Shown here: positions 1-64,000 of the stretch, one piece after another | Numbering within the stretch: position 1 is the first letter of the stretch | Layout of the letters: each line of letters starts with the position of its first letter | Notes under the pieces: generated by a model | Told to the model about the DNA's origin: nothing | Databases searched by the model: none | What the model saw: only the letters and a program-made list of their open reading frames with translations | NCBI RefSeq assembly: GCF_000353285.1 | Contig: NZ_KB731324.1 | Location: 1,630,577 to 1,694,576, forward strand | Direction of reading: 5' to 3' | From: Leptolyngbya boryana PCC 6306 | Lineage (GTDB): Bacteria; Cyanobacteriota; Cyanobacteriia; Leptolyngbyales; Leptolyngbyaceae | Length of the DNA stretch: 64,000 nt | Made by a program: the position numbers and the translations under genes

Positions 1-1065
1 CTGCGCGAACAAGTCACGGAAGCAGACATTGCTGAAATCGTAGCGCGATGGACAGGCATCCCCATTACTCGACTGCTCGAATCTGAACGGCAAAAACTTC
101 TCAACTTGGAAGGGCATCTGCATGAGCGCGTAATCGGACAGCATGATGCAGTCGAAGCTGTTGCAGCCGCGATTCGTCGAGCGCGATCGGGAATGAAAGA
201 TCCCAGCCGTCCGATTGGATCATTCCTATTCATGGGACCAACCGGAGTCGGGAAAACAGAACTCGCGCGGGCATTGGCGCAATTTTTGTTTGACTCTGAC
301 GATGCGATCGTGCGCCTCGATATGTCGGAATACATGGAAAAGCATTCCGTCTCGCGTCTGGTCGGTGCGCCTCCTGGATATGTCGGCTATGACGAAGGCG
401 GACAACTTTCAGAAGCGATTCGTCGCAAGCCTTACTCGGTTGTCTTGCTGGATGAAGTAGAGAAAGCCCACCCGGATGTGTTCAACATTCTGCTGCAAGT
501 TCTCGACGATGGGCGAATTACCGATTCTCAAGGTCGCACCGTCGATTTTCGCAACGCAGTCATCGTAATGACGAGCAATATTGGCAGCGAACACATTCTC
601 GATATCGCAGGCGATGAAGCCAAGTACGAGGAAATGCAGAAACGAGTCATGACGGCTCTCCGGAAACATTTCCGCCCTGAATTTCTCAATCGGATCGACG
701 ATACTATCCTGTTCCATCCATTGAGCCGAGCAGAATTAGGCGAGATCGTCAGACTGCAATTGATCCGAATTCAAAGCATGTTGAGCGATCAGAAAATTAC
801 GTTGGAACTTTCGGCTGCAGCCCAGAAATATGTTGCCGATGTTGGATACGACCCAACTTACGGCGCACGTCCCCTGAAGCGAGCCATTCAACGCGAATTA
901 CAAAACCCGATTGCAACCAAACTGCTCGAAAACGCATTCGGCGAAGGAGATACGATCGTGATCGATCTCGTCGAAGGCAAGTTGAAATTTAGCAAGAAAG
1001 AGTTGGTTTCCAGTTCTCAAACTGTGAATACGGCTTCTGTGGCGGTGGCAGAAAGGCGGGAGTAG
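1..1065 (+). CDS. clpB: ATP-dependent chaperone ClpB, C-terminal part (5' cut by window)
   Basis: ClpB is a hexameric AAA+ disaggregase that threads aggregated proteins through its pore, working with DnaK. The reading frame is open from base 1, so only the last 354 residues are visible: the end of the middle region (ARWTGIP, about residues 19-25) and the whole second nucleotide-binding domain. Seen are Walker A GPTGVGKT (about 79-86), the pore-loop motif GYVGYDEGG, Walker [11 protein letters not shown], sensor 1 MTSNIGS, the arginine-finger region [10 protein letters not shown] and sensor 2 [10 protein letters not shown]. There is no ClpP-binding tripeptide or ClpC-like zinc region, which favours ClpB over ClpA, ClpC or ClpX. 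Many cyanobacteria carry two clpB copies, and which one this is cannot be told from this part. The stop codon falls inside a G-rich repeat. Confidence 0.95.
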
Positions 1066-1160
1066 GGAGTAGGGGGTAGGGAGTGGGGAGTGGGAGTGAA
1101 TTTAATCTCGACTCAACTGTTTGGATCTTGGATCATTCACCTACTCCCCACTCCCCACCT
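1061..1160. repeat. G-rich/C-rich inverted repeat cassette A between convergent genes
   Basis: A G-rich arm built from GGGAGTAGGG/GGGGAGTGGG units (about 1061-1098) faces a complementary C-rich arm (1141-1158) across about 45 bases. The clpB TAG stop (1063-1065) is part of the G-rich arm. Similar cassettes occur at 9781-9896 and 29963-30015. The arms could form a long hairpin and end transcription from both flanking genes, but there is no T-run, so that role is inferred. Confidence 0.75.
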
Positions 1161-1619
1161 CTACGCGCCCAACTTTGCCTTCACGATCGCTTGCACCTTC
1201 TTCCCATCCGCCTTACCTTTCAACTGCTGCATCACTGGACCCATCACTTTGCCCATATCTTTCGGTGAAGACGCTCCGACATCTGCAATGATTTTCGCGA
1301 TCGCATTTTCAACTTCCTCATCCGACATCTGCGCCGGGAGAAATGTCTCAATAATCGCCAACTCCTCCGCTTCTTTCTGAGCAAGATCCGGGCGATTCGC
1401 GTTTGTATATTGCTCGATCGAATCGCGCCGCTGTTTTGCAATCTGAGACAACGACTCGATCTCCTGCTCCTCAGTCAACTCCGTCTGACCCGAAGGACGA
1501 ACACTCACCTCTTTTTCAAGCAGCACCTTTTTAATACTCCGCAACGTCTCCAAGCGCAATTTATCTTGAGCTTTCATCGCGGTTTTAATCTCATCGGTGA
1601 TGCGATCTTTTAGGCTCAT
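1161..1619 (-). CDS. GatB/YqeY domain protein
   Basis: A 152-residue protein of the YqeY family, which corresponds to the C-terminal tRNA-interacting tail domain of the GatB amidotransferase subunit. Seen are the N-terminal LKDRITDEIKTAMKAQDK helix, the central LPAQMSDEEVENAIAKII segment and the C-terminal KDMGKVMGPVMQQLKGKADGK motif, all typical of stand-alone YqeY. Length is normal for the family. The cellular role of free-standing YqeY is not settled; a link to tRNA or translation is assumed from the GatB similarity. It converges on clpB with the G-rich repeat between them. Confidence 0.92.
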   Translation of the reverse strand: MSLKDRITDEIKTAMKAQDKLRLETLRSIKKVLLEKEVSVRPSGQTELTEEQEIESLSQIAKQRRDSIEQYTNANRPDLAQKEAEELAIIETFLPAQMSDEEVENAIAKIIADVGASSPKDMGKVMGPVMQQLKGKADGKKVQAIVKAKLGA

Positions 1620-2138
1620 AACTGGCTAATCCTTGCATAACTAAAGCTCTAAGGATAGCTTAGTCCGTTTACTTCAACCTAGTCGTTCACCGCAAGAAAT
1701 CGAATAGGGAGATAGACAGCAATCTGAACTTGGGTTCTCACCCATCTCCCCACGCCGTAAAATGAATGCAGTTGGCTGCTGAAGCACATTTGTGAATTTA
1801 GAACAATGTCACTCCGCACAAAATGATGGTGCCCGTCCGCGATCGCGATCCTCGTAAATACACATTGCGAATTGCAAACAAATTTGGCAGAATAAGGTGC
1901 GATAAATACCCTTTTACTGACTCACTGACTTGGATCGATTCTTACTTGTGGTAACTTTTTCACCTAATTGGATGAAGTTCGATAGCAGCAACTGTCGGTA
2001 CGCTATCAGTGGTTCGGTTTTAAACAAATATTTCGCAAATTCATCTGCCATTTACGAATACTTTAGAACCACGAAATCTGAGACAACAGCTAGAAGTCTC
2101 AGTGATACTATTGCGTTGAATGCGTTCGAGGACTTGAC
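1620..2138. other. Intergenic region between divergent yqeY and prs
   Basis: About 520 bases without a convincing gene. It must hold the promoters of both divergent genes. A 70-codon frame (1930-2142) overlaps the prs start in another phase, has no recognisable product and is taken as chance. GAGG at 2128-2131 lies 7 bases before the prs GTG. No riboswitch or RNA gene was recognised. Confidence 0.6.
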
Positions 2139-3131
2139 GTGATCCATTCTGCAACATTGACTCCTCCCTCTGCTCTGCCTACGATTCCTGATAACCATCG
2201 TCTGCGGCTGCTTGCGGGATCATCTAACACTCCGCTATCCCTAGAGATTGCCCGCTACTTGGGAATGGATCTCAGCCCAATGGTGCGTAAATGCTTCGCT
2301 GACGGCGAACTTTACGTCCAGATTCAAGAGTCAATCCGAGGATGTGATGTTTATCTGATTCAGCCGACCTGTCGCCCAGTCAATGACAACTTGATGGAAC
2401 TGCTGATTATGATTGATGCCTGTCGGCGCGCGTCGGCACGGCAAATCACAGCCGTTCTACCCTATTACGGTTATGCTCGAGCCGATCGTAAAACTGCCGG
2501 ACGAGAATCAATTACGGCAAAACTTGCCGCGAACTTGATTACGCAAGCAGGTGCAAACCGAATTCTCGCGATGGATTTACATGCCGCGCAGATTCAAGGA
2601 TATTTCGATATCCCAATGGATCATGTCTACGGTTCGCCGACTCTCGTTGATTACATCGCGAGTAAGCAGCTTGAAGATCTAGTCGTTGTTTCTCCAGACG
2701 TGGGAGGCGTTGCACGAGCACGGGCGTTGGCAAAACGACTCAATGATGCGCCACTCGCAATTATTGATAAGCGTCGGCAAGCTCATAACATCGCAGAAGT
2801 GATGAATGTGATTGGAGATGTCCGCGGCAAGACTGCGGTTCTCGTCGATGACATGATTGATACAGCAGGCACAATCTTAGAAGGCGCAAAAATTCTTCGG
2901 AAAGAAGGTGCCCGTCAAGTTTATGCATGTGCAACTCATGCCGTTTTCTCGCCTCCTGCGATCGAGCGACTCTCAAGCGGCTTGCTTGAAGAAGTCATTG
3001 TGACGAACACTATCCCGATTGCAGAAGAAAATCGCTTTCCCCAGTTGACCATTCTTTCTGTGGCAAACGTGATTGGTGAGACGATTTGGCGGATTCACGA
3101 AGATAGTTCTGTCAGTAGTTTGTTTCGCTAA
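2139..3131 (+). CDS. prs: Ribose-phosphate pyrophosphokinase
   Basis: Makes PRPP from ribose 5-phosphate and ATP for purine, pyrimidine, NAD, His and Trp synthesis in the cytosol. The 330-residue protein shows the catalytic flexible loop region YYGYARADRK, the metal/substrate segment MDLHAAQIQGYFD and the PRPP-binding loop VLVDDMIDTAGT near residue 240. The GTG start is supported by GAGG seven bases upstream. The N-terminus is about 15 residues longer than typical 315-residue enzymes, as is common in cyanobacteria. A strong terminator follows the stop, so it is probably transcribed alone. Confidence 0.97.
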   Translation: MIHSATLTPPSALPTIPDNHRLRLLAGSSNTPLSLEIARYLGMDLSPMVRKCFADGELYVQIQESIRGCDVYLIQPTCRPVNDNLMELLIMIDACRRASARQITAVLPYYGYARADRKTAGRESITAKLAANLITQAGANRILAMDLHAAQIQGYFDIPMDHVYGSPTLVDYIASKQLEDLVVVSPDVGGVARARALAKRLNDAPLAIIDKRRQAHNIAEVMNVIGDVRGKTAVLVDDMIDTAGTILEGAKILRKEGARQVYACATHAVFSPPAIERLSSGLLEEVIVTNTIPIAEENRFPQLTILSVANVIGETIWRIHEDSSVSSLFR

Positions 3132-3140
3132 TTAGCTTGC

Positions 3141-3173
3141 ACAAAACCGCCGATATCGGCGGTTTTGTTTTTT
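3141..3173 (+). terminator. Intrinsic terminator of prs
   Basis: A perfect palindrome (3141-3168, centre at 3154/3155) with a GC core CCGCCGATATCGGCGG, flanked by AAAA/TTTT and followed by a T-run. It begins ten bases after the prs stop. The A/T symmetry would let it work in both directions. Confidence 0.9.
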
Positions 3174-3297
3174 AAAATGAAAGTGGGCAGTGTCTAACCT
3201 GCCCACGGAGAGGAAATGTCTCACAAGGATTTAATTTCTATCAGTTCGCGGCTGATGATATTTCCTACACTTGCTCAGTCCTTGATTCCTGAAACTT

Positions 3298-3531
3298 ATG
3301 AGAAGTTTTGCCACTTTACTGACTGCATGCATTGTTGCCGTTTGGATTGGCGCGATCGCGCTGATTGCTATTCAAAACGCAACCCCTGTCACCTTGAGAT
3401 TTCTCACCTTGCAAACGATCGAAATCCCGTTTGGATTAGTGATTGCGTTCAGCGTCATGATTGGGATCATCGGCAGTGCGATCGCTCAACCGCTTCTCGG
3501 ATTTTCTCTCACACCCAGTGACGAAGATTAG
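3298..3531 (+). CDS. LapA/DUF1049 family small membrane protein
   Basis: A 77-residue protein with two hydrophobic segments (about residues 5-26 and 44-66) joined by a short region with the family signature QNATPVTLRFL. This layout is typical of the lipopolysaccharide assembly protein A (DUF1049) domain. The fold is thought to sit in the inner membrane; the cyanobacterial role is unknown. The start is the first ATG of the hydrophobic frame; there is no strong ribosome binding site. Its TAG stop interlocks with the stop of the convergent gene (shared bases 3528-3531). Confidence 0.75.
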   Translation: MRSFATLLTACIVAVWIGAIALIAIQNATPVTLRFLTLQTIEIPFGLVIAFSVMIGIIGSAIAQPLLGFSLTPSDED

Positions 3532-4400
3532 AGCGCATACACTTGCCCGTCAATCAGCAGCCGAGTAATTCCCTTCGCTTGCAAGTGAGGGGCCGTTTTT
3601 TGCAGCACTCGGCTATCCGGCACTTTGATCACCCGTTGCGTCCGGATATTAGAAAATCGTTTCGCAACTCGGTGATTATCAAAGACAGGGAGCGTTTTCT
3701 CTTCGATCTCATCTTTAGGAATTTGTCCCAATTCCGCAAATTCACTCAATGGACGCGCGACGAGTTCCGCAGAGCGATCGACCACCAAATAACACGTCTT
3801 TGGAATGGCAGCTTCTGCGATCGGCAAAACCCGAATAAAGTCTGACGCACTCAGTTGAATCGAAGGCAAAATTGCTGGCTCGTCATCCTCGTCATCGAGG
3901 TCATCATCGAGACCATCGAGATCATCGAGATCGTCTTCTAAATCATCGTCATCCAGCATTCCGTCTGGGGTGGGCGTGAGATCTTCACCGACGATCGCTT
4001 CAATGGTGCTCGCTTCCGTTAATTCTGGCTCTGCTGCAACCGGAGTTGACTCTACTTCTTCAGGCTCGGAAGAGCGACGACGCGAGCGACGAACAGGCGC
4101 AGCCGGTTTCGACGGCTTCTCTTCAATCAGTTCTGGCTCGACCGTTTCTTCGGGTTCGAGCAAACTGCCTTGCACAGGAGCCTCATCGGGGGGAGCCGCT
4201 GGTTTCGATCCTCCACGAGATGCTGACCGTTTTTGCTGAATTAGACTGTCGTACTCTTCAGGCGACAACGTGCTTTTCAGAATACGGCTGATCGTTGTAT
4301 TGCTGACTCCGTAACGCTCTGCCAACGTAAGCGTCGTTTCCCCGGATTGGCGATACAGTTCAATAATATGGCTCTTATCAGAATCAGACAGTCTGCTCAT
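3528..4400 (-). CDS. Helix-turn-helix protein with acidic linker, cyanobacterial conserved type
   Basis: About 290 residues if translation starts at the ATG at 4400 (MSRLSDSDK); an upstream in-frame ATG at 4430 would add ten residues. Residues 1-50 form a transposase/resolvase-type helix-turn-helix (IIELYRQSGETTLTLAERYGVSN followed by TTISRIL, in two adjoining helices). The middle is low-complexity, Pro/Glu-rich and then strongly Asp-rich (DDDLEDDLDDLDGL and similar, near residues 150-175). The last 100 residues look like a compact domain ending ITRLLIDGQVYAL. No catalytic transposase motif is present, so it is more likely a DNA-binding or nucleoid-type protein than an active transposase. Function not known. 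Confidence 0.7.
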   Translation of the reverse strand: MSRLSDSDKSHIIELYRQSGETTLTLAERYGVSNTTISRILKSTLSPEEYDSLIQQKRSASRGGSKPAAPPDEAPVQGSLLEPEETVEPELIEEKPSKPAAPVRRSRRRSSEPEEVESTPVAAEPELTEASTIEAIVGEDLTPTPDGMLDDDDLEDDLDDLDGLDDDLDDEDDEPAILPSIQLSASDFIRVLPIAEAAIPKTCYLVVDRSAELVARPLSEFAELGQIPKDEIEEKTLPVFDNHRVAKRFSNIRTQRVIKVPDSRVLQKTAPHLQAKGITRLLIDGQVYAL

Positions 4401-4566
4401 GCGAAACTTAGCGCACTTGCGGCGCGGCAATTACTCATCTATTCTATGCTGAAGCGATCGAGAAGGACGGGCAAATCCGAATTTTGCATTGGGAAACCAA
4501 TGGCATTGATCGGGTTGCGACTTCGCTCACAAAGATTCTATGTATCTGTATTCCCCGAAGGGTAGG

Positions 4567-4606
4567 GCAAAAAAAAGGAGAAGCAAGTTGCTTCTCCTTT
4601 TTTTGC
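4567..4606. terminator. Bidirectional intrinsic terminator
   Basis: A hairpin with stem AAAAGGAGAAGCAA / TTGCTTCTCCTTTT, with A-run and T-run on opposite sides, placed directly after the stop of the minus-strand membrane protein gene (4608). It gives that gene a T-run terminator on the minus strand and blocks plus-strand reading as well. Confidence 0.85.
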
Positions 4607-4607
4607 T

Positions 4608-5702
4608 CTAAGCTCTTCTCCGGGAGCTACTCCGCCTCGATCGACTCAGATCAAACTCTAGCGCTGCGCCAATTCCAAAGAGCACGCCGCTAAATGTCCA
4701 GAAGATTTCGACTAACGCTCCACTCTGATAGTTTTCGAGTTGAGTGGTTGCGTACTTAAACCACATATCTGCGATATAAAGCGAAAATGCCGCTGCTGCA
4801 ATCATTCGCCACGACTGCGAGAACCGTCCACCCCAGAAAGCAAGCAGCAACGTTGTCGCAATGATCAGAATGAACACATCCGCTAAAACGTAGAAGTAAT
4901 CGAGAAAAGGTTTGAGCGGTTCGAGCTGGGTTTCAATCAGGACAACCCAAGCTGGAGCAGACTCTTCTGCGGGCTGTTCTTGCTTAGATTCAGTGGGCGC
5001 AGCCGTTGGTTTCGGAGCAGCCGGAGTCGCATTGATCACAGGAGAAGGCTTCGGAGCAGGAGCAGTCGTGGCTCTTGGAGCAGGTTTTGTAGGAGCGATT
5101 TGTGCCGGAGCGATTTGTGCCGGAGCCGTTTGTGCCGGAGCCGTTTGTGCAATTGCAGGTTCACCCAAGAGAGACTGCGTTGGCAGTTTTGCATTCGTTG
5201 CTAGAGTGAGCCAAGTTGCAAAAGCGATACTGATTGCTGCAATTAATCCAACAATTGCCCATTGCCAGAGATCCAAATTCAATCGGCGATCGGCAAACGC
5301 CATAATCATGCCCCACGACAAAAAGATATAAGTGGGAACAAAAAAGAAATCTCCAGGAGAAACCGCTGCCTCTCGTCCCAAATAAGTCTCCCAGAAGGTA
5401 AATAGAATCGTTCCAATGCCGTAAAACAGCATTCCTAAGCCAATCCCCAACCAAACGCGGCGACCACTCACGATTTGAGGGCTGTTCCAGTTCCTAAAAC
5501 ACAACATCGCCGCTGTGAAAAATGCCACAGCTTCAAACATTGAAGTGCCATAGGAATACCAATCCGGGCGACTTTGACCTGGATCTGGCACACTAAACAG
5601 TAAGGAAAACAGCAGGGCAAGGACTGCTAAGAGGATCTCTGAAAAGACGATCGCTTGAACAGAGAGAGTTTTCGAGGAAGATTTACTAGCTGAACTACTC
5701 AT
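4608..5702 (-). CDS. Multi-pass membrane protein with proline/alanine repeat linker
   Basis: A 364-residue protein I cannot name. About six to eight hydrophobic segments are visible: roughly residues 17-40, 52-70, 84-105, 120-138 and 146-168, then three more after residue 270. Between residues about 170 and 250 lies a Pro/Ala-rich linker with a four-fold APAQT/IAP repeat, probably exposed on one side of the membrane. The tail ends in a basic cluster (SRSRRSSSRRRA). The residues AWVVLIETQLEPLKPFLDYF resume the folded part after the linker. Likely a conserved cyanobacterial inner-membrane protein of unknown role. A terminator follows it. Confidence 0.7.
   Translation of the reverse strand: MSSSASKSSSKTLSVQAIVFSEILLAVLALLFSLLFSVPDPGQSRPDWYSYGTSMFEAVAFFTAAMLCFRNWNSPQIVSGRRVWLGIGLGMLFYGIGTILFTFWETYLGREAAVSPGDFFFVPTYIFLSWGMIMAFADRRLNLDLWQWAIVGLIAAISIAFATWLTLATNAKLPTQSLLGEPAIAQTAPAQTAPAQIAPAQIAPTKPAPRATTAPAPKPSPVINATPAAPKPTAAPTESKQEQPAEESAPAWVVLIETQLEPLKPFLDYFYVLADVFILIIATTLLLAFWGGRFSQSWRMIAAAAFSLYIADMWFKYATTQLENYQSGALVEIFWTFSGVLFGIGAALEFDLSRSRRSSSRRRA
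5092..5151. repeat. Four tandem 15-bp units in a coding linker
   Basis: Four adjoining copies of a 15-bp unit GGAGC(G/C)(A/G)TTTGTGCC, each differing at one or two bases. They encode the repeated AQTAP/AQIAP linker of the membrane protein on the minus strand. Being in multiples of three, copy-number changes would keep the frame. Confidence 0.85.
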
Positions 5703-5738
5703 AAGGAATTTTCAACAAGGGGACGGTGTGCAAGGGGG

Positions 5739-6410
5739 TTAAGACCAGAGTTTGCCCGTGGGGGAATGACTCAGCCATTCCATAAATCGGCTGCGTTCGC
5801 CTTGCGGGAGATCTTGCAGGGCATCTAGAATACGATTGGAGAAAGATGATTTACCGAAATAGGCTTTTCCAAGACGGTGCAGTTCTTGTAGCAACACGTT
5901 GAGGAGATTCTCTTGCCAAGTTGGAGTCTGCAAACTGTTGAGGGGATTCACAGTCAAAAGTTGCTTGACTGCACTAGGAGACTCGGTTTGCGGAAATCGC
6001 CACTGCTGAAATACATGAGTGACATCTTTTTCAAACGAAGCCGCTTGCTTTGTGCCCATGAGATCTTCAATATCGATGTACATCGCTTGGAGCATCAACA
6101 AACAGGCTTGAGTAAACATCGCTGAAACCGCTCCCCCAGCGTCGTGACCACTTGGCTCATTGCCCAATTGATCGAGGCGGACTTTGCCCCAGATACTGTA
6201 TCGCTCTGGTTCTTCAAGGAGAACGCAGGCTTTTCCTTGGTTGTCAGTTAAGTCTCGCCAGAAGGCGCGTGCATCTTCTTCCTGTCCAGCACTAAAGACC
6301 TGGATCAGGCGAAACGTTTGCCCTTGGTAGGACAAGATAGGAACTTTTTGATCGCGTTTGGGGTGCTGAATGCTGCTGATCTCAACATCCTGCCGTTTCA
6401 GAATGAACAT
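5739..6410 (-). CDS. Conserved cyanobacterial protein (Npun_F0813-like)
   Basis: Soluble protein of about 223 residues from the ATG at 6410 (MFILKRQDVEISSI). A GTG at 6440 would add ten residues, but those codons derive from a G-rich stretch (AGGGGGTAGGG) resembling the repeat cassettes, so the inner start is preferred. The region EDARAFWRDLTDNQGKACVL and the following EEPERYSIWGKVRLDQL are, as I recall, typical of a family found only in cyanobacteria. No catalytic motif is evident. It lies 36 bases upstream of the membrane protein gene on the same strand and may share its transcript. Confidence 0.65.
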   Translation of the reverse strand: MFILKRQDVEISSIQHPKRDQKVPILSYQGQTFRLIQVFSAGQEEDARAFWRDLTDNQGKACVLLEEPERYSIWGKVRLDQLGNEPSGHDAGGAVSAMFTQACLLMLQAMYIDIEDLMGTKQAASFEKDVTHVFQQWRFPQTESPSAVKQLLTVNPLNSLQTPTWQENLLNVLLQELHRLGKAYFGKSSFSNRILDALQDLPQGERSRFMEWLSHSPTGKLWS

Positions 6411-6685
6411 AAAGCGGCTCAGGGCTAGGGGGTAGGGCACTGACGTTGTTCGTCATTATGCCTGGGATTGTGTCGATCGACACTCAAGATAAGATCGGAT
6501 TTGGGACAAACCGCATCGAATCGGTTCACTTTCTTGAATTCCCCGTTTTGTGCCTCGACTTCACATCTGCTTGATAAATCTTGTTGCGATCGTCAACAGT
6601 ACAAAGCTAAAAATTTATTTTGATGTCGTTTCGCTGTCTTAAAATTGCCTTCCGCCGTTATATTGGTAAATGACTTGATTTTTTT

Positions 6686-6758
<73 letters not shown>

Positions 6759-6947
6759 CTTTTTTAGAGCGTGCGTTTAAGTACGGTTATCTCCCCTGAA
6801 ACCCTTCTCTTGGGACATTCTCAACCCATCGGGAACGCGATACAGTAGATCTGTTAGCTTAAAACTCTGTAACGAAATGTTAAAGCAGAGTGCCACCCAA
6901 CCGGACTGAGACAGATCCTTGTCCGGGTAAGAGATGAGGATAAACTC

Positions 6948-7895
6948 ATGAAACTTTCAAACCTATTTAAAACGTTGATCCGACCTGTGCTTGCGATCGC
7001 GCTCGTCTTTACGCTGGTTTTTAGTCAAGCAGATAATGCAATGGCGGCGAGCGGCGGACGGATTGGCGGCGGATCGTTCAGAATGCCGTCTCGTGGGTAT
7101 TCCTCACCGGGTCGTACCTATGCGCCTCCTGGAGGCGGGGGCTATTATCCGGGTGGGGGCGGCGGATTCTTTCCGTTTGTTTACTTCCCCTTCTTTGGAG
7201 TCGGTGGCGGATTTGGCGGATTGTTTACGCTGTTGATTTTTATCTCGATCGCGAGCTTCCTCGTCAATAGCTTCCGCCGGGCAGGTGACGATAACGAATT
7301 AGGATATAGCAGCACACCGACGATTTCCGTTGCGAAAGTGCAAGTTGGTCTGTTAGCCGAAGCGCGGGAACTCAAAGCAGATCTCGATCGCATTGGTGAA
7401 AAAGCAGATACCAGTTCTTCGGAAGGCTTGGCGCAAGTCTTGCAAGAAGCTTCACTGGCACTGCTTCGCAACCCCCAATACTGGGTCTACGGCACAACAG
7501 AAGCGAAGCAAACGCGATTAGAAGCAGCAAGTGGTGAATTTAATCGGTTGGCGTTGTCGGAACGGAGTAAATTCAGTGCTGAGACGCTCTCGAATGTGAA
7601 TAACCAGTTGAAACAGGCTTCGTCAAGTGCACTCACCTTGGCAGACAAGGATTCAGCGTTAGCAGAGGCTCCAGGAGAGTATATCGTCGTGACGCTGCTG
7701 GTTGGAACTCAAGGAAAGTTGCAGCTTCCAGAAATTAACAGCGCTGAAGATCTGCGACGATCGCTGAGTCAATTGGGAAGTGTTTCGAGTGATCAATTGT
7801 TGGCACTGGAAGTATTATGGACACCTCAAGCTGATGGTGATGTTCTCACCCGAGACGATCTTCTGGCAGAATATCCCAATCTAAAGCTGGTTTAA
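6948..7895 (+). CDS. DUF1517 family membrane protein with signal peptide
   Basis: A 315-residue protein with an N-terminal signal sequence (basic KLSNLFKTLIRP, hydrophobic core, likely cleavage after NAMAA near residue 34). Next comes a Gly/Ser/Tyr-rich segment (GGGSFRM, PGGGGYYPGGGGGFF), one transmembrane helix (about residues 90-112) and a soluble domain of about 200 residues. This architecture is that of DUF1517, found in cyanobacteria and chloroplasts with no proven function. GATGAGGA before the ATG is the ribosome binding site. A perfect 6-bp stem CCGGAC/GTCCGG (6901-6926) sits in the leader just upstream. Confidence 0.85.
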   Translation: MKLSNLFKTLIRPVLAIALVFTLVFSQADNAMAASGGRIGGGSFRMPSRGYSSPGRTYAPPGGGGYYPGGGGGFFPFVYFPFFGVGGGFGGLFTLLIFISIASFLVNSFRRAGDDNELGYSSTPTISVAKVQVGLLAEARELKADLDRIGEKADTSSSEGLAQVLQEASLALLRNPQYWVYGTTEAKQTRLEAASGEFNRLALSERSKFSAETLSNVNNQLKQASSSALTLADKDSALAEAPGEYIVVTLLVGTQGKLQLPEINSAEDLRRSLSQLGSVSSDQLLALEVLWTPQADGDVLTRDDLLAEYPNLKLV

Positions 7896-7903
7896 TGTGA
7901 ACG

Positions 7904-7936
7904 AAAAAAGGCGGACTAACTTCCCGCCTTTTTATT
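7904..7936 (+). terminator. Intrinsic terminator after the DUF1517 gene
   Basis: AAAAAGGCGG and CCGCCTTTTT form a GC-centred hairpin with a nine-base loop and a T-run, about nine bases after the stop codon. Confidence 0.85.
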
Positions 7937-7987
7937 GATCAGATTCTTCTTCAAGTTCTAGATATCCGCTACGAGGGCATTCATCCG

Positions 7988-8440
7988 CTACCATTCTTCA
8001 CGATCGTCGAATCGAAATAATCCCCAATCGACCGCTTCTTTATCAGGACAGGTTTCAACGCCTTCTCCCATGCCATAGGGGTGCATTCCGCAGACTAAAA
8101 AGCTCTCCCCGTAATACTGACCGTGAAAATGACGGCAGCCGACACAAGCAGAGTGTTGCGTCAGCATCGGTTCAACGGTGCGAGTAATTGGCTGAGTCAC
8201 TTCATCGATCGCGCCTCCTATCCCGAAGTAAGCTTCCAGAACCGGACTGACTAAGTGCGTGAGATATTCCTCAACTTCATCGACAAAGGTTGTATTGATT
8301 TGAACTGAAACTTCTTCAGAGAATTCAACAAATTCAGACATCGCCTCAGTGGCATTTTGAGCAACATCTAAAAAGAATTCTTCCACTTGATTGACGAACG
8401 TTTCTAACATCTCAGTTAAGTCCTTTTGCCAGTCATTCAT
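7988..8440 (-). CDS. Conserved cyanobacterial protein with four-cysteine C-terminal motif
   Basis: A 150-residue acidic protein. The first 70 residues are predicted helical and amphipathic (EMLETFVNQVEEFFLDVAQ and similar). The C-terminal half carries ACVGCRHFHGQ, then VCGMHPYG and ETCPD: four cysteines plus histidines spaced like a small metal- or cluster-binding site. It ends in aromatic and acidic residues (WGLFRFDDREEW). The family is one I recognise only as cyanobacterial and unnamed. The metal-binding idea is inference from spacing. It converges on the DUF1517 gene. Confidence 0.65.
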   Translation of the reverse strand: MNDWQKDLTEMLETFVNQVEEFFLDVAQNATEAMSEFVEFSEEVSVQINTTFVDEVEEYLTHLVSPVLEAYFGIGGAIDEVTQPITRTVEPMLTQHSACVGCRHFHGQYYGESFLVCGMHPYGMGEGVETCPDKEAVDWGLFRFDDREEW

Positions 8441-8603
8441 GACAGATCCAGTCCGGGTTTGTTACAAGGGAAATCATTTACTTAAGAAACCGATCATAAC
8501 TTGAACTCAAACCCTTGACTGTGAAGGAATCTTACGCTTCTGATGAGCAGATAAATTGAAATGTAGCTTTTGTTAGAGGGCAGAATCCGCGCTCAATTTT
8601 AGA

Positions 8604-8816
8604 GTGAAGATATTAATTTTTGAGTTGGTGAAAGAAATGAGTCGGGCTTTAACTTCGCTACTATTGATGACCTTGCTGTTAGTGTTCGTGATTTCGCCAT
8701 TCTCTGCGTTGGCAATGTTAATGATGTTTTTGGTGGTCGGTGCGATCGTTGGAATTATTTCTTCAATCGTTCAAATTGTTTTGCACCATAATCCTCAAGA
8801 GCGATCAGATTCATAG
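8604..8816 (+). CDS. Small two-helix membrane protein
   Basis: A 70-residue hydrophobic protein with two likely membrane helices (about residues 16-38 and 40-60) and a short polar tail (HHNPQERSDS). The GTG start at 8604 gives MKILIFELVKEM; an internal ATG at 8637 (MSRALTSLL) is an alternative, and neither has a strong ribosome binding site. I do not recognise a family. A hairpin with a weak T-rich tract follows. Confidence 0.45.
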   Translation: MKILIFELVKEMSRALTSLLLMTLLLVFVISPFSALAMLMMFLVVGAIVGIISSIVQIVLHHNPQERSDS

Positions 8817-8856
8817 AAAACTTACAGCGATCGGGATCAACGCGGTCTAAAGTATT

Positions 8857-8891
8857 AAGTGAGCAATTTCAAATCCTGAGATTGCCCACTT
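8857..8891 (+). terminator. Possible terminator hairpin
   Basis: AAGTGAGCAAT (8857-8867) pairs with ATTGCCCACTT (8881-8891) with one mismatch, between the small membrane protein gene and the amidase gene. The T-rich tract after it is short, so function is uncertain. Confidence 0.4.
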
Positions 8892-8957
8892 AAAGCTGTT
8901 TTAAAAGCCCGGTACGATTTAGAGCCATTTTGAGCGCAAAACCCGTGAGTTGATCCC

Positions 8958-9770
8958 ATGAAGTCTTATTTAGCTGCTGCTGTGCAAATGAACAGCTTGC
9001 CCGATCTGCAAAAGAATTTGGCGCAAGCAGAAGAATTGATCGAGATTGCAGTTCGACGAGGTGCAGAATTAATCGGCTTGCCTGAGAATTTTTCGTTTCT
9101 CGGAGATGAAGAAGGAAAAATTGCGCAAGCAGACGAGATCGCCGTTGAAAGCGAAAAGTTTCTCAAAACAATGGCGCAACGTTTCCAAGTGACAATTCTA
9201 GGTGGCGGTTATCCTGTCCCTGTTGAGCCTGGGAAGGTCTACAATACGGCGTTGCTCGTTGCTCCGAATGGAGAAGAACTTGCCCGTTACGAAAAGGTTC
9301 ACCTGTTTGACGTGAATTTGCCCGATGGTAATACGTATCGGGAATCGGCAACTGTCGTTGCAGGAACAAGAGTCCCACCGATTCATCCTTCCAAGGATCT
9401 CGGAAATATCGGTTTGTCTGTTTGCTATGACGTGAGATTTCCCGAGCTTTACCGTCAAATGACTCAGCTTGGCGCAGAAGTTCTGTTTGTTCCGGCAGCC
9501 TTTACGGCGCATACCGGAAAAGACCACTGGCAAGTATTGTTGCAAGCAAGAGCGATCGAGAATACCTGTTATGTGATTGCCCCTGCCCAAACCGGACGAC
9601 ATAATTCTCTGCGACAATCGCATGGACACGCCATGATTATTGACCCGTGGGGCGTGATCTTAGCAGATGCCGGAGAAATGACTGGAGTCGCGATCGCGGA
9701 AATTGCACCCGGTCGATTGGAGCAGGTGAGACGACAGATGCCTTCGTTGCAGCATCGGGTATTTAGTTGA
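8958..9770 (+). CDS. Carbon-nitrogen hydrolase (Nit1/Nit2-like amidase)
   Basis: A 270-residue member of the nitrilase superfamily. The catalytic triad is visible: Glu in LPENFSF (about residue 43), Lys in YEKVHLFD (about 113) and Cys in SVCYDVRFPE (about 155). The closest functional group is the Nit1/Nit2 branch, in which several members hydrolyse deaminated glutathione or omega-amides of keto acids as metabolite repair. The exact substrate here cannot be read from sequence. Length is normal. A G/C-rich repeat cassette follows 10 bases after the stop. Confidence 0.85.
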   Translation: MKSYLAAAVQMNSLPDLQKNLAQAEELIEIAVRRGAELIGLPENFSFLGDEEGKIAQADEIAVESEKFLKTMAQRFQVTILGGGYPVPVEPGKVYNTALLVAPNGEELARYEKVHLFDVNLPDGNTYRESATVVAGTRVPPIHPSKDLGNIGLSVCYDVRFPELYRQMTQLGAEVLFVPAAFTAHTGKDHWQVLLQARAIENTCYVIAPAQTGRHNSLRQSHGHAMIIDPWGVILADAGEMTGVAIAEIAPGRLEQVRRQMPSLQHRVFS

Positions 9771-9780
9771 TTGGCTTGCA

Positions 9781-9896
9781 GAAGTAGGGAGTGGGGAGTG
9801 GGGAGTAGGGTAATGCAAGCTTTGTGAAAAGGTTTGTGAAGAAGAGATAGAAGGAATGCTTCGACTCCCCACTTCCTACTCCCCACTCCCCACCCC
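9781..9896. repeat. G-rich/C-rich inverted repeat cassette B
   Basis: G-rich arm of GTAGGGAGTGGGGAGTGGGG type (9781-9810) and a C-rich complementary arm (9864-9893) separated by about 53 bases of ordinary sequence. It fills most of the space between the amidase and iminopeptidase genes and belongs to the same family as the cassettes at 1061-1160 and 29963-30015. Confidence 0.75.
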
Positions 9897-9916
9897 ACTT
9901 AACTAAGGAAACCCTC

Positions 9917-10882
9917 ATGCGCCAACTCTATCCCGCGATCGCACCGTATCAATCCGGAATGCTCCCTGTTTCCGCTCTGCATACGATCTACTACGAGCAG
10001 AGCGGCAACCCCAATGGAAAGCCAGTTGTTTTTTTGCATGGCGGCCCTGGGGGCGGCACAATTCCAACCTACCGCCAGTACTTTGATCCGTCGAAGTGGA
10101 GAATTATCCTGTTTGATCAGCGAGGAGCCGGAAAAAGTACGCCTCATGCTGAACTCAGAGAAAATACAACCTGGGATTTGGTCAGCGATATCGAGAAACT
10201 GCGATCGCATCTGAATATCGATCGCTGGTTTGTGTTTGGCGGGAGTTGGGGCAGTACTCTCTCACTCGCTTACAGTCAGACGCATCCTGATCGCTGCTTA
10301 GGATTGATTCTGCGTGGGATCTTTCTGCTGCGCCGTAAAGAGATTCTTTGGTTCTATCAAGACGGCGCAAGCTGGATTTTTCCTGATGCCTGGGAGCACT
10401 ATTTAGAGCCGATCCCGCCCGAAGAACGAGACGATATGATTTCGGCTTATTATCGTCGGTTGACCAGCAAAGATGCAGAGATTCGCTCAACTGCGGCGAA
10501 AGCTTGGTCAGTCTGGGAAGGCACAACCAGCCGATTAATTGTTGATCCAAGTTTGCAGAGTAAATTTGCCGACGATGAATTTGCCGACGCATTCGCCCGG
10601 ATTGAGTGTCACTACTTTATCAATCGGGGATTTTTTGAAACCGACGATCAGCTTTTGCAGAACTGCGATCGCATTGCTCACATTCCCACAGTGATTGTGC
10701 AAGGGCGGTATGATGTCGTCTGCCCCATGACTTCGGCATGGGCACTTCATAAAGCTTTGCCAGAGTCGGAATTGATTGTTGTGCCCGATGCAGGACACTC
10801 CATGATGGAAGCTGGAATTCTGAGTGCATTAATCGATGCTACGGATAGATTTGTAGCGCAGAAAACCAATGGAAAAATATAG
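9917..10882 (+). CDS. pip: Proline iminopeptidase
   Basis: A 321-residue alpha/beta hydrolase of peptidase family S33 that removes N-terminal proline from peptides. Seen are the oxyanion motif HGGPGGGT (about residues 40-47), the nucleophile elbow GGSWGSTLSL with Ser near residue 112, the acid in GRYDVVCP and the His in DAGHSMMEAG near the C-terminus. The cap region REILWFYQDGASWIFPDAW is typical of the prolyl iminopeptidase subgroup. Start ATG at 9917 has AAGGAAA upstream. Cytosolic; no signal peptide. Confidence 0.95.
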   Translation: MRQLYPAIAPYQSGMLPVSALHTIYYEQSGNPNGKPVVFLHGGPGGGTIPTYRQYFDPSKWRIILFDQRGAGKSTPHAELRENTTWDLVSDIEKLRSHLNIDRWFVFGGSWGSTLSLAYSQTHPDRCLGLILRGIFLLRRKEILWFYQDGASWIFPDAWEHYLEPIPPEERDDMISAYYRRLTSKDAEIRSTAAKAWSVWEGTTSRLIVDPSLQSKFADDEFADAFARIECHYFINRGFFETDDQLLQNCDRIAHIPTVIVQGRYDVVCPMTSAWALHKALPESELIVVPDAGHSMMEAGILSALIDATDRFVAQKTNGKI

Positions 10883-11124
10883 GGGTAGAGGATTGTAACT
10901 CTCGATTGCGCCCGATTGATCGTCCTATAAGTATAAGTAGATTCAATCATGGTGATTTATTAGGAATCACGTTCAGCGATCGCGCCAAATAGCGGGTTTA
11001 ACTCGCAAGTTTTCCCGTAGTATCAGAATTGGAACGAACTTGGTTACTCAACTATTGATTGGGAAAACTTAAGTCTCGGAATTTTTGGCAAATTTGCCGC
11101 TTCTACAATAGAGAGGATCACCGA

Positions 11125-11424
11125 ATGCCTAGTTTTAAGGTCACATTAATCAACGAAACTGAAGGGCTGAACACCACGATCGAAGTACCTGATGATGAGT
11201 ACATCTTAGATGCGGCTGAAGAGCAAGGCATTGACTTGCCTTACTCCTGCCGTGCAGGTGCTTGCTCAACCTGTGCAGGTAAGATCACTGCTGGAACTGT
11301 TGACCAATCTGATCAGTCGTTCTTGGATGATGATCAAATTCAAGCAGGTTATGTGTTGACCTGTGTGGCTTACCCCACATCGGACTGCACGATCTTGACT
11401 CACCAAGAAGAAGATCTCTACTAG
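11125..11424 (+). CDS. petF: Plant-type [2Fe-2S] ferredoxin
   Basis: A 99-residue ferredoxin carrying electrons from photosystem I to FNR and other acceptors. Cluster ligands are the first three cysteines in [10 protein letters not shown] and the fourth in [11 protein letters not shown] (CxxxxCxxC, then C about 30 residues on). The start at 11125 (MPSFKVTL) is chosen because GAGAGGA lies just upstream and it matches the usual cyanobacterial ferredoxin I N-terminus; an in-frame ATG at 11059 would add 22 residues unlike any ferredoxin. The acidic surface and terminal EEDLY match photosynthetic PetF. It ends at a strong terminator. Confidence 0.97.
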
Positions 11425-11500
11425 TTCTCAGCAAAACAGGGAGCCACGTTCCGCTTCTCACGTTCGTTCTCCCCGTCTTAGTGATTTCTAGTGTTTTAAG

Positions 11501-11533
11501 CAGAACTCTCGATATGAGAGTTCTGTTTTGTTT
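11501..11533 (+). terminator. Intrinsic terminator downstream of petF
   Basis: CAGAACTCTC and GAGAGTTCTG form a perfect ten-base stem around a five-base loop, followed by TTTTGTTTT. It lies about 75 bases after the ferredoxin stop. Confidence 0.88.
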
Positions 11534-11550
11534 TGGCACGATCTCAGCAT

Positions 11551-13179
11551 CTAACGAGCAGAGGTTTGCTCAGTGGAATGATCACGCCAGATCGTGATCG
11601 AATTATTGATTGGCTGTAACTGGGTTCCAGGGAAATAGAAGCTGAGAATGCGATCGCTCGACCATCCCAATCGACCCAAGTTGTACGACCCAACTTGACT
11701 CATCCCAACTCCATGTCCAAATCCACCCCCGGTAAAGATAAAGCCCTTGACTCTGTTTTTATCCATCCAAGCATCGACATGAAATAGAGTACTCGCAGGC
11801 GCTTCAAATACCGTTTGAATATCATCTTTTTCAAGCTCGATCGTGCCTGCATCAGTGATGATAGCGGATTTGAGAATGCGTCCTCCATTCGATCGCGCTA
11901 AAACTTTGATGTTTTGAATCGTCTTGAAGTTTATCAAGGGGTGACGAATTGCAGTAAGGTACTCGCGAAGCTCTTGATTCAATTGCGCCATTGGCACTTC
12001 ATAGCGCCAGCGGAACATATCCGTTCCATCTTCGTTAAATCCCTTCTTCTGCTTGAGAAACTCGCGGAAATTGCGCTCATCGGCAAGGGTGCGATTTTGT
12101 ATATCCCACATCGGTTTGACCGAATCTACGACTGTTCTAAGATAGGGACGATCCCAGCCGTGCCAGATATCGTTAAAGCCAGAAGTGACCCCGCCACTCG
12201 TTGACGAGTACACAGCATCCACCAGTTCATTTTGGTAAGTCAACACCAACCCGCGCGTTGCGGAGATCGCTTTATCGGTTGAAGCTGCTGCCCCATCTAA
12301 GCCCCGGTAAACCTGACATTGAGTGGTGGCACAGAGTTGATAATTGTCGATCGCAAATCGCCGTATATTTCTCAGAGCATAGGTTCGCGCTAAGACCGCT
12401 TGCGCTTCTAGAACAGGTTGCGGTGCCCATGTTCCAATTTCATGCGGGACAACCCCTCTTAGATAAGTCTCAATCCCAACAAAATTCACTAAGGTGTAAT
12501 TGCCATAGGCATTGGGTTGAATTCTGAGCGCGCCACCGTAGGGACGGTTAGGATTGTCATCTTTTTCTCGATCGACTTGAATCACATTTGATCCCGATGA
12601 GATATCCAGGACATCTCGGGTATATCGAAACCCATTGATCACCCAAGTTGGGCGAGGCACTTCTTTCATCGTCCGACTTTCAATCCGTGCGGTTTGAATG
12701 CCTTTGGCTTGCAAGCTTTGCAGCAGCAACCGTCGGAGTAACGGCGTATTATAGACCTCTCGTTTTGCCCAAACTTGCCAACGTTCCGGTTGAGCAATTT
12801 CAACTTCAATCCCTTGTTTTCGCCATTCCTGAGCCTGATCTTCAGCAGATTCAAAGCTGCGATGGGTACTAAACACAACGCGCTCATCGGTCACAGGTTC
12901 AGACAGAGACTGTGTTGCAATCTCCAGCTTCAACTCCTGAGCCGTTAACGTTTCAGGCTTGCCATTCGTATCAAATCGAACCGTTAAGCGATCTCCCGGA
13001 TTCGCTTTGAGCGTCAGAGTATCTTTGGCGCGATCGCCGAATCGTTGCACAATTCCAACCTGGATTCCAACGTCCTGTTGTGCAGCAGCCGGGGTAGCAA
13101 ACCCAATCAAACAAGTTAAACCAAGAGCGATCCGGGTCAGGGGTTTAAGAGAAATGAATGTCAGAGCCAAGGGGGTCAA
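11551..13179 (-). CDS. SpoIID/LytB domain protein, exported
   Basis: A 542-residue protein with a signal peptide (hydrophobic core about residues 15-30, cleavage likely after PAAAQ). The C-terminal half matches SpoIID/LytB: VVPHEIGTW with the presumed catalytic Glu, QAVLARTYAL, CQVYRGLDG, SSTSGG and the closing GGGFGHGVGMSQVGSYNLG. SpoIID of Bacillus is a peptidoglycan lytic transglycosylase; cyanobacterial homologues do not sporulate and are presumed to act on peptidoglycan in the periplasm. The N-terminal half has a SPOR-like FSTHRSFESAEDQAQEWRKQG segment. It faces petF and the terminator at 11501. Confidence 0.88.
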   Translation of the reverse strand: MTPLALTFISLKPLTRIALGLTCLIGFATPAAAQQDVGIQVGIVQRFGDRAKDTLTLKANPGDRLTVRFDTNGKPETLTAQELKLEIATQSLSEPVTDERVVFSTHRSFESAEDQAQEWRKQGIEVEIAQPERWQVWAKREVYNTPLLRRLLLQSLQAKGIQTARIESRTMKEVPRPTWVINGFRYTRDVLDISSGSNVIQVDREKDDNPNRPYGGALRIQPNAYGNYTLVNFVGIETYLRGVVPHEIGTWAPQPVLEAQAVLARTYALRNIRRFAIDNYQLCATTQCQVYRGLDGAAASTDKAISATRGLVLTYQNELVDAVYSSTSGGVTSGFNDIWHGWDRPYLRTVVDSVKPMWDIQNRTLADERNFREFLKQKKGFNEDGTDMFRWRYEVPMAQLNQELREYLTAIRHPLINFKTIQNIKVLARSNGGRILKSAIITDAGTIELEKDDIQTVFEAPASTLFHVDAWMDKNRVKGFIFTGGGFGHGVGMSQVGSYNLGRLGWSSDRILSFYFPGTQLQPINNSITIWRDHSTEQTSAR

Positions 13180-13354
13180 GCCTCCGATTCGCGAGGTGGC
13201 ATAGGTGAAAATCTGTAATCGATTGTAGTGGGATTTCCCAAGATCAGTTGTGTGTCATCAATTTTCGTCATCGTGTTCTTCTGCTCCGGAGATCCATGCA
13301 AAAGCTACATGAGCTGAAACACTTGTCCAGATTTGAGCAACTTCACACAATAGA

Positions 13355-13383
13355 TTGCAAGTCGTAGTCATTATGAGTATGAT
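13355..13383 (+). promoter_or_regulatory. Sigma-70-type promoter upstream of sulfiredoxin
   Basis: TTGCAA (13355-13360) and TATGAT (13378-13383) with a 17-base spacer, giving a transcript start about 20 bases before the sulfiredoxin ATG. The match to consensus is good but untested. TCAT-N7-ATGA overlaps the -10 box and could be a weak operator. Confidence 0.5.
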
Positions 13384-13410
13384 ATAGAGGTCAGGTGAGG
13401 ACAGACATTT

Positions 13411-13671
13411 ATGAGAATTGAAGAAATCCCCATCCATCAGATTCGCCGTCCTTTATTTCGACAAAATGACCAAGAGAAAGTCAGAGATCTGATGACCTCG
13501 ATCGCTGAAATTGGACTTCAAGAACCGATCGATGTTTTAGAAGTAGACGGACAATTTTACGGATTTTCAGGCTGTCATCGCTACGAAGCTTGTAGCCGCC
13601 TCGGACATGAAACAATTTTGTGTCGCATCCGACGTGCGCCAAGAGCGGTTCTTAAGCAACATTTAGCCTAG
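13411..13671 (+). CDS. srx: Sulfiredoxin
   Basis: An 86-residue ParB-fold protein that uses ATP to reduce cysteine sulfinic acid in over-oxidised 2-Cys peroxiredoxins. The signature FSGCHRYEACSRLGH (about residues 50-64) holds the catalytic Cys in the GCHR motif, and the N-terminal IPIHQIRRPLFRQND and LMTSIAEIGLQEPIDV are the ParB/Srx substrate-binding strands. The GCHR cysteine separates it from ParB partition proteins. Length fits the short cyanobacterial enzymes. It stands 51 bases upstream of a Dps gene in the same direction, so both may be made together under oxidative stress. Confidence 0.9.
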   Translation: MRIEEIPIHQIRRPLFRQNDQEKVRDLMTSIAEIGLQEPIDVLEVDGQFYGFSGCHRYEACSRLGHETILCRIRRAPRAVLKQHLA

Positions 13672-13722
13672 AGATCAAGTTTGCTGCGAGATAATTTAAG
13701 TTAGACAGATCAGGAGAAAACT

Positions 13723-14199
13723 ATGGTAAGTCAAGTGTCGATTGGAATTGAAGACACCAAGCGTCAAGAGATTGCAGAAGGTCTATCGCGATTGTTGGCG
13801 GATACCTATACGTTGTATTTGAAAACTCATAACTTTCATTGGAACGTCACGGGTCCAATGTTCCAAACCTTGCATTTGATGTTTGAGACGCAATATACCG
13901 AACTGGCGTTAGCAGTCGATTTGATTGCTGAGCGAATTCGGGCACTGGGATATCCTGCTCCCGGAACCTACAGCGAATATGCTAAGCTAAGCTCGATCGC
14001 TGAAACTCCTGGCGTTCCCAAAGCTCATGACATGATCAAATTGTTGGTCGAAGGTCAAGAAGCCGTCGTGAGAACCGCTCGATCGCTCTTTCCTTTAGTC
14101 GATGAAGCGAATGATGAACCGACTGCGGATTTGTTAACACAAAGAATGCAGGTACATGAAAAAACCGCTTGGATGCTGCGGAGTTTGTTAGAAGCTTAA
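13723..14199 (+). CDS. dps: Dps-family ferritin-like protein
   Basis: A 158-residue four-helix protein that stores iron, consumes peroxide and forms a 12-subunit shell. The intersubunit ferroxidase ligands are visible in the first helix ([10 protein letters not shown]) and second helix ([12 protein letters not shown]); the second-helix motif [18 protein letters not shown] is standard. AGGAG eleven bases before the ATG sets the start. A perfect 11-bp hairpin follows the gene. The sulfiredoxin gene lies immediately upstream. Confidence 0.93.
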
Positions 14200-14209
14200 T
14201 CAGGTTTGC

Positions 14210-14250
14210 CAAGCCTTCAGGACTGAGATTCTGAAGGCTTGAGTTTGGTA
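14210..14250 (+). terminator. Hairpin terminator after dps
   Basis: CAAGCCTTCAG (14210-14220) pairs perfectly with CTGAAGGCTTG (14231-14241) around a ten-base loop, starting eleven bases after the dps stop. The tract behind it (AGTTTGGTAG) is only moderately T-rich. Confidence 0.6.
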
Positions 14251-14606
14251 GAAACAAAATCTACCGATTGAGAGTCATGCATTTCCTGATTCAGTCATTA
14301 GAATGTGCACATAGTTAATGAGCACTGAAGGCTCGGTTTCTCCACATTTTGCGACACAACACCTTTTAACCTTGCTCCCAAGGCAATTGGTAAAAAAGAT
14401 TAAGAATTGCATCGTTTCTTAGACTTGTTGCGTTCGCTACTTTGGGGTTCAATTCAGTCAGTTAACATGGCAAAGACTGAGTATAAGTATCGGATTTAAC
14501 ATTGTCTGGAATGCTGATCTCCGTGAGGTGGAGATATTAGCAGCAAAATTAGCGGTGAAAGATTAAGAAAAGGTTTAGAATCATATGTGGTGATTGGAGG
14601 ACAATT
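14251..14606. other. Long leader region before the DUF1815 gene
   Basis: About 355 bases with no credible gene. GCTGATCTCC (14513 on) pairs with GGAGATATTAGC (to about 14541) as a stem-loop with loop GTGAGGT, about 70 bases before the start codon. GGAGG at 14596-14600 lies six bases from the GTG. The stem could be a leader regulatory element or the 3' end of an upstream RNA. Confidence 0.4.
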
Positions 14607-14957
14607 GTGTTCTTAAGACTTGCAGAACAGCACCGTCAATTCGTCAAAGACTTGGTTATGAATCTCCAGGCTTTGGCGACTGTATTGGAGAACCGGGGAT
14701 ATCTGGCATCCTGTTATACCTGTGGCGGTCAAATGAATAGCGCATCGTTTATGGTGAGCCTCGGCAACAACCATCTGATTCGATTTTTGGTGTCCGATTA
14801 CGGCATTACCTGGACGGAAATGAGAGACGATCGCGAATTGATGAAACTTGAAGGAGCCGAGGCAATCAGCCAGCTTCAAGAATTAGCGAATCTGGTGAAA
14901 TATCAGATCAAGCCCTCTGAGTATCGTCCTACCGCAGCGGTAGAAAGCGTAATTTAG
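14607..14957 (+). CDS. DUF1815 family protein
   Basis: A 116-residue protein of a family restricted to cyanobacteria. The stretches VMNLQALATVLENRGYLASC, YTCGGQMNSASFMVSLG and HLIRFLVSDYGITWTEM are characteristic. Two cysteines (SCYTCGG, CxxC) may be functional. No activity is known. The GTG start is set by GGAGG at 14596-14600 with ideal spacing. Cytosolic. Confidence 0.8.
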   Translation: MFLRLAEQHRQFVKDLVMNLQALATVLENRGYLASCYTCGGQMNSASFMVSLGNNHLIRFLVSDYGITWTEMRDDRELMKLEGAEAISQLQELANLVKYQIKPSEYRPTAAVESVI

Positions 14958-15113
14958 ACTGGGATCGGTTGCCTAGTCGTGATCCCCTCATTTCTGTTGG
15001 TGCGCTTTCAGTGAGATAATTCAACAGAAAGTGAGGCGCATCCTTGCACAAAACCTGGTGCTCCTCATCGTGCATCGTTTTACAGCGCTTTGTGGCTGTT
15101 GTGTAAGGGTACT

Positions 15114-15995
15114 ATGGTTTCTGATTCAGCTTGGCAGCATCAATTCATTGAAGCGAATGCGATTCGCTTGCACTACGTGACGCAGGGAGAAGGAGAGTTA
15201 GTCCTTCTGCTGCATGGATTTCCTGAGTTTTGGTATTCGTGGCGCTACCAAATTCCAGCTTTAGCAAAGCATTTCAAGGTGGTTGTTCCAGATCTTAGAG
15301 GCTACAACGATTCAGAAAAGCCAAAGAGTGGATACGATCTTGATACATTGAGTACCGATGTTCGGAGTTTAATTGAGCGATTGGGCTACTCGCGTGCTCA
15401 CATTGTTGGGCATGATTGGGGTGGCGCGATCGCGTGGCGATTGGCTCAGCAGTTCCCGAATTTTATCGATCGATTGGCATTATTAAGCGCTCCCCATCCG
15501 CAGCGATTTGCCAAAGATTTGCTCAGCAATTTGGATCAGTTGCGGCGGAGTTGGTATGTGTTGGCGTTTCAGGTTCCCAATCTGCCGGAATGGCTCATTC
15601 AGTTAAATCTGAGAGAATTTGTGCGCAATATGTTCCAGGAGCAAGCGGTGCGGAAAGGCGCGTTTACTCAAGAGCAGATTCAGCAATATCAAGCGGCGTT
15701 GCAAAAACCAGGAGCACTGGCGGCGGCTGTGAATTCTTATCGGCAATTATTTTTGTCGGGGAATTGGATCGATTGGATGCGATCGCCGGATCCGATTTCT
15801 GTACCGACTCTTGTACTGTGGGGTGACGAGGATTCAATTCTCAGTCCAAAATTGATGGATGGAATTGAGCAGTGGATTTCGGCTCCATTTCAGTTCAAGC
15901 TGATTCCACACTGTGGGCACTGGATTCAACAGGAAGCTCCTCAGACTGTGAATCGGGAATTGCTGCAATTTCTACGCAGTCCCGCTTTGGCATAG
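15114..15995 (+). CDS. Alpha/beta hydrolase, epoxide-hydrolase-like
   Basis: About 293 residues from the ATG at 15114 (MVSDSAWQHQ); a GTG at 15090 would add eight residues of no family likeness. Seen are the oxyanion motif LLHGFPEFWYSW, the nucleophile elbow VGHDWGGAIAW with Asp in place of Ser, a second acid in WGDEDSIL and the catalytic His in HCGHWIQQE. An Asp nucleophile points to epoxide hydrolases and haloacid dehalogenases rather than esterases. The HGFPE motif favours epoxide hydrolase. Natural substrate unknown. It stands alone. Confidence 0.85.
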   Translation: MVSDSAWQHQFIEANAIRLHYVTQGEGELVLLLHGFPEFWYSWRYQIPALAKHFKVVVPDLRGYNDSEKPKSGYDLDTLSTDVRSLIERLGYSRAHIVGHDWGGAIAWRLAQQFPNFIDRLALLSAPHPQRFAKDLLSNLDQLRRSWYVLAFQVPNLPEWLIQLNLREFVRNMFQEQAVRKGAFTQEQIQQYQAALQKPGALAAAVNSYRQLFLSGNWIDWMRSPDPISVPTLVLWGDEDSILSPKLMDGIEQWISAPFQFKLIPHCGHWIQQEAPQTVNRELLQFLRSPALA

Positions 15996-16202
15996 CTGCT
16001 AATTTAACGAAAGCCCAGTGTGCCTAAAATATGATCACGTCAGCGATCGCCAATCCTCATAATTTTGGAAGCAGCGAGTCTCGTGCGATCGATTCGGCTT
16101 GGAAAGATTTCGGAAAGGTCTTTCATTAAAATCTAGCCTTTTCGTGGCTTGAGCAACGCTGCCTTTTAATCTGTTGGCTGCCCGGCATGGAACTGATTTA
16201 GA

Positions 16203-17117
16203 ATGCGAACCCGTCAGGAAGCGAAACGACTGCACACTCAACTGACGATTGTTTTAGCGATCGGGATTCTCTCCGTCTCAACCGCTGCAATTCTGATTCG
16301 ACTGGCAACAAACACTGCTGGAACTTCCACGGTTGGATTTAGCCTGGTTTTAGCAGCATCTCGATTATCGATCGCGGCTTTCACCCTGATTCCCACCTGG
16401 CGATCGTTTCAACCGAGTTCACCAACTGCTGTGAAATTCGCAATTGGAGCAGGGATTGCCTTAGCGGTGCATTTTGCAGCTTGGATTTCGTCTTTGTCGT
16501 TTACGTCGATCACCGCTTCAACAACATTAGTCACGACCAATCCCATTTGGGTCGCGATCGTCAGTTGGATTTGGTTCAAAGATAAACCGAGCCGAGCGAC
16601 ATTCTGGGGCATTGCAATCGCCATGATCGGCGGAATGCTAATCGGGTTCAACAGTACAAGCCAAGGAGGAACCAATCCACTGTTAGGAAATGGACTGGCG
16701 ATCGTTGGAGCTTGGGCAGCAAGTTTCTATTTATTGCTAGGAACAGAAGCGCAACGACGAGGATTGAGCGTGAAAAGCTATATTGCGATCGCTTACAGTG
16801 TTGCTGCGATCGCGCTGTTTCCTTTGCCGTTTTTATTTGGGGCATCTTATCTCGGCTATCCCAGTGCCACGTATCTCTGCATTCTCCTTCTGGCGATCTT
16901 TCCGCAACTGATTGGACATACCAGCTTTAACTGGGCAATGCGGCATTTGCCACCCACGATTGTCACGTTGATAATTTTGCTAGAGCCGGTGGGATCGACA
17001 ATTTTAGCGATCGCATTTTTCCGAGAACTCCCTGGAATACAGGTGATTTTCGGCGCGATCGTCTTATTAGTCGGTGTAGCTGTGGCAATTTTGGGGAATT
17101 CTGAAAAAGTGTCCTGA
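16203..17117 (+). CDS. EamA-family (DMT) transporter
   Basis: A 304-residue inner-membrane protein with ten hydrophobic segments in two homologous halves of five, the drug/metabolite transporter layout. Family features include ITASTTLVTTNPIWVAIVSW at the end of the first half, WFKDKPSRATFWGIAIAMIGG and the second-half TLIILLEPVGSTILAIAFFRE. Substrate cannot be predicted; relatives export amino acids or other small metabolites. GGAAC precedes the ATG. Its terminator lies inside the 3' end of the convergent gene. Confidence 0.85.
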   Translation: MRTRQEAKRLHTQLTIVLAIGILSVSTAAILIRLATNTAGTSTVGFSLVLAASRLSIAAFTLIPTWRSFQPSSPTAVKFAIGAGIALAVHFAAWISSLSFTSITASTTLVTTNPIWVAIVSWIWFKDKPSRATFWGIAIAMIGGMLIGFNSTSQGGTNPLLGNGLAIVGAWAASFYLLLGTEAQRRGLSVKSYIAIAYSVAAIALFPLPFLFGASYLGYPSATYLCILLLAIFPQLIGHTSFNWAMRHLPPTIVTLIILLEPVGSTILAIAFFRELPGIQVIFGAIVLLVGVAVAILGNSEKVS

Positions 17118-17166
17118 TTTACATGGAACCTTCGGTATAGGGAATTGGTAGATGCACCCTGATTAA

Positions 17167-18414
17167 TTACCCCTGACTTCGGTCGGGGGTTTTTTGTATG
17201 GCAGCGATCGCATCTTCTAGCGCGATCGCCACATGCGTCCAATGCGTCCCACCCTGGCAGAACACGACATAAGGTTCGCGTAATGGACCGTCGGCAGAAA
17301 ATTCCGAAGTGCTGCCATCGATAAACGTTCCGCCAGCCATCACAAGTTCGCTCTCATACCCAGGCATTCCAGAGGGAACCGGATCGAGATACGACCCGAT
17401 CGGAGAATTTTTTTGAATCGCACGACAGAAAGCAATGATCTTTTCAGGCGAACCCAATTTGATCGCTTGAATTACATCGCGTCGAGGAGCCATCGGAGCC
17501 GGATTGACGGGATAACCTAATTTGTCAAACACATATGCCGTAAGGTGATTTCCCTTCATCGCTTCCCCAACCATTTGAGGCGCGAGAAATAATCCTTGGA
17601 AGAACAGGCGATTTTGCTCTAGGGTTGCTCCCCCTGAGCTACCAATTCCTGGAGCCGTTAACCGACAAGCCGCCATCTCGACTAAATCGGCTCGTCCTGC
17701 CACATACCCACCGGTTGTGACAATCGTGCCGCCCATATTTTTGATCAACGATCCTGCCATCAAGTCGGCTCCAACAGCGGTCGGCTCTTGATCAGCGACA
17801 AATTCGCCATAACAGTTATCGACGAAGCAGACCGTATTGGGATTTTGTTCTTTGACGATCGCAATAATTTTCTCAATTTCGACGATCGACAAACTGGGTC
17901 GCCAGGAATACCCACACGATCGCTGAATCGACACTAATTTCGTCTCGGGTCGAATTGCCTGTTGCAGCGCGTGCCAATCGATTAACCCATCCGGAGTCAG
18001 TTCCAACTGTCGATAGGAAACGCCTAAATCTTTGAGTGACCCTTGATTTTCGCCTCTTAACCCGATGACTTCCTCTAAGGTGTCATAAGGCGCGCCTGCA
18101 ACACAGAGCATTTCATCCCCGGGACGAAGCACCCCGTAGAGCGCGGCAGCGATCGCATGTGTGCCTGAAACAAATTGGACTCGAACGATCGCCGCTTCGG
18201 CTTGGACGATTTGGGCAAAAACGCGATCGAGGACTTCTCGACCCAAATCATCATGACCGTATCCTGAAACACTTGCAAAATGGTGAACGCCCACCCGATG
18301 ATCACGATAGGCGGTCAGCACTCTTTGTAAATTTTTCTTGACCTGAGAGTCAATACCAGAAAAAATTCTAGTTAGTGCTTGTTCCGCTTCTTTTAGCAGG
18401 ATCGAGCCGTTCAT
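17167..18414 (-). CDS. Methionine gamma-lyase family PLP protein (YnbB/'aluminum resistance' type)
   Basis: A 415-residue fold-type I PLP enzyme of the Cys/Met-metabolism class. The schiff-base lysine lies in GSLIKNMGGTI (about residue 225); the upstream aspartate that holds the PLP ring is in VCFVDNCYGEF; the N-terminal VSGYGHDDLGREVLD and VSGTHAIAAAL are typical. Relatives are annotated as methionine gamma-lyase or aluminium resistance proteins, neither proven for cyanobacteria. GAGG sits just before the ATG. Its last codons contain the terminator of the convergent EamA gene. Confidence 0.85.
   Translation of the reverse strand: MNGSILLKEAEQALTRIFSGIDSQVKKNLQRVLTAYRDHRVGVHHFASVSGYGHDDLGREVLDRVFAQIVQAEAAIVRVQFVSGTHAIAAALYGVLRPGDEMLCVAGAPYDTLEEVIGLRGENQGSLKDLGVSYRQLELTPDGLIDWHALQQAIRPETKLVSIQRSCGYSWRPSLSIVEIEKIIAIVKEQNPNTVCFVDNCYGEFVADQEPTAVGADLMAGSLIKNMGGTIVTTGGYVAGRADLVEMAACRLTAPGIGSSGGATLEQNRLFFQGLFLAPQMVGEAMKGNHLTAYVFDKLGYPVNPAPMAPRRDVIQAIKLGSPEKIIAFCRAIQKNSPIGSYLDPVPSGMPGYESELVMAGGTFIDGSTSEFSADGPLREPYVVFCQGGTHWTHVAIALEDAIAAIQKTPDRSQG
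17170..17196 (+). terminator. TTCG-tetraloop terminator inside the convergent coding region
   Basis: CCCCTGAC-TTCG-GTCGGGGG followed by TTTTTT: an eight-pair stem with one G-U pair closed by a stable TTCG loop. It ends EamA transcription, yet every base also codes for the last residues of the minus-strand gene (KTPDRSQG). Confidence 0.88.
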
Positions 18415-18557
18415 GTCCGCCTCATTGATTAAAAGTTACAATTGATTAAAAGTTACAGTTAGAGATTGCGCTTTCCCGAACTGATCCGGGTTTTGGCAAA
18501 CCGGGTCTTACATTGTCGCGCAAATTGAGCATCATAGTTCCGTTTAGAGACTCTTTC

Positions 18558-19376
18558 ATGACTATTGCAACTTCCGAAAAACTGAAAATAGACTATCTCA
18601 CCACAGGTTTCATGGTGGCGATTCATATCGGCGCTTTGTGTGCGTTTTTGCCAGGAAACTTTAGCTGGAGTGCAGTTGGATTAGCCGTTTTCTTGCATTG
18701 GCTGACCGGAGGACTCGGAATTACGCTGGGATGGCATCGCTTGATGAGCCACCGCAGTTTCCAGGTTCCTAAATGGTTGGAGTATACGCTGGTATTCTTT
18801 GGCTCCCTTGCGATGCAAGGGGGACCGATCTGGTGGATTGGGTTACATCGTCATCATCATCTTTATTCTGATCAACCCAACGATCATCATGATTCGACCA
18901 AAGGCTTCTGGTGGAGTCATATGGAATGGATGTTGCGCGACGTTCCAGCCGAAAATGAAGTTCCTAAATTCACGAAAGACATTGCAGATGATAAGTTCTA
19001 TCAGTTTTTAGAGAATTATTTTGCGCTGTTGCAGGTTGCGTTGGGCGTGTTGCTTTACGCGATCGGAGGTTGGTCTTTTGTAACTTGGGGCATTTTTGTG
19101 CGCTTGGTGCTGGTTTATCACTGCACTTGGCTCGTAAATAGCGCAACGCACAAGTTTGGTTATCGGACGTATGATTCGGGCGATCAGTCAACCAATTGCT
19201 GGTGGGTTGCACTTTTGGTGTACGGCGAAGGCTGGCACAACAATCATCATGCGTTTCAGTATTCGGCACGGCATGGTCTGAAATGGTGGGAGATTGATAT
19301 CACCTGGATGACAATTCGCTTGCTGGAAGTGCTCGGTCTTGCAACTAAGGTGAAGTTAGCAGAAGACAAGGCTTAA
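18558..19376 (+). CDS. desC: Acyl-lipid delta-9 fatty acid desaturase
   Basis: A membrane di-iron desaturase placing the first double bond in membrane-lipid acyl chains using reduced ferredoxin. The three histidine boxes are HRLMSH, HRHHH and HNNHH, with hydrophobic pairs between. The start at 18558 (MTIATSEK, 272 residues) matches the usual DesC length; an upstream ATG at 18513 would add 15 residues. Box 3 in the form EGWHNNHH identifies the acyl-lipid/acyl-CoA delta-9 class rather than DesA or DesB. A terminator follows about 85 bases after the stop. Confidence 0.93.
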   Translation: MTIATSEKLKIDYLTTGFMVAIHIGALCAFLPGNFSWSAVGLAVFLHWLTGGLGITLGWHRLMSHRSFQVPKWLEYTLVFFGSLAMQGGPIWWIGLHRHHHLYSDQPNDHHDSTKGFWWSHMEWMLRDVPAENEVPKFTKDIADDKFYQFLENYFALLQVALGVLLYAIGGWSFVTWGIFVRLVLVYHCTWLVNSATHKFGYRTYDSGDQSTNCWWVALLVYGEGWHNNHHAFQYSARHGLKWWEIDITWMTIRLLEVLGLATKVKLAEDKA

Positions 19377-19460
19377 AAAAGTCTTCTAGCTGCCGTTCCT
19401 GGCTCAAGGGAACTCCATCAATCGCTGGCGAGGAGTGCAAACTCACTCGATATTGATTAG

Positions 19461-19504
19461 AAAATCCCGGATGCATCGTTAAGTGCGATCGTTCGGGATT
19501 TTTT
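19461..19504 (+). terminator. Intrinsic terminator after desC
   Basis: AAAATCCCG (19461-19469) pairs with CGGGATTTT (19494-19502), with a long loop of about 24 bases and a T-run. Confidence 0.75.
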
Positions 19505-19800
19505 GATGTCGCTTTGCCCTTCGGGATAAATCATTCCATTCACGAATTTTCGATTCGGATCAGCGATCGTGCTCACTTTGACTTTGGAACAGAGCGATGA
19601 ATTTTTTGGAGGGAGTGGCGGTTATTGAATCATCGCTTGTGAAGGAGAAATCGCAGATTGTGATTTCTCTTTCTATTGGAATCCATCTGACGACAAAAAA
19701 AGCTGCCTTAATTTTTTCTATCGCAAAGACCTGTCCGGAATGTTGGGAATTGTCCTCGAAGGGGTTAGCATGATTTGGATTGCGTGCAGGAGCCGTCAGG
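19505..19800. other. Intergenic region before the pseudokinase gene
   Basis: About 296 bases with no gene. GAGAAATC and GATTTCTC (about 19644-19669) form a perfect eight-pair stem with a T-rich tail and could be a second terminator or an attenuator. CAGGAG at 19786-19791 is the ribosome binding site of the next gene. Confidence 0.4.
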
Positions 19801-21417
19801 ATGAAATTGCAGATGGGTGCAACCCTTCAGAATGGGAAATATCAGCTAAATCAATTTTTAGGGCGTGAAAGTTTAGGCGCAACCTATATCGCGACTCAAA
19901 CTCTGCTGCAACAACCCGTTGTTATCAAAACCCTCGATCCCAGCCTGCAAGTCACTCAAAGCTTCCCGCACCTCAAAGCACGCTTCATCGAAGAAACTCG
20001 TCTTCTCGCTCGCTGTCAGCATCCGAGCTTAGTCCGCATTCTTGACTTCTTCGAAGAAGATCACCTGCCGTTTCTGGTCATGGATTATATTCCGGGTCAG
20101 ACCTTACACGATCGCGTTTCCACGACCAGCGCGCCACCCCTAACGGAAGCTGAAGCCATTCATTACATGCGGCAAATCGCTTCAGCGTTGAGCGTTGCGC
20201 ATCGTGTCGGATTAGTTCACCGCAATATTCGCCCCGAAGCGATCGTGCGTCGGCAAGGCACAAATCTCGGTATTTTAGTCGGATTCGGACTGGCTCACGA
20301 TGTTGCCATTCCAGACCTACTGCCAGACAATCCATTCGCCCCACCTGAACGCAACTGGAGCCGAGACAATCCATTCGCGATCGATCTGTACTCACTCGCG
20401 TCAACTCTCTACTATCTCCTCTCAGGACAGTTTACAAACGGTACGCTTTCCCTCGAACAGTACTCGTGGAGTCCTGCGACTAAACAAGCCATCTTCCGGG
20501 GACTAACGCATGATCCCCAATGGCAAGTCCAGACCGTTGACGAATGGCTGCGGCTCCTCCCCAATACAACGCTGCCTTTAATGTCAGTAAACACGTTGCA
20601 AGCACAACCTCTATCCGTCCCCTCCAAATCATCCAATGGCAAAAATGGCAGCCTGTCCAGCGGTCATGATCTCCCACCCATTCCTGCCGCAAATGTAACC
20701 GTTCCTCCTGCTCCGGTCAAAGTTTCACTCCCTGAACCTCCCACTCATCCTGCAATAGTGAACTCTTCAACCGTGAACTCTCCAACCGTGAATTCTTCAG
20801 CGGTGAATTCTAGAGCAGGTGCAGCAAAGCTTGCCGTTCCGGTAAAGGCAGCAATTGTGGCTCCAAATCGCTTGCCAAAATTCTTAATGTTCGCGATCGT
20901 CACGGCAGGCGCAATCGGCTTAGGGTTTGGAGTCACCCTCCGGCTCAGTGCCGCTAAAGCTCCGGGAAGCAGCATTCTGAATCCAGTTCAACCCTTTGCA
21001 GAAAAAGACTGGAAAGGCACATTAACCCCCAACGACCGCGCTGATATCTTCACCGAGACAGCAGGAAGCGCCAAATCTTCTAGCCCTTCTCAAAACTATA
21101 TCGATCCTGAAGTTGATCAACGTTCCGCTAGCCCATCCCCCAACCTGCGAAAAGAGCCAGAATATCCTTCACCCATCCAGCCTCGCTATCCGCGATCGCA
21201 GAGCAACCCGATCTCCCCAGCGCCGATTCAACCTGCGCCTGTCAAACCTGCTCCAGAACCCGTAGAAACCGCTCCAGAACCGAGCGATTCCCTGCCTGTC
21301 GAACCTGTTACCCCGCCAGTTACGCCTCCTGCACCTATCGAACCTGCCCCGGTCAAACCTAGCACTCGTGATATCGAACCGGCTCCCCCACTTCCACGAT
21401 CAGATCGTGGAGAATAA
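19801..21417 (+). CDS. Serine/threonine kinase-like protein lacking catalytic aspartates (pseudokinase)
   Basis: About 538 residues from the ATG at 19801; a TTG at 19780 is less likely. Residues 10-270 are a bacterial Hanks-type kinase domain with glycine loop LGRESLGATY and ATP-binding Lys in VVIKTLD. The catalytic loop is VHRNIRPEAI (HRN, not HRD), and the metal-binding DFG is replaced by GFG in LVGFGLAHD. Both catalytic aspartates are therefore gone. A Ser/Thr/Pro linker with a VNS repeat, one membrane helix (FLMFAIVTAGAIGLGFGVTL) and a proline-rich outer tail follow. It probably binds or senses rather than phosphorylates. A PP2C phosphatase gene lies 2.4 kb downstream. Confidence 0.85.
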   Translation: MKLQMGATLQNGKYQLNQFLGRESLGATYIATQTLLQQPVVIKTLDPSLQVTQSFPHLKARFIEETRLLARCQHPSLVRILDFFEEDHLPFLVMDYIPGQTLHDRVSTTSAPPLTEAEAIHYMRQIASALSVAHRVGLVHRNIRPEAIVRRQGTNLGILVGFGLAHDVAIPDLLPDNPFAPPERNWSRDNPFAIDLYSLASTLYYLLSGQFTNGTLSLEQYSWSPATKQAIFRGLTHDPQWQVQTVDEWLRLLPNTTLPLMSVNTLQAQPLSVPSKSSNGKNGSLSSGHDLPPIPAANVTVPPAPVKVSLPEPPTHPAIVNSSTVNSPTVNSSAVNSRAGAAKLAVPVKAAIVAPNRLPKFLMFAIVTAGAIGLGFGVTLRLSAAKAPGSSILNPVQPFAEKDWKGTLTPNDRADIFTETAGSAKSSSPSQNYIDPEVDQRSASPSPNLRKEPEYPSPIQPRYPRSQSNPISPAPIQPAPVKPAPEPVETAPEPSDSLPVEPVTPPVTPPAPIEPAPVKPSTRDIEPAPPLPRSDRGE

Positions 21418-21487
21418 TCGGTTGCGCCTTGCTCTCTCAACGTCGCACGCTATAATTCAGGCAGCGCGCTAGTAAAGTAAAGGGTTT

Positions 21488-21820
21488 ATGAGTACTCCAT
21501 TAGTTCATGCTTTCTTTGTCGGTCGAGCGATCGCGGAAGTTGTCTACGAACGTCTCGAAACAGGCGTGACCGAAGCCTTGAGCGAACTCGGTAAATTTGA
21601 TGCCGAGCAGCGGGAAAACCTGCGGCAATTTGTCGATGAAGTAGTGGAACGGGCACAGCGCGAAGAAGCGATCGCGACTCAAGCCAGCACAACCACCACC
21701 ATCGTTCCCACGGATTTACAAACAGGTGGAGATCTGCAAGCAACGATCGATGATCTGCGAGCAGAAATCGCCGAATTGCGGTCTGAACTTCAGCGGTATC
21801 GGACTCGTTCTAGTCAATAA
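21488..21820 (+). CDS. Small coiled-coil protein (DUF6825-like)
   Basis: A 110-residue protein with an N-terminal helical segment ([19 protein letters not shown]), a phasin-like helix ([20 protein letters not shown]) and a C-terminal coiled coil ([19 protein letters not shown]). As I recall, this family is shared by cyanobacteria and plastids and now called DUF6825; the name is not certain. No enzymatic motif. It lies 34 bases before the ABC1 kinase gene and may be co-transcribed with it. Confidence 0.7.
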
Positions 21821-21854
21821 TTCTTTAAAGATTTCGTTTTAGTTGAGAAATTGC

Positions 21855-23702
21855 GTGTCTGTTTCTTCAAATGACTCCAGTTCGCCTTCGGTAGAGCCAG
21901 TCACGCCTGAGCAATCCGAGCAGCGCGATCGCCCTAATCTGTCTGACGTTACTGAGCTAAAAGCCTTGTCTTCTGCCGATCACCGCATTCCTGAGTCGCT
22001 TCCCCGTCGTCGCAAACCCCCAGAAGTCTCGTATTCCGGCAAAGCCTACCGTTGGAATCGCGAAAAATATTCGCGACAACGGCGCTTTATCGACATCTGG
22101 GCATTTGTGCTGAAACTGATGGGAGCAAGATGGCTCTACACCAAGTCTTGGAGCTACCGAGGCGGGGTTAGTGATGCCAAGAAAGCGGCGCGGCGGCAAG
22201 CTTTGGCGATCTGGATTCGAGAAACGCTGCTCGATTTAGGTCCAACGTTTATCAAAATTGGGCAGTTATTCTCAACGCGTGCAGACTTGTTTGCCGCCGA
22301 ATTTGTCGAGGAGCTTTCTAAACTTCAGGATCGTGTGCCTGCTTTTAGTTACGAGCAGGTTGCCACGATTATTCAGCAGGATTTGGGCAAATCGATCGAA
22401 GAACTGTATCGGAGTTTTGACCCCATTCCCCTCGCTGCTGCAAGTCTGGGACAAGTTCACCGCGCGCAGCTTCATTCAGGTGAAGAAGTGGTCGTCAAAG
22501 TGCAGCGTCCAGGCTTGCGGAAGCTGTTTGAAATTGATTTGCAAATTCTCAAAGGAATTACACGTTATTTTCAAAACCATCCAGAATGGGGAAAAGGGCG
22601 CGATTGGTTAGGAATTTACGAAGAGTGCTGCAAGATCCTGTGGGAAGAAGTCGATTATCTCAACGAAGGACGCAACGCAGACTCATTTCGTCGGAATTTT
22701 CGAGGAGAGGATTGGGTGCATGTCCCTAGAGTCTACTGGCGATATGCCTCTCCGCGAGTTCTAACCCTGGAATATATGCCAGGCATTAAGATCAGCCATT
22801 ATGACGCGCTTGAAGCTGCGGGACTCGATCGCAAAGAACTGGCGCAATTAGGAGCTAAAGCGTATCTCCACCAATTGCTGAATGACGGCTTTTTTCACGC
22901 AGATCCTCATCCTGGAAATATTGCAGTCAATCCAGACGGGGGGCTGATTTTCTATGATTTCGGCATGATGGGGCAAATTAAGCCTGTCACGCGCGAGAAA
23001 TTGCTCGATACATTCTTTGGAATCGCTCAAAAAGATGGCGATCGCGTGGTCAAATCTCTCATCGAACTGGGCGCGCTTTCTCCAGCAGACGATATGGGAC
23101 CCATTCGGAGATCGGTGCAGTTCATGCTCGATCATTTCATGGACAAACCGTTTGAAGAACAATCCGTGGGAGCCATTAGCGACGACTTGTATGAGATCGC
23201 TTACGATCAACCCTTCCGATTCCCCGCAACGTTTACCTTTGTCATGCGAGCGTTCTCAACCTTAGAAGGGGTCGGAAAAGGTTTAGATCCAGACTTTAAC
23301 TTTATGGAGGTTGCAAAACCGTTTGCAATGCAGCTTATGACCAATGGAAATTCTCCCGATGGTGGACTCTTAAACGAGTTGAGCCGTCAAGCCGCACAAG
23401 TTGGCACGACTGCTTTTGGGCTACCTCGTCGCATCGAAGATACTCTCGATAAATTAGAGCGCGGTGATATCCGAGTCCGGGTGCGATCGACCGAAACTGA
23501 TCGCATCTTACGGCGGATCAGCGGTGTGAATATGGGCACAAACTATACCTTGCTCGCTAGCGCTTTCACCGTATCTGCCACAATTTTATTGGTCAATCAT
23601 CTCTATTGGATTGCCGGAATTGTTGCGGTTGCAGCTGTAGTTAGCGGCATTGCCCTGATTCGATTAATGATGAAACTCGATCGATTTGATCGAATGCCTT
23701 AA
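21855..23702 (+). CDS. ABC1/AarF/UbiB family atypical kinase
   Basis: About 615 residues. Seen are the family signature KIGQ (FIKIGQLFSTRADL), the alanine-rich loop AAASLGQVHRA, the lysine in VVKVQRPGL, the catalytic HADPHPGNI and the metal-binding YDFGMMGQI. Two hydrophobic segments close to the C-terminus anchor it to a membrane. UbiB/ADCK relatives support synthesis of prenylquinones; in cyanobacteria and plastids the ABC1K group is linked to plastoquinone and tocopherol. The start is unclear: GTG at 21855 is preferred over TTG at 21843, with no strong ribosome binding site for either. Confidence 0.9.
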   Translation: MSVSSNDSSSPSVEPVTPEQSEQRDRPNLSDVTELKALSSADHRIPESLPRRRKPPEVSYSGKAYRWNREKYSRQRRFIDIWAFVLKLMGARWLYTKSWSYRGGVSDAKKAARRQALAIWIRETLLDLGPTFIKIGQLFSTRADLFAAEFVEELSKLQDRVPAFSYEQVATIIQQDLGKSIEELYRSFDPIPLAAASLGQVHRAQLHSGEEVVVKVQRPGLRKLFEIDLQILKGITRYFQNHPEWGKGRDWLGIYEECCKILWEEVDYLNEGRNADSFRRNFRGEDWVHVPRVYWRYASPRVLTLEYMPGIKISHYDALEAAGLDRKELAQLGAKAYLHQLLNDGFFHADPHPGNIAVNPDGGLIFYDFGMMGQIKPVTREKLLDTFFGIAQKDGDRVVKSLIELGALSPADDMGPIRRSVQFMLDHFMDKPFEEQSVGAISDDLYEIAYDQPFRFPATFTFVMRAFSTLEGVGKGLDPDFNFMEVAKPFAMQLMTNGNSPDGGLLNELSRQAAQVGTTAFGLPRRIEDTLDKLERGDIRVRVRSTETDRILRRISGVNMGTNYTLLASAFTVSATILLVNHLYWIAGIVAVAAVVSGIALIRLMMKLDRFDRMP

Positions 23703-23798
23703 ATTTTGGTGTGATTTAGGGCGAGATGTGAATAATTGAATGAGAGCAGCAGATTGACTGCCGCTTTAACTGTCTTCTACCCTCGCGCTTGAGAACTC

Positions 23799-24524
23799 AT
23801 GAAACGCTTTTTCACTGCCGGGATGACTGACACGGGATTAATCCGATCAGTTAACCAAGATGCTTACTATGTCGATCCAGAAGAGCGATTCTTCATCGTG
23901 GCGGATGGCATGGGTGGACATGCAGGTGGGCAAGAAGCCAGTCGAATCGCGATCGAGACGATGCAAGCATTTCTTGCTCAGCAGTGGGAGACTGACCTCG
24001 ATTCTGCAACTCTTCTCCGTCAAGCCGTTTTAGAAGCGAATCAAGCCATCCTCAAAGATCAGCGGTTGCATCCAGAGCGATCGGATATGGGCACGACCGC
24101 TGTTGTTGTCATTTTCCGAGATGAAGAACCGCTCTGTACTCACATTGGAGATTCGCGCCTTTATAGGCTGCGCGGAGCCAAGCTCGATCAAATTACTGAA
24201 GATCACACCTGGGTTGCACGAGCGATGCGGCTCGGCGAACTCACGCCTGATCAAGCGAGGGTTCATCCGATGCGACATGTTTTAGCGCAATGCTTAGGTC
24301 GCCCAGACTTGGAATTTGTAGAAATTCAATCGCTTTCGGTGCAATCCGGCGATCGCTTACTGCTTTGTAGTGATGGACTGACGGAAGAATTATCAGACCA
24401 GCTCATCGCAACCCATTTAAAAACGATTCGAGCTTGTGAAAAAGCAGCAACCGCTTTAATCAATGCAGCAAAAGATCGCGGTGGGCGAGACAATATCACA
24501 GTTGTAATTGTTGCCGTTCCGTAG
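23799..24524 (+). CDS. PP2C-type Ser/Thr protein phosphatase
   Basis: A 241-residue Stp1/PrpC-type phosphatase, dependent on two Mn/Mg ions. Metal and catalytic motifs in order are SVNQDAYYVD, VADGMGGHAGG, MGTTAVVVIF, HIGDSRLYRL, CSDGLTEELSD and GGRDNITVVIV. Length is normal, with no membrane segment. It is the natural counter-enzyme of Hanks kinases, and it follows the pseudokinase and ABC1 kinase genes. Confidence 0.93.
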   Translation: MKRFFTAGMTDTGLIRSVNQDAYYVDPEERFFIVADGMGGHAGGQEASRIAIETMQAFLAQQWETDLDSATLLRQAVLEANQAILKDQRLHPERSDMGTTAVVVIFRDEEPLCTHIGDSRLYRLRGAKLDQITEDHTWVARAMRLGELTPDQARVHPMRHVLAQCLGRPDLEFVEIQSLSVQSGDRLLLCSDGLTEELSDQLIATHLKTIRACEKAATALINAAKDRGGRDNITVVIVAVP

Positions 24525-24822
24525 TCAGGACAAAATTCAACATTTTCCTGGGGATCGCTCTACGGATCCGGAAAAACAGAAATAGACCATAATATGAGTA
24601 ACAATCGTGCAGGATTTCAAAGACTACATGAAGATGTAGTTTGAAGATAGACCTTTTTACGTGATATTGCTAGGATGCTTGCACGTAGATTAGAACGGTT
24701 CCGATCCACTTGGCTCTTCCAAGCAATTGCTTCGGCTATTGTTTGAGAACTAAGTGGTGTAATTTCCGCAACTGTACTGACTTCTAAAGTACTAGACCCT
24801 TAAGCGAGAGAGGAAACCACCC

Positions 24823-26079
24823 TTGACCCGTCGTTATTTTTTCACTTCCGAGTCCGTCACTGAAGGACATCCCGACAAGATTTGTGACCAGATTTCTGAC
24901 ACGATTTTAGATGCAATTCTCAGCCAAGATCCAAGTAGCCGAGTTGCCGCTGAAGTAGTTGTAAATACTGGACTTGTATTGATCACTGGTGAAATTACCA
25001 CCAAAGCGAACGTCAACTACATTGACCTTGCCCGCAAGAAAATCGCTGAGATTGGTTACACTGGCGCAGAAAACGGTTTTAGTGCAAATAGCTGTGCGGT
25101 GATGATTGCCCTCGACGAGCAGTCTCCTGACATTGCTCAAGGCGTTGATACCGCTCAAGAAAGCCGTGAAGAACTCAGCCAAGAAGCACTCGATGCGATC
25201 GGGGCTGGTGATCAAGGGATTATGTTCGGGTTTGCCTGCAACGAAACTCCCGAACTGATGCCATTGCCGATTAGCTTAGCGCACCGGATTTCCCGGAAGC
25301 TCGCAGCGGTTCGCAAGACAGGTCAACTCCCTTATCTGCGTCCAGATGGTAAGACGCAAGTGACGATCGCTTACGAAGACGATCGCCCGGTTGGAATTGA
25401 CACGATCCTCGTTTCGACACAGCACACTGCAGAGATCGATGGCGTTACCGACGAAGCTGCAATCCAAGAGCGCATCAAAACCGATCTTTGGGCATTGGTA
25501 GTTGAGCCTTGTTTTGCAGATATCGACATCAAACCTGATAGTGAAACTCGCTTCTTGGTCAACCCGACTGGGAAATTTGTCATTGGTGGTCCTCAAGGCG
25601 ACTCTGGTTTAACCGGACGGAAAATCATTGTCGATACTTACGGTGGCTATTCTCGTCACGGTGGCGGTGCTTTCTCTGGAAAAGACCCCACAAAGGTTGA
25701 CCGGAGTGCAGCATATGCTGCCCGCTATGCCGCGAAAAACATTGTGGCAGCAGGCTTGGCTGAGAAATGTGAAGTGCAATTGAGTTATGCGATCGGGGTT
25801 GCTCGTCCGGTGAGCATCATGATCGAAACCTTTGGCACAGGCAAAGTCAGCGAAGAAGTCTTGCTGGAATTGGTGAAGACTCATTTTGAGTTGCGTCCTG
25901 CCGGAATCATTCAGACCTTTGGATTACGGACTGCACCGGGCGATCGCGATGGTCGTTTCTATCAAGATGTCGCAGCTTATGGTCACTTTGGTCGTCCTGA
26001 CTTAGAGCTTCCTTGGGAGCAAACCGATAAAGCGGCTGTCTTGAAAGAAGCTGCATTATCGATGACCGCAGTTGGCTAA
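24823..26079 (+). CDS. metK: S-adenosylmethionine synthetase
   Basis: Makes SAM from methionine and ATP in the cytosol. The 418-residue protein shows [16 protein letters not shown], the signature [13 protein letters not shown] (about residues 127-139) and [16 protein letters not shown] (about 285-300). The TTG start is supported by AGAGAGG (24807-24813) and gives the expected N-terminus [16 protein letters not shown]. The 298-base leader has a small stem CTACAT/ATGTAG (about 24624-24639); I do not recognise a SAM riboswitch in it. A terminator follows. Confidence 0.97.
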
Positions 26080-26102
26080 GATTTAGCCTTCTCATCCCCT
26101 TT

Positions 26103-26141
26103 AGCCTCTAGTGAGACTCTCGTTCTTCTAGAGGCTTTTTT
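26103..26141 (+). terminator. Intrinsic terminator of metK
   Basis: AGCCTCTAG (26103-26111) pairs with CTAGAGGCT (26128-26136) and is followed by TTTTTT. The stem begins 23 bases after the stop. Confidence 0.88.
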
Positions 26142-26278
26142 ATGATTGAGTTCCTGTTTCCTGAGACACATTCAATCGATTTCGCTCAGAAATACAATTA
26201 AGCTGAATTTCGTTCTTTCTTTGAACGATTTCTTCCCGTAGAATTAAGGGCGGAATGCAGCCTTACAATAACTGTCTT

Positions 26279-27238
26279 ATGAGAATTCTTGCCCTAGTGC
26301 CTGGCGGCATTGGCGATCAAATCCTATTTTTTCCAACGCTGGATGATTTGAAGGCGACTTATCCTGATGCCCAAATCGATGTGGTCGTGGAGCCAAGGGC
26401 AAAGGCAGCGTATCGCGTCTCTAAATCAGTCAGCGACACAATTTTGTTCGATTTTAGTGGCAGCAATAGTTTGGCAGATTGGGGAAATTTGCTCGGGGTG
26501 TTGCGCGATCGCGAATACGATATCGCGCTTTCTCTTAGCCCAGGTTGGGGCACTGGATTTCTCTTATGGCTCAGCGGCATTCCAACCCGAATTGGATTTA
26601 GTAGAAGTTCAGCCACAGAGAGATTTCTGACTCAGGCAGTCGAGTTTAGACCGGAGCAATATGAAGCCGCAGTCTATCACGACATTTTGAAGGGATTAAA
26701 GATTGATAAACCGTTAGGCGAACTTGCAGTCAGTGTGCCAACGAAAGACTTGGAATGGGCAGATGCAGAGCGCAAGCGGCTAGGACTGCAAGATGGCGGT
26801 TATGTTCTGATGTATTCAGGTGCGGATACACAGAAGAAGGGACGTTTGAAGTCTTATCCGATCGAGAATTGGCAAAAAATCATTGCAGATTTCAAGCAAA
26901 AGCAGCCGGAGCTCCCGCTTGTTCTCATCGCAGATGAAGAGAATGCAGCACTGGTCGCTGAATTGATCAAACTGTGTCCTGGAACCAAAACTTCTGCACC
27001 TGAAAATATGGGGCAACTGGTCGCCATGACCGCTGGAGCCAGTCTAGTTCTTACTACTGATGGCGCACCTATGTATGCGGCGATCGCGGCTCAGACGTTT
27101 ACCTTGGCATTACTCGGCGAAACGGAACCTGCGAAGATTTTGCCAAAGAGCGATCGCGTTTTGGGCATCAAGTCGCCGACTGGAAAGATGGCAGACATTG
27201 CCCCGCAGATGGTTCTCGATCGCGTTTGGGGAGGATAG
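26279..27238 (+). CDS. Glycosyltransferase family 9 (heptosyltransferase-like)
   Basis: About 319 residues from the ATG at 26279 (MRILALVPGGIGDQI); an upstream ATG at 26255 would add eight. The N-terminal PGGIGDQILFFPTLDDLK and the C-terminal VLTTDGAPMYAAIAAQTFTLALLG are the sugar-acceptor and nucleotide-sugar binding halves of the GT-B fold used by LPS heptosyltransferases. In cyanobacteria, which lack typical heptose cores, the acceptor and donor are unknown. Likely acts on surface polysaccharide at the inner face of the membrane. Confidence 0.82.
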   Translation: MRILALVPGGIGDQILFFPTLDDLKATYPDAQIDVVVEPRAKAAYRVSKSVSDTILFDFSGSNSLADWGNLLGVLRDREYDIALSLSPGWGTGFLLWLSGIPTRIGFSRSSATERFLTQAVEFRPEQYEAAVYHDILKGLKIDKPLGELAVSVPTKDLEWADAERKRLGLQDGGYVLMYSGADTQKKGRLKSYPIENWQKIIADFKQKQPELPLVLIADEENAALVAELIKLCPGTKTSAPENMGQLVAMTAGASLVLTTDGAPMYAAIAAQTFTLALLGETEPAKILPKSDRVLGIKSPTGKMADIAPQMVLDRVWGG

Positions 27239-27351
27239 AACGTTCGCTCGGTTAGCAGCGTCTGGAGCGTTAAACTGAGCCGAATCGCAGCGAATTGAGA
27301 AGATTTGGCTCAAATATCCTCAGTTCTGATTAGGGCATTCTGGTGAACTGA

Positions 27352-27792
27352 TTAGTATTCGCCGCCTGCTGCAATGCCACTGCCGTAGACTTCAGCGTTC
27401 TGAATGTTGATGCCTGTCAGGATTGCGCCGAATGTTTCTGCATTGTAGAGACGCGCGCTTGATAAGTTGGCATTGGTTAAATTTGCACGATCGAGCGATG
27501 CATTCGTCAGGTTAATCCCGCTCAGATTTGTATCTTTGAGAATCGCACCCGTGAGATCTGCACCTTCGAGATTTGCACCTGTGAGATTTGCGCCTGTGAG
27601 GTCTGCATCTCGGAGATCAGCGCCTAAGGCATGCAGTTCTTTTAAATCTGCACCTGTCAGATCACACCCGGAACATGCACCCGTTTGAATCAGTCGTTGG
27701 ACATGTTGTGGATTTTCTGCTCGGATTGGAGCCGCGATCGACAGAGCAGTCGCACAAGCTAAAGCGATGCCAACTTTTGCAAACATAGCCAT
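27352..27792 (-). CDS. Secreted pentapeptide-repeat protein
   Basis: A 146-residue protein with a signal peptide (cleavage likely after IRA, residue 25). A lone pair CSGC follows, then about 15 tandem A(D/N)Lxx pentapeptides (ADLRDADLTGANLTGANLEG onward) that form a right-handed beta helix. It is probably periplasmic or thylakoid-lumenal; the function is not known. GGGAGG lies five bases before the ATG (minus strand). Confidence 0.82.
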   Translation of the reverse strand: MAMFAKVGIALACATALSIAAPIRAENPQHVQRLIQTGACSGCDLTGADLKELHALGADLRDADLTGANLTGANLEGADLTGAILKDTNLSGINLTNASLDRANLTNANLSSARLYNAETFGAILTGINIQNAEVYGSGIAAGGEY

Positions 27793-28191
27793 ATCCTCCC
27801 AGAATCCGTAAGAGCAGTTTTATAAATCGAGTTCGTGCAGAGTTATATCAATAACTTCAAGACTATGAAATCGGATTCCAGAACGTCTCCCTCGATCGAT
27901 AGGAATCTTGTCTCATTGAAGTTCGCCTAAAGTGCAATGCAGCGAATTTGCACTGGCTGGATTGAAGTTCTTGAACTGCCTAAGAAGCTCTATCTGCCTT
28001 AATTCTGCCAAATTTTCCTGTCCTTCGGGGAATTTCTCAACTTATCCTCACAATTCGGACAATTTAGTTCACTCGTTTTTCTCGAAGGCAAGTGGATGGA
28101 TTGAGAATTGCCATGCTTGTAACACTAAACAGATATTAAGTTTGGTAAAATCAACTTTAAGTAATGTAAAAGTTAGAGGCGAAGACATCTC
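27793..28191. other. Divergent intergenic region
   Basis: About 400 bases between divergent genes holding both promoters. An 87-codon frame (27932-28195) overlaps the next gene's start, resembles nothing, and is taken as chance. GAGGCGAAG before 28192 is the ribosome binding site. AT-rich with no clear hairpin. Confidence 0.5.
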
Positions 28192-28602
28192 ATGACCGGG
28201 TTTATCCGTGGGTTCTTTTCAAAACCAACATCGAATGAAGCTGAAGCATCCGCACCTGTAGAGCGCCCGAAGCGAGAGAAGGCTGTTCGTCCTGAGAAAG
28301 AAGGCGGTGCTTTCTTTTTAGATTCCAATGAAGCGCAAACGTTTGGCAACTTGGAATACATGAAGACCTCGAAGAAAATCAGACGGACTTTCCCAAAAAC
28401 TGTGGACAGCCCAGAAGAGAAAGAGTTTATTCAAGAGCTTTCGGCAATGGATCGCATCGTCAATGGCAAGCCTGAAACGAATGCGGCTCCGATCGTTGAA
28501 AGCAGTCCTGCCGAGAGCAAGACCGCTGAGAGTACTTCTCGGCGCACGGCTGGATCAGACATGGACATGTTCCTCAAGATGGCGAAGGACATTAAAAAGT
28601 AG
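28192..28602 (+). CDS. Conserved hypothetical protein, low-complexity ends
   Basis: A 136-residue polar protein without membrane segments. The central block AFFLDSNEAQTFGNLEYM and KKIRRTFPKTVDSPEEKEF appears to be the conserved part; both ends are rich in Glu, Pro, Ser and Lys. The C-terminus (DMDMFLKMAKDIKK) is a short amphipathic helix. I have seen this type only in cyanobacteria and cannot assign a role. It is 55 bases upstream of the DUF1537 gene. Confidence 0.65.
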   Translation: MTGFIRGFFSKPTSNEAEASAPVERPKREKAVRPEKEGGAFFLDSNEAQTFGNLEYMKTSKKIRRTFPKTVDSPEEKEFIQELSAMDRIVNGKPETNAAPIVESSPAESKTAESTSRRTAGSDMDMFLKMAKDIKK

Positions 28603-28657
28603 AATAGGGCGCTTTTCCTGATAGATTGAGCGTTGTAAATGCCCAGGAGTCAGGAAT

Positions 28658-29971
28658 ATGCAACCTAAAATTATTGTTCTTGATGATGATCCAACTGGAT
28701 CTCAGACGGTGCATAGTTGTTTGCTTCTGATGCAGTGGGATGTAGAAACCCTACGGTTCGGTTTGCAAGACGATGCACCGATTTTTTTTGTTTTGACGAA
28801 CACGCGATCGCTGACTCCTGAAGCGGCTCAGTCGATTACGCAGGAAGTCTGTCGAAATTTAAAGACGGCGATCGCTCAAACCGGAATTGAGGATTTCCTA
28901 GTCGTGAGTCGATCAGATTCGACGTTGCGAGGACATTATCCGATTGAAACTGATGCGATCGCAGAGGAACTTGGTCCATTTGATGCTCATTTCTTAGTTC
29001 CAGCCTTTTTTGAAGGGGGGAGAACGACTCGCGATAGTATTCATTATTTGAAAGTGAATGGAGTGGATACACCTGTTCATGAAACTGAATTTGCGAAGGA
29101 TTCCGTTTTTGGATACAAGCATAGCTATTTGCCCGATTACGTTGAAGAGAAGACCCACGGGCGAATTCGAGCCGATCAAGTTGAGCGGTTTTTGCTTGCG
29201 GATATTCGATCGGGAATTCAAGCGCGATTAGATAAGTTACAAAATAATCAATGCTGCGTTGTAGACTCTGAAACGCAATGGGATATGGATCGGTTTGCGT
29301 CAGATGTATTGGCTGTGGCATCTGAAGGGAAACGATTTTTATTTCGGAGTGCAGCGAGTTTGTTAACGTCGCTCGCGAATTTGGGAGCGCAACCGATCGC
29401 ACAGGCAGAAATGGCGAAGTATGTGCGGGATGGGAAGCCTGGTGCGGTAATTGTTGGGTCGCATGTGAAGAAAACGACCGAGCAATTGCAGAAATTGTTA
29501 GAAGCTCCGGGGACAGTTGGAGTGGAAATTGAAGTGGGGCAGTTAGTCGGGTCGAATGATGCTCACGATGCTTTGCTCAATGATGCCGTTGAGAAAATTA
29601 ATGAGATTCACAATGCTGGAAACACACCTGTCGTGTATACGAGTCGGACAGAGCTAACTTTTGATGATGCTCAGACTCGGCTGAATTTTGGGGAATCGGT
29701 TTCTGGATTATTGATGGATATTTTGCAGCATTTGCCTGCGGATATCGGTTTTTTGATTAGTAAAGGTGGCATTACTTCAAATGACACTTTGAGTAAGGGA
29801 TTAGCTTTAAGAACTGCAAGACTTTTAGGACAAGTTTTAGCAGGAGTTTCGATGGTCAGAACGGATTCAGATCATCCTCAGTTTCCGAATCTACCTGTCG
29901 TGCTGTTTCCGGGGAATGTGGGAGATGAGACGGCATTGGCGACGGTTTATCGGCGGTTGAGTGGGAAGTAG
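28658..29971 (+). CDS. Four-carbon acid sugar kinase family protein (DUF1537)
   Basis: A 437-residue kinase of the OtnK/DtnK superfamily, which phosphorylates C4 acid sugars such as threonate or erythronate. The N-terminal LDDDPTGSQTVHSC and SRSDSTLRGHYPIE are substrate-site motifs, and the C-terminal SKGGITSNDTLSKGL and FPGNVGDETALATVY form the nucleotide site. Bacterial relatives usually sit next to dehydrogenases and aldolases of the pathway; none is here, so the substrate is open. The TAG stop lies inside the G-rich repeat cassette C. Confidence 0.83.
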   Translation: MQPKIIVLDDDPTGSQTVHSCLLLMQWDVETLRFGLQDDAPIFFVLTNTRSLTPEAAQSITQEVCRNLKTAIAQTGIEDFLVVSRSDSTLRGHYPIETDAIAEELGPFDAHFLVPAFFEGGRTTRDSIHYLKVNGVDTPVHETEFAKDSVFGYKHSYLPDYVEEKTHGRIRADQVERFLLADIRSGIQARLDKLQNNQCCVVDSETQWDMDRFASDVLAVASEGKRFLFRSAASLLTSLANLGAQPIAQAEMAKYVRDGKPGAVIVGSHVKKTTEQLQKLLEAPGTVGVEIEVGQLVGSNDAHDALLNDAVEKINEIHNAGNTPVVYTSRTELTFDDAQTRLNFGESVSGLLMDILQHLPADIGFLISKGGITSNDTLSKGLALRTARLLGQVLAGVSMVRTDSDHPQFPNLPVVLFPGNVGDETALATVYRRLSGK

Positions 29972-30015
29972 GGAGTGGGGAGTAGGGAGTTTTCATTCCT
30001 TACTCCCCACTTCTT
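29963..30015. repeat. G-rich/C-rich inverted repeat cassette C
   Basis: The arm AAGTAGGGAGTGGGG on the left and TACTCCCCACTTCTT on the right form a compact hairpin with a short loop. The stop codon of the upstream kinase (29969-29971) is the TAG of the left arm. Third member of the family at 1061-1160 and 9781-9896. Confidence 0.8.
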
Positions 30016-30095
30016 GGTAAATTAATCCGAAATGGCGCTTTTATTTTTGGTAGTTTAGACTATAATTAACTCAACTCTCTAACCGACGATCGCGC

Positions 30096-31055
30096 ATGTT
30101 TACGACTGCTGCTCCTGTTAAAACTGCTCTGCCCCGCGACTTATTTAGCGCGATCGCAGATCTCAAACGTGAATTGAATGCGGTAATTTTGGCGCATTAC
30201 TATCAAGATCCAGATATTCAGGATATCGCTGATTATCTCGGCGATTCGCTAGGTTTATCGCAGCAAGCTGCTCAGACTGATGCGGATGTGATTGTATTTG
30301 CAGGCGTTCACTTCATGGCAGAAACCGCGAAAATTCTCAATCCAGATAAGCTCGTTTTGCTGCCCGATTTGAATGCAGGATGTTCCTTAGCAGATAGCTG
30401 TCCGCCCGATGAGTTTGCTAAATTCAAGGCAAAATATCCTGATCATTTGGTAATTTCCTACATAAATTGCACCGCAGACATCAAAGCAATGAGTGACATC
30501 ATCTGCACCAGTGCCAACGCGGTCAAGATTGTGAATCAGATTCCAGCCGATCAGCCGATTATTTTCGCACCCGATCGTAATCTTGGAAAATACGTGATCG
30601 AGCAAACTGGGCGAGATATGGTGCTATGGCAGGGAAGCTGCATGGTACATGAAACGTTTTCTGAGAAGAAAATGGTGCAGTTGAAAATTCAGTATCCGGA
30701 TGCAGAAGTAATTGCACATCCAGAATGTGAGGAAGTGGTGCTGCGTCACGCTGACTACATCGGTTCAACCACAGCCTTGCTGAACTATTGTCAAAAGAGC
30801 GATCGACAATCTTTCATCGTGGTAACTGAACCCGGCATTATCCACCAAATGCAGAAAGCTGCACCCGATAAGCAATTTATTCCGGCTCCTCCCTTGAATC
30901 AATGCGCGTGTAATGAATGCCCCCACATGCGATTGAATACTTTGGAAAAATTGTATTTGGCAATGAAAACTAAAACGCCAGAGATCACCCTGCCCGAATC
31001 GACTCGGATTGCAGCATTGCGTCCAATTCAGAAAATGCTGGCGATGAGCGTATAA
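30096..31055 (+). CDS. nadA: Quinolinate synthase
   Basis: Condenses iminoaspartate with dihydroxyacetone phosphate to quinolinate for NAD synthesis, using a [4Fe-4S] cluster. The 319-residue protein shows [20 protein letters not shown], the substrate region FMAETAKIL, and cluster cysteines in [20 protein letters not shown] and [12 protein letters not shown]. Length matches the cyanobacterial NadA. nadB and nadC are not in the window. Confidence 0.96.
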
Positions 31056-31167
31056 TATTCAGCGATTTGTTGCTCGATTTCGGATTGCAAACAATCAAAA
31101 ATTGGGCAACAAATCCATCGGTACAGTAGTCAATGCCGATGAATATTCATACCCGGAAATCGCTCCT

Positions 31168-32529
31168 ATGAAGCTGGCTCCTCTGGTTTGTGCAACACTG
31201 GCATTGTCGATCGCGTCTGAAAGCCTTTTTGCTCCCGTCCGCGCCCAAACACCGCTATTTCCGCCGCCGCTCACCCCGCTGCCGCGCGCGACACCGCTCC
31301 CTATTCCACCTCGCACGACACCGCTGCCTGTCACGCCTCGACCCACAACACCCGCTCCCACCAATGGAGGCATCTGTCCGGCTCAATTGGGAGGAACGCT
31401 CGATCGTATTGTCAATCAGCTTCCAGCCAGTTGGAGCGTTTTAGTTCAAACTCAAGCTCCACGAGGCACACGGCAAAATCTTTATTCTCGCAATCCTTTC
31501 ACTCAGCTTGTTCCCGCTTCTAATAACAAGCTGTTCACAACCGCTGCTGCTCTGACTCGGCTGGGTGCGCAGTACCAGCTCCGGACTCCTGTTTTCGGCA
31601 ATAGCAATACTTCAGAGCTTGCAACCTTGCGAGTCATCGGTCAAGGAGATCCAAGTTTCAGTTCGGCACAGTTAAACTCGCTGACGCAGCAACTTCGCCA
31701 AAAAGGGATTCGACAAGTTGGGTTACTGATTGGAGATGACACGGTTTTTAGAGGGGCTGATTTTAATCCTTACTGGGATCAAGAAGATCGAGGACAAGGT
31801 TATGCACCGCCTGTCAACAGTTTGATGTTGAATCAGAATAATATTTACACTGGCGCAGTCCCCAATCCTGGCAATTACTTTGTCGGTGAGTTTCGGAACC
31901 GATTAGCCAATGCCGGGATTCAGGTCAAAGGTTCAACGCTGGTGAAACGGACTCCTGCACCTCCTGGAGAAGTAGAACTCGCATCGGTCATTTCCCCCCC
32001 GCTCTCACGCCTGATTTTTGAAACCAATCAGGAAAGCGATAATGCATATGCAGAAGCGATTTTAAAGACGTTGGGACGGTTGCAAGACCCCAATGGATCG
32101 GATTCGACCGCGAGTGGAGTCACTGCTGTTAGATCGATCCTGTCTGAGTTGGGAGTCAATCCGAATCGCTATAGTATGGTCGATGGTTCAGGACTTGCCG
32201 ATCGTAATCGCGCCAGTGCAGAGGCATTTGTGCAAACGTTGCAAGCGATGGCTGAAGGAGCCAACGCAGACGTATTTCGGCGATCGCTCGCTGTTGCAGG
32301 CGTGAGCGGAACCTTAAGTAGTCGATTCCGAAATACCCCCGCTCGCGGCATTGTTTTTGCCAAAACTGGAACAATCTCTGGTGTGGTGTCACTCTCAGGT
32401 TACGTTACGCCTCCAGGCTATTCTCCCGTTGTATTTAGTGTGATTGTGAATTCTGGCTATTCTGCTTCGACAGTTCGCGCTTCGGTTGACAGTTTAGTAG
32501 TGGCATTAACACGATTGCGGAATTGTTAA
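31168..32529 (+). CDS. dacB: D-Ala-D-Ala carboxypeptidase/endopeptidase, PBP4 type
   Basis: About 453 residues from the ATG at 31168, which gives a proper signal peptide (MKLAPLVCATLALSIASES); a TTG at 31102 would put 22 extra residues in front of it. A Pro/Thr-rich stretch follows (residues 30-66). The serine-enzyme motifs are SNNK (about residues 118-121), ESDN and KTGT near the C-terminus, in the order of class C PBPs. Acts on peptidoglycan peptides in the periplasm. Its stop interlocks with that of the convergent small gene. Confidence 0.92.
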   Translation: MKLAPLVCATLALSIASESLFAPVRAQTPLFPPPLTPLPRATPLPIPPRTTPLPVTPRPTTPAPTNGGICPAQLGGTLDRIVNQLPASWSVLVQTQAPRGTRQNLYSRNPFTQLVPASNNKLFTTAAALTRLGAQYQLRTPVFGNSNTSELATLRVIGQGDPSFSSAQLNSLTQQLRQKGIRQVGLLIGDDTVFRGADFNPYWDQEDRGQGYAPPVNSLMLNQNNIYTGAVPNPGNYFVGEFRNRLANAGIQVKGSTLVKRTPAPPGEVELASVISPPLSRLIFETNQESDNAYAEAILKTLGRLQDPNGSDSTASGVTAVRSILSELGVNPNRYSMVDGSGLADRNRASAEAFVQTLQAMAEGANADVFRRSLAVAGVSGTLSSRFRNTPARGIVFAKTGTISGVVSLSGYVTPPGYSPVVFSVIVNSGYSASTVRASVDSLVVALTRLRNC

Positions 32530-32747
32530 CGACAGTTCCAGCAAGTTTCGAGCCATGCGATTTGGGTCTGACGGGGCGTTGTGATGTGTTTTGCAACGCT
32601 CCATAGTTGCACGAGCGCGATTGGAGTCTCGACTTTGACAATCAAAGGTTCATAAGCATTACAGGTACAGGCGATCCCCAATTCGCAAAGCCGGTGATAA
32701 ATTTGCCAGCGATGACCGCCTTTAATCTCAATAGGATTTAAATTCAT
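32526..32747 (-). CDS. Small conserved cyanobacterial protein (Asr1405/Asl0597-like)
   Basis: 73 residues from the ATG at 32747. The pattern RWQIYHRLCELGIACTC, QLWSVAKHITTPRQ and WLETCW is, as I recall, that of the Asr1405/Asl0597 family from Nostoc. A longer frame to 32861 would be an artefact of reading into the upstream gene. It overlaps the InsA-like gene by 20 bases and shares the TTAA at 32526-32529 with the dacB stop. Function unknown. Confidence 0.7.
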   Translation of the reverse strand: MNLNPIEIKGGHRWQIYHRLCELGIACTCNAYEPLIVKVETPIALVQLWSVAKHITTPRQTQIAWLETCWNCR

Positions 32748-33102
32748 AATTTTGCGTAAAAAAATCTTTCTCAGTAAGACTCGAAGACTGGAGTTCCGAA
32801 TTTGCACAGTTTTGTAAGGATACAGCCTCCGGGGGATCAGGTTCGGATTGCTCTTGAGCATTCATCTGCTTTACCCAATTAATAATGGTGTTGTGGCTAA
32901 CTCCTGTTGTTCTCTCGATCGCTCTAAATCCGATGCCATCGCGATACATTTTCAGACAAATTTGCTTGGCATCGTCGGAATATCCTTTGGTCGATCGCGC
33001 TGCGACAAATTGACGACCACAGCTTTTACAGCGATAGTTCTGTTTTCCTCGGCAGTGCCCGTTTTTATTAATCTGGGTTGAGCCACAGCTAGGGCATTTC
33101 AT
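32728..33102 (-). CDS. Orphan IS1 InsA-like zinc-finger/helix-turn-helix protein
   Basis: A 124-residue protein. Residues 1-35 form the zinc ribbon CPSCGS...CKSCGRQF, and residues 45-80 form a helix-turn-helix (MYRDGIGFRAIERTTGVSHN). These match InsA of IS1. No InsB-type DDE domain follows; instead a polar 40-residue tail (NAQEQSEPDPPEA onward) ends just inside the next gene. Either a truncated transposon copy or a host gene derived from InsA and kept as a DNA-binding protein. Confidence 0.7.
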   Translation of the reverse strand: MKCPSCGSTQINKNGHCRGKQNYRCKSCGRQFVAARSTKGYSDDAKQICLKMYRDGIGFRAIERTTGVSHNTIINWVKQMNAQEQSEPDPPEAVSLQNCANSELQSSSLTEKDFFTQNYEFKSY

Positions 33103-33340
33103 GACTTACTTGTGCAGCAGCATTCTAGGAGGAAGTTGATATGAATGAAACGAAAAATTTCTAGATAAAATCTTTTCTCAATTGCGATTTGAAATGAATA
33201 AAAACATACAGAATTTCACTTGATTTCTCATAGAAAATGCGCCAATTATGTAGAAGAAAGTGGTTGTACAGATATCATTCCAGCGTTTCTGAACTGTCTT
33301 GTTTTTACAGCTAAGCTCTCTAGATCATTAGGAGAATAAA

Positions 33341-33871
33341 ATGTCCAACACGCAAGTTTTGATACGTCAATTTGGTCAAATCGCTGAAAACCCAGTTCTA
33401 CTCGATCACACAACAACTGAGCCAGTTTGCGAAGGTTTGAATGCTTTGCTCGCAAGTTTTCAAGCACTGTATTTGCAGTATCAAAAGCATCATTTTGTTG
33501 TCGAAGGTGCAGAGTTTTACTCGCTTCATGAGTTTTTTGAAACAAGCTATGAGGCTGTGCAAGACCATGCTCATGAAATTGGGGAGCGCCTCGAAGGCTT
33601 GGGCGGCGTTCCAGTCGCAAGCTTCTCAAAGTTGGCTGAGTTATGCTGTTTTGCACCAGAACCGGATGGAGCCTACAGTTGTCGATCGATGTTGGAGCAC
33701 GATCTAGTCGCAGAACAGGCAATTATTGACCTACTGCGTCGTCAGGCTGCTCAAGCAGAAAGCCTCGGCGATCGCGCAACGCGCTTTTTGCTAGAAAAGA
33801 TTTTGTTGGCAACAGAAGATCGAGCATTCCATGTTGCTCACTTCCTAGCACCGGATAGCTTGAAGCGATAG
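33341..33871 (+). CDS. Dps-like ferritin (second copy)
   Basis: A 176-residue ferritin-like protein, only distantly like the Dps at 13723. The helix-A part [28 protein letters not shown] carries a His-His pair and a Glu/Asp site in the Dps positions, and [21 protein letters not shown] is the expected second helix. Many cyanobacteria encode several Dps proteins with different metal sites. GGAG lies twelve bases before the ATG. A terminator follows. Confidence 0.85.
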
Positions 33872-33933
33872 ATTTCTGGGTGGTCTAAGCCTCCTTAGAG
33901 TAATTTTTCTCAAAATAAACGCAAGAACCCCAC

Positions 33934-33963
33934 AGCCTCTTCCCCAAAAGAAGGGGCTTTTTA
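33934..33963 (+). terminator. Terminator of the second Dps-like gene
   Basis: AGCCTCTTC (33934-33942) pairs with GAAGGGGCT (33950-33958), nine pairs with one G-U, followed by TTTTTA. Confidence 0.75.
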
Positions 33964-34042
33964 TCTGAATTGAGCAGTTTATTGAAATCTCTTCTCAATA
34001 AAGAAGATAAGCCAATCAATAATATGTGTCAAGAGTTGGTCA

Positions 34043-34085
34043 CAAAAAAGCTGCTAGTCGGCGCAGCAACAGCCAACTAGCAGCT
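34043..34085 (-). terminator. Terminator of the HU gene
   Basis: AGCTGCTAGT (34049-34058) and ACTAGCAGCT (34076-34085) form a perfect ten-pair stem. The A-run at 34043-34049 is the T-run on the minus strand, so it closes the HU transcript 17 bases after the stop. Confidence 0.85.
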
Positions 34086-34102
34086 CATTTTTATGAATTG
34101 AA

Positions 34103-34381
34103 TTATTGCGGTGCAACTTTATCTTTGAAGCCTTTACCTGCGGCAAACACAGGAACGCGAGTTGCAGGAATTTGGATCGCAGCACCTGTTGCAGGGTTAC
34201 GACCTTCACGGGCTTGACGTTCCCGCGCTTCAAAACTGCCAAATCCGACGATTGTTACTTTGTCGCCGCTTGCCACGGTTTCAAGGATGGTATCGACCAT
34301 TGCGCTGAGAATTGCATCAGCTTCTTTCTTGGTGACACTCGCCTTTTGAGCGATCGCATCAACTAATTCACCTTTGTTCAT
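34103..34381 (-). CDS. hup: DNA-binding protein HU
   Basis: A 92-residue histone-like protein that bends DNA as a dimer. Seen are MNKGELVDAIAQKASVTKKE, the GFGSFEARERQAREGRNPATG beta-arm (with the proline of RNPATG) and the C-terminal VPVFAAGKGFKDKV. IHF is unlikely because cyanobacteria have HU only. A promoter and a terminator flank it, so it is single-gene. Confidence 0.96.
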   Translation of the reverse strand: MNKGELVDAIAQKASVTKKEADAILSAMVDTILETVASGDKVTIVGFGSFEARERQAREGRNPATGAAIQIPATRVPVFAAGKGFKDKVAPQ

Positions 34382-34420
34382 TTACGTGTCCTCACAATGA
34401 TTCCTACATTGGTTCGCTGC

Positions 34421-34449
34421 ATTGTAGTGCAAGATTTTCAAAAGTTCAA
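34421..34449 (-). promoter_or_regulatory. Sigma-70-type promoter of hup
   Basis: On the minus strand TTGAAC (34449-34444) and TACAAT (34426-34421) with a 17-base spacer, about 40 bases from the ATG. A ten-base palindrome GCAAATTTGC at 34459-34468 sits just behind the -35 box in the divergent promoter area and may be an operator. Confidence 0.5.
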
Positions 34450-34509
34450 TCGTACTATGCAAATTTGCGTCACAATAAGACACCGTAAGGGTTTGAGGGA
34501 TATCCGTAT

Positions 34510-35835
34510 ATGATCGTACCAGCGACATGCTCTCCAGGAATTGCAGCCGGCATGGCTGCATTGCAGATGTTTTACAACGCCGGGACGGGGCTTTGGGACT
34601 CGGCAAATTGGTGGAATGCGGCGAATGCACTCGAAGCCACGATCGAGTATTCAAGATTAACGGATTCACTCACCTATCGAGGCAACATTTTCAATACGTT
34701 TTATCAAAAGCCGCGCTACGCAAATTTTATTAATCCCTGGTTTCGAGATGATGATGGTTGGTGGGCGATTGCTTGGATCAGAGCCTATGATCTCACAGGT
34801 GAAAAGCGGTATTTAGATCAAGCTAAGTTGATCTTTTGGGATATGACGAAAGGTTGGGATAACGTCTGTGGGGGCGGGCTTTACTGGCATAAGCGCGAAT
34901 TGAACTACAAGAATGCAATCACAAATGGATTATTGCTATCGGTTGCAGCAAAATTGAATCTCCGTGAACCGGAAGACAAACGATATTTAGAATGGTCGCA
35001 AAAGATTTGGAAATGGTATCAGCAAAGCGGAATGATCAATGCTGAGAATCTGGTGAATGATGGTTTAGATTACGAGACTTGTCGAAATAATGGCAAAACG
35101 ACTTGGACTTACAATCAGGGAGTTTTGATTGGGGGACTCGTCGATTTATATCGGGGGACAAATGACCCTGAATTGTTGCAACAGGCAGAAGCGATCGCCG
35201 ATGCGTCGATCGTCAAACTTGCCCGAAACGGAATTTTACGCGAACCCTGCGAAGATAACAATGATTGTGGCAATGATGGACCGCAATTTAAGGGCATCTT
35301 CATGCGGAACTTAGCCGAGTTGTATCGAGTCAGCCCAAAACTGAGCTATCGAGAATTTATTACTCGAAATGCAGAGTCGATTTGGGCAAATCGCAATCAG
35401 AACGGTCAATTTGGACTCGATTGGGCAGGAAATGTTGATCAAGCCGATGCGAAACGGCAAACGAGCGCGGTCGATGCTTTGAATGCAGCCATTGCCTTGA
35501 GAACAACTTGGACAGGCATTCAACCCAAATTGAGCGCTGATACAACAAAGTTCAATGTTTCAGTCGCTTGCTCAGGTCGGTATGATTTGCAATTTCGGTA
35601 CGCCTCGCCTGAAAGTGCTGTGAGATATCTGTATGTGAATGGAAAAAGTTTGGTCGATCGACAACTTTTCCCAAAAACAGGTGCATTGGATCAATGGCAA
35701 ACGGTCACCGTTGAGAATGTCTGGCTGAATGCAGGTGATAATGCCATCTCCGTGATTTTTAATTCGAGTAAAGGCAGCCAAAATCCCCTTTCTGTAGGTG
35801 CATTATCGATCGATGTATCGCGCAGGTTGAAATGA
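34510..35835 (+). CDS. Glycoside hydrolase family 76 protein with C-terminal beta-sandwich domain
   Basis: A 441-residue protein resembling endo-alpha-1,6-mannanases. The paired catalytic aspartates lie in FRDDDGWWAIAW (about residues 77-88), and the aromatic-rich repeats GGGLYWHKRELNYKNAITNG and TTWTYNQGVLIGGLVDLY fit the GH76 (alpha/alpha)6 barrel. The last 110 residues (FNVSVACSGRYDLQFRYASP, WLNAGDN) look like a carbohydrate-binding beta-sandwich of the CBM35 kind. No signal peptide is seen and a stop codon (34486-34488) precludes upstream extension, so export is unclear. It overlaps the next hydrolase by four bases. Confidence 0.8.
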   Translation: MIVPATCSPGIAAGMAALQMFYNAGTGLWDSANWWNAANALEATIEYSRLTDSLTYRGNIFNTFYQKPRYANFINPWFRDDDGWWAIAWIRAYDLTGEKRYLDQAKLIFWDMTKGWDNVCGGGLYWHKRELNYKNAITNGLLLSVAAKLNLREPEDKRYLEWSQKIWKWYQQSGMINAENLVNDGLDYETCRNNGKTTWTYNQGVLIGGLVDLYRGTNDPELLQQAEAIADASIVKLARNGILREPCEDNNDCGNDGPQFKGIFMRNLAELYRVSPKLSYREFITRNAESIWANRNQNGQFGLDWAGNVDQADAKRQTSAVDALNAAIALRTTWTGIQPKLSADTTKFNVSVACSGRYDLQFRYASPESAVRYLYVNGKSLVDRQLFPKTGALDQWQTVTVENVWLNAGDNAISVIFNSSKGSQNPLSVGALSIDVSRRLK

Positions 35836-36506
35836 ACCAGATTAAACAACTCTATCGTCAGATCAAAGCTGGAATCGAACTCAGTGTTTGGGAAACGTCG
35901 CTGATCAAAGAGCGCATGACCGATTGGGCACAGCTTCAACGGTATGAGCAAGCGAATCGCGATGTCAAACAGGCTGAAGTGATTTTCTTTGGCGATTCCA
36001 TTACTGATCAGTGGGATTTATCGCTGTATTTTCCAGATCAGTCTTATGTCAATCGTGGAATTTCCGGGCAAACGACTCCTCAAATGCTGGTTCGATTTCG
36101 TCCTGATGTGATTAATCTACATCCCAAAATTGTTGTTTTTCTTGCTGGAACTAATGATATTGCAGGCAATACGGGACATATGACGATCGAGCAAATTCAG
36201 AATAATTTTATGTCGATCGCAGATCTCGCAAAGGCACATCAGATCCGACTCATCTTTGCTTCGATTCTTCCGGTCAGCGAGGAACGATCCATCACTCGAC
36301 CTCTTACCAAGATCCAAATGCTCAATCAGTGGATCATTGAATATTGTGAGACAAATCATCTCATTTATCTGGACTACTACAGTTCGATGGTGGATGAGCG
36401 AGGATATTTGCGATCGCACCTTGCGGACGATGGGTTACATCCGAATGACGCTGGATATCAGATCATGGCTCCGCTTGCAGAAGCGGCGATTCAGAAAGCT
36501 CTCTAA
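35832..36506 (+). CDS. SGNH/GDSL-family hydrolase
   Basis: A 224-residue esterase-fold protein. The four blocks are FFGDSITDQW (block I Ser, about residue 56), RGISGQTT (block II Gly), LAGTNDIAG (block III Asn) and DDGLHPNDAGY (block V Asp/His). No signal peptide. The ATG overlaps the GH76 stop as ATGA, so both are translated from one message; together they suggest removal of acyl groups and cleavage of the same sugar polymer. Substrate inferred only from the pairing. Confidence 0.87.
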   Translation: MNQIKQLYRQIKAGIELSVWETSLIKERMTDWAQLQRYEQANRDVKQAEVIFFGDSITDQWDLSLYFPDQSYVNRGISGQTTPQMLVRFRPDVINLHPKIVVFLAGTNDIAGNTGHMTIEQIQNNFMSIADLAKAHQIRLIFASILPVSEERSITRPLTKIQMLNQWIIEYCETNHLIYLDYYSSMVDERGYLRSHLADDGLHPNDAGYQIMAPLAEAAIQKAL

Positions 36507-36517
36507 CGCCATCTCAC

Positions 36518-36579
36518 AAATGAATTTTACCTATGCAGAAGGATGTAGCAGAAATGAATTTTACCTATGCAGAAGGATG
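36518..36579. repeat. Perfect 28-bp direct repeat
   Basis: AAATGAATTTTACCTATGCA followed by GAAGGATG appears at 36518-36545 and again, identical, at 36552-36579, six bases apart. It lies between the SGNH gene and the next gene, outside any reading frame that I accept. Confidence 0.9.
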
Positions 36580-36631
36580 AAAAAGCTTTTCAGGAGGGAG
36601 AAACTAAAAATAACTTCTGCAATCTAGATTT

Positions 36632-37675
36632 ATGGCACAACCCACTTCTCAAAAAACTGGTAAAAACTTGCTCGCGCTTCCAAGTACGATCGCGCAGCAC
36701 TCTTTGCGTTTGATTCGGAGCTTTTTACCGAGATTAGGACATGCCTTAGATTTTGTCGATACGATTCCTTTACTGAGAAATCCGATTGTTAGACGATTCG
36801 CAGGAGTTTTGCGATTAGAGTGGTTACTTGGGCTGACAGGTCAAGTGAACCTAGAAAAAGCGGAAGCAGAAGTGAAAAAGCTTCAGCAACAATTTCCGAA
36901 CGAAACACCGAGCCAAATCTCGCATCGATTGATGGTGAAAAAAGCAATTCAAGCAGGTGGTACGGGCTTAGTGACCAGCATTTTGCCTGGATTTGCTGTG
37001 GCATTTCTCGCACTTGATATCGCGGCAACAACGGCACTACAAACTGCTTTAGTCTATGAAATTGCTGCTGCCTATGGATTGAATCTGCGGGATACAGCCC
37101 GAAAAGGTGAAGTGTTAGCGATTTTTGGACTCGCACTCGGTGGCGGCAACGCATTGAAGGCAGGCTTGAAGTTTTTACGCAATGTTCCGCTTGCTGGAGC
37201 CGCGATCGGTGCCAGTACAAATGCGACGATTCTCTATTCCGTCGGTTATGCTGCAAGTCGATTCTACGAAGCTCAGATCCAAGAGGCTTCTGAAGTTCCC
37301 AAGACCGAAACCTTGAAGACGATTCAGCAACAGAGCGAAGCTTATCTCAATGTCGCGATCGCTCAGCAAGCAATTGTGGATCAAGTCCTTGCACATATGC
37401 TTTTAGTGAGCTATCCAGAGAAAACTTGGGAAGATATTTTGCCTGAGTTAAAACAATTGCAGTTAGAACCGTCTTCATTGAAGACGATCGCAGCTCACTT
37501 AAAGTCACCTCAGCCTTTAGCTAGCTTGTTGGATCAACTGAACTGCGATTTTGCCGCTCCTCTGTTAGCTCAATGTCGTCGGATTGCAGAGAGTACAGGC
37601 GGAATTTCTCAGCCAGAAGCAGATGTGTTGAACGCGATCGAGCAAAAGTGTCAGACTTCATTCATCGACGCTTAG
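36632..37675 (+). CDS. Membrane-associated protein, EcsC-like (weak)
   Basis: A 347-residue protein. Residues about 110-215 are rich in Gly/Ala with hydrophobic runs (GGTGLVTSILPGFAVAFLALD, NVPLAGAAIGASTNATILYS), preceded by an amphipathic NLEKAEAEVKKLQQQFPNETP segment. This resembles EcsC/DUF697-type membrane-inserting helices, but I cannot assign it firmly. The C-terminal third is helical and soluble. The 28-bp repeat lies just upstream. Function unknown. Confidence 0.6.
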   Translation: MAQPTSQKTGKNLLALPSTIAQHSLRLIRSFLPRLGHALDFVDTIPLLRNPIVRRFAGVLRLEWLLGLTGQVNLEKAEAEVKKLQQQFPNETPSQISHRLMVKKAIQAGGTGLVTSILPGFAVAFLALDIAATTALQTALVYEIAAAYGLNLRDTARKGEVLAIFGLALGGGNALKAGLKFLRNVPLAGAAIGASTNATILYSVGYAASRFYEAQIQEASEVPKTETLKTIQQQSEAYLNVAIAQQAIVDQVLAHMLLVSYPEKTWEDILPELKQLQLEPSSLKTIAAHLKSPQPLASLLDQLNCDFAAPLLAQCRRIAESTGGISQPEADVLNAIEQKCQTSFIDA

Positions 37676-37860
37676 CGATCTATTTTAAACAGATCTTAAA
37701 GGATTGACGTATTGAAAGAAGTTTCTAAGCGCCAATAGGGTTTATCTCGATCAACTGCAGCCAAAAGGACAAAACTCGCGTACATTACAAGATGGAGAAT
37801 CGAGGGTGTTTTTATCGGGGTGGTCGCCTTTGTCATAAACTTCTACAAGATTTGTATCGT

Positions 37861-38784
37861 ATGTTCTCAAAAAACTACGGGACGGGTTCCTTGCGAGTTG
37901 CGACCCTTGCACTAGCAGGAACGATTGGACTAGTTACGTCTGGATGTGAAAATTCGACACTCTCCAGTGTCCCCCAAGTACAAGCTGGACCAACTCCACC
38001 TCGGCAGCCACAGATTGCATCAGTCTCTGAGGCGCAAGATTCCAGTTCAGCCACTAGAACGCGAAACTTCACGGTTTCAGATGGAATGAGAACAGTTGGA
38101 ACGATGACGATCGCTGCAGACGGAACCGCAATTCTGAAAATTCAAGATCCAAAAACCTCGGCTGTCGAATATCACGGCAACTTCTCTAGTCCAGCTGCTC
38201 TTGACGATCGCAAAGCGCCTCTGCCCGAAGTCAATCAGGTCTATCCACTCACGCCTGAAGGGCAGAGTGAGAATCGCTGCGTGAGTGGGGATACAGCTTG
38301 CGAATTTCCGCGCAGCCAAATGACCCATCAAGTCTCGGAAGTCGCTGTGCAAGATGAGAGTCTGGTTAACCATGACGATCGCTTTATCTATCAAGACTTT
38401 AGCTCTTCTTTCTTCCAACAAGTGCTAGAAATCAATCGCGATTGTGGACTCAGTATGGTGGCTGCTCCCTGCTCTACTCGCGTTTATGCTTTCAAAGACG
38501 GCAGCCTGACGACGAAATTTATTGACACTGAATCGACAGAAGAATACACAATGATGTTCCAGCAACCTGTGACAGAGGAAGTTGCTTTCAGTTATCTCGC
38601 AATCTTGAATGATGGTAAAGCAGTTGACTTCACTTCATCTACATCTGACCAACCCCATTCGCAAAGTTGTCCTGATGACACTACACGCACTGCCTCCTAC
38701 TGCAAAGCTGAACTTCTTTTTAATGCAGATGGAGCCGTGTCAGGAGTCAAATTGACTCATATCAAACCGAAACGGAATGGTTAG
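37861..38784 (+). CDS. Lipoprotein of unknown function
   Basis: About 307 residues from the ATG at 37861; an upstream ATG at 37792 would precede the signal sequence. Residues 1-30 are a lipoprotein signal with lipobox LVTSGC, so the mature protein starts at a lipidated Cys near residue 29. Ser/Pro linker, then a region with six further cysteines (ENRCVSGDTACEFP, CGLSMVAAPCSTR, SQSCPDDTTRTASYCKAEL), which suggests disulfides in the periplasm. No named domain recognised. Confidence 0.75.
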   Translation: MFSKNYGTGSLRVATLALAGTIGLVTSGCENSTLSSVPQVQAGPTPPRQPQIASVSEAQDSSSATRTRNFTVSDGMRTVGTMTIAADGTAILKIQDPKTSAVEYHGNFSSPAALDDRKAPLPEVNQVYPLTPEGQSENRCVSGDTACEFPRSQMTHQVSEVAVQDESLVNHDDRFIYQDFSSSFFQQVLEINRDCGLSMVAAPCSTRVYAFKDGSLTTKFIDTESTEEYTMMFQQPVTEEVAFSYLAILNDGKAVDFTSSTSDQPHSQSCPDDTTRTASYCKAELLFNADGAVSGVKLTHIKPKRNG

Positions 38785-38873
38785 CAGGAATAGACGGGGA
38801 AGTGTATACCGCCCGCCACGCTAAAGCAAGAGGACTAGCTGAATAGGGAGCAATACCCCGATATCAACTTTGC
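38785..38873. other. Unassigned GC-rich intergenic segment
   Basis: A segment around 38798-38862 (GGGGAAGTGTATACCGCCCG, then GGAGCAATACCCC) is more GC-rich than its surroundings and its ends can pair (GGGG/CCCC, GTATA/ATAC). It codes for nothing obvious. It may be an RNA or repeat remnant; no family recognised. Confidence 0.3.
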
Positions 38874-39674
38874 TTAAGTGTCCATTTTCAGACTTGCCGA
38901 TCGCACAACTGCTTGAATTAACCCTTCCAAAGTAAATTCTTCGGCTTCAATCTCAACGCGCCCTAACAAGGCTCGACAAGTTTTAGAAGTCTGTGGACCG
39001 ATCGACGCGAACCGCACTTTCTCTAAATGTTGGCTCCAATTATCCCCGATCGCTTTTTGCAACAATTCGCAGAAATGCTTGACGGTTTTAGAACTCGCGA
39101 AGGTAACGATATCAACTTTGTGAGCTTGAATCGCCGCGATCGCAGTGGCATCTGGAATTCTCGGACAAGTGGATTGATAGGCGGCAACTTCTGTGACAAT
39201 TGCCCCGCGATCGCTAAATGCACGCACGAGCACATCCCGCCCGCCTGTCTCAACGCGCGGAAACAAAATTTTCTTTCCTTCGACCGAGACTGGAAAATTG
39301 ATCACCATCGAATCCGCCACAAAATCCGGCGGGATAAAATCTGGCTGCAATCCGCGTTGTCTCAATCGCTGAGCCGTTTTCTCGCCCACAACGGCAATCT
39401 TAATGCCCGACAGTCCCCGGACATCCTGAAGTTGAGAACCCAATCGCTCAAAGAAATAATCGACTGCATTCGTCGAAGTCAGAATTAGCCAATCGAATTC
39501 GTTTATTTTTGCGATCGCTTGATCTAATCCCGCCCAACTCGACGGAGGCACAATCTCGATCGTCGGCATTTCCAGCACACTTGCGCCATAGTTTTGCAGC
39601 GAGTAAGCGAACTGACTCGACTGTCCTGCGGCGCGGGTGACGATGATAGTTTTGTTAAAAAGAGGCAAATTCAT
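38874..39674 (-). CDS. hemD: Uroporphyrinogen-III synthase
   Basis: Closes and inverts ring D of hydroxymethylbilane to uroporphyrinogen III, the branch point to heme, chlorophyll and siroheme. About 266 residues from the ATG at 39674 (MNLPLFNKTIIVTRAAGQ). The family is poorly conserved; seen are IIVTRAAGQ, WLILTSTNAVDYFF, VVGEKTAQRLRQRGLQPDF, DIVTFASSKTVKHF and ASIGPQTSKTCR. The ATG overlaps the cobA stop (ATGA), so it is translated with cobA. A further ATG at 39719 is inside cobA and not used. Confidence 0.9.
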   Translation of the reverse strand: MNLPLFNKTIIVTRAAGQSSQFAYSLQNYGASVLEMPTIEIVPPSSWAGLDQAIAKINEFDWLILTSTNAVDYFFERLGSQLQDVRGLSGIKIAVVGEKTAQRLRQRGLQPDFIPPDFVADSMVINFPVSVEGKKILFPRVETGGRDVLVRAFSDRGAIVTEVAAYQSTCPRIPDATAIAAIQAHKVDIVTFASSKTVKHFCELLQKAIGDNWSQHLEKVRFASIGPQTSKTCRALLGRVEIEAEEFTLEGLIQAVVRSASLKMDT

Positions 39675-40381
39675 AAAAACGATCGCAGTCGAACGACTTC
39701 CCCAATCACGATCACACAAGGCGATAATCGCTGGGGTGTCACCTGCGACAGGATTTCATCGAGTGTACTACTCCAGATTTCTTGTTCAGGATGTCCAGCC
39801 CACCGAATAATTGCGATCGGGGTCTGTTCTGATTTTCCCTGACGACGTAGCTCTTCGACAATTCGTGGTAAATGTTTACCTCCCATTAAGATCACGAGCG
39901 TGTCAATTTGAGCCAAGACTTGCCAGTTTAATCGCTCAGGTTCATGCGCTGTAATCACCGTAAATCCACGGCTTAAGACCGGATCAGTCAAGGGGATATG
40001 GGCGAACAGCGGAGCGGCTAAAGCTGAGGAAAGACCGGGAACAACTTCATAGTCACAATTTGCCGCTTTGAGCGTTTGAATTTCCGAAGTGGTTCGTCCA
40101 AAGATGAACGGATCGCCACTTTTGAGCCGAACGACTTTTTTGCCCTGTTGACAGTGCTCAACGAGTAAGCGATCGATATCTTCCTGCTTCATGCTAGGTT
40201 GTCCCCCTCGCTTCCCAACATTCAGCTTCAAACAGGTGTCCGCCACCAACTCTAAAAACTGCGAATCGACCAACGCATCGTAAACGAGAACTTCAGCCTG
40301 AGTGAGCAACTGATACGCTCGCATCGTCAAATTTCCAATATCTCCGGGTCCTGATCCCACTAAAAAAACTTTGCCTGACAT
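39671..40381 (-). CDS. cobA: Uroporphyrinogen-III C-methyltransferase
   Basis: A 236-residue SAM-dependent enzyme methylating uroporphyrinogen III at C2 and C7 to precorrin-2, for siroheme and cobalamin. Seen are the N-terminal VFLVGSGPGDIGNLTMRA, YDALVD, VGKRGG, RLKSGDPFIFGR and the IPLTDP loop. Length is that of the stand-alone enzyme, not the CysG fusion. It lies three bases after the hpt stop and overlaps hemD by four bases. Confidence 0.95.
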   Translation of the reverse strand: MSGKVFLVGSGPGDIGNLTMRAYQLLTQAEVLVYDALVDSQFLELVADTCLKLNVGKRGGQPSMKQEDIDRLLVEHCQQGKKVVRLKSGDPFIFGRTTSEIQTLKAANCDYEVVPGLSSALAAPLFAHIPLTDPVLSRGFTVITAHEPERLNWQVLAQIDTLVILMGGKHLPRIVEELRRQGKSEQTPIAIIRWAGHPEQEIWSSTLDEILSQVTPQRLSPCVIVIGEVVRLRSFL

Positions 40382-40384
40382 CGC

Positions 40385-41335
40385 TTAACCCAGAAAACAA
40401 GCGGCTGGAAAAATCAAATATTCTAAGAAAAACAGCTTCCAAATGACTTGATAAAAGCGAGCGACTTCTACTTTGTCGTGTAGATCGATTTTGTAGCTGC
40501 GAAACCACAAGGTTGCTAATACTATCAGATGGCTCACCATCAAAAAAGGCGCATTGACACCCGGTAAAAAAGGCGCGATCGCCACAATCGATAGATAACA
40601 CCCGGTCAAAACTGCCCGCGATAAATTGAACACCGGGCGCTGTCCCAGTCTCAAGGTCAATGTGCGAATGTTGTATCGTCGATCGCCTTCTGTATCTGGC
40701 ATATCTTTGAAAATTGCGATCGCAAACGTAAACACCAAAATAAAGATGGTCAACGCCCAAACTTTCGCGGGAATGGGAAAGCCCTGATTGAAATGCAAGA
40801 ACAATCCCAAATTCACGATCATGCCTCTAACCGTAAAGATGCACAGCGATGCCCAAAACGGAAATCGCTTCAATCGCACAGGCGGCAAAGAGTAGAGTGT
40901 GCCGATCGCTAAACTCAGCCCAACCATTCCGAACAAATAAGGACTCTGGGACGCGGCAACTGTGATCGCGATGATTCCTGTCAGTACCACCAGCAGTCGC
41001 CCTTGCTGAACTGAGAATTCGCCCGAAGCTAAGGGAAGATGCGGCTTATTAATGCGATCGATCTCGATATCTTCAAGTTGGTTCAACCCCACAATGTAGA
41101 CATTGCCACACAGACAGGCAATCAGAGGCGCGATCAACAAGGTCGGATGCAGCAATAATTCGCGATTGCCAGCAAGCACGATCAGATATAGCCCCAACAC
41201 ACTTAATGACGTTCCAATCACTGTATGAGGGCGCGAGAATTTCCAGAAAGCATAGAGCCAAGGGGCATAGCGTTGAACGAGATTCGATGATTTATTCGAT
41301 GACTTGTTGGATGATTTGTAAGAAGTTCGACTCAT
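40385..41335 (-). CDS. hpt: Homogentisate phytyltransferase
   Basis: A membrane prenyltransferase joining phytyl diphosphate to homogentisate, the first committed step of tocopherol synthesis (slr1736/VTE2 family). Eight to nine membrane helices; the diphosphate-binding motif is NQLEDIEIDRINKPHLPLAS (about residues 84-103), and a second Asp motif occurs in KDMPDTEGDRRYNI. The N-terminus has three tandem SSNKSSNKSSN units, probably a flexible leader. It is followed by cobA after three bases and preceded by the tocopherol methyltransferase. Confidence 0.92.
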   Translation of the reverse strand: MSRTSYKSSNKSSNKSSNLVQRYAPWLYAFWKFSRPHTVIGTSLSVLGLYLIVLAGNRELLLHPTLLIAPLIACLCGNVYIVGLNQLEDIEIDRINKPHLPLASGEFSVQQGRLLVVLTGIIAITVAASQSPYLFGMVGLSLAIGTLYSLPPVRLKRFPFWASLCIFTVRGMIVNLGLFLHFNQGFPIPAKVWALTIFILVFTFAIAIFKDMPDTEGDRRYNIRTLTLRLGQRPVFNLSRAVLTGCYLSIVAIAPFLPGVNAPFLMVSHLIVLATLWFRSYKIDLHDKVEVARFYQVIWKLFFLEYLIFPAACFLG

Positions 41336-41374
41336 AACTTTCTGGAATCTTGACCCCTAAACCCTACCGTGGTT

Positions 41375-42214
41375 CTAAACTTTCTTGCCGCAAAGCAAGC
41401 CAAATTTAATTAATCCGCGTTTGTACCCTTGCTGCATTGATCCCAGCGAGAGCGCGGCTTGAATGGTTGTCCAGCCCGATGTAAGCAAGCCAAAAATTGC
41501 ACCAGGTGTAAAAGCGGAATCGATCACAACATTCCAAAATGGAGCCACAGCCGTTGACCAGTCTGCGGTTTGGATGTCTTGCAGTCCAATCTCTTGCGCG
41601 ATCGCGGTGTATTCCGGCAATGAGATCACATACGGCAAGCAATACACGCGATAAATCTCAGCTAACCGTTTGCGATCGTCGATCGTCAGCGGCACTTGAT
41701 CCGTCGGACGATGACACCAAGTTGCCATAATAAACGTCCCACCCGGTTTAAGCACTCGATAGCATTCGGCTAAGAATTTCTGCTTATCCGGCATGTGTTC
41801 GCCGCTTTCCAGCGACCACACTAAATCAAAGGAATTATCCTCGAAGGGCATATTCAGCGCATCAGCGACTTGAAAATTGGCGGAAATCTGAGCCACTCTC
41901 GATCGTTCTTTTGCCCGATTTGCCTGCACTGGACTCAGGGTGATTCCCGTTGCTTCCGCTCCAAATTTTTCAGCCAAATAGAGCGAACTTCCTCCGATGC
42001 CGCATCCGACATCCAGGATTTTCTCTGCTTTTGTGATCCCCGCCCACTTCAGTAATTCTTCGATCAGATCAATCTGTGCCTGTCTGCGCTCCTTTTGGGT
42101 CTTGCCGTCTGCGCCGTAATAGCCGTGATGCATGTGCTCGCCCCAAACTTGCTCCCATAAGCCAGAGGACGCATCGTAAAACTGCTGGATTTGCTCAGAT
42201 AAGGTTGAAGTCAT
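41375..42214 (-). CDS. Gamma-tocopherol methyltransferase
   Basis: A 279-residue class I SAM methyltransferase of the tocopherol group (VTE4, slr0089). SAM-binding motif ILDVGCGIGGSS (about residues 68-79), then WSLESGEHMPD and VLKPGGTFIMATW; the N-terminal WGEHMHHGYYG is typical of the tocopherol and phytoquinol methyltransferases. It converts gamma- to alpha-tocopherol. The adjoining hpt gene supports the assignment over a sterol or plastoquinol methyltransferase. Start ATG at 42214. Confidence 0.88.
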   Translation of the reverse strand: MTSTLSEQIQQFYDASSGLWEQVWGEHMHHGYYGADGKTQKERRQAQIDLIEELLKWAGITKAEKILDVGCGIGGSSLYLAEKFGAEATGITLSPVQANRAKERSRVAQISANFQVADALNMPFEDNSFDLVWSLESGEHMPDKQKFLAECYRVLKPGGTFIMATWCHRPTDQVPLTIDDRKRLAEIYRVYCLPYVISLPEYTAIAQEIGLQDIQTADWSTAVAPFWNVVIDSAFTPGAIFGLLTSGWTTIQAALSLGSMQQGYKRGLIKFGLLCGKKV

Positions 42215-42727
42215 AGACAGCCCTAGGAAATGTATTCAATCTATCAAATTGATTGATAAGAATTCGAGCATTTTAATCTTAAGAAAATCTATTGATTATG
42301 AGAATTGAAGATAGTAATAAAAAATACGAATTTGCACAGTTGATGCTGTAGCCCTATGTTTATGTCTAAGGATGAATACCAACAGGAGTACTTTTGCTTG
42401 GGGGTGAAGAAAAAACTACCCTGTTGGATGCTGTGCGCTGCTTTCGGGGATCGCTTTAATTAAGAATATCTTGAAAGAAAAGAGATAGAAAATCGGATCG
42501 AAATCTAATGCATAGGTTGAGAGATTCATACATAGATATGGGTATGTTGAAGCTGAAATAAGCAGAATTGATTCACTGAGTTAATTCATCAACACTTCAA
42601 CTAACTCTCTTCTGAAGTTCACGGAAATCTAAGACTGCTTGTGTATCTTGTAAGTGAGAAAACACAAGTTCTTCTCTTCTTCTCTCTGTTGATGGCTACT
42701 CTCTCTCGTTTGTCTGGAAGGTCAATT
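42215..42727. other. Long leader between divergent genes
   Basis: About 510 bases, AT-rich, with promoters for vte4 (minus) and the next gene (plus). A 128-codon frame beginning at 42641 extends the next gene upstream, but those residues (MYLVSEKTQVLLFFS) show no likeness. No RNA structure recognised. Confidence 0.45.
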
Positions 42728-43027
42728 ATGTCTGAAACCCATTTCGACTCCAACTTGATCGCTCGCCCACCTCAAAAGTTCGATTTCCTACAACCACTCC
42801 GCAACTGGTTCGACTCGATTCAAATCCACGATCGTAGAGCTGCTCACTTCGTCTGCAAGCTGATTCCAGCACAATGCCCGTTTGAACGCGATATCAAGCT
42901 GTTTGGACGCACGATCGCGCATATCCCTCCCATGTGCAAATTGAATCCCCTGTATGACCAATTTGTCGGTCTAAGATTCCGAGCATTGTGCTATTTAGTC
43001 GATGAATGCGGCGAAATGGTCGTCTAA
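42728..43027 (+). CDS. Mo-dependent nitrogenase C-terminal domain protein
   Basis: About 99 residues from the ATG at 42728 (MSETHFDSN). The domain LRNWFDSIQIHDRRAAHFVCKLIPAQCPFERD, IPPMCKLNPLYDQF and RALCYLVDECG matches a family named for its first finding at the end of a nitrogenase-related protein. It occurs alone in many cyanobacteria, including non-fixers, so the name is no proof of nitrogen fixation here. Several conserved Cys/His. Convergent stop overlap of four bases with the CobW gene. Confidence 0.75.
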   Translation: MSETHFDSNLIARPPQKFDFLQPLRNWFDSIQIHDRRAAHFVCKLIPAQCPFERDIKLFGRTIAHIPPMCKLNPLYDQFVGLRFRALCYLVDECGEMVV

Positions 43028-44067
43028 CCAAGCTTCGAGATTAATTGAGTCGAATCGAGGTCTTTACCGATAAAGACTAATCGAGTTTGTCTCCGTTCAT
43101 CAGATCGCCACGGTCGATCGTAGAAATGCTCAAACCTGGAACCCACCCCCTGCATGACGAGCCGCATCGGTTTATTTGGCACTGCCACGAACCCTTTGAC
43201 TCGATAAATCTCCTGCTCCTGGACGAGTTTTTCTAAACGCGATCGCAACTGTTCCGGATCAAAGGCTTGATCCAAAATTAAATGAGTCGAGTTAATCTCA
43301 TCGTCATGGTCGTGTTCTTCTTCTGTATCGTGATGACTCGGACGCGCTTCTAAATGATCTTCTACCGCCGCATTGAACCCTAGAAGCAAGTTTGGATCAA
43401 GCTCTCCTGCCCGCCCATTTTCCACAATTTTGACAGCTCTTGGAAGCTCCTGCTCGACGAGCGATCGCACATTCTCCTGAGCCTCACGGTCTACGAGATC
43501 CGTCTTATTTAAAATCACTAAATCAGCGCAAGCTAGCTGATCTTCAAACAATTCTTGCAGCGGCGTTTCGTGGTCAAGATTGGGATCGGCTTGTCGCTGT
43601 GCTTCGACCGCTTGCAAATCCGCCGCAAGCGTTCCGGTTGAAACCGCTTCGCAATCGACAACGGTGATCACACCATCGACTGTAGCTGCATTACGAATCT
43701 CATGCCAGCGAAATGCTTTGATCAACGGTTTTGGTAAAGCTAAGCCAGAGGTTTCAATCACGATCGAGTCTAAACTGTCTCTGCGCTTGAGCAATTCCAA
43801 CATCGTGGGCAAAAACTCTTCTTGCACTGTGCAGCAGAGGCAGCCGTTCGTCAATTCGACAATATTACTCGTCTCATTAGTCGTCTCGTCTTCGGGGCAA
43901 ACCTGGCAAGATTTCAGAAGTTCGCCATCGATTCCCATTTCCCCGAACTCATTCACCAACACAGCAATTCGCCGTCCCTGATTATTTTGTAACAGGTGAC
44001 GAATCAGCGTAGTCTTTCCACTTCCTAAAAAGCCAGTAATGACAGTAACCGGAATCTTCGCAGCCAT
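43024..44067 (-). CDS. CobW/G3E family GTPase
   Basis: A 347-residue metallochaperone-type GTPase. Walker A is GFLGSGKTT (12-20), the metal-binding CxCC is NGCLCC (74-79), Walker B is SIVIETSGLALP and the guanine motif is ILNKTDLVD. A His/Asp-rich stretch (SHHDTEEEHDHDDE, about 245-258) is a probable metal tail. The C-terminal domain has GVGSRFEHFYDRPW. Members deliver cobalt, zinc or iron; cobalamin synthesis is one option, with cobA only nearby in the siroheme context. Confidence 0.88.
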   Translation of the reverse strand: MAAKIPVTVITGFLGSGKTTLIRHLLQNNQGRRIAVLVNEFGEMGIDGELLKSCQVCPEDETTNETSNIVELTNGCLCCTVQEEFLPTMLELLKRRDSLDSIVIETSGLALPKPLIKAFRWHEIRNAATVDGVITVVDCEAVSTGTLAADLQAVEAQRQADPNLDHETPLQELFEDQLACADLVILNKTDLVDREAQENVRSLVEQELPRAVKIVENGRAGELDPNLLLGFNAAVEDHLEARPSHHDTEEEHDHDDEINSTHLILDQAFDPEQLRSRLEKLVQEQEIYRVKGFVAVPNKPMRLVMQGVGSRFEHFYDRPWRSDERRQTRLVFIGKDLDSTQLISKLG

Positions 44068-44232
44068 AAATTCAGTCCATTTAGTCTAAAGCTTAGATTC
44101 TCAGAAGTTGGATGTTTGCAAAATCCCGACTTCTCGCATCACGCGGAATCTTTCACGATCGCGCTAATCATATCAATTCCAACAACGAATCCTGAAAACT
44201 TGATGGGTTTCTTCACCAAGCCTCCAGGATTC

Positions 44233-44254
44233 AAAAAATGAGAATTTAATCTCA
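44233..44254 (-). terminator. Possible terminator of ho1
   Basis: TGAGA/TCTCA (44239-44254) with the A-run at 44233-44238 read as T-run on the minus strand, about 20 bases after the ho1 stop. The stem is short. Confidence 0.4.
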
Positions 44255-44272
44255 AGACTCGAATTATTCAGC

Positions 44273-44989
44273 CTATTCAGCCGTTGCCAACTCTGTGCTG
44301 CCGCGTGCGCGTCTGCGGGTCAACGCATTGAACAATGCTTGTCCAATTGCTTTGATCAGGTTGCCTTCTAGCTCTTTGAACATGTGCATGTTCATGCCAA
44401 ACGCATCGTTTGCTTCTTCGACAATTCGATCAGCAGTTGCTTCATCAATATCCATCGAATCCAAACGTGCCCGATACTCTTTCTTGAAGGCTTTCTCATC
44501 AGAGATATGTTTGAACTCATAGAAGTTCGTGCCTTCGCCTTCTGTGAGATTCATGCCGTTCTGAGCAATTTTCTTGAGAATTTGACCACCCGACAAGTCG
44601 CCAATATAGCGCGTGTAAGAGTGAGCAATCAGCAACTCAGGATTGCTTTGTCCGACTTGATGAATTCGAGCGACATAGGACTGAGTGGCATCCGACGGAG
44701 CGACTTGATCGCGCCAGTTCTTACCGAAGTAGTAAGCAAGATCCTGTTCTAGCGTTTCTTTCCGTTCAAGCTCTGGGAAGTAGATTTTCGACAAGATCGG
44801 ATGATCTTTGTGTCGGCGCATCTCTTCTTCCATTGCCGAATAGACAAAGTAAAAGTTTGCAACGAGCTTGCGATAAGATTCTTTCTCAACCGTTCCTTTC
44901 AAAAAGCACGCGATGAATCCGGTGTTTTCCGCCATCGTGTGAGCTTTCTTGGTTCCTTCGCGAAGTTTTGTTGCTAAATTACTGCTCAT
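44273..44989 (-). CDS. ho1: Heme oxygenase
   Basis: A 238-residue enzyme opening heme to biliverdin IX-alpha, the first step to phycocyanobilin, using ferredoxin. The axial heme ligand is His 17 in KKAHTMAENTGF; the distal helix motif is HSYTRYIGDLSGGQILKKIAQ (residues about 124-144). Length and motifs fit cyanobacterial HO1. The C-terminal tail (RRRARGSTELATAE) is variable. Confidence 0.96.
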   Translation of the reverse strand: MSSNLATKLREGTKKAHTMAENTGFIACFLKGTVEKESYRKLVANFYFVYSAMEEEMRRHKDHPILSKIYFPELERKETLEQDLAYYFGKNWRDQVAPSDATQSYVARIHQVGQSNPELLIAHSYTRYIGDLSGGQILKKIAQNGMNLTEGEGTNFYEFKHISDEKAFKKEYRARLDSMDIDEATADRIVEEANDAFGMNMHMFKELEGNLIKAIGQALFNALTRRRARGSTELATAE

Positions 44990-45250
44990 TCTAAACTTCC
45001 CAACACTGTAAATTTAAGTGATCTGCTGACGTGTCATTTTACAGATGATCCCAAGTTTTAGCTTAAGGGCTTGTATCCATTGCTGTGTAAGGCTTTGAAT
45101 CAAGAACTTAATGGTGACCGTAGAAATCATCATGTTGCGCTATTTGTTAAGGTAATCCGTTTTGATGAGCGTTTTTATTACAAATTCTTACATCGGATGC
45201 AAGCTGCTCCTCGATACGAGATTCACGTTACTTTAATTTCAGCACTCTAT

Positions 45251-45284
45251 TTTTTAGTAAATGCTACTTTTTAGTAAATGCTAC
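45251..45284. repeat. 17-bp tandem duplication over a start codon
   Basis: TTTTTAGTAAATGCTAC occurs at 45251-45267 and 45268-45284, exact. The second copy contains the ATG of the TVP38 gene (45278); the first contains an ATG at 45261 in another frame that reads 11 codons and stops at 45294-45296. Confidence 0.9.
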
Positions 45285-45892
45285 AAGATGCCCTGACTTG
45301 GATTCAAAATCTTGGCGCGACAGGCGCGATCGTGTTTATCCTGCTCTACATGTGCGCTGCTGTTCTCTGGATTCCGGGAACGCTGCTCACGCTAGGGGCA
45401 GGGCTTGTCTATGGACTTTTTCTTGGTTCACTTTATGTAGCAATTGGGGCGACTTTAGGCGCGATCGCAGCTTTTCTAGTCGGACGATATGTTGCGAGAG
45501 ATTGGGTATCTCAACGCATTGAAGCCAATGCGAAGTGGAAAGCGATCGACCAAGCAGTTGCAAAAGAAGGATTGAAAATTGTTATCCTTACCCGATTGTC
45601 TCCCGTATTTCCATTCACGTTATTAAATTATGCGTTTGGTGTGACCCAAGTTTCATTAAAAGATTATGCGCTCGGCTGTTTCGGCATGATTCCAGGAATC
45701 ATCATGTATGTCTACATCGGCTCGCTTGCGGGCAATCTAGCAACTTTAGGCAAAGCACCCTTGAGTTCAGAAGCACAACTAGCGCAATGGGGACTTCGGA
45801 TAGTTGGGCTAATCGCTACAGTAGTCGTAACAGTCTATGTGACACGAATTGCGCGAAAAGCGTTGCAAGATAGCGGGGTCGAAGATTCATGA
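45278..45892 (+). CDS. TVP38/TMEM64 (DedA-related) membrane protein
   Basis: A 204-residue inner-membrane protein with about five to six helices. The family motif is visible in LTLGAGLVYGLFLGSLYVAIGATLGAIAAFLVGR and LTRLSPVFPFTLLNYAFG. DedA/TVP38 proteins are flippases or transporters for lipids and other substrates. It overlaps the flavin reductase by four bases, so the two are made together. The start codon lies within a 17-bp duplication. Confidence 0.85.
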   Translation: MLQDALTWIQNLGATGAIVFILLYMCAAVLWIPGTLLTLGAGLVYGLFLGSLYVAIGATLGAIAAFLVGRYVARDWVSQRIEANAKWKAIDQAVAKEGLKIVILTRLSPVFPFTLLNYAFGVTQVSLKDYALGCFGMIPGIIMYVYIGSLAGNLATLGKAPLSSEAQLAQWGLRIVGLIATVVVTVYVTRIARKALQDSGVEDS

Positions 45893-47382
45893 GCCTGATT
45901 TCTCCTGATGATGTTCACAATCAACTCTTGGTTTCGCGGGTGCATCCGCCGGATTGGGTGAATCCGCAACCGAGCGATCGCTATGATTTGGTGGTTCTAG
46001 GCGCAGGAACGGCAGGTTTAGTCGTTGCAGCAGGAGCCGCCGGACTGGGGATCGGACTGAAAGTGGCGCTGATCGAAAAACATTTAATGGGCGGAGATTG
46101 CTTGAATGTCGGCTGTGTTCCGTCTAAATGCATGATTCGATCGTCGAGAGTCGTGGCTGAGATGCGAGATGCTCGATCGTTTGGTGTGATTCCTCCGGAT
46201 ACGATTGAAGTCGATTTTCCGGCTGTGATGGAACGAATGCGTCAATTGCGAGCAGGCATCAGTGAAAATGATTCAGCCGATCGATTTAAAAAATTAGGCG
46301 TGGATGTCTTTCTGGGTGAAGCGAGCTTTTTGGATCGCGATCGCATTCAAGTGAGCGATCGCATTCTCAACTTCAAAAAAGCCGTGATTGCGACTGGAGC
46401 ACGGGCGCGTGACCCTGAAATTCCAGGATTAGCAGAAGCAGGATATTTGACGAATGAAACAGTTTTTTCATTAACCGATCGTCCTCGTCGCTTGGCTGTG
46501 ATTGGCGGCGGTGCAATTGGCTGTGAATTGGCACAGACCTTTCAGCGCTTAGGCTGTGAAGTGATGCTATTTCATAAACATGCTCGGTTACTCGATCGAG
46601 AAGATCCTGACGCTGCCGAACTGCTTCAGCAAGTTTTTCTCAAAGAAGGCATTCGCGTGATCTTGAACTGCAACATTGATCAAGTTAGATCTTCTCCTGA
46701 TGGGAAAGTGATCGATGCAAACGGCGAGAGCTTTGTCGTCGATGAAATTCTTGTGGGTGCAGGTCGCGCTCCGAATGTAGAAGGATTGAATCTGGAAGCG
46801 GTGGGGGTGAACTACGATCGCAAAGGTGTCAAAGTCAACGACTATCTGCAAACGACCAATCCGCGCATCTATGCAGCAGGTGACATCTGTATGGATTGGA
46901 AATACACACATGCGGCAGATGCTGCGGCGCGGATTGTGATTAAAAACGCTTTGTTTTCACCGTTTGGGTTTGGTCGATCGAAACTCAGCAGTTTGACCAT
47001 GCCTTGGGTCACTTACACCGATCCCGAAATTGCGCATGTCGGGATCTACGAAAGCGATAACGCTGAACTGATTAAAATCACCTTAGATAAGGTCGATCGT
47101 GCGATTGCCGATGGAGAAACCAACGGCTTCATCAAATTACTGCATCGAACAGGATCAGACGAAATTCTTGGAGCCACGATCGTCGCGCGTCATGCCGGAG
47201 AAATGATCAGCGAAATCACAACCGCGATCGTCGGGAAACGCGGACTCAACACGTTATCTACGGTCATTCATCCTTATCCCACTCAAGCCGAAATGATCAA
47301 AAAAGCCGCAGATGCCTACCGCCGAAAACTGCTCACTCCCACTAGCCGAAAACTCTTAGGACTGCTCACCAAATTTTCTTAA
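45889..47382 (+). CDS. FAD-dependent pyridine nucleotide-disulfide oxidoreductase, mercuric-reductase-like
   Basis: A 497-residue enzyme. FAD-binding VVLGAGTAGLVVA (about residues 34-46), redox disulfide GDCLNVGCVPSK (about 69-80), NAD-binding VIGGGAIGCELA and C-terminal HPYPTQAEMIKKA. There is no N-terminal heavy-metal domain and no C-terminal Cys pair, so it is not a proven mercuric reductase. The pairing with TVP38 is known in cyanobacteria. Substrate open. Confidence 0.85.
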   Translation: MSLISPDDVHNQLLVSRVHPPDWVNPQPSDRYDLVVLGAGTAGLVVAAGAAGLGIGLKVALIEKHLMGGDCLNVGCVPSKCMIRSSRVVAEMRDARSFGVIPPDTIEVDFPAVMERMRQLRAGISENDSADRFKKLGVDVFLGEASFLDRDRIQVSDRILNFKKAVIATGARARDPEIPGLAEAGYLTNETVFSLTDRPRRLAVIGGGAIGCELAQTFQRLGCEVMLFHKHARLLDREDPDAAELLQQVFLKEGIRVILNCNIDQVRSSPDGKVIDANGESFVVDEILVGAGRAPNVEGLNLEAVGVNYDRKGVKVNDYLQTTNPRIYAAGDICMDWKYTHAADAAARIVIKNALFSPFGFGRSKLSSLTMPWVTYTDPEIAHVGIYESDNAELIKITLDKVDRAIADGETNGFIKLLHRTGSDEILGATIVARHAGEMISEITTAIVGKRGLNTLSTVIHPYPTQAEMIKKAADAYRRKLLTPTSRKLLGLLTKFS

Positions 47383-47455
47383 AGCGTTCATGAAGGCTTC
47401 ACCGCTGACATCGGTTCAGAATTGTTAAGCTAGGAGCGCGCTATAGCCAGATGAT

Positions 47456-48313
47456 ATGCAGCCCCTATTCACCCAGTCGCTTAAGGTCGAAACCCTAAAT
47501 TTCACGATCGACAACCTTCCCCCTCACCTGCATGGGACAACACTCGTTCAACTCTCTGACCTGCACTTTGACGGAGAGCGATTATCTGAAAAAATTCTGA
47601 ATCAAGCGATCGAGATTACCAATCAAGCCGCAGCCGATTTCATCGTCATCACAGGCGACTTTGTGACTGATGATCCGCAGCCGATTTATGAACTTGTCCA
47701 TCATTTGAAACAGTTAAAAGCCAGATCAGGAATTTATGGCATTTTGGGCAATCACGACTTATATCGCCGCGATAGTCAGCAAATTATCATTGATGCTCTA
47801 GCCAACATTCATATCCAAATTCTCTGGAATGAAATCGTTTATCCGGTTGGATCAGAACTTGCCCTAGTTGGACTCGCAGACTTTTGGTCGCCTGCCTACA
47901 AACAATCTAGCGAAGTCATGGATCAACTTCCTGCCGACTTGCCGCGCATTGTGCTCGCTCACAATCCCGACTGCGCCGAATCCCTACAAAAATGGCGAGT
48001 CGATCTGCAACTTTCAGGACATAGCCACGGTGGGCAAATCATCATTCCAGGCATTGTCAATATTTCAGCCTTTTGCGCCTATCTCTATCGCATCCTTCCC
48101 AAGAAAATCAAGTACAGAATTCCAGTTCTCGCTGCCTGTTACCGAGTTATGAAACATTGGGAATGGGTCAAAGGACTGCATCACATTGGCAAGAATCGAC
48201 TTTATGTCAATCGTGGATTAGGAACTTACTTTCCAGGTCGATTGTTCTGTCCTCCCGAAGTGACGATCATCACGCTGAATGCTAGCGATTGTGATTCTCC
48301 ATCCCCACGCTGA
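47456..48313 (+). CDS. Metallophosphoesterase
   Basis: A 285-residue calcineurin-like phosphoesterase. Metal motifs are SDLHFDGE (about 33-40), TGDFVTDD (about 63-70), GNHDLYRR (about 94-101), AHNPD and LSGHSHGGQI (near residue 185). This is the YkuE/UDP-diacylglucosamine-hydrolase type; the substrate is not certain. No signal peptide visible. Confidence 0.87.
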   Translation: MQPLFTQSLKVETLNFTIDNLPPHLHGTTLVQLSDLHFDGERLSEKILNQAIEITNQAAADFIVITGDFVTDDPQPIYELVHHLKQLKARSGIYGILGNHDLYRRDSQQIIIDALANIHIQILWNEIVYPVGSELALVGLADFWSPAYKQSSEVMDQLPADLPRIVLAHNPDCAESLQKWRVDLQLSGHSHGGQIIIPGIVNISAFCAYLYRILPKKIKYRIPVLAACYRVMKHWEWVKGLHHIGKNRLYVNRGLGTYFPGRLFCPPEVTIITLNASDCDSPSPR

Positions 48314-48396
48314 TCAATTTCCTCGGTTGCGTGACCATACTGGAAAAGGCAATTTAGTTTTGCCTCCTATTGTTCAGTGACTTAGGCGTTTCCCGT

Positions 48397-49425
48397 GTGA
48401 ATGACCTAGACTTGGAGCGACCCACCATCTTGGTAGTAGACGATCATCCTTCGAGCCGGATGACCGCTGTAGCTTTGCTTTCTGTAGAAGGCTACGATGT
48501 CATTGAAGCAGAAAGCGGCGCGACTGCACTTGCACAACTTCAGCAAACGAATCCTGACCTGATTTTGCTCGATGTGATGATGCCAGGCATGGATGGGTAT
48601 GAAGTGTGCCGTCGCCTCAAAGAAGATGAACTCACTCGTTTGACGCCAGTCGTCTTTATTACAGCATTAGACGATCGCCGATCGCGGCTCCGCGGCATCG
48701 AAGCCGGGGGCGACGACTTCTTGACCAAACCCTTTGATCAATTAGAACTCTCGGCACGAGTCAAATCGCTCGTGCATCAGAAACGCCTGAATGAAGATTT
48801 AGATCACGCGGAAAAAGTGTTGTTCTCAATTGCGAGAACCGTTGAAAGTCGCGATCCAAATACTGGAGATCACTGTGAAAGACTGGTGATGCTGGGAAAA
48901 GCATTCGGTGAATTTTTGGGATTAACGCGATCGCAAATTCGCGACTTGATGTGGGGTGGATATTTGCACGATATCGGCAAAGTAGGCATCCCCGATGCTG
49001 TGCTGCTGAAAACAGGACGACTCACTCCTGAAGAGTTTCAGATTATGAAACAGCATGTCCTGATCGGCGAAAAAATCTGTCAACCGCTGCGAACCATGCG
49101 CGGCGTTGTCCCGATCATCCGGCATCATCATGAACGTTGGGATGGGTCTGGCTATCCAGATGCCTTGAAAGGCGATGACATTCCTTTTTTGGCACAAGTG
49201 TTTCAAATCCTTGATATTTATGATGCACTGACCAGCGAACGCCCCTATAAAAAAGCATTTTCACCTGAAGAAGCGTTGAGAATCATTGCAGAAGAAACAA
49301 GAAAAGGCTGGCGTAATCCAGATTTGATTGCAGAATTCAGCGATTTTATTCAAGCGATCGAACTGCAATTCAAGAGTGAACCGATTTGGTTTGAAAAATA
49401 TGTCAAAGCAGTGAATCGTATCTGA
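48397..49425 (+). CDS. Response regulator with HD-GYP phosphodiesterase domain
   Basis: A receiver domain (TILVVDDHPSS, phospho-acceptor Asp in LLDVMMPGMDGYE, switch Lys in LTKPFDQ) is joined to an HD-GYP domain (HCERLVMLGKAFG, GYLHDIGKVGIPD, HHHERWDGSGYPD). Such proteins degrade cyclic di-GMP when phosphorylated. The partner kinase is not next to it. Start is uncertain: GTG at 48397 (about 342 residues) or TTG at 48370. Confidence 0.88.
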   Translation: MNDLDLERPTILVVDDHPSSRMTAVALLSVEGYDVIEAESGATALAQLQQTNPDLILLDVMMPGMDGYEVCRRLKEDELTRLTPVVFITALDDRRSRLRGIEAGGDDFLTKPFDQLELSARVKSLVHQKRLNEDLDHAEKVLFSIARTVESRDPNTGDHCERLVMLGKAFGEFLGLTRSQIRDLMWGGYLHDIGKVGIPDAVLLKTGRLTPEEFQIMKQHVLIGEKICQPLRTMRGVVPIIRHHHERWDGSGYPDALKGDDIPFLAQVFQILDIYDALTSERPYKKAFSPEEALRIIAEETRKGWRNPDLIAEFSDFIQAIELQFKSEPIWFEKYVKAVNRI

Positions 49426-49562
49426 CAGTTAAGCTGTATCAGAATTACCTTACTTTTCAAAAAGCTTGTTCTAAAATAGGCTCAAGGGTCAAGTGTAGAG
49501 CGCTTTGAATGCGATCTGAAGATTCATGAAGTGTGTGATTTAATCATTCTTTTGGAGGCGCG

Positions 49563-49760
49563 ATGTTAGTCATCCTAGCGGGCGAACAACTCCTTTCACC
49601 CCAGCAAGTTTGCCAGAACTGCTTAATGGCAGATCAAAGTGGACAACCCAGATGGCGGCAGGGTCAACTGCGTTGCGGGCAGGCAATTTTGAAACTGGGG
49701 GAAAAGACCCCAGATCAGTTTGAGTGCCAGATGGGATTTCGGGTGGCAAATATTGAATAA
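49563..49760 (+). CDS. Small cysteine-containing protein
   Basis: A 65-residue protein with CQNC, RCG and ECQ, four cysteines fit for a zinc ribbon. GGAGGCGCG before the ATG gives a clear start. Conserved-looking within cyanobacteria but I cannot name a family. It lies 64 bases upstream of the Tic20-like gene. Confidence 0.65.
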   Translation: MLVILAGEQLLSPQQVCQNCLMADQSGQPRWRQGQLRCGQAILKLGEKTPDQFECQMGFRVANIE

Positions 49761-49824
49761 GGTGGAAGTGCGCTATTCTGGGCGTATCCCAATTCATCTG
49801 AATACGAACGAGGAGAACTGAGTT

Positions 49825-50313
49825 ATGACGTGGCGCGGCTCTACAACGGTGTCTGATCGCATTTTTGCTTGTCTAGTGTATCTCTTACCCTTATTAGATG
49901 TAGTGGGCTTCGTTGGGCGGATCTTGCTGGCGACGGACTCGTTTCTCAGTCCACTGGTTGCGATCGTTGCCTTGCCGCTGGCTCCACTCCTCTCGATTTA
50001 CACCGGATTCATTCCGTTAATTGTGTTCTTTGCGCTGTTCCTATTGGTGGTGCGCAACGAAAATGTGCCGCACTTTATCCGATTCAATACCATGCAAGCG
50101 ATTCTGTTTGGAATTTTATTGAGTTTGGTCAGCATTATCTGGCAATTTGCGCTATCCCCTATTTTTGGTATGGGCTTGTTGACGCAAACGCTATTCAACG
50201 CTGTCTTTTTAGGGATGATTGTGGCAGTCGGGTATTCGATCGTGCAATCTGCATTGGGACGTTATGCAGAAATTCCCACGATCTCAGATGCCGTCTATAT
50301 GCAGGTGCGCTAA
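49825..50313 (+). CDS. Tic20-family membrane protein
   Basis: A 162-residue protein with four membrane helices (about residues 16-31, 42-75 in two, 89-110, 118-140). The core VRNENVPHFIRFNTMQAILFGILL is characteristic of Tic20, the plastid inner-envelope import component whose ancestor is this bacterial family. The bacterial role is unknown. ACGAGGAG precedes the ATG. Its stop interlocks with the convergent gene. Confidence 0.87.
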   Translation: MTWRGSTTVSDRIFACLVYLLPLLDVVGFVGRILLATDSFLSPLVAIVALPLAPLLSIYTGFIPLIVFFALFLLVVRNENVPHFIRFNTMQAILFGILLSLVSIIWQFALSPIFGMGLLTQTLFNAVFLGMIVAVGYSIVQSALGRYAEIPTISDAVYMQVR

Positions 50314-51107
50314 TCCTGTAATTGGGCTTGGCGAACGGGTAAGCGTTCGCCAACCGTATTTTCTAAGAAGCCGATGCCTTCGATTTCAACCCGAACTCGA
50401 TTGCCAATCTGCATGGCTCCCACACCTTCAGGAGTGCCCGTTAAAATCACATCTCCAGGGAGTAGGGTCATCACTTGGCTAATGTAGGAGACTAGGAAAT
50501 CCGGTGAAAACACCATATTTCCGATCGAATCAGATTGAACGGGGGCTTCATTCAAAAAAGTTTGGATGCGCGCATCGGGATTAATTTCTCTGACAATCCA
50601 AGGACCTAAGGGGCAGAACGTATCGAAGCCTTTGGCTCGCGTCCACTGCCCATCTTTTTTTTGTAGATCTCGGGCAGTGACATCGTTTGCGATCGTATAT
50701 CCCCAAATTTTGCTGTGGGCTTGTTGAGGGGTGCAGTCTTTTGTGCGATCGCCAATCACTAGCGCTAATTCTCCTTCATAATCGACTCGCTCAGATTGCG
50801 GTGGATACAAAATCTCAGCGTCCAACGGAATGATGGTGGTGGTGGGTTTGAGGAATAAAAGCGGCTCTTGGGGCACAGGGGTTCCCATTTCAGCGGCATG
50901 ACTGGCGTAGTTTTTGCCGACTGCAATAATTTTCGAGGGCGCACAGGGGGCAAGCAGCCGATATTCAGCGGCATTTAGTCGATGCTCTGTCAGTTGTCCT
51001 CGATGCCAAGGGGGAGCGTCTAAAACTTGAACAGTGCGATCGATTTGCAGTAAGCCGTAATAGATTTTGTCGTCAGGGGTTTGAACGCGGACATAACGCT
51101 GTGCCAT
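50310..51107 (-). CDS. Fumarylacetoacetate hydrolase (FAH) family protein
   Basis: A 265-residue metal-dependent hydrolase/isomerase. The metal site is formed by ERVDYEGELALVIGDR and NDVTARDLQKKDGQWTRAKGFDTF; the C-terminal VILTGTPEGVGAMQIG is typical. Members are acylpyruvases, oxaloacetate decarboxylases or isomerases, so the substrate is not fixed. ATG at 51107. Confidence 0.87.
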   Translation of the reverse strand: MAQRYVRVQTPDDKIYYGLLQIDRTVQVLDAPPWHRGQLTEHRLNAAEYRLLAPCAPSKIIAVGKNYASHAAEMGTPVPQEPLLFLKPTTTIIPLDAEILYPPQSERVDYEGELALVIGDRTKDCTPQQAHSKIWGYTIANDVTARDLQKKDGQWTRAKGFDTFCPLGPWIVREINPDARIQTFLNEAPVQSDSIGNMVFSPDFLVSYISQVMTLLPGDVILTGTPEGVGAMQIGNRVRVEIEGIGFLENTVGERLPVRQAQLQD

Positions 51108-51296
51108 AAGAAATTAATCGTATTTTGCTAGACCGGGGAATAGAGCGCGACGAATCATTCAGAAACTGGTATAGAATTGTAATTCCTTGCCCTTTCATTA
51201 TTGGGGTTTCCCAACCTAAATCAAGCGATTTTTGTCTGATTGTTGGGCGATGCTGATCACTCGAAAGAGCCATTTAGACCATAAGGAGTCGATTTC

Positions 51297-51611
51297 ATGA
51301 GCCAGTTGTACGAAACGATGTATATTTTGCGTCCTGACATCGGGGATGAAGCAGTCGATCAAGCGATCGAGAAGTATCAATCGATCTTGAAGGAAAACGG
51401 TGCGGAGATCATCGAAACTCAGCATCGGGGTAAGCGTCGCTTGGCTTACGAAATTGAAAGACAGCGCGAAGGTGTTTATATCCAAATGAATTTTAAGTCA
51501 GATGGAAGCCCGATTGCTCAAATGGAACGAGCAATGCGCTTGAGTAACGAAGTGATTCGCTATTTGACCGTGAAACAAGAAGAACCGAAAGCGGAAGCTG
51601 TCGAAGCTTAG
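51297..51611 (+). CDS. rpsF: 30S ribosomal protein S6
   Basis: A 104-residue S6, on the platform of the small subunit, with the family pattern [48 protein letters not shown] and [11 protein letters not shown]. Start ATG with AAGGAG ten bases upstream. Ends in a short acidic tail. Transcribed alone, with a terminator after it. Confidence 0.97.
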
Positions 51612-51631
51612 GGCTAACCGCTAATTCATCA

Positions 51632-51668
51632 ACATCTGGTGCAGTTGATTCGGTGCCAGATGTTTTGT
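51632..51668 (+). terminator. Terminator of rpsF
   Basis: ACATCTGG (51632-51639) pairs with CCAGATGT (51655-51662), followed by TTTTGTTTT; about 20 bases after the stop. Confidence 0.82.
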
Positions 51669-51839
51669 TTTGAGGGTCTAGACTTCATACAAATCAATGC
51701 ACCTGATCAGAACCCAAAATCGCTCAACCTGATGGGGACTGATTTTAGTTTTCTCTGAGGAAATGTTAAGTTTTCCATCGATTATGAGCGTTGAGTTGGG
51801 AATGCTTGGAGGAGAAAGATTGCAGCCTAAAAGCCCTCT

Positions 51840-54389
51840 ATGATATTCAGTTCCGAATCTTTTTCTCGGTGGAAGTTTGAGCCAATTTCAGCGAATCCTG
51901 GTTCGATCTTGCCTCCGATTCTGCCAAGAACGTTAACCTCGTTTGAAACTTTGGGATTCAGTTTAGGGGGAGTGCTGCTTTGGTTAGGAACTGCGCCAGC
52001 GATGCATGGAGCGCTTGGGATACAAGCTCTCTCAGTCTGGATCATCAGTACAATTGCAGGAGTGATGTTAAATCTGCAAGTGCGGCATCTGGGGCAAATC
52101 TATCCTGATGTTTCAGGTGGAACGCCGAACTATACGACTCGATTATTAAAGGCGTATCCAGCGATCGCTCAATATAGCGCGATCGGTTACTGGCTTGGAT
52201 GGGTTTCCATTCCTCCGATGAATGCGATGATTTTGACGGATTTGATTCAGACAAATCTCGATCCCATCTCAATTCACATCCCAACGACTTTCTTCAGAGT
52301 TCTCTTTACGTTACTGCCCTACATCCTTGCGTTCAGCGGAACGAGAGCTTTGAGTATCCTGCACTCGTTTTTTGTGCTGCCTGCGATCGGACTGATCATT
52401 GCTTTTTGTGTGTTTGGATTCAGTTGGCTAACCTTCTTCGCGCACAACTCAACGATCGTGCCGATGCAAAGTGCAAGCTTTTCGCTGGAAGGTTGGATGA
52501 AATGGTATTTCATGGCAGTGTATGCCGTCTATGGGGCTGAAACGGGATCTTCATTTGTCGCAGATAGTCAGCGGCCTCGATCGACCTTGAATTTTATTGC
52601 AGGTGCTGCTGTTTTATTACCGCTTGTCTACATCGCTGGCTCTTGGATTATCAATCGTCTCAGTCCTACTGATGCCACCTCGACCTTTCTGGTTTTAGTG
52701 AATTCGGCGCAACCTTTTTGGGGAGATGCTGCTCCATTGCTGGTGACGATGTTAATTGCAAGTGGCGCTTTGCTGAGTTCTGCAACGGCTGTTTCTAATA
52801 CGTCTCGAATTCTCTATCAGTTGGCACGCGATCGCTATATTGCTCCAGTTTTTGGGGTCGTTTCGCAGCGAGGAGTATTTGCACCTGCACTGTCTCTAAC
52901 TCTGCTGTTTAGCTTGATATGCCTGGTCTGGGGAAATGTTGATCGAATCATCATGATCACAGGCACGGGCTATCTGATTGCGATGATCGCGTTCCATCTG
53001 GGAATGTGGCATCAGCGTAAGAGTCCAGAGTCTCTTTGGGCAAAAGCATCGCTCTTTTTCTTGTGCATTGAAGTCACGGCACTGATTGTCGGTGGAATGG
53101 CTTGGAGTTGGCAAGATTTACTTCTCGGGCTGTCGCTTCCTTTCATCGTTCGATTGCTCAGTTGGGGAATGCAGCAAGTTAAGTTTGCTCCATTTCAGTC
53201 TGAATGGTGGTTTCGGCTCTATCAACCCAAATTGCTTTCGGAACAAACAGATTTCCTCTCAACTCAGGTGATTTCGCTCCTGGTCATCATTGCTATGACG
53301 ACGAGTATTAGCTGGTGGGTGAGATCAACATTAGATAATGTAGCAGCAAGCATTCAGTCTTCTCTGCTGATTTTGGTACTACTCGTGGTGGCATTCTTGG
53401 GAGTTGCGATCGCCTGTTGGAGTAGCTTACCGCAGGTTTTAGCCATTGATGAAGCAAGAGAAATGTCCGAGAAAACTCAGGCAGAACTTTCGATCAAAAC
53501 TGAGAAGTTAGAATCGACTCTGCAAGATTTACAAAATGCTCAGTTACATATGGTGCAGAGCGAAAAGATGTCTGCACTGGGTCAAATGGTGGCAGGAGTA
53601 GCGCATGAGATCAACAATCCCGTGAATTTCATTCACGGTAATCTCTCCTATGTCAAAACTTCTACGCAAGACTTGCTCACTTTGGTTGAAACTTATCAGC
53701 AGACTTTTCCGAATCCCCCTGCTGTGATTCAGGATCAGCTAGATGAGATTGATCTGCCGTTTCTGACTGAAGATCTGACAAAGCTTTTGCAATCGATGCA
53801 AGTTGGGACGAACCGGATTCGGGAAATTGTTTTGTCGCTTCGCAACTTCTCCCGATTAGATGAAGCTGAATACAAAGCAGTCGATGTGCATGAAGGGATT
53901 GAGAATACGCTGCTGATTTTACGCCATCGGTTACAAGCTACGACAAAGCATCCAGCGATTCAAATTACTAGGGAATACGGTGATTTGCCACTGGTTGAAT
54001 GCTACGCAGGGCAACTCAATCAGGTCGTCATGAATCTGTTGAGTAATGCGATCGATGCGTTAGAAGAGGTGAATCACGATCGAACCTATGAGGAGATTGA
54101 GAAGAATCCGAGTACGATTCGCATCCGGACGGAGGTGACTGAGAAAAACTTCGTCAAAATTATGATTGCGGACAATGGGCAAGGCGTTCCAGAAAGTGTA
54201 CGGTCTTCTTTGTTTAATCCGTTTTTTACGACGAAACCTGTTGGAAAAGGAACCGGGTTAGGACTTTCAATTAGCTATCAAATCATTGCGGAGCGGCACA
54301 GAGGTAGGCTTTACTATGATTCAACGTTTGGAACGGGGACACAGTTTGTGATCGAAATTCCAGTGTTGCAACCTGATGTCTTGACATAA
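51840..54389 (+). CDS. Amino acid permease (APC) - histidine kinase fusion
   Basis: An 849-residue protein with two parts. Residues about 30-535 are an APC-superfamily transporter with about 12-14 helices, including the family-typical GFSLGGVLLWLGTAPAMHG and MAVYAVYGAETGSSFVADS. After a linker with coiled coil (residues 550-580) comes a histidine kinase: H-box VAGVAHEINNPVNF with phospho-His about residue 589, N-box NQVVMNLLSNAIDAL (about 735), ADNGQGVP (about 777), FNPFFTTK (about 793) and GTGLGLSIS (about 804). No PAS or receiver domain. This suggests a sensor that reads an amino acid or its transport. A cognate regulator is not adjacent. The layout recalls CbrA, where the transporter is of another family. 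Confidence 0.9.
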   Translation: MIFSSESFSRWKFEPISANPGSILPPILPRTLTSFETLGFSLGGVLLWLGTAPAMHGALGIQALSVWIISTIAGVMLNLQVRHLGQIYPDVSGGTPNYTTRLLKAYPAIAQYSAIGYWLGWVSIPPMNAMILTDLIQTNLDPISIHIPTTFFRVLFTLLPYILAFSGTRALSILHSFFVLPAIGLIIAFCVFGFSWLTFFAHNSTIVPMQSASFSLEGWMKWYFMAVYAVYGAETGSSFVADSQRPRSTLNFIAGAAVLLPLVYIAGSWIINRLSPTDATSTFLVLVNSAQPFWGDAAPLLVTMLIASGALLSSATAVSNTSRILYQLARDRYIAPVFGVVSQRGVFAPALSLTLLFSLICLVWGNVDRIIMITGTGYLIAMIAFHLGMWHQRKSPESLWAKASLFFLCIEVTALIVGGMAWSWQDLLLGLSLPFIVRLLSWGMQQVKFAPFQSEWWFRLYQPKLLSEQTDFLSTQVISLLVIIAMTTSISWWVRSTLDNVAASIQSSLLILVLLVVAFLGVAIACWSSLPQVLAIDEAREMSEKTQAELSIKTEKLESTLQDLQNAQLHMVQSEKMSALGQMVAGVAHEINNPVNFIHGNLSYVKTSTQDLLTLVETYQQTFPNPPAVIQDQLDEIDLPFLTEDLTKLLQSMQVGTNRIREIVLSLRNFSRLDEAEYKAVDVHEGIENTLLILRHRLQATTKHPAIQITREYGDLPLVECYAGQLNQVVMNLLSNAIDALEEVNHDRTYEEIEKNPSTIRIRTEVTEKNFVKIMIADNGQGVPESVRSSLFNPFFTTKPVGKGTGLGLSISYQIIAERHRGRLYYDSTFGTGTQFVIEIPVLQPDVLT

Positions 54390-54407
54390 CGCTCTGAAAT
54401 TGAGAGT

Positions 54408-55193
54408 TCAAGCGCGGTTAGCGATCACGTAGTAGATCAGTTCTTCGTGCCAAATACCTTGATCGGTGGCGAGTGATGCGATCGCACGATCGTAACTTGC
54501 TTTAATTTGCTCAAGGATTGCTGGGTCTACTTGAGGTAGCGGATTATCAATGTGCAGCCAGAATTTTCCGCTCCATCGGCTTTGGGCTTGTTCGACTGTT
54601 AGATATTTTCCAAGCTGGTGTGGATGGATTTCGATGGAATGAAAGCCGATCGATCCGAGTAAGTTCTGAATTCGCTCAGGGGTTCCAAGCAAGTAATGCA
54701 GGTTTGGCAGGGTGACACCATGAGCGGCACAGGATTCTACGATCGTATCTACAAGGTAGGAGTTCTCAGAGGAGCAGCTAAAAGCAATGAAGCCATTAGG
54801 TTTGAGAAAGTAATACCAGTTTTGCACAATTTTGGAGATGTTGGGGAAAAGCACGATCGCAAACGAACAGTAGATGGCATCAAATTGCTCTGGTTCAGCT
54901 TGGTAAGCTTCGACATCAATTTCAAGCAATTGAATGTTCGTGAGTTGTTCTACGGCGATTTTTTGTTGAGCGATTTTGAGAAGCTCTGCGGCGATGTCGA
55001 TACCGATGACGGATTTGACCTGTTTGGCAGCCGCGATCGCAATGCTACCTGTTCCAGTCGCAACATCTAAGACAGAATAATCTGGATGCAATTGAGTGTA
55101 GTTGAGTAAACGGACTGCGCGACTGTGAGTGAGGTCATTATCATAGTTAGCTCTCGAATTGTAGAAATCAGCAACTTGCTGTTTATAGTTCAT
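54408..55193 (-). CDS. Class I SAM-dependent methyltransferase
   Basis: A 261-residue enzyme. SAM-binding motif VLDVATGTGSIAIAAA (about residues 41-56), acidic motif VIGIDIAAELL, and LKPNGFIAFSCS as post-motif. Substrate cannot be told; the small-molecule class of UbiE/methyltransferase_11 type. The ATG at 55193 lies only 16 bases after the DUF4279 stop, so they are probably cotranscribed. Confidence 0.8.
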   Translation of the reverse strand: MNYKQQVADFYNSRANYDNDLTHSRAVRLLNYTQLHPDYSVLDVATGTGSIAIAAAKQVKSVIGIDIAAELLKIAQQKIAVEQLTNIQLLEIDVEAYQAEPEQFDAIYCSFAIVLFPNISKIVQNWYYFLKPNGFIAFSCSSENSYLVDTIVESCAAHGVTLPNLHYLLGTPERIQNLLGSIGFHSIEIHPHQLGKYLTVEQAQSRWSGKFWLHIDNPLPQVDPAILEQIKASYDRAIASLATDQGIWHEELIYYVIANRA

Positions 55194-55209
55194 TGTAGGG
55201 ATGTAAGAT

Positions 55210-55722
55210 TTATGCTCCTCTGTGCAGCGACTTTAATTCATTTGATGCCGCTGCTATTGACGCTTCCGAGGCTTGGTTCATTTCCGTTGAATGATTTCGT
55301 TGGGTCGCATTGAGTTCAGCATCATGATCTGGCAATACGTAAAGATCGACATCGATTTCTGCATTCAGTTGTAAAACAGCCTTGAGCAGTTCTCGATCGA
55401 AGTGAATTGCTGGACGCTCTCCAGATGTATAAATCACTCCACAAAATTCAGCTTCGTAAACTGAGCAAAGTTCAATCAGAGGTTGCCAGCCTTGTCGGAG
55501 TTGTTGCAGAATGACTCGGAAATGTTCGTCTAAATCGTCTGAAGCTTCTAAGTGCGATCGTAATTTCCAGCCGTTCTGCTTATACCGAATCTGCCCTTTT
55601 GGAGAAATCAACTCATCTTTAAGCCACGTTTTTGTTGGCTCAATTCCAACTTTCGACGTGATATCTTCAGGGTTCAAATCGATTCCTGTCAAGCTGAATT
55701 CCACATACACTTCAGAGTCCAT
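55210..55722 (-). CDS. DUF4279 domain protein, probable immunity protein
   Basis: A 170-residue protein. The pattern YVEFSLTGIDLNPEDITSKVGIEPTKTW at the start, GWKLRS, FRVILQQLRQGWQPLIELC and EIDVDLYVLP match DUF4279. This family is found, as I recall, beside polymorphic toxin domains and is thought to give immunity; here a toxin-like tail lies directly upstream, apart from the IS. GGAGG at 55730-55734 (read on the minus strand) is seven bases from the ATG. The IS ends four bases upstream of that site, so the old promoter is separated by 840 bp. Tail of about 30 residues polar, Ala/Ser-rich. Confidence 0.8.
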   Translation of the reverse strand: MDSEVYVEFSLTGIDLNPEDITSKVGIEPTKTWLKDELISPKGQIRYKQNGWKLRSHLEASDDLDEHFRVILQQLRQGWQPLIELCSVYEAEFCGVIYTSGERPAIHFDRELLKAVLQLNAEIDVDLYVLPDHDAELNATQRNHSTEMNQASEASIAAASNELKSLHRGA

Positions 55723-55730
55723 TTTGATTC

Positions 55731-55738
55731 CTCCAAAC
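55731..55738. repeat. Left target-site duplication of the IS1-family element
   Basis: CTCCAAAC directly outside the left inverted repeat, repeated at 56579-56586. It contains most of the ribosome binding site of the DUF4279 gene. Confidence 0.92.
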
Positions 55739-56578
55739 GGTAGTGTTCTAGATATGTGGATATATGGCAGAATGAAAACGATGTGTTAGAGGGCTGAGTC
55801 GAGATGGTCCTAGAACCTGTTCAATGTCCCGATTGCCAGAGTGTGGATGTCGTTAAGCATGGTCGCAGTGCTGCTGGAAAACAACGGTATTGTTGCCGTA
55901 ACTTAGAGTGTTCGAGACGATCATTTATCTTGAACTTTAGCTATCGAGGACGACTGCCTGAAGTCAAAGCGCAAATCAGCGACATGGCAATCAACGGCAG
56001 TGGTATTCGTGATACCGCCAGAGTGTTGAAGATTAGCCCAACGACTGTGATTGAAACGCTGAAAAAAAGTCAAGTCAACTTGAACAAGTAAACATAAGTC
56101 TGCTCGAACAGCACCAACCGGATAACACGGCAGTCATGGTCGTCAGAGTCGAGGCGGCGGAGATGGACGAGATGTGGAGTTTTGTCGAGTCAAAGCAGCA
56201 TCAACGATGGTTGTGGCACGCGATTGACCATCAAACTGGAAAAGTCCTTGCCTATGTGCTAGCCACCCATGAAGACTCAGCTCTTAAGCAACTTCAGCAA
56301 CTGTTAGCTCCTTTTTCGATTCAACGGTTTTACACCGATAGTTGGGGAGCTTACTTGCGATTGCTAGATGAGCAGCACCATACGGTTGGCAAAGCCAACA
56401 CACAGCGCATTGAGCGGAAACATCTAACTTTGAGAACTCGGATCAAGCGGCTTGCCAGAAAGACGATCTGTTTTTCCAAGACTGAGAAGATGCATGATAC
56501 TGTGATTGGATTATTCATCAATCGTCATGAGTTCGGGCGAGCAGTATAACGTTATGCCCACACATCTAGAACACTACC
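55739..56578. mobile_element. Complete IS1-family insertion sequence (840 bp)
   Basis: Ends are 21-bp inverted repeats: GGTAGTGTTCTAGATATGTGG at the left (first 20 bases shown here without the last) and its match at the right with a single difference at the sixteenth base. Both sides carry the 8-bp duplication CTCCAAAC, normal for IS1 (8-9 bp). The element encodes InsA (55804-56091) and InsB (56136-56549) in the -1 frame. Both frames are intact, so it may be active or recent. Confidence 0.93.
55804..56549 (+). CDS. insAB: IS1-family transposase InsA/InsB, -1 frameshift
   Basis: InsA (55804-56091, 95 residues) has a zinc-ribbon CPDCQS...CCRNLEC and a helix-turn-helix (GSGIRDTARVLKISPTTV). InsB (56136-56549) has the DDE site: Asp in EMDEMWSFVES, Asp in RFYTDSWGAYL and Glu in RIERKHLTLRTR. 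At 56062-56068 is an A7 run where a -1 slip joins the frames without a stop, giving ...LKKSSQLEQ... into InsB, as in IS1. The given span covers the fused product. InsB alone starting at 56136 is also possible. Confidence 0.9.
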
Positions 56579-56586
56579 CTCCAAAC
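56579..56586. repeat. Right target-site duplication of the IS1-family element
   Basis: CTCCAAAC just outside the right inverted repeat, identical to 55731-55738. Confidence 0.92.
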
Positions 56587-56594
56587 AAAAGCAA

Positions 56595-56817
56595 TCAGAA
56601 ATCATTGATGTTCAATCCTGTTGGCTCGCCTATATCAAGTCCACCTTTGCGCTTGATATAGATGTTACCTACTTCATCTTTGTAGAGGTCAAGCTTACTT
56701 GCACCTCGCCCACCTTTGAGTTCGTGAACGTCAATTCCTGATTGCTTTAGTTTAGAGTTTAGCAATCTCGCCACGGCTCAACAGCTTATCCTGCTGCCAG
56801 TCGCGTTCATTTGCCAC
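56595..56817 (-). pseudogene. Truncated and frameshifted polymorphic-toxin C-terminal domain
   Basis: On the minus strand, GTG at 56817-56815 (one base after the leuC stop) reads VANERDWQQDKLLSRGEIAK then stops; in another frame KQSGIDVHELKGGRGASKLD, LYKDEVGNIYIKRKGG and LDIGEPTGLNINDF run to the TGA at 56597-56595. At 56749-56762 AGTTTAG is duplicated in tandem; removing one copy gives one 71-codon frame. The pattern GEIxxL, HELKGG, LYKD..GNIYxK and GEPTGLNIN is, as I recall, that of a polymorphic-toxin C-terminal domain (type 33-like; name not certain). No N-terminal export part remains. Confidence 0.72.
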
Positions 56818-56818
56818 G

Positions 56819-58222
56819 CTACATCAACTCACGTACATCGGTCACTTTGCCTGTGACTGCTGCTGCAACGACCATTGCAGGACTCATGAGTAAAGTGCGA
56901 CCGGATGCTGATCCCTGCCGACCTTTGAAGTTACGATTAGAAGAAGATGCGCTGAGTTGCCGACCTTCTAGCTTGTCGGGATTCATTGCTAGACACATTG
57001 AGCAACCGGGTTCACGCCACTCGAATCCAGCTTCGACGAAGATACGATCGAGTCCTTCTTTCTCAGCTTGGACTTTTACCCGCTCTGATCCCGGAACGAC
57101 AAACGCTTTTACACCTGCTGCAACTTGTCGCCCTTGAGCGACTTTTGCCGCTTCTCGCAGGTCAGAAATACGCCCGTTTGTACAGCTTCCAATAAAGCAG
57201 ACATCGACTTTGGTTCCTTGCAGCGGTTCACCCGGCTTCAAGTCCATATATTGATAAGCTTCAAGCGCGATCGCTCGTTCATCTTCGGGCATCGTATCTG
57301 GAGTAGGAACGGGATCGCTAATGCCAATTCCCTGCCCCGGTGTGATACCCCAAGTTACAGTTGGAGCAATGTCAGCCGCGTCGAAAACTACAACATCATC
57401 GAAAACAGCATCGGCATCGCTACGGAGACTATTCCACCATTCGATCGCTTGATCCCATGCTTCGCCTTTGGGTGCGAAATCTCGACCGTTGAGATAGTCA
57501 TAGGTAACTTGATCCGGATTGACATATCCGCATCGTGCGCCTCCTTCGATCGACATATTGCAAACGGTCATGCGCTCCTCCATGCTCATTTGCTCGAACG
57601 TGGTTCCAGCGAATTCGTAAGCGTAGCCCACGCCGCCTTTCACCCCAAGTTTACGAATGATGTGCAAGATGACATCTTTGGCAAACACGCCAGGATTGAG
57701 CTTGCCGTTGACTTCGATTTTTCTGACTTTCAGTTTGGACAACGCCAAGGTTTGAGAAGCTAGCACGTCGCGGACTTGACTGGTTCCGATCCCAAATGCG
57801 ATCGCGCCGAATGCTCCATGTGTCGAAGTATGGCTATCTCCACATGCGATCGTCATTCCAGGTTGCGTGAATCCCTGCTCCGGTGCAATCACATGTACAA
57901 TTCCCTGCCTGCCAGAACCGACTGGATAGAAGCGAATATTGTTAGCAGAAGTATTTTTTTCAAGCTCCTGCAACATTTCTTCTGCCATCGAATCGGCGAA
58001 GGGGCGCGCTAAGTTGTCGGTTGGGATGATGTGATCAACGGTGGCAACGGTGCGATCGGGGAATAAAACGGATAAACCGCGTTCTCGCAGCATTGAAAAT
58101 GCTTGAGGACTGGTCACTTCATGAATGAGATGGAGTCCGATAAAAAGCTGAGTTTGACCCGACGGTAAAATTCCGACCGTATGTAAGTCCCAAACTTTAT
58201 CGAACAGTGTTCCAGTACTCAT
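56819..58222 (-). CDS. leuC: 3-Isopropylmalate dehydratase large subunit
   Basis: The 467-residue aconitase-family enzyme isomerises 2- to 3-isopropylmalate in leucine synthesis, together with LeuD. Seen are [33 protein letters not shown], the [4Fe-4S] cysteines in [14 protein letters not shown] and [11 protein letters not shown], and the C-terminal [22 protein letters not shown]. Length is normal. leuD, which often follows, is replaced by the toxin remnant. ATG at 58222. Confidence 0.96.
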
Positions 58223-58369
58223 GATGGTTTTGTGGTGGCGTATACAAGCAGGAATTTATCTTATCGTACTGATGTGGAGACTGGGGAGGCGAAAGCTAAA
58301 AACAATCAAGTTTGTAGTACAAAAACTCGCATAGCGGTAAAATGCCTGTGAATGCTTGAGGAGTCGATC

Positions 58370-58969
58370 ATGCGATTAGGAAAGATTGTTAAATCGAATT
58401 CACACTGCGATTATGTGGTGCAGGTGGACGATAGCCTGGATTTTATCGATGCGCCTTCTCCCGATGATTACGGCTTTGGCACATTTGTCAAATTGGAAGA
58501 CGATCGCCATTGGGCAGTCGGGATCGTCTACAATTCTCAGCTCTTTAATCCGCTATTTCTCAATACGGGCATTCGCTTGACGAGCGAGCCTGATCCTATG
58601 TTTACGCCTGACCAAGTTCAGGAAGTCCGAACGTTGTTGTGGACGGTTTTAGTGGGGGAATTGAATACGCGTTCAGGTAAACCGTATGGGGTTCAGGGAA
58701 TTCCGCGCGTTGTGGTTCCGGTGAATACGCCAGTGCGGAGGATGACCTGGGAGGAGATTTATCACTTTCATCTGAATGAAGAAGGTCGATCGCAGTTTTG
58801 TTACTACAGCCATTTGCTGAACTGTGGGGGCACGTTTTCGACTCAGTTGACGCATCAGGTTTTAGAGGAGCTGATTGAGAAGCAACTTTTTAAGGGAGCA
58901 GAAGAACGGGCGTTGATTGTGCTTTGTCGAGAGCTAGCTTGGAAAAATACAATGGGGGCGATGCGGTAG
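58370..58969 (+). CDS. HAS-barrel domain protein
   Basis: About 199 residues from the ATG at 58370, set by GAGGAG eight bases before it; the frame also allows 58352. The N-terminal MRLGKIVKSNSHCDYVVQV with FGTFVKLEDDRHWAVGIVYNS looks like the HAS barrel of HerA/ATP synthase type, a small beta-barrel usually at the front of ATPases; no ATPase follows. The rest (YHFHLNEEGRSQFCYYSHLL, LFKGAEERALIVLC) is helical. Likely cyanobacteria-specific; function unknown. Confidence 0.65.
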   Translation: MRLGKIVKSNSHCDYVVQVDDSLDFIDAPSPDDYGFGTFVKLEDDRHWAVGIVYNSQLFNPLFLNTGIRLTSEPDPMFTPDQVQEVRTLLWTVLVGELNTRSGKPYGVQGIPRVVVPVNTPVRRMTWEEIYHFHLNEEGRSQFCYYSHLLNCGGTFSTQLTHQVLEELIEKQLFKGAEERALIVLCRELAWKNTMGAMR

Positions 58970-59488
58970 AAGTAGTGCTAGCCCTGTTGCTTCCAAATCG
59001 CTTTGGGATTGACTGAATTGAGGGAGATGCAGCGGCGATTCATTGGTTCGATGACAGTCATTTGGGTCTAATTCATCGGAGCTTGGCAAATCGCGATCGA
59101 TAACAGTTCTGCTCAAAGTTGTACGGCTTCTCTCTGTTGCTAAAAATGGGCGAGGAAGTGAAGGGTAGATAGTAATCTTGACCAGTGCTGTTGATCTCAT
59201 AAAGCAGAACGAACAATGCTACTAGAACATCCCTTGAACTGTCCCGAAACAGTCCTGAATTTAATCAATCAACTACTTTTCTCTGAAGCTTAGGCTTTCG
59301 CGTATATAGAACTCTCAAAGCTTTGCCTTCAGATGATTTCTGTATACCAAATCTTTTCTACCCTATTTGGCTGAACTGCTCTACTGGCAAATCTCTCGTC
59401 ATCCAAACTCCAAAATGGATTGTCTCATACGAATTTCCCTGCAAAATCCCTTTATAGTCGAAACAGCAGATAATTCAGGAATTTGGCG
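58970..59488. other. Gene-free region before the FAD oxidoreductase
   Basis: About 515 bases with no gene, no strong hairpin and no repeat recognised. AGGA about eight bases before 59489 is the ribosome binding site of the next gene. Confidence 0.5.
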
Positions 59489-60841
59489 ATGACCACCACG
59501 ACTCCGAATGCGATCGCATCGGTTCTCAGCGATTTAGTTGGACTTGATATCATTACCGACGCAACCCAAGTTGCAAAGCTCTCTCACGATTACTACCACT
59601 TTAGCCCTGTCTTACAACCGCAATTGCAGGACAAATTTGGCGATGCGGTTGTTCGTCCGGTAAATGAAGCGGAAGTACTCAAAATTGCTCAAGCCTGCGT
59701 GCGTCACAAAGTACCTTTGACCGTGCGGGGAGCCGGAACGGGTAACTATGGGCAATGCATTCCACTTGAAGGCGGGGTGATCCTCGATATTACGAAAATG
59801 ACAGCAGTCAAGTGGATGAAACCTGGAGCGGTTCGTGTCGAAGCGGGTGCAAAACTTGCTGCATTAGATAAGCAAACCCGCGAAATCGGCTGGGAAATTC
59901 GCATGGCTCCCTCGACGTATCGAACTGCGACGATCGGTGGATTCATTGGCGGCGGCAGCGGGGGCATTGGCTCAGTTACGTATGGGCAATTACGCGATCG
60001 TGGCAATCTCCTTGCCGTTCGAGTAGTCACGATGGAAGACGAGCCGCGGATTCTTGAACTACGCGGCGATGACGTTTACAAAGTCGCTCATGCTTATGGA
60101 ACGAATGGGATTATCACCGAATTAGAAATTCCCTTGGCTCCGGCTTATCCCTGGTCAGAAATTATCGTCAATTTTCCCGATTTTATGAGTGCGGCGCGGT
60201 TTGGGCAAGCGCTCAGTGATGCAGACGGCATGATCAAAAAGCTGGTCTGCATTTGTCCCGATCCGATTCCTCAATACTTTGCTGCACTGAAAAGTTATAT
60301 TCCTGCCGGAAAACACGCTGCTTTGTTAATGATTTCTGAGACTTGTTTAGAGCCACTTGCCGAATTCGTCAAAGAATTTTCCGGCGAAATCACGTATCAA
60401 AAACCGGCTCAAGAAGCAGGAAAAGGGATTGCCCTGGCTGAATATACTTGGAACCATACAACCCTACATGCGCGCAGCGTCGATCCGACGATTACTTATC
60501 TACAAACCCTCTTCCCCGACGACAAGAACTTGTCTTTGCTTGAGGAAATGTATCACCACTACGGGGATGAAGTCATGTTTCATCTGGAATTTCTCAGATA
60601 TGGAGGCAAAGCCCGCCCCGCTTCGTTGCAATTGGTTCGCTATACAACCGAGGAGCGCCTGAACGACATCATTCGAGATCACGAATCGAAAGGCGCATTT
60701 ATTTTTAATCCGCACACCTATTTAATTGAAGATGGCGGGATGAAAATGGTGGATCTCGCACAACTGCAATTCAAAGAGCAAGTCGATCCATATGGCTTAT
60801 TAAATCCAGGGAAAATGCGGGCATGGCTTGAACGATCGTAA
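59489..60841 (+). CDS. FAD-binding oxidoreductase (GlcD/VAO type)
   Basis: About 450 residues from the ATG at 59489; a TTG at 59483 is less likely. The FAD-binding PCMH part has VRPVNEAEVLKIAQACVRHKVPLTVRGAGTGNYGQC, GGVILDITKM and GGFIGGGSGGIGSVTYG. The C-terminal part ends with GLLNPGKMRAWL as in the glycolate oxidase subunit/D-lactate dehydrogenase family. Substrate not known. No membrane segment. Confidence 0.85.
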   Translation: MTTTTPNAIASVLSDLVGLDIITDATQVAKLSHDYYHFSPVLQPQLQDKFGDAVVRPVNEAEVLKIAQACVRHKVPLTVRGAGTGNYGQCIPLEGGVILDITKMTAVKWMKPGAVRVEAGAKLAALDKQTREIGWEIRMAPSTYRTATIGGFIGGGSGGIGSVTYGQLRDRGNLLAVRVVTMEDEPRILELRGDDVYKVAHAYGTNGIITELEIPLAPAYPWSEIIVNFPDFMSAARFGQALSDADGMIKKLVCICPDPIPQYFAALKSYIPAGKHAALLMISETCLEPLAEFVKEFSGEITYQKPAQEAGKGIALAEYTWNHTTLHARSVDPTITYLQTLFPDDKNLSLLEEMYHHYGDEVMFHLEFLRYGGKARPASLQLVRYTTEERLNDIIRDHESKGAFIFNPHTYLIEDGGMKMVDLAQLQFKEQVDPYGLLNPGKMRAWLERS

Positions 60842-61021
60842 GCGGCGTTGCGACTGCGCTGAATGATTGTAACCATTGCGCTGTCTGGTTTCAGCTGCAA
60901 AATGGGCTGACGCGCAGTCAGAATTAACTCTCGTAACGAATATTAAATCTTCCTGCTGAAGGTATAGAGCATTTACCATAACTTTGCTAAAGTTAACAAA
61001 ACACTAAGGGGAAATTGACCC

Positions 61022-61192
61022 ATGCGATATGTCAAAGAAGAGAGTGGATTGCTGAATAATTTTGCGATCGAGCCGAAAATGTACGAAGCCGAACCGCCGA
61101 CCCAAAATCAGAAACGCAATTACATTTTTCTTGGAATCGCTGCCGTAGTCTTGATTGGTGGATTAGTTGCTGTCGCCGCTGCCGTTTCCTAA
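61022..61192 (+). CDS. psb34: Photosystem II assembly protein Psb34
   Basis: A 56-residue protein. MRYVKEESGLLNNFAIEPKM and YEAEPPTQNQKRNY precede one membrane helix (about residues 34-54). This is the ssl1498/Psb34 type, one-helix protein related to HliP-family N-termini, which binds CP47-containing PSII assembly intermediates. AAGGGGA before the ATG is the ribosome binding site. A terminator follows. Confidence 0.9.
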   Translation: MRYVKEESGLLNNFAIEPKMYEAEPPTQNQKRNYIFLGIAAVVLIGGLVAVAAAVS

Positions 61193-61223
61193 ACAAAAAT
61201 TCGCTCTACAGTAGATTTAAACG

Positions 61224-61262
61224 AACCAGGTCGCTTACCTTAGTAGGTAACCTGGTTTTTTC
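61224..61262 (+). terminator. Terminator of psb34
   Basis: AACCAGG (61224-61230) pairs with CCTGGTT (61251-61257) and TACC with GGTA inside, followed by TTTTT. Confidence 0.85.
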
Positions 61263-61389
61263 GTAGGATTTTTCTTGGGACAATCCATAAATTTACGTAA
61301 ACCTCAGTTTCATCCTGAACATCGGTCAGATTCGACGAAGAGATTTAATATCATCTCGTCTATACTGCGCTTGACAAGCGATTCTTGAA

Positions 61390-63342
61390 ATGCTGATGTC
61401 TGTCATTGATCGTCACCCCCTCGCTCAAGATATTCCTGTGAACGAGATCGTCTCTCAGGCTGTTCCCAGTCTGAACCAACAGATCTATCTGCGCCTACGG
61501 ATGGCGTTAAGTCTAAATTTGCGCCGTCAAATTCTGATGGTCGTTTGTGATGATGCTGCCTTACGTAGTCAATTGGCTACACAGCTTCAGGCTGAGCTTG
61601 CTCAAGAGACTCCTGCCACTTCGCTCGTCAGTCTAGACCTCGATTTAGAAAATCCTGACATTCTGGCGCATGTCCAAGCGGGGATGCCCAATTATCAAAT
61701 CACGGGCATCGATCGCTTAACGCGCCAGCCTGTTCATATTCAAAGAACATTTCTCGATTCGCTGTCTGCGATCGCGCTGCAACTGCCCAAACTCGACTTC
61801 AATCTGGTTCTTTGGCTGACGCGTCCTTGGTGTCGCTCGATTCAGCAAACTGTGCCCAACTTCTGGCAATGGCATACGGGTTTATTTGAGTTTGAAGGTG
61901 ATCCGTTCGGAGATAATTCGGTACAAATTCCGCCGCCTGCAACTGCGCCAACTAACGGACATCGCAAAATTAAGCTGGATAATGAACTTTCAGATTTCGT
62001 GCTGGCTTCAGTCATGCAGACGATCCATCTTGAGGATCAAGCATCGATTGGCGATATCTTGCAGACGAATCATCCTAATGCGAAACCGCTACAATTCTTG
62101 CAGCAGATTGAAGATCTGCATCAACAACGGGCTTCAGCTGCGACGATCGCTCAGTTATATCGCGATCTCGGAGATTGGTATCGTGATCGCCTCGATCCGG
62201 TGCGTCCCAGTTCTGGGGATTTAACGATCGTGATTCGCGCCTATGAGCAAACCCTGAAACTGATCGACATGAAATCTGAGCAAGTGCCCGATTTGCTCAA
62301 TGACATCGCCAATTTGTATTGGATCAAAGCTCGCTCTGGAGAGGGTGCTGTCGAAACGAATTTAGAGAAAGCCTTAAAAGCTTATCAATTCGCGATCGAT
62401 CGCACTGATCCGGCGATTCAGCCGCAGACCTATGCGATGATTCAGAACAATCTCGGTTCGGTTTACAGCGACTTAGCAGGCCTGCGATCGCCCGAAGAAA
62501 ATCTGCAACATGCGATCGCGGCATACAAAGCCTCGATTGAACATCGCCCCTTTGACACTGATCCGGCTCGCTACGCCGCGACTCAAAACAATTTAGGAAC
62601 CGCGTATTGGAACTTGGCGCAGCATCGTATGCCCATGTTTAACCTGCAATCTGCTGTCTTGGCATATAACGAAGCCCTGCGCTATTACACTCCAGAGCGT
62701 GAGCCGATGCACTACGCGATGCTGCAAAACAATTTAGGGACTGCCTATTGGAATCTTTCCCGCTGCGATCAAGCGGTTCAAGAGTTAGCGATGGCAGAAG
62801 ACTTTTTGCACTTAGCGATCGGGGCTTACCGAGTGGCGCTGATTTATCGCACCCTAGAGGCGGCTCCTAGCGCTTATGCCGCGACTCAAAATAATCTCGG
62901 CACTGCCTACTGGCACTTAGCAAATCAAGACACGACGCATTATGACGATCAGGCAACTTACATGCTTTGCGCGATCGATGCGTATCAAGAATCCCTGAGT
63001 GCAGTGCAATATTTAACTGCAAATCTCTCTTACGCGCCGACCCTCAGCTTCGATCTGTCGGCAACGCATCATCATATTGGGCTGGCTTACTATCAAATGG
63101 CGACTGATCAACGTGCCAGCCTTGAGACGAAAGAGCGATCGCAATTTCTGCATCATGCGCTCAAACATCAGGTGCGAGCGGCTCAAGGCTGGCAAGAGCA
63201 GCCGGACTTCCAACCGAGTGCGGTTGGGCAGTTGAGTCAAATCGTTAAAGGCATCTACGAGCGTGAAGGGATTCAGGGGCAGACGCAAGCCTTATCGCAA
63301 ATTCCGCCCACATTTTTACCCCAAGTGATGCGAGAGCTTTAG
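61390..63342 (+). CDS. TPR-repeat protein
   Basis: A 650-residue protein. The first 170 residues look like a divergent P-loop-like alpha/beta domain (RRQILMVVCDDAALRSQL, LNLVLWLTRPWCRSIQ for example) without a clear Walker motif. From about residue 240 there are tandem TPR-like repeats of about 50 residues, with four repeats marked by QNNLGTAYWNLA or QNNLGSVY. It is likely a cytosolic scaffold. A second ATG six bases on could be the start. Confidence 0.75.
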   Translation: MLMSVIDRHPLAQDIPVNEIVSQAVPSLNQQIYLRLRMALSLNLRRQILMVVCDDAALRSQLATQLQAELAQETPATSLVSLDLDLENPDILAHVQAGMPNYQITGIDRLTRQPVHIQRTFLDSLSAIALQLPKLDFNLVLWLTRPWCRSIQQTVPNFWQWHTGLFEFEGDPFGDNSVQIPPPATAPTNGHRKIKLDNELSDFVLASVMQTIHLEDQASIGDILQTNHPNAKPLQFLQQIEDLHQQRASAATIAQLYRDLGDWYRDRLDPVRPSSGDLTIVIRAYEQTLKLIDMKSEQVPDLLNDIANLYWIKARSGEGAVETNLEKALKAYQFAIDRTDPAIQPQTYAMIQNNLGSVYSDLAGLRSPEENLQHAIAAYKASIEHRPFDTDPARYAATQNNLGTAYWNLAQHRMPMFNLQSAVLAYNEALRYYTPEREPMHYAMLQNNLGTAYWNLSRCDQAVQELAMAEDFLHLAIGAYRVALIYRTLEAAPSAYAATQNNLGTAYWHLANQDTTHYDDQATYMLCAIDAYQESLSAVQYLTANLSYAPTLSFDLSATHHHIGLAYYQMATDQRASLETKERSQFLHHALKHQVRAAQGWQEQPDFQPSAVGQLSQIVKGIYEREGIQGQTQALSQIPPTFLPQVMREL

Positions 63343-63446
63343 GACAAATTCTTAAGTTGTCTAGAAGAGTAATTTAGATAACAATTTGTAGGTGTTATAG
63401 TGCGCGATCGTTAAATAACGCACGATTACCCCCACAGATCAGTTCT

Positions 63447-64000
63447 ATGCTCCAAGACAGCGAACAGTTTGAAACCGCCGATACCCGAGTCCGCATTCTC
63501 AGCGAAGCTCTGCCCTATATTCAGCAATTTGCAGGACGGACGATCGTTGTGAAGTACGGCGGAGCCGCGATGAAAGAAGGCGCGCTCAAAGAGAAAGTCA
63601 TCCGGGATGTTGTCTTTATGGCTTGTGTCGGATTACGTCCGATTCTCGTTCACGGGGGTGGCCCTGAAATCAATTCTTGGCTGAATAAATTAGGGATTGA
63701 AGCTCAGTTTAAGAATGGACTGCGTGTGACCGATGCGGCAACAATGGATGTGGTCGAAATGGTCTTGGTCGGTCGCGTCAATAAAGAGATTGTGTCTTTG
63801 ATCAATCAGGCTGGCGGTTCTGCGGTTGGACTGTGTGGCAAAGATGCGGGGCTATTTGAAGCGCGTCCTGCTGACGAGGAAGGGATTGGATTTGTGGGAG
63901 AAGTAACCCGAGTCAATCCTCAAATTCTTAATTCGCTCGTGAACAATGGTCATATTCCGGTGGTGTCCAGTGTGGCAGCGGATGAGTTTGGGCAGGCATA
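63447..64000 (+). CDS. argB: Acetylglutamate kinase (3' end cut by window)
   Basis: Phosphorylates N-acetylglutamate, the controlled step of arginine synthesis; in cyanobacteria it is relieved of arginine inhibition by the PII protein. The visible 184 residues run from an N-terminal helix ([20 protein letters not shown]), which is the arginine-sensitive type, through [19 protein letters not shown] and the substrate region FKNGLRVTD to the window end. The rest, with the ATP part, is not visible. Confidence 0.95.

Follow-up and report, generated by a model that had tools for sequence, protein, structure and literature searches.

The window, by which we mean the whole 64,000-nucleotide stretch of Leptolyngbya boryana PCC 6306 analysed here, holds on its forward strand a reading frame that starts with ATG, runs for 849 amino acids without internal stops (51840-54389) and joins a permease-like module to a histidine kinase; the first-pass annotation had read it as a single uninterrupted fusion of an APC protein with a HisKA/HATPase module, and open reading frame analysis and Pfam confirmed this. 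The features at the locus are the following.

48370-49425, + strand (that of the kinase gene): response regulator with an HD-GYP-like output, assigned by eye, 2.4 kb upstream of the kinase gene
51840-54389, + strand: APC-fold sensor histidine kinase gene, 849 codons plus stop (open reading frame, Pfam)
51921-53177, + strand: APC-fold core, about residues 28-446, helices 1-12 (Pfam, AlphaFold, PDB fold matches, Foldseek)
51939-52016, + strand: TM1, residues 34-59, predicted to be unbroken, with W48 at 51981-51983 (alignment, AlphaFold)
53178-53474, + strand: extension, residues 447-545, with a short helix, two more TM helices and the conserved junction AFxGVAIACW(T/S)SLPQ..AI.EAR
53355-53561, + strand: coupling shaft, residues 506-574, the last TM helix predicted to run on toward HisKA, its length differing among relatives in heptad steps
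53562-53852, + strand: HisKA/DHp dimerisation and phospho-acceptor domain (Pfam, motifs, model), with H589 at 53604-53606
54012-54365, + strand: HATPase_c catalytic domain, residues 725-842 (Pfam, motifs)

Two Pfam permease families match the first part of the protein, AA_permease_2 (PF13520) over residues 35-404 (E = 1.6e-12, 47.5 bits) and AA_permease (PF00324) over residues 44-383 (E = 2.3e-11, 43.5 bits), followed by HisKA from residue 580 (E = 1e-8) and HATPase_c over residues 725-842 (E = 4.7e-22), all over their cut-offs. The kinase half carries H589 within AHEINNP, an N-box at 727-739, DNGQGVP at 778 and GKGTGLGLS at 802; with a HisKA domain that holds the phospho-acceptor histidine and a HATPase_c domain that holds its motifs, the protein is, judged on domains and motifs, a predicted HisKA-type sensor histidine kinase. 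PF13520 matches six places in the genome, of which the window gene is the sole one in a frame longer than 509 amino acids. The same 7.26 Mb genome has at least 137 HisKA matches, from 150 of 178 candidates scored, and the module would supply the input for some of the many kinases that such genomes encode.

Immediately upstream is a ribosomal protein S6-like gene; downstream, on the opposite strand, lies a methyltransferase-like gene. Neither neighbour (both assigned by eye) gives a hint of a ligand. No receiver gene adjoins the window gene on its strand; the nearest receiver-type gene on that strand is the HD-GYP-like regulator at 48370-49425, a possible but speculative partner of the kinase. 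Farther along the window, two consecutive frames at 55804-56549 resemble the halves of a transposase of the IS1 type.

A recurrent module with exchangeable outputs

Two samples were searched with the permease part alone (residues 31-537), one of 58 relatives and one of 386 genomes from across the phylum, the window genome being counted in both. Full-length modules turned up in 23 and 35 genomes, respectively; in the larger sample 37 had matched, two of them by fragments only. Together the samples gave 67 full-length modules in 51 genomes, that is, 66 besides the window's in 50 other genomes, 38-56% identical to the window module; because a limited number of candidates was scored per genome, copy numbers are lower bounds, and a fourth copy in one genome (G149), absent from both surveys, was found by sequence fetch and profile search. 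Partial matches of 41-182 residues (G024:C350 among the relatives; G084:C55, G216:C3, G428, G343 and G323:C49 in the phylum sample) were dropped before counting, and the partial copy in G084 is broken by stops. Five further modules, left out of the 67, lie in four of nine genomes reached via named contigs, namely Calothrix sp. PCC 7716, Leptolyngbya sp. PCC 6406, an Oscillatoriophycideae MAG with two copies and an uncultured cyanobacterium, in frames of 826-969 amino acids. The fusion family is therefore real, conserved and wider than first thought, and to call it uncommon in a cyanobacterium, as the first-pass annotation had, is too strong.

A profile of the family separated members sharply from other proteins. 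Applied to 117 genomes from the phylum, a set that shares many genomes with the surveys, it returned 18 members, all scoring at least 734 bits and encoded in frames of 843 amino acids or longer, and a broken copy in two pieces (179 and 63 bits); the next matches scored 37, 31 and 27 bits, two in stand-alone frames of APC length and one in a 96-amino-acid frame. A search of 198 genomes from the phylum to which a deltaproteobacterial MAG belongs gave no members; two stand-alone matches there scored 38 and 29 bits. A scan of 72,556 plasmid records gave one partial match, on a Rhodococcus plasmid (22.7% identity, E = 1e-3), and a single scan of genome contigs gave nine matches, all to the kinase half from residue 477 on. 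Within the window's genus the module occurs in three of eight genomes, the window's included, and the other two copies are just 46-47% identical to it. The window copy sits on one of the four long end branches of the module tree (1.01) and may therefore be specialised or relaxing.

All 66 fetched homologues run on in frame beyond the module, and since these come from other assemblies and cross the same junction, the window fusion is neither chance nor an assembly join at the linker; its spread over many genomes likewise rules out a one-off event. By motif, the 61 HisKA and six GGDEF-EAL members are separate proteins, so that every one of the 67 full-length modules is followed by an in-frame signalling output. 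Pfam found HisKA in 61 of the 67 C-terminal parts, HATPase_c in 58, GGDEF and EAL in six, Response_reg in nine, PAS (PF00989) in 44 and GAF (PF01590) in three; the HisKA members without a HATPase_c match are three, in all likelihood L073, L078 and L094, the frames of which break off at a contig end or close to one. Six relatives, not the window gene, are by their GGDEF and EAL domains predicted second-messenger enzymes. About 45 of the 67 have a PAS domain between module and output; PAS is absent from 21 kinases and from one GGDEF-EAL member. No stand-alone full-length copy of the module was found among the sampled genomes.

On a quick tree built from the module only, the six architectures require 10 changes where the least possible is five; PAS versus direct coupling changes six times and output class at least five times, so the module has switched partners on more than one occasion. 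It is a swappable input domain, not the product of a single fusion event, and the recurrence of the same transporter-shaped piece on several signalling enzymes suggests a module turned sensor.

A predicted APC fold with an altered first helix

AlphaFold, run on the 67-row alignment, predicted an APC fold plus two extra helices (pLDDT 89.5, pTM 0.89). Compared with PDB structures over residues 26-462, a range beyond which most of the extension lies, the model matched y+LAT1 (Z = 35.4), LAT1 (34.7), AdiC (34.5), KimA (34.5) and then NKCC1 (32.7), and a Foldseek search also returned APC-fold proteins. KimA is a K+ transporter; because the top four matches, tied within one Z unit, include both amino acid transporters and KimA, the fold gives no choice of ligand. 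At the sequence level, a profile search of PDB sequences found LysP alone (E = 1.1e-5), in an alignment that begins after TM1, and phmmer with the permease part alone returned nothing from the PDB but coat-protein matches at E = 0.2-0.3. Among the 67 modules, 50 match PF00324 and 13 match PF13520 at E <= 0.001. With a Pfam permease match over cut-off and an APC fold, the window protein belongs to the APC superfamily, and the family aligned with stand-alone APC proteins at a probability of 98.2 (seven stand-alone frames were extracted and six aligned, L139 being left out because its extracted sequence lacked the start).

Bacterial APC transporters have 12 TM helices and a G-x-G in TM1, and their TM1 and TM6 breaks are substrate-holding sites. 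The G-x-G occurs in two of the 67 family rows versus five of the six stand-alone proteins; its second glycine aligns to W48, present in 65 rows, and many rows read GTAP instead of GSG. G50, T51 and A52, found in 42, 26 and 45 of the 67 rows, could be a decayed remnant of the motif if the register has shifted. In the model neither TM1 nor TM6 shows a break, so the window module is predicted to lack the TM1 G-x-G with a TM1 break that characterises a functional APC transporter. The description of the module as a full APC transporter thus holds for the fold, which is complete and has two helices beyond the usual twelve, but not for the usual TM1 motif. Other positions are strongly conserved: Y231 (63/67) and E234 (62/67) in TM6, R323 and Q327 (67/67 each) at the end of helix 282-330, and D331 just past it (67/67).

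Since the breaks that hold substrate are not seen in the model, we infer a loss or change of transport, and the module is probably a receptor that transports little or nothing. The earlier suggestion that the protein senses by transport is accordingly unsupported, and binding without transport is the likelier mode, given the scarcity of the G-x-G and the unbroken TM1.

Coupling of the module to its output

APC proteins have their N-terminus on the cytoplasmic side; if the same holds here, the two TM helices after the usual twelve place the C-terminus in the cytoplasm. In a full-length model (pLDDT 80.9) the last TM helix is continuous over residues 506-574 and the HisKA helix spans 580-622; confidence in the shaft is moderate (pLDDT about 46-64 over residues 501-580), and the model is of a monomer.

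We used W527, invariant across the 67-row alignment, as the reference point for linker length. In 18 directly coupled AHEINNP proteins the phospho-acceptor histidine lies 48, 55 or 62 residues after W527 (seven, nine and two proteins, respectively), the window protein having the 62-residue spacing to H589, and in three SHELRTP proteins it lies 57, 57 and 64 residues after. PAS, whose start was set with a small custom profile, begins 20 residues after W527 in 43 of 45 PAS members; the exceptions are L128 (21 residues), which we read as an edge effect of the profile, and L082 (41 residues), whose linker has extra AREQAE heptads. The length steps 48-55, 55-62, 57-64 and 20-41 are all multiples of seven, for which the probability by chance is about 1 in 2,400 if the steps are independent; the rule was spotted after seeing the data. 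The distance to the histidine in PAS-containing members follows no heptad rule. Heptad steps are as expected for a coiled-coil shaft, and they support a continuous coiled coil that would relay the signal, presumably between paired helices of a dimer, to kinase or PAS. The coupling side of the model is well supported for a prediction; on the ligand side, an amino acid or derived amine is no more than our best guess.

Transporter-fused kinases of other types offer precedents. CbrA, which the first-pass annotation had offered as an analogue, is an SLC5-STAC histidine kinase whose transporter part is described as LeuT-type in the available text of PMC13022988, and CrbS is, according to abstracts, another. 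Like the window protein, both carry an N-terminal transporter-type domain fused to a histidine kinase; in contrast, theirs is an SLC5 domain with a STAC four-helix bundle in between, whereas the window family is of the AA_permease type and its last TM helix reaches HisKA or PAS; in direct fusions the phospho-acceptor histidine comes 48-64 residues after W527. No SSF (SLC5) domain was found in the window protein (Pfam E <= 1) or the 67 modules (E <= 0.001), and a STAC-type linker in the window protein is ruled out by the 62-residue W527-H589 spacing and the continuous helix 506-574; the analogy is apt for the way of working, but there is neither an SLC5 domain nor room for STAC. A further precedent is the ammonium sensor kinase Ks-Amt5, a transporter-fused kinase for which the available text of PMC5764959 reports loss of transport: here too a transporter is repurposed as a sensor and coupled directly, without HAMP, PAS or STAC, although Ks-Amt5 has a trimeric Amt fold and the window family an APC fold, with no Pfam match to an ammonium transporter domain in the window protein or the 67 modules. 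Ssy1 of yeast and the Bacillus spore receptor GerAB, presented in the parts of PMC12958826 and PMC8617281 available as APC-type receptors that signal via other subunits, are likewise APC-superfamily proteins serving as amino acid receptors, but they act through separate partner proteins, whereas the window family is covalently fused to a kinase or cyclase. LysP, AdiC and ApcT share the fold, LysP with its weak sequence match, and differ in having 12 TM helices, the TM1 G-x-G and no signalling domain.

Genomic context and the likely input

The unlinked regulator proposed earlier is plausible for the window gene, which has no adjacent same-strand receiver, but at 10 of 64 homologue loci, some of them cut by contig ends, the gene directly downstream is codirectional and starts with a receiver-like domain (eight REC-kinase-like and two single-receiver-like, judged by eye from sequence, not Pfam). 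At five of the 64 (L085, L088, L097, L121 and L131, at two places on the module tree) the kinase gene is preceded on its strand, at a distance of 13-257 bases, by a one-module NRPS gene. Pfam, run on four of the five (all but L085), found AMP-binding, carrier and thioester-reductase-type domains; L121 has a methyltransferase as well, and in L097 the gene is split over several frames. At six of the 64, namely all the GGDEF-EAL members (L112, L114, L115, L117, L120 and L122, a single clade), the opposite strand carries a decarboxylase gene at a distance of 81-1003 bases; that of L112 scores 541 bits against the NCBIfam histidine decarboxylase model (cut-off 305), and the other five are assigned by similarity. 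These genes are a further hint at the ligand, weakened by their orientation and by their restriction to one clade.

Viewed from the NRPS side, matches occurred in 47 of 386 genomes, and eight further loci (L186-L192 among them) were fetched from the higher-scoring ones: seven one-module genes of about 1,000 amino acids and one longer gene. The next codirectional gene at all seven one-module loci has kinase motifs; Pfam confirmed three of these kinases, with a sensor resembling dCache_1 that is over cut-off in one, and no kinase adjoins the longer gene or two other long ones. The recurring set is thus a one-module A-T-reductase NRPS followed by a codirectional kinase with a Cache-like or APC sensor, several with an adjacent REC-kinase, and it possibly represents an amino-acid-derived signal with its own sensor. 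As both kinds of kinase sit downstream of a one-module NRPS, the APC kinases fill the slot held elsewhere by Cache-type kinases, and this sharing is the main reason, a slight one, for preferring an amino-acid-like ligand. A candidate amino acid motif was looked for and not found in the Cache-type kinases beside NRPS genes, which are therefore not used as ligand evidence in that way.

The reading that we favour, with a probability of roughly 0.6, is a membrane receptor kinase with a relative of APC-fold transporters, turned sensor, as its input domain; a ligand-driven helix shift would be passed into HisKA. The ligand, a small molecule that is most likely an amino acid or else an amine or aldehyde derived from one, would bind in the core of the module and shift it between transporter-like conformations; this would move the last TM helix and the coiled coil that it would form on its way into HisKA, and the movement would alter H589 autophosphorylation and phosphotransfer to a separate response regulator.

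A true transceptor, with a module that still transports and a kinase driven by the transport cycle and not just by binding (the mechanism proposed for CbrA), is an unlikely alternative: the complete APC fold and the conserved TM6 and 323-331 residues would suit it, as would the histidine binding and uptake reported for the SLC5 part of CbrA in the available text of PMC13022988, but the near-absence of the G-x-G, the predicted unbroken TM1 and TM6, and the fact that every full-length copy found carries an output domain argue against it. Somewhat less credible is an APC fold that responds to an ion (K+ or a different one), to pH or to stress in the bilayer. KimA level with the amino acid transporters and NKCC1 next in the fold comparison, the excess of PF00324 over PF13520 matches and the GTAP of TM1 would all fit such a sensor, but the sole sequence-level structural match is LysP, and the NRPS and decarboxylase genes found nearby have to do with amino acids. 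That the module merely anchors the kinase in the membrane, with the real input being cytosolic (PAS or partner proteins), finds some favour in the many PAS-containing members but is very improbable, as the module is the only within-protein input candidate in the PAS-less kinases and the PAS-less GGDEF-EAL protein, and heptad-stepped coupling and a mean column identity of 55% would be odd for a passive anchor.

Beyond the receptor kinase that we favour lies a broader and speculative proposal, which we consider doubtful: a cyanobacterial receptor class whose APC transporter ancestor lost its transport role and came to serve both kinases and c-di-GMP enzymes as a general plug-in sensor, and which, in one operon type, reads an amino-acid-derived signal from the co-encoded A-T-reductase NRPS. 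If this were true, the NRPS-linked operon type would be, in effect, self-made chemical communication.

Transporter-fused kinases of the SLC5-STAC and Amt types are already known; among the open-licence literature matches listed, we found no description of an APC-type family on kinases or cyclases. In its passage on fused transporters, as available, a review of sensor kinases names Ks-Amt5 (PMC8534201); a review of c-di-GMP sensing never mentions permease or symporter (PMC8846402), and a survey of two-component systems in thermophilic cyanobacteria never mentions permease or transporter (PMC9953108). The available text of a 2024 paper describes earlier membrane transceptors as few and eukaryotic and adds a widespread prokaryotic S-component/5TMR fold (PMC11109136). 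The present family would be a further bacterial case: the sample contains at least 67 proteins that combine a single transporter fold with a kinase or c-di-GMP enzyme in one chain. The family's natural heptad linker variants and output swaps make the step from transporter-like conformational change to signal testable by chimeras.

One genome (G149) has three tandem APC-kinase genes (L113), followed by a single-receiver gene and REC-kinase-like genes, with its fourth copy (L118) located elsewhere.
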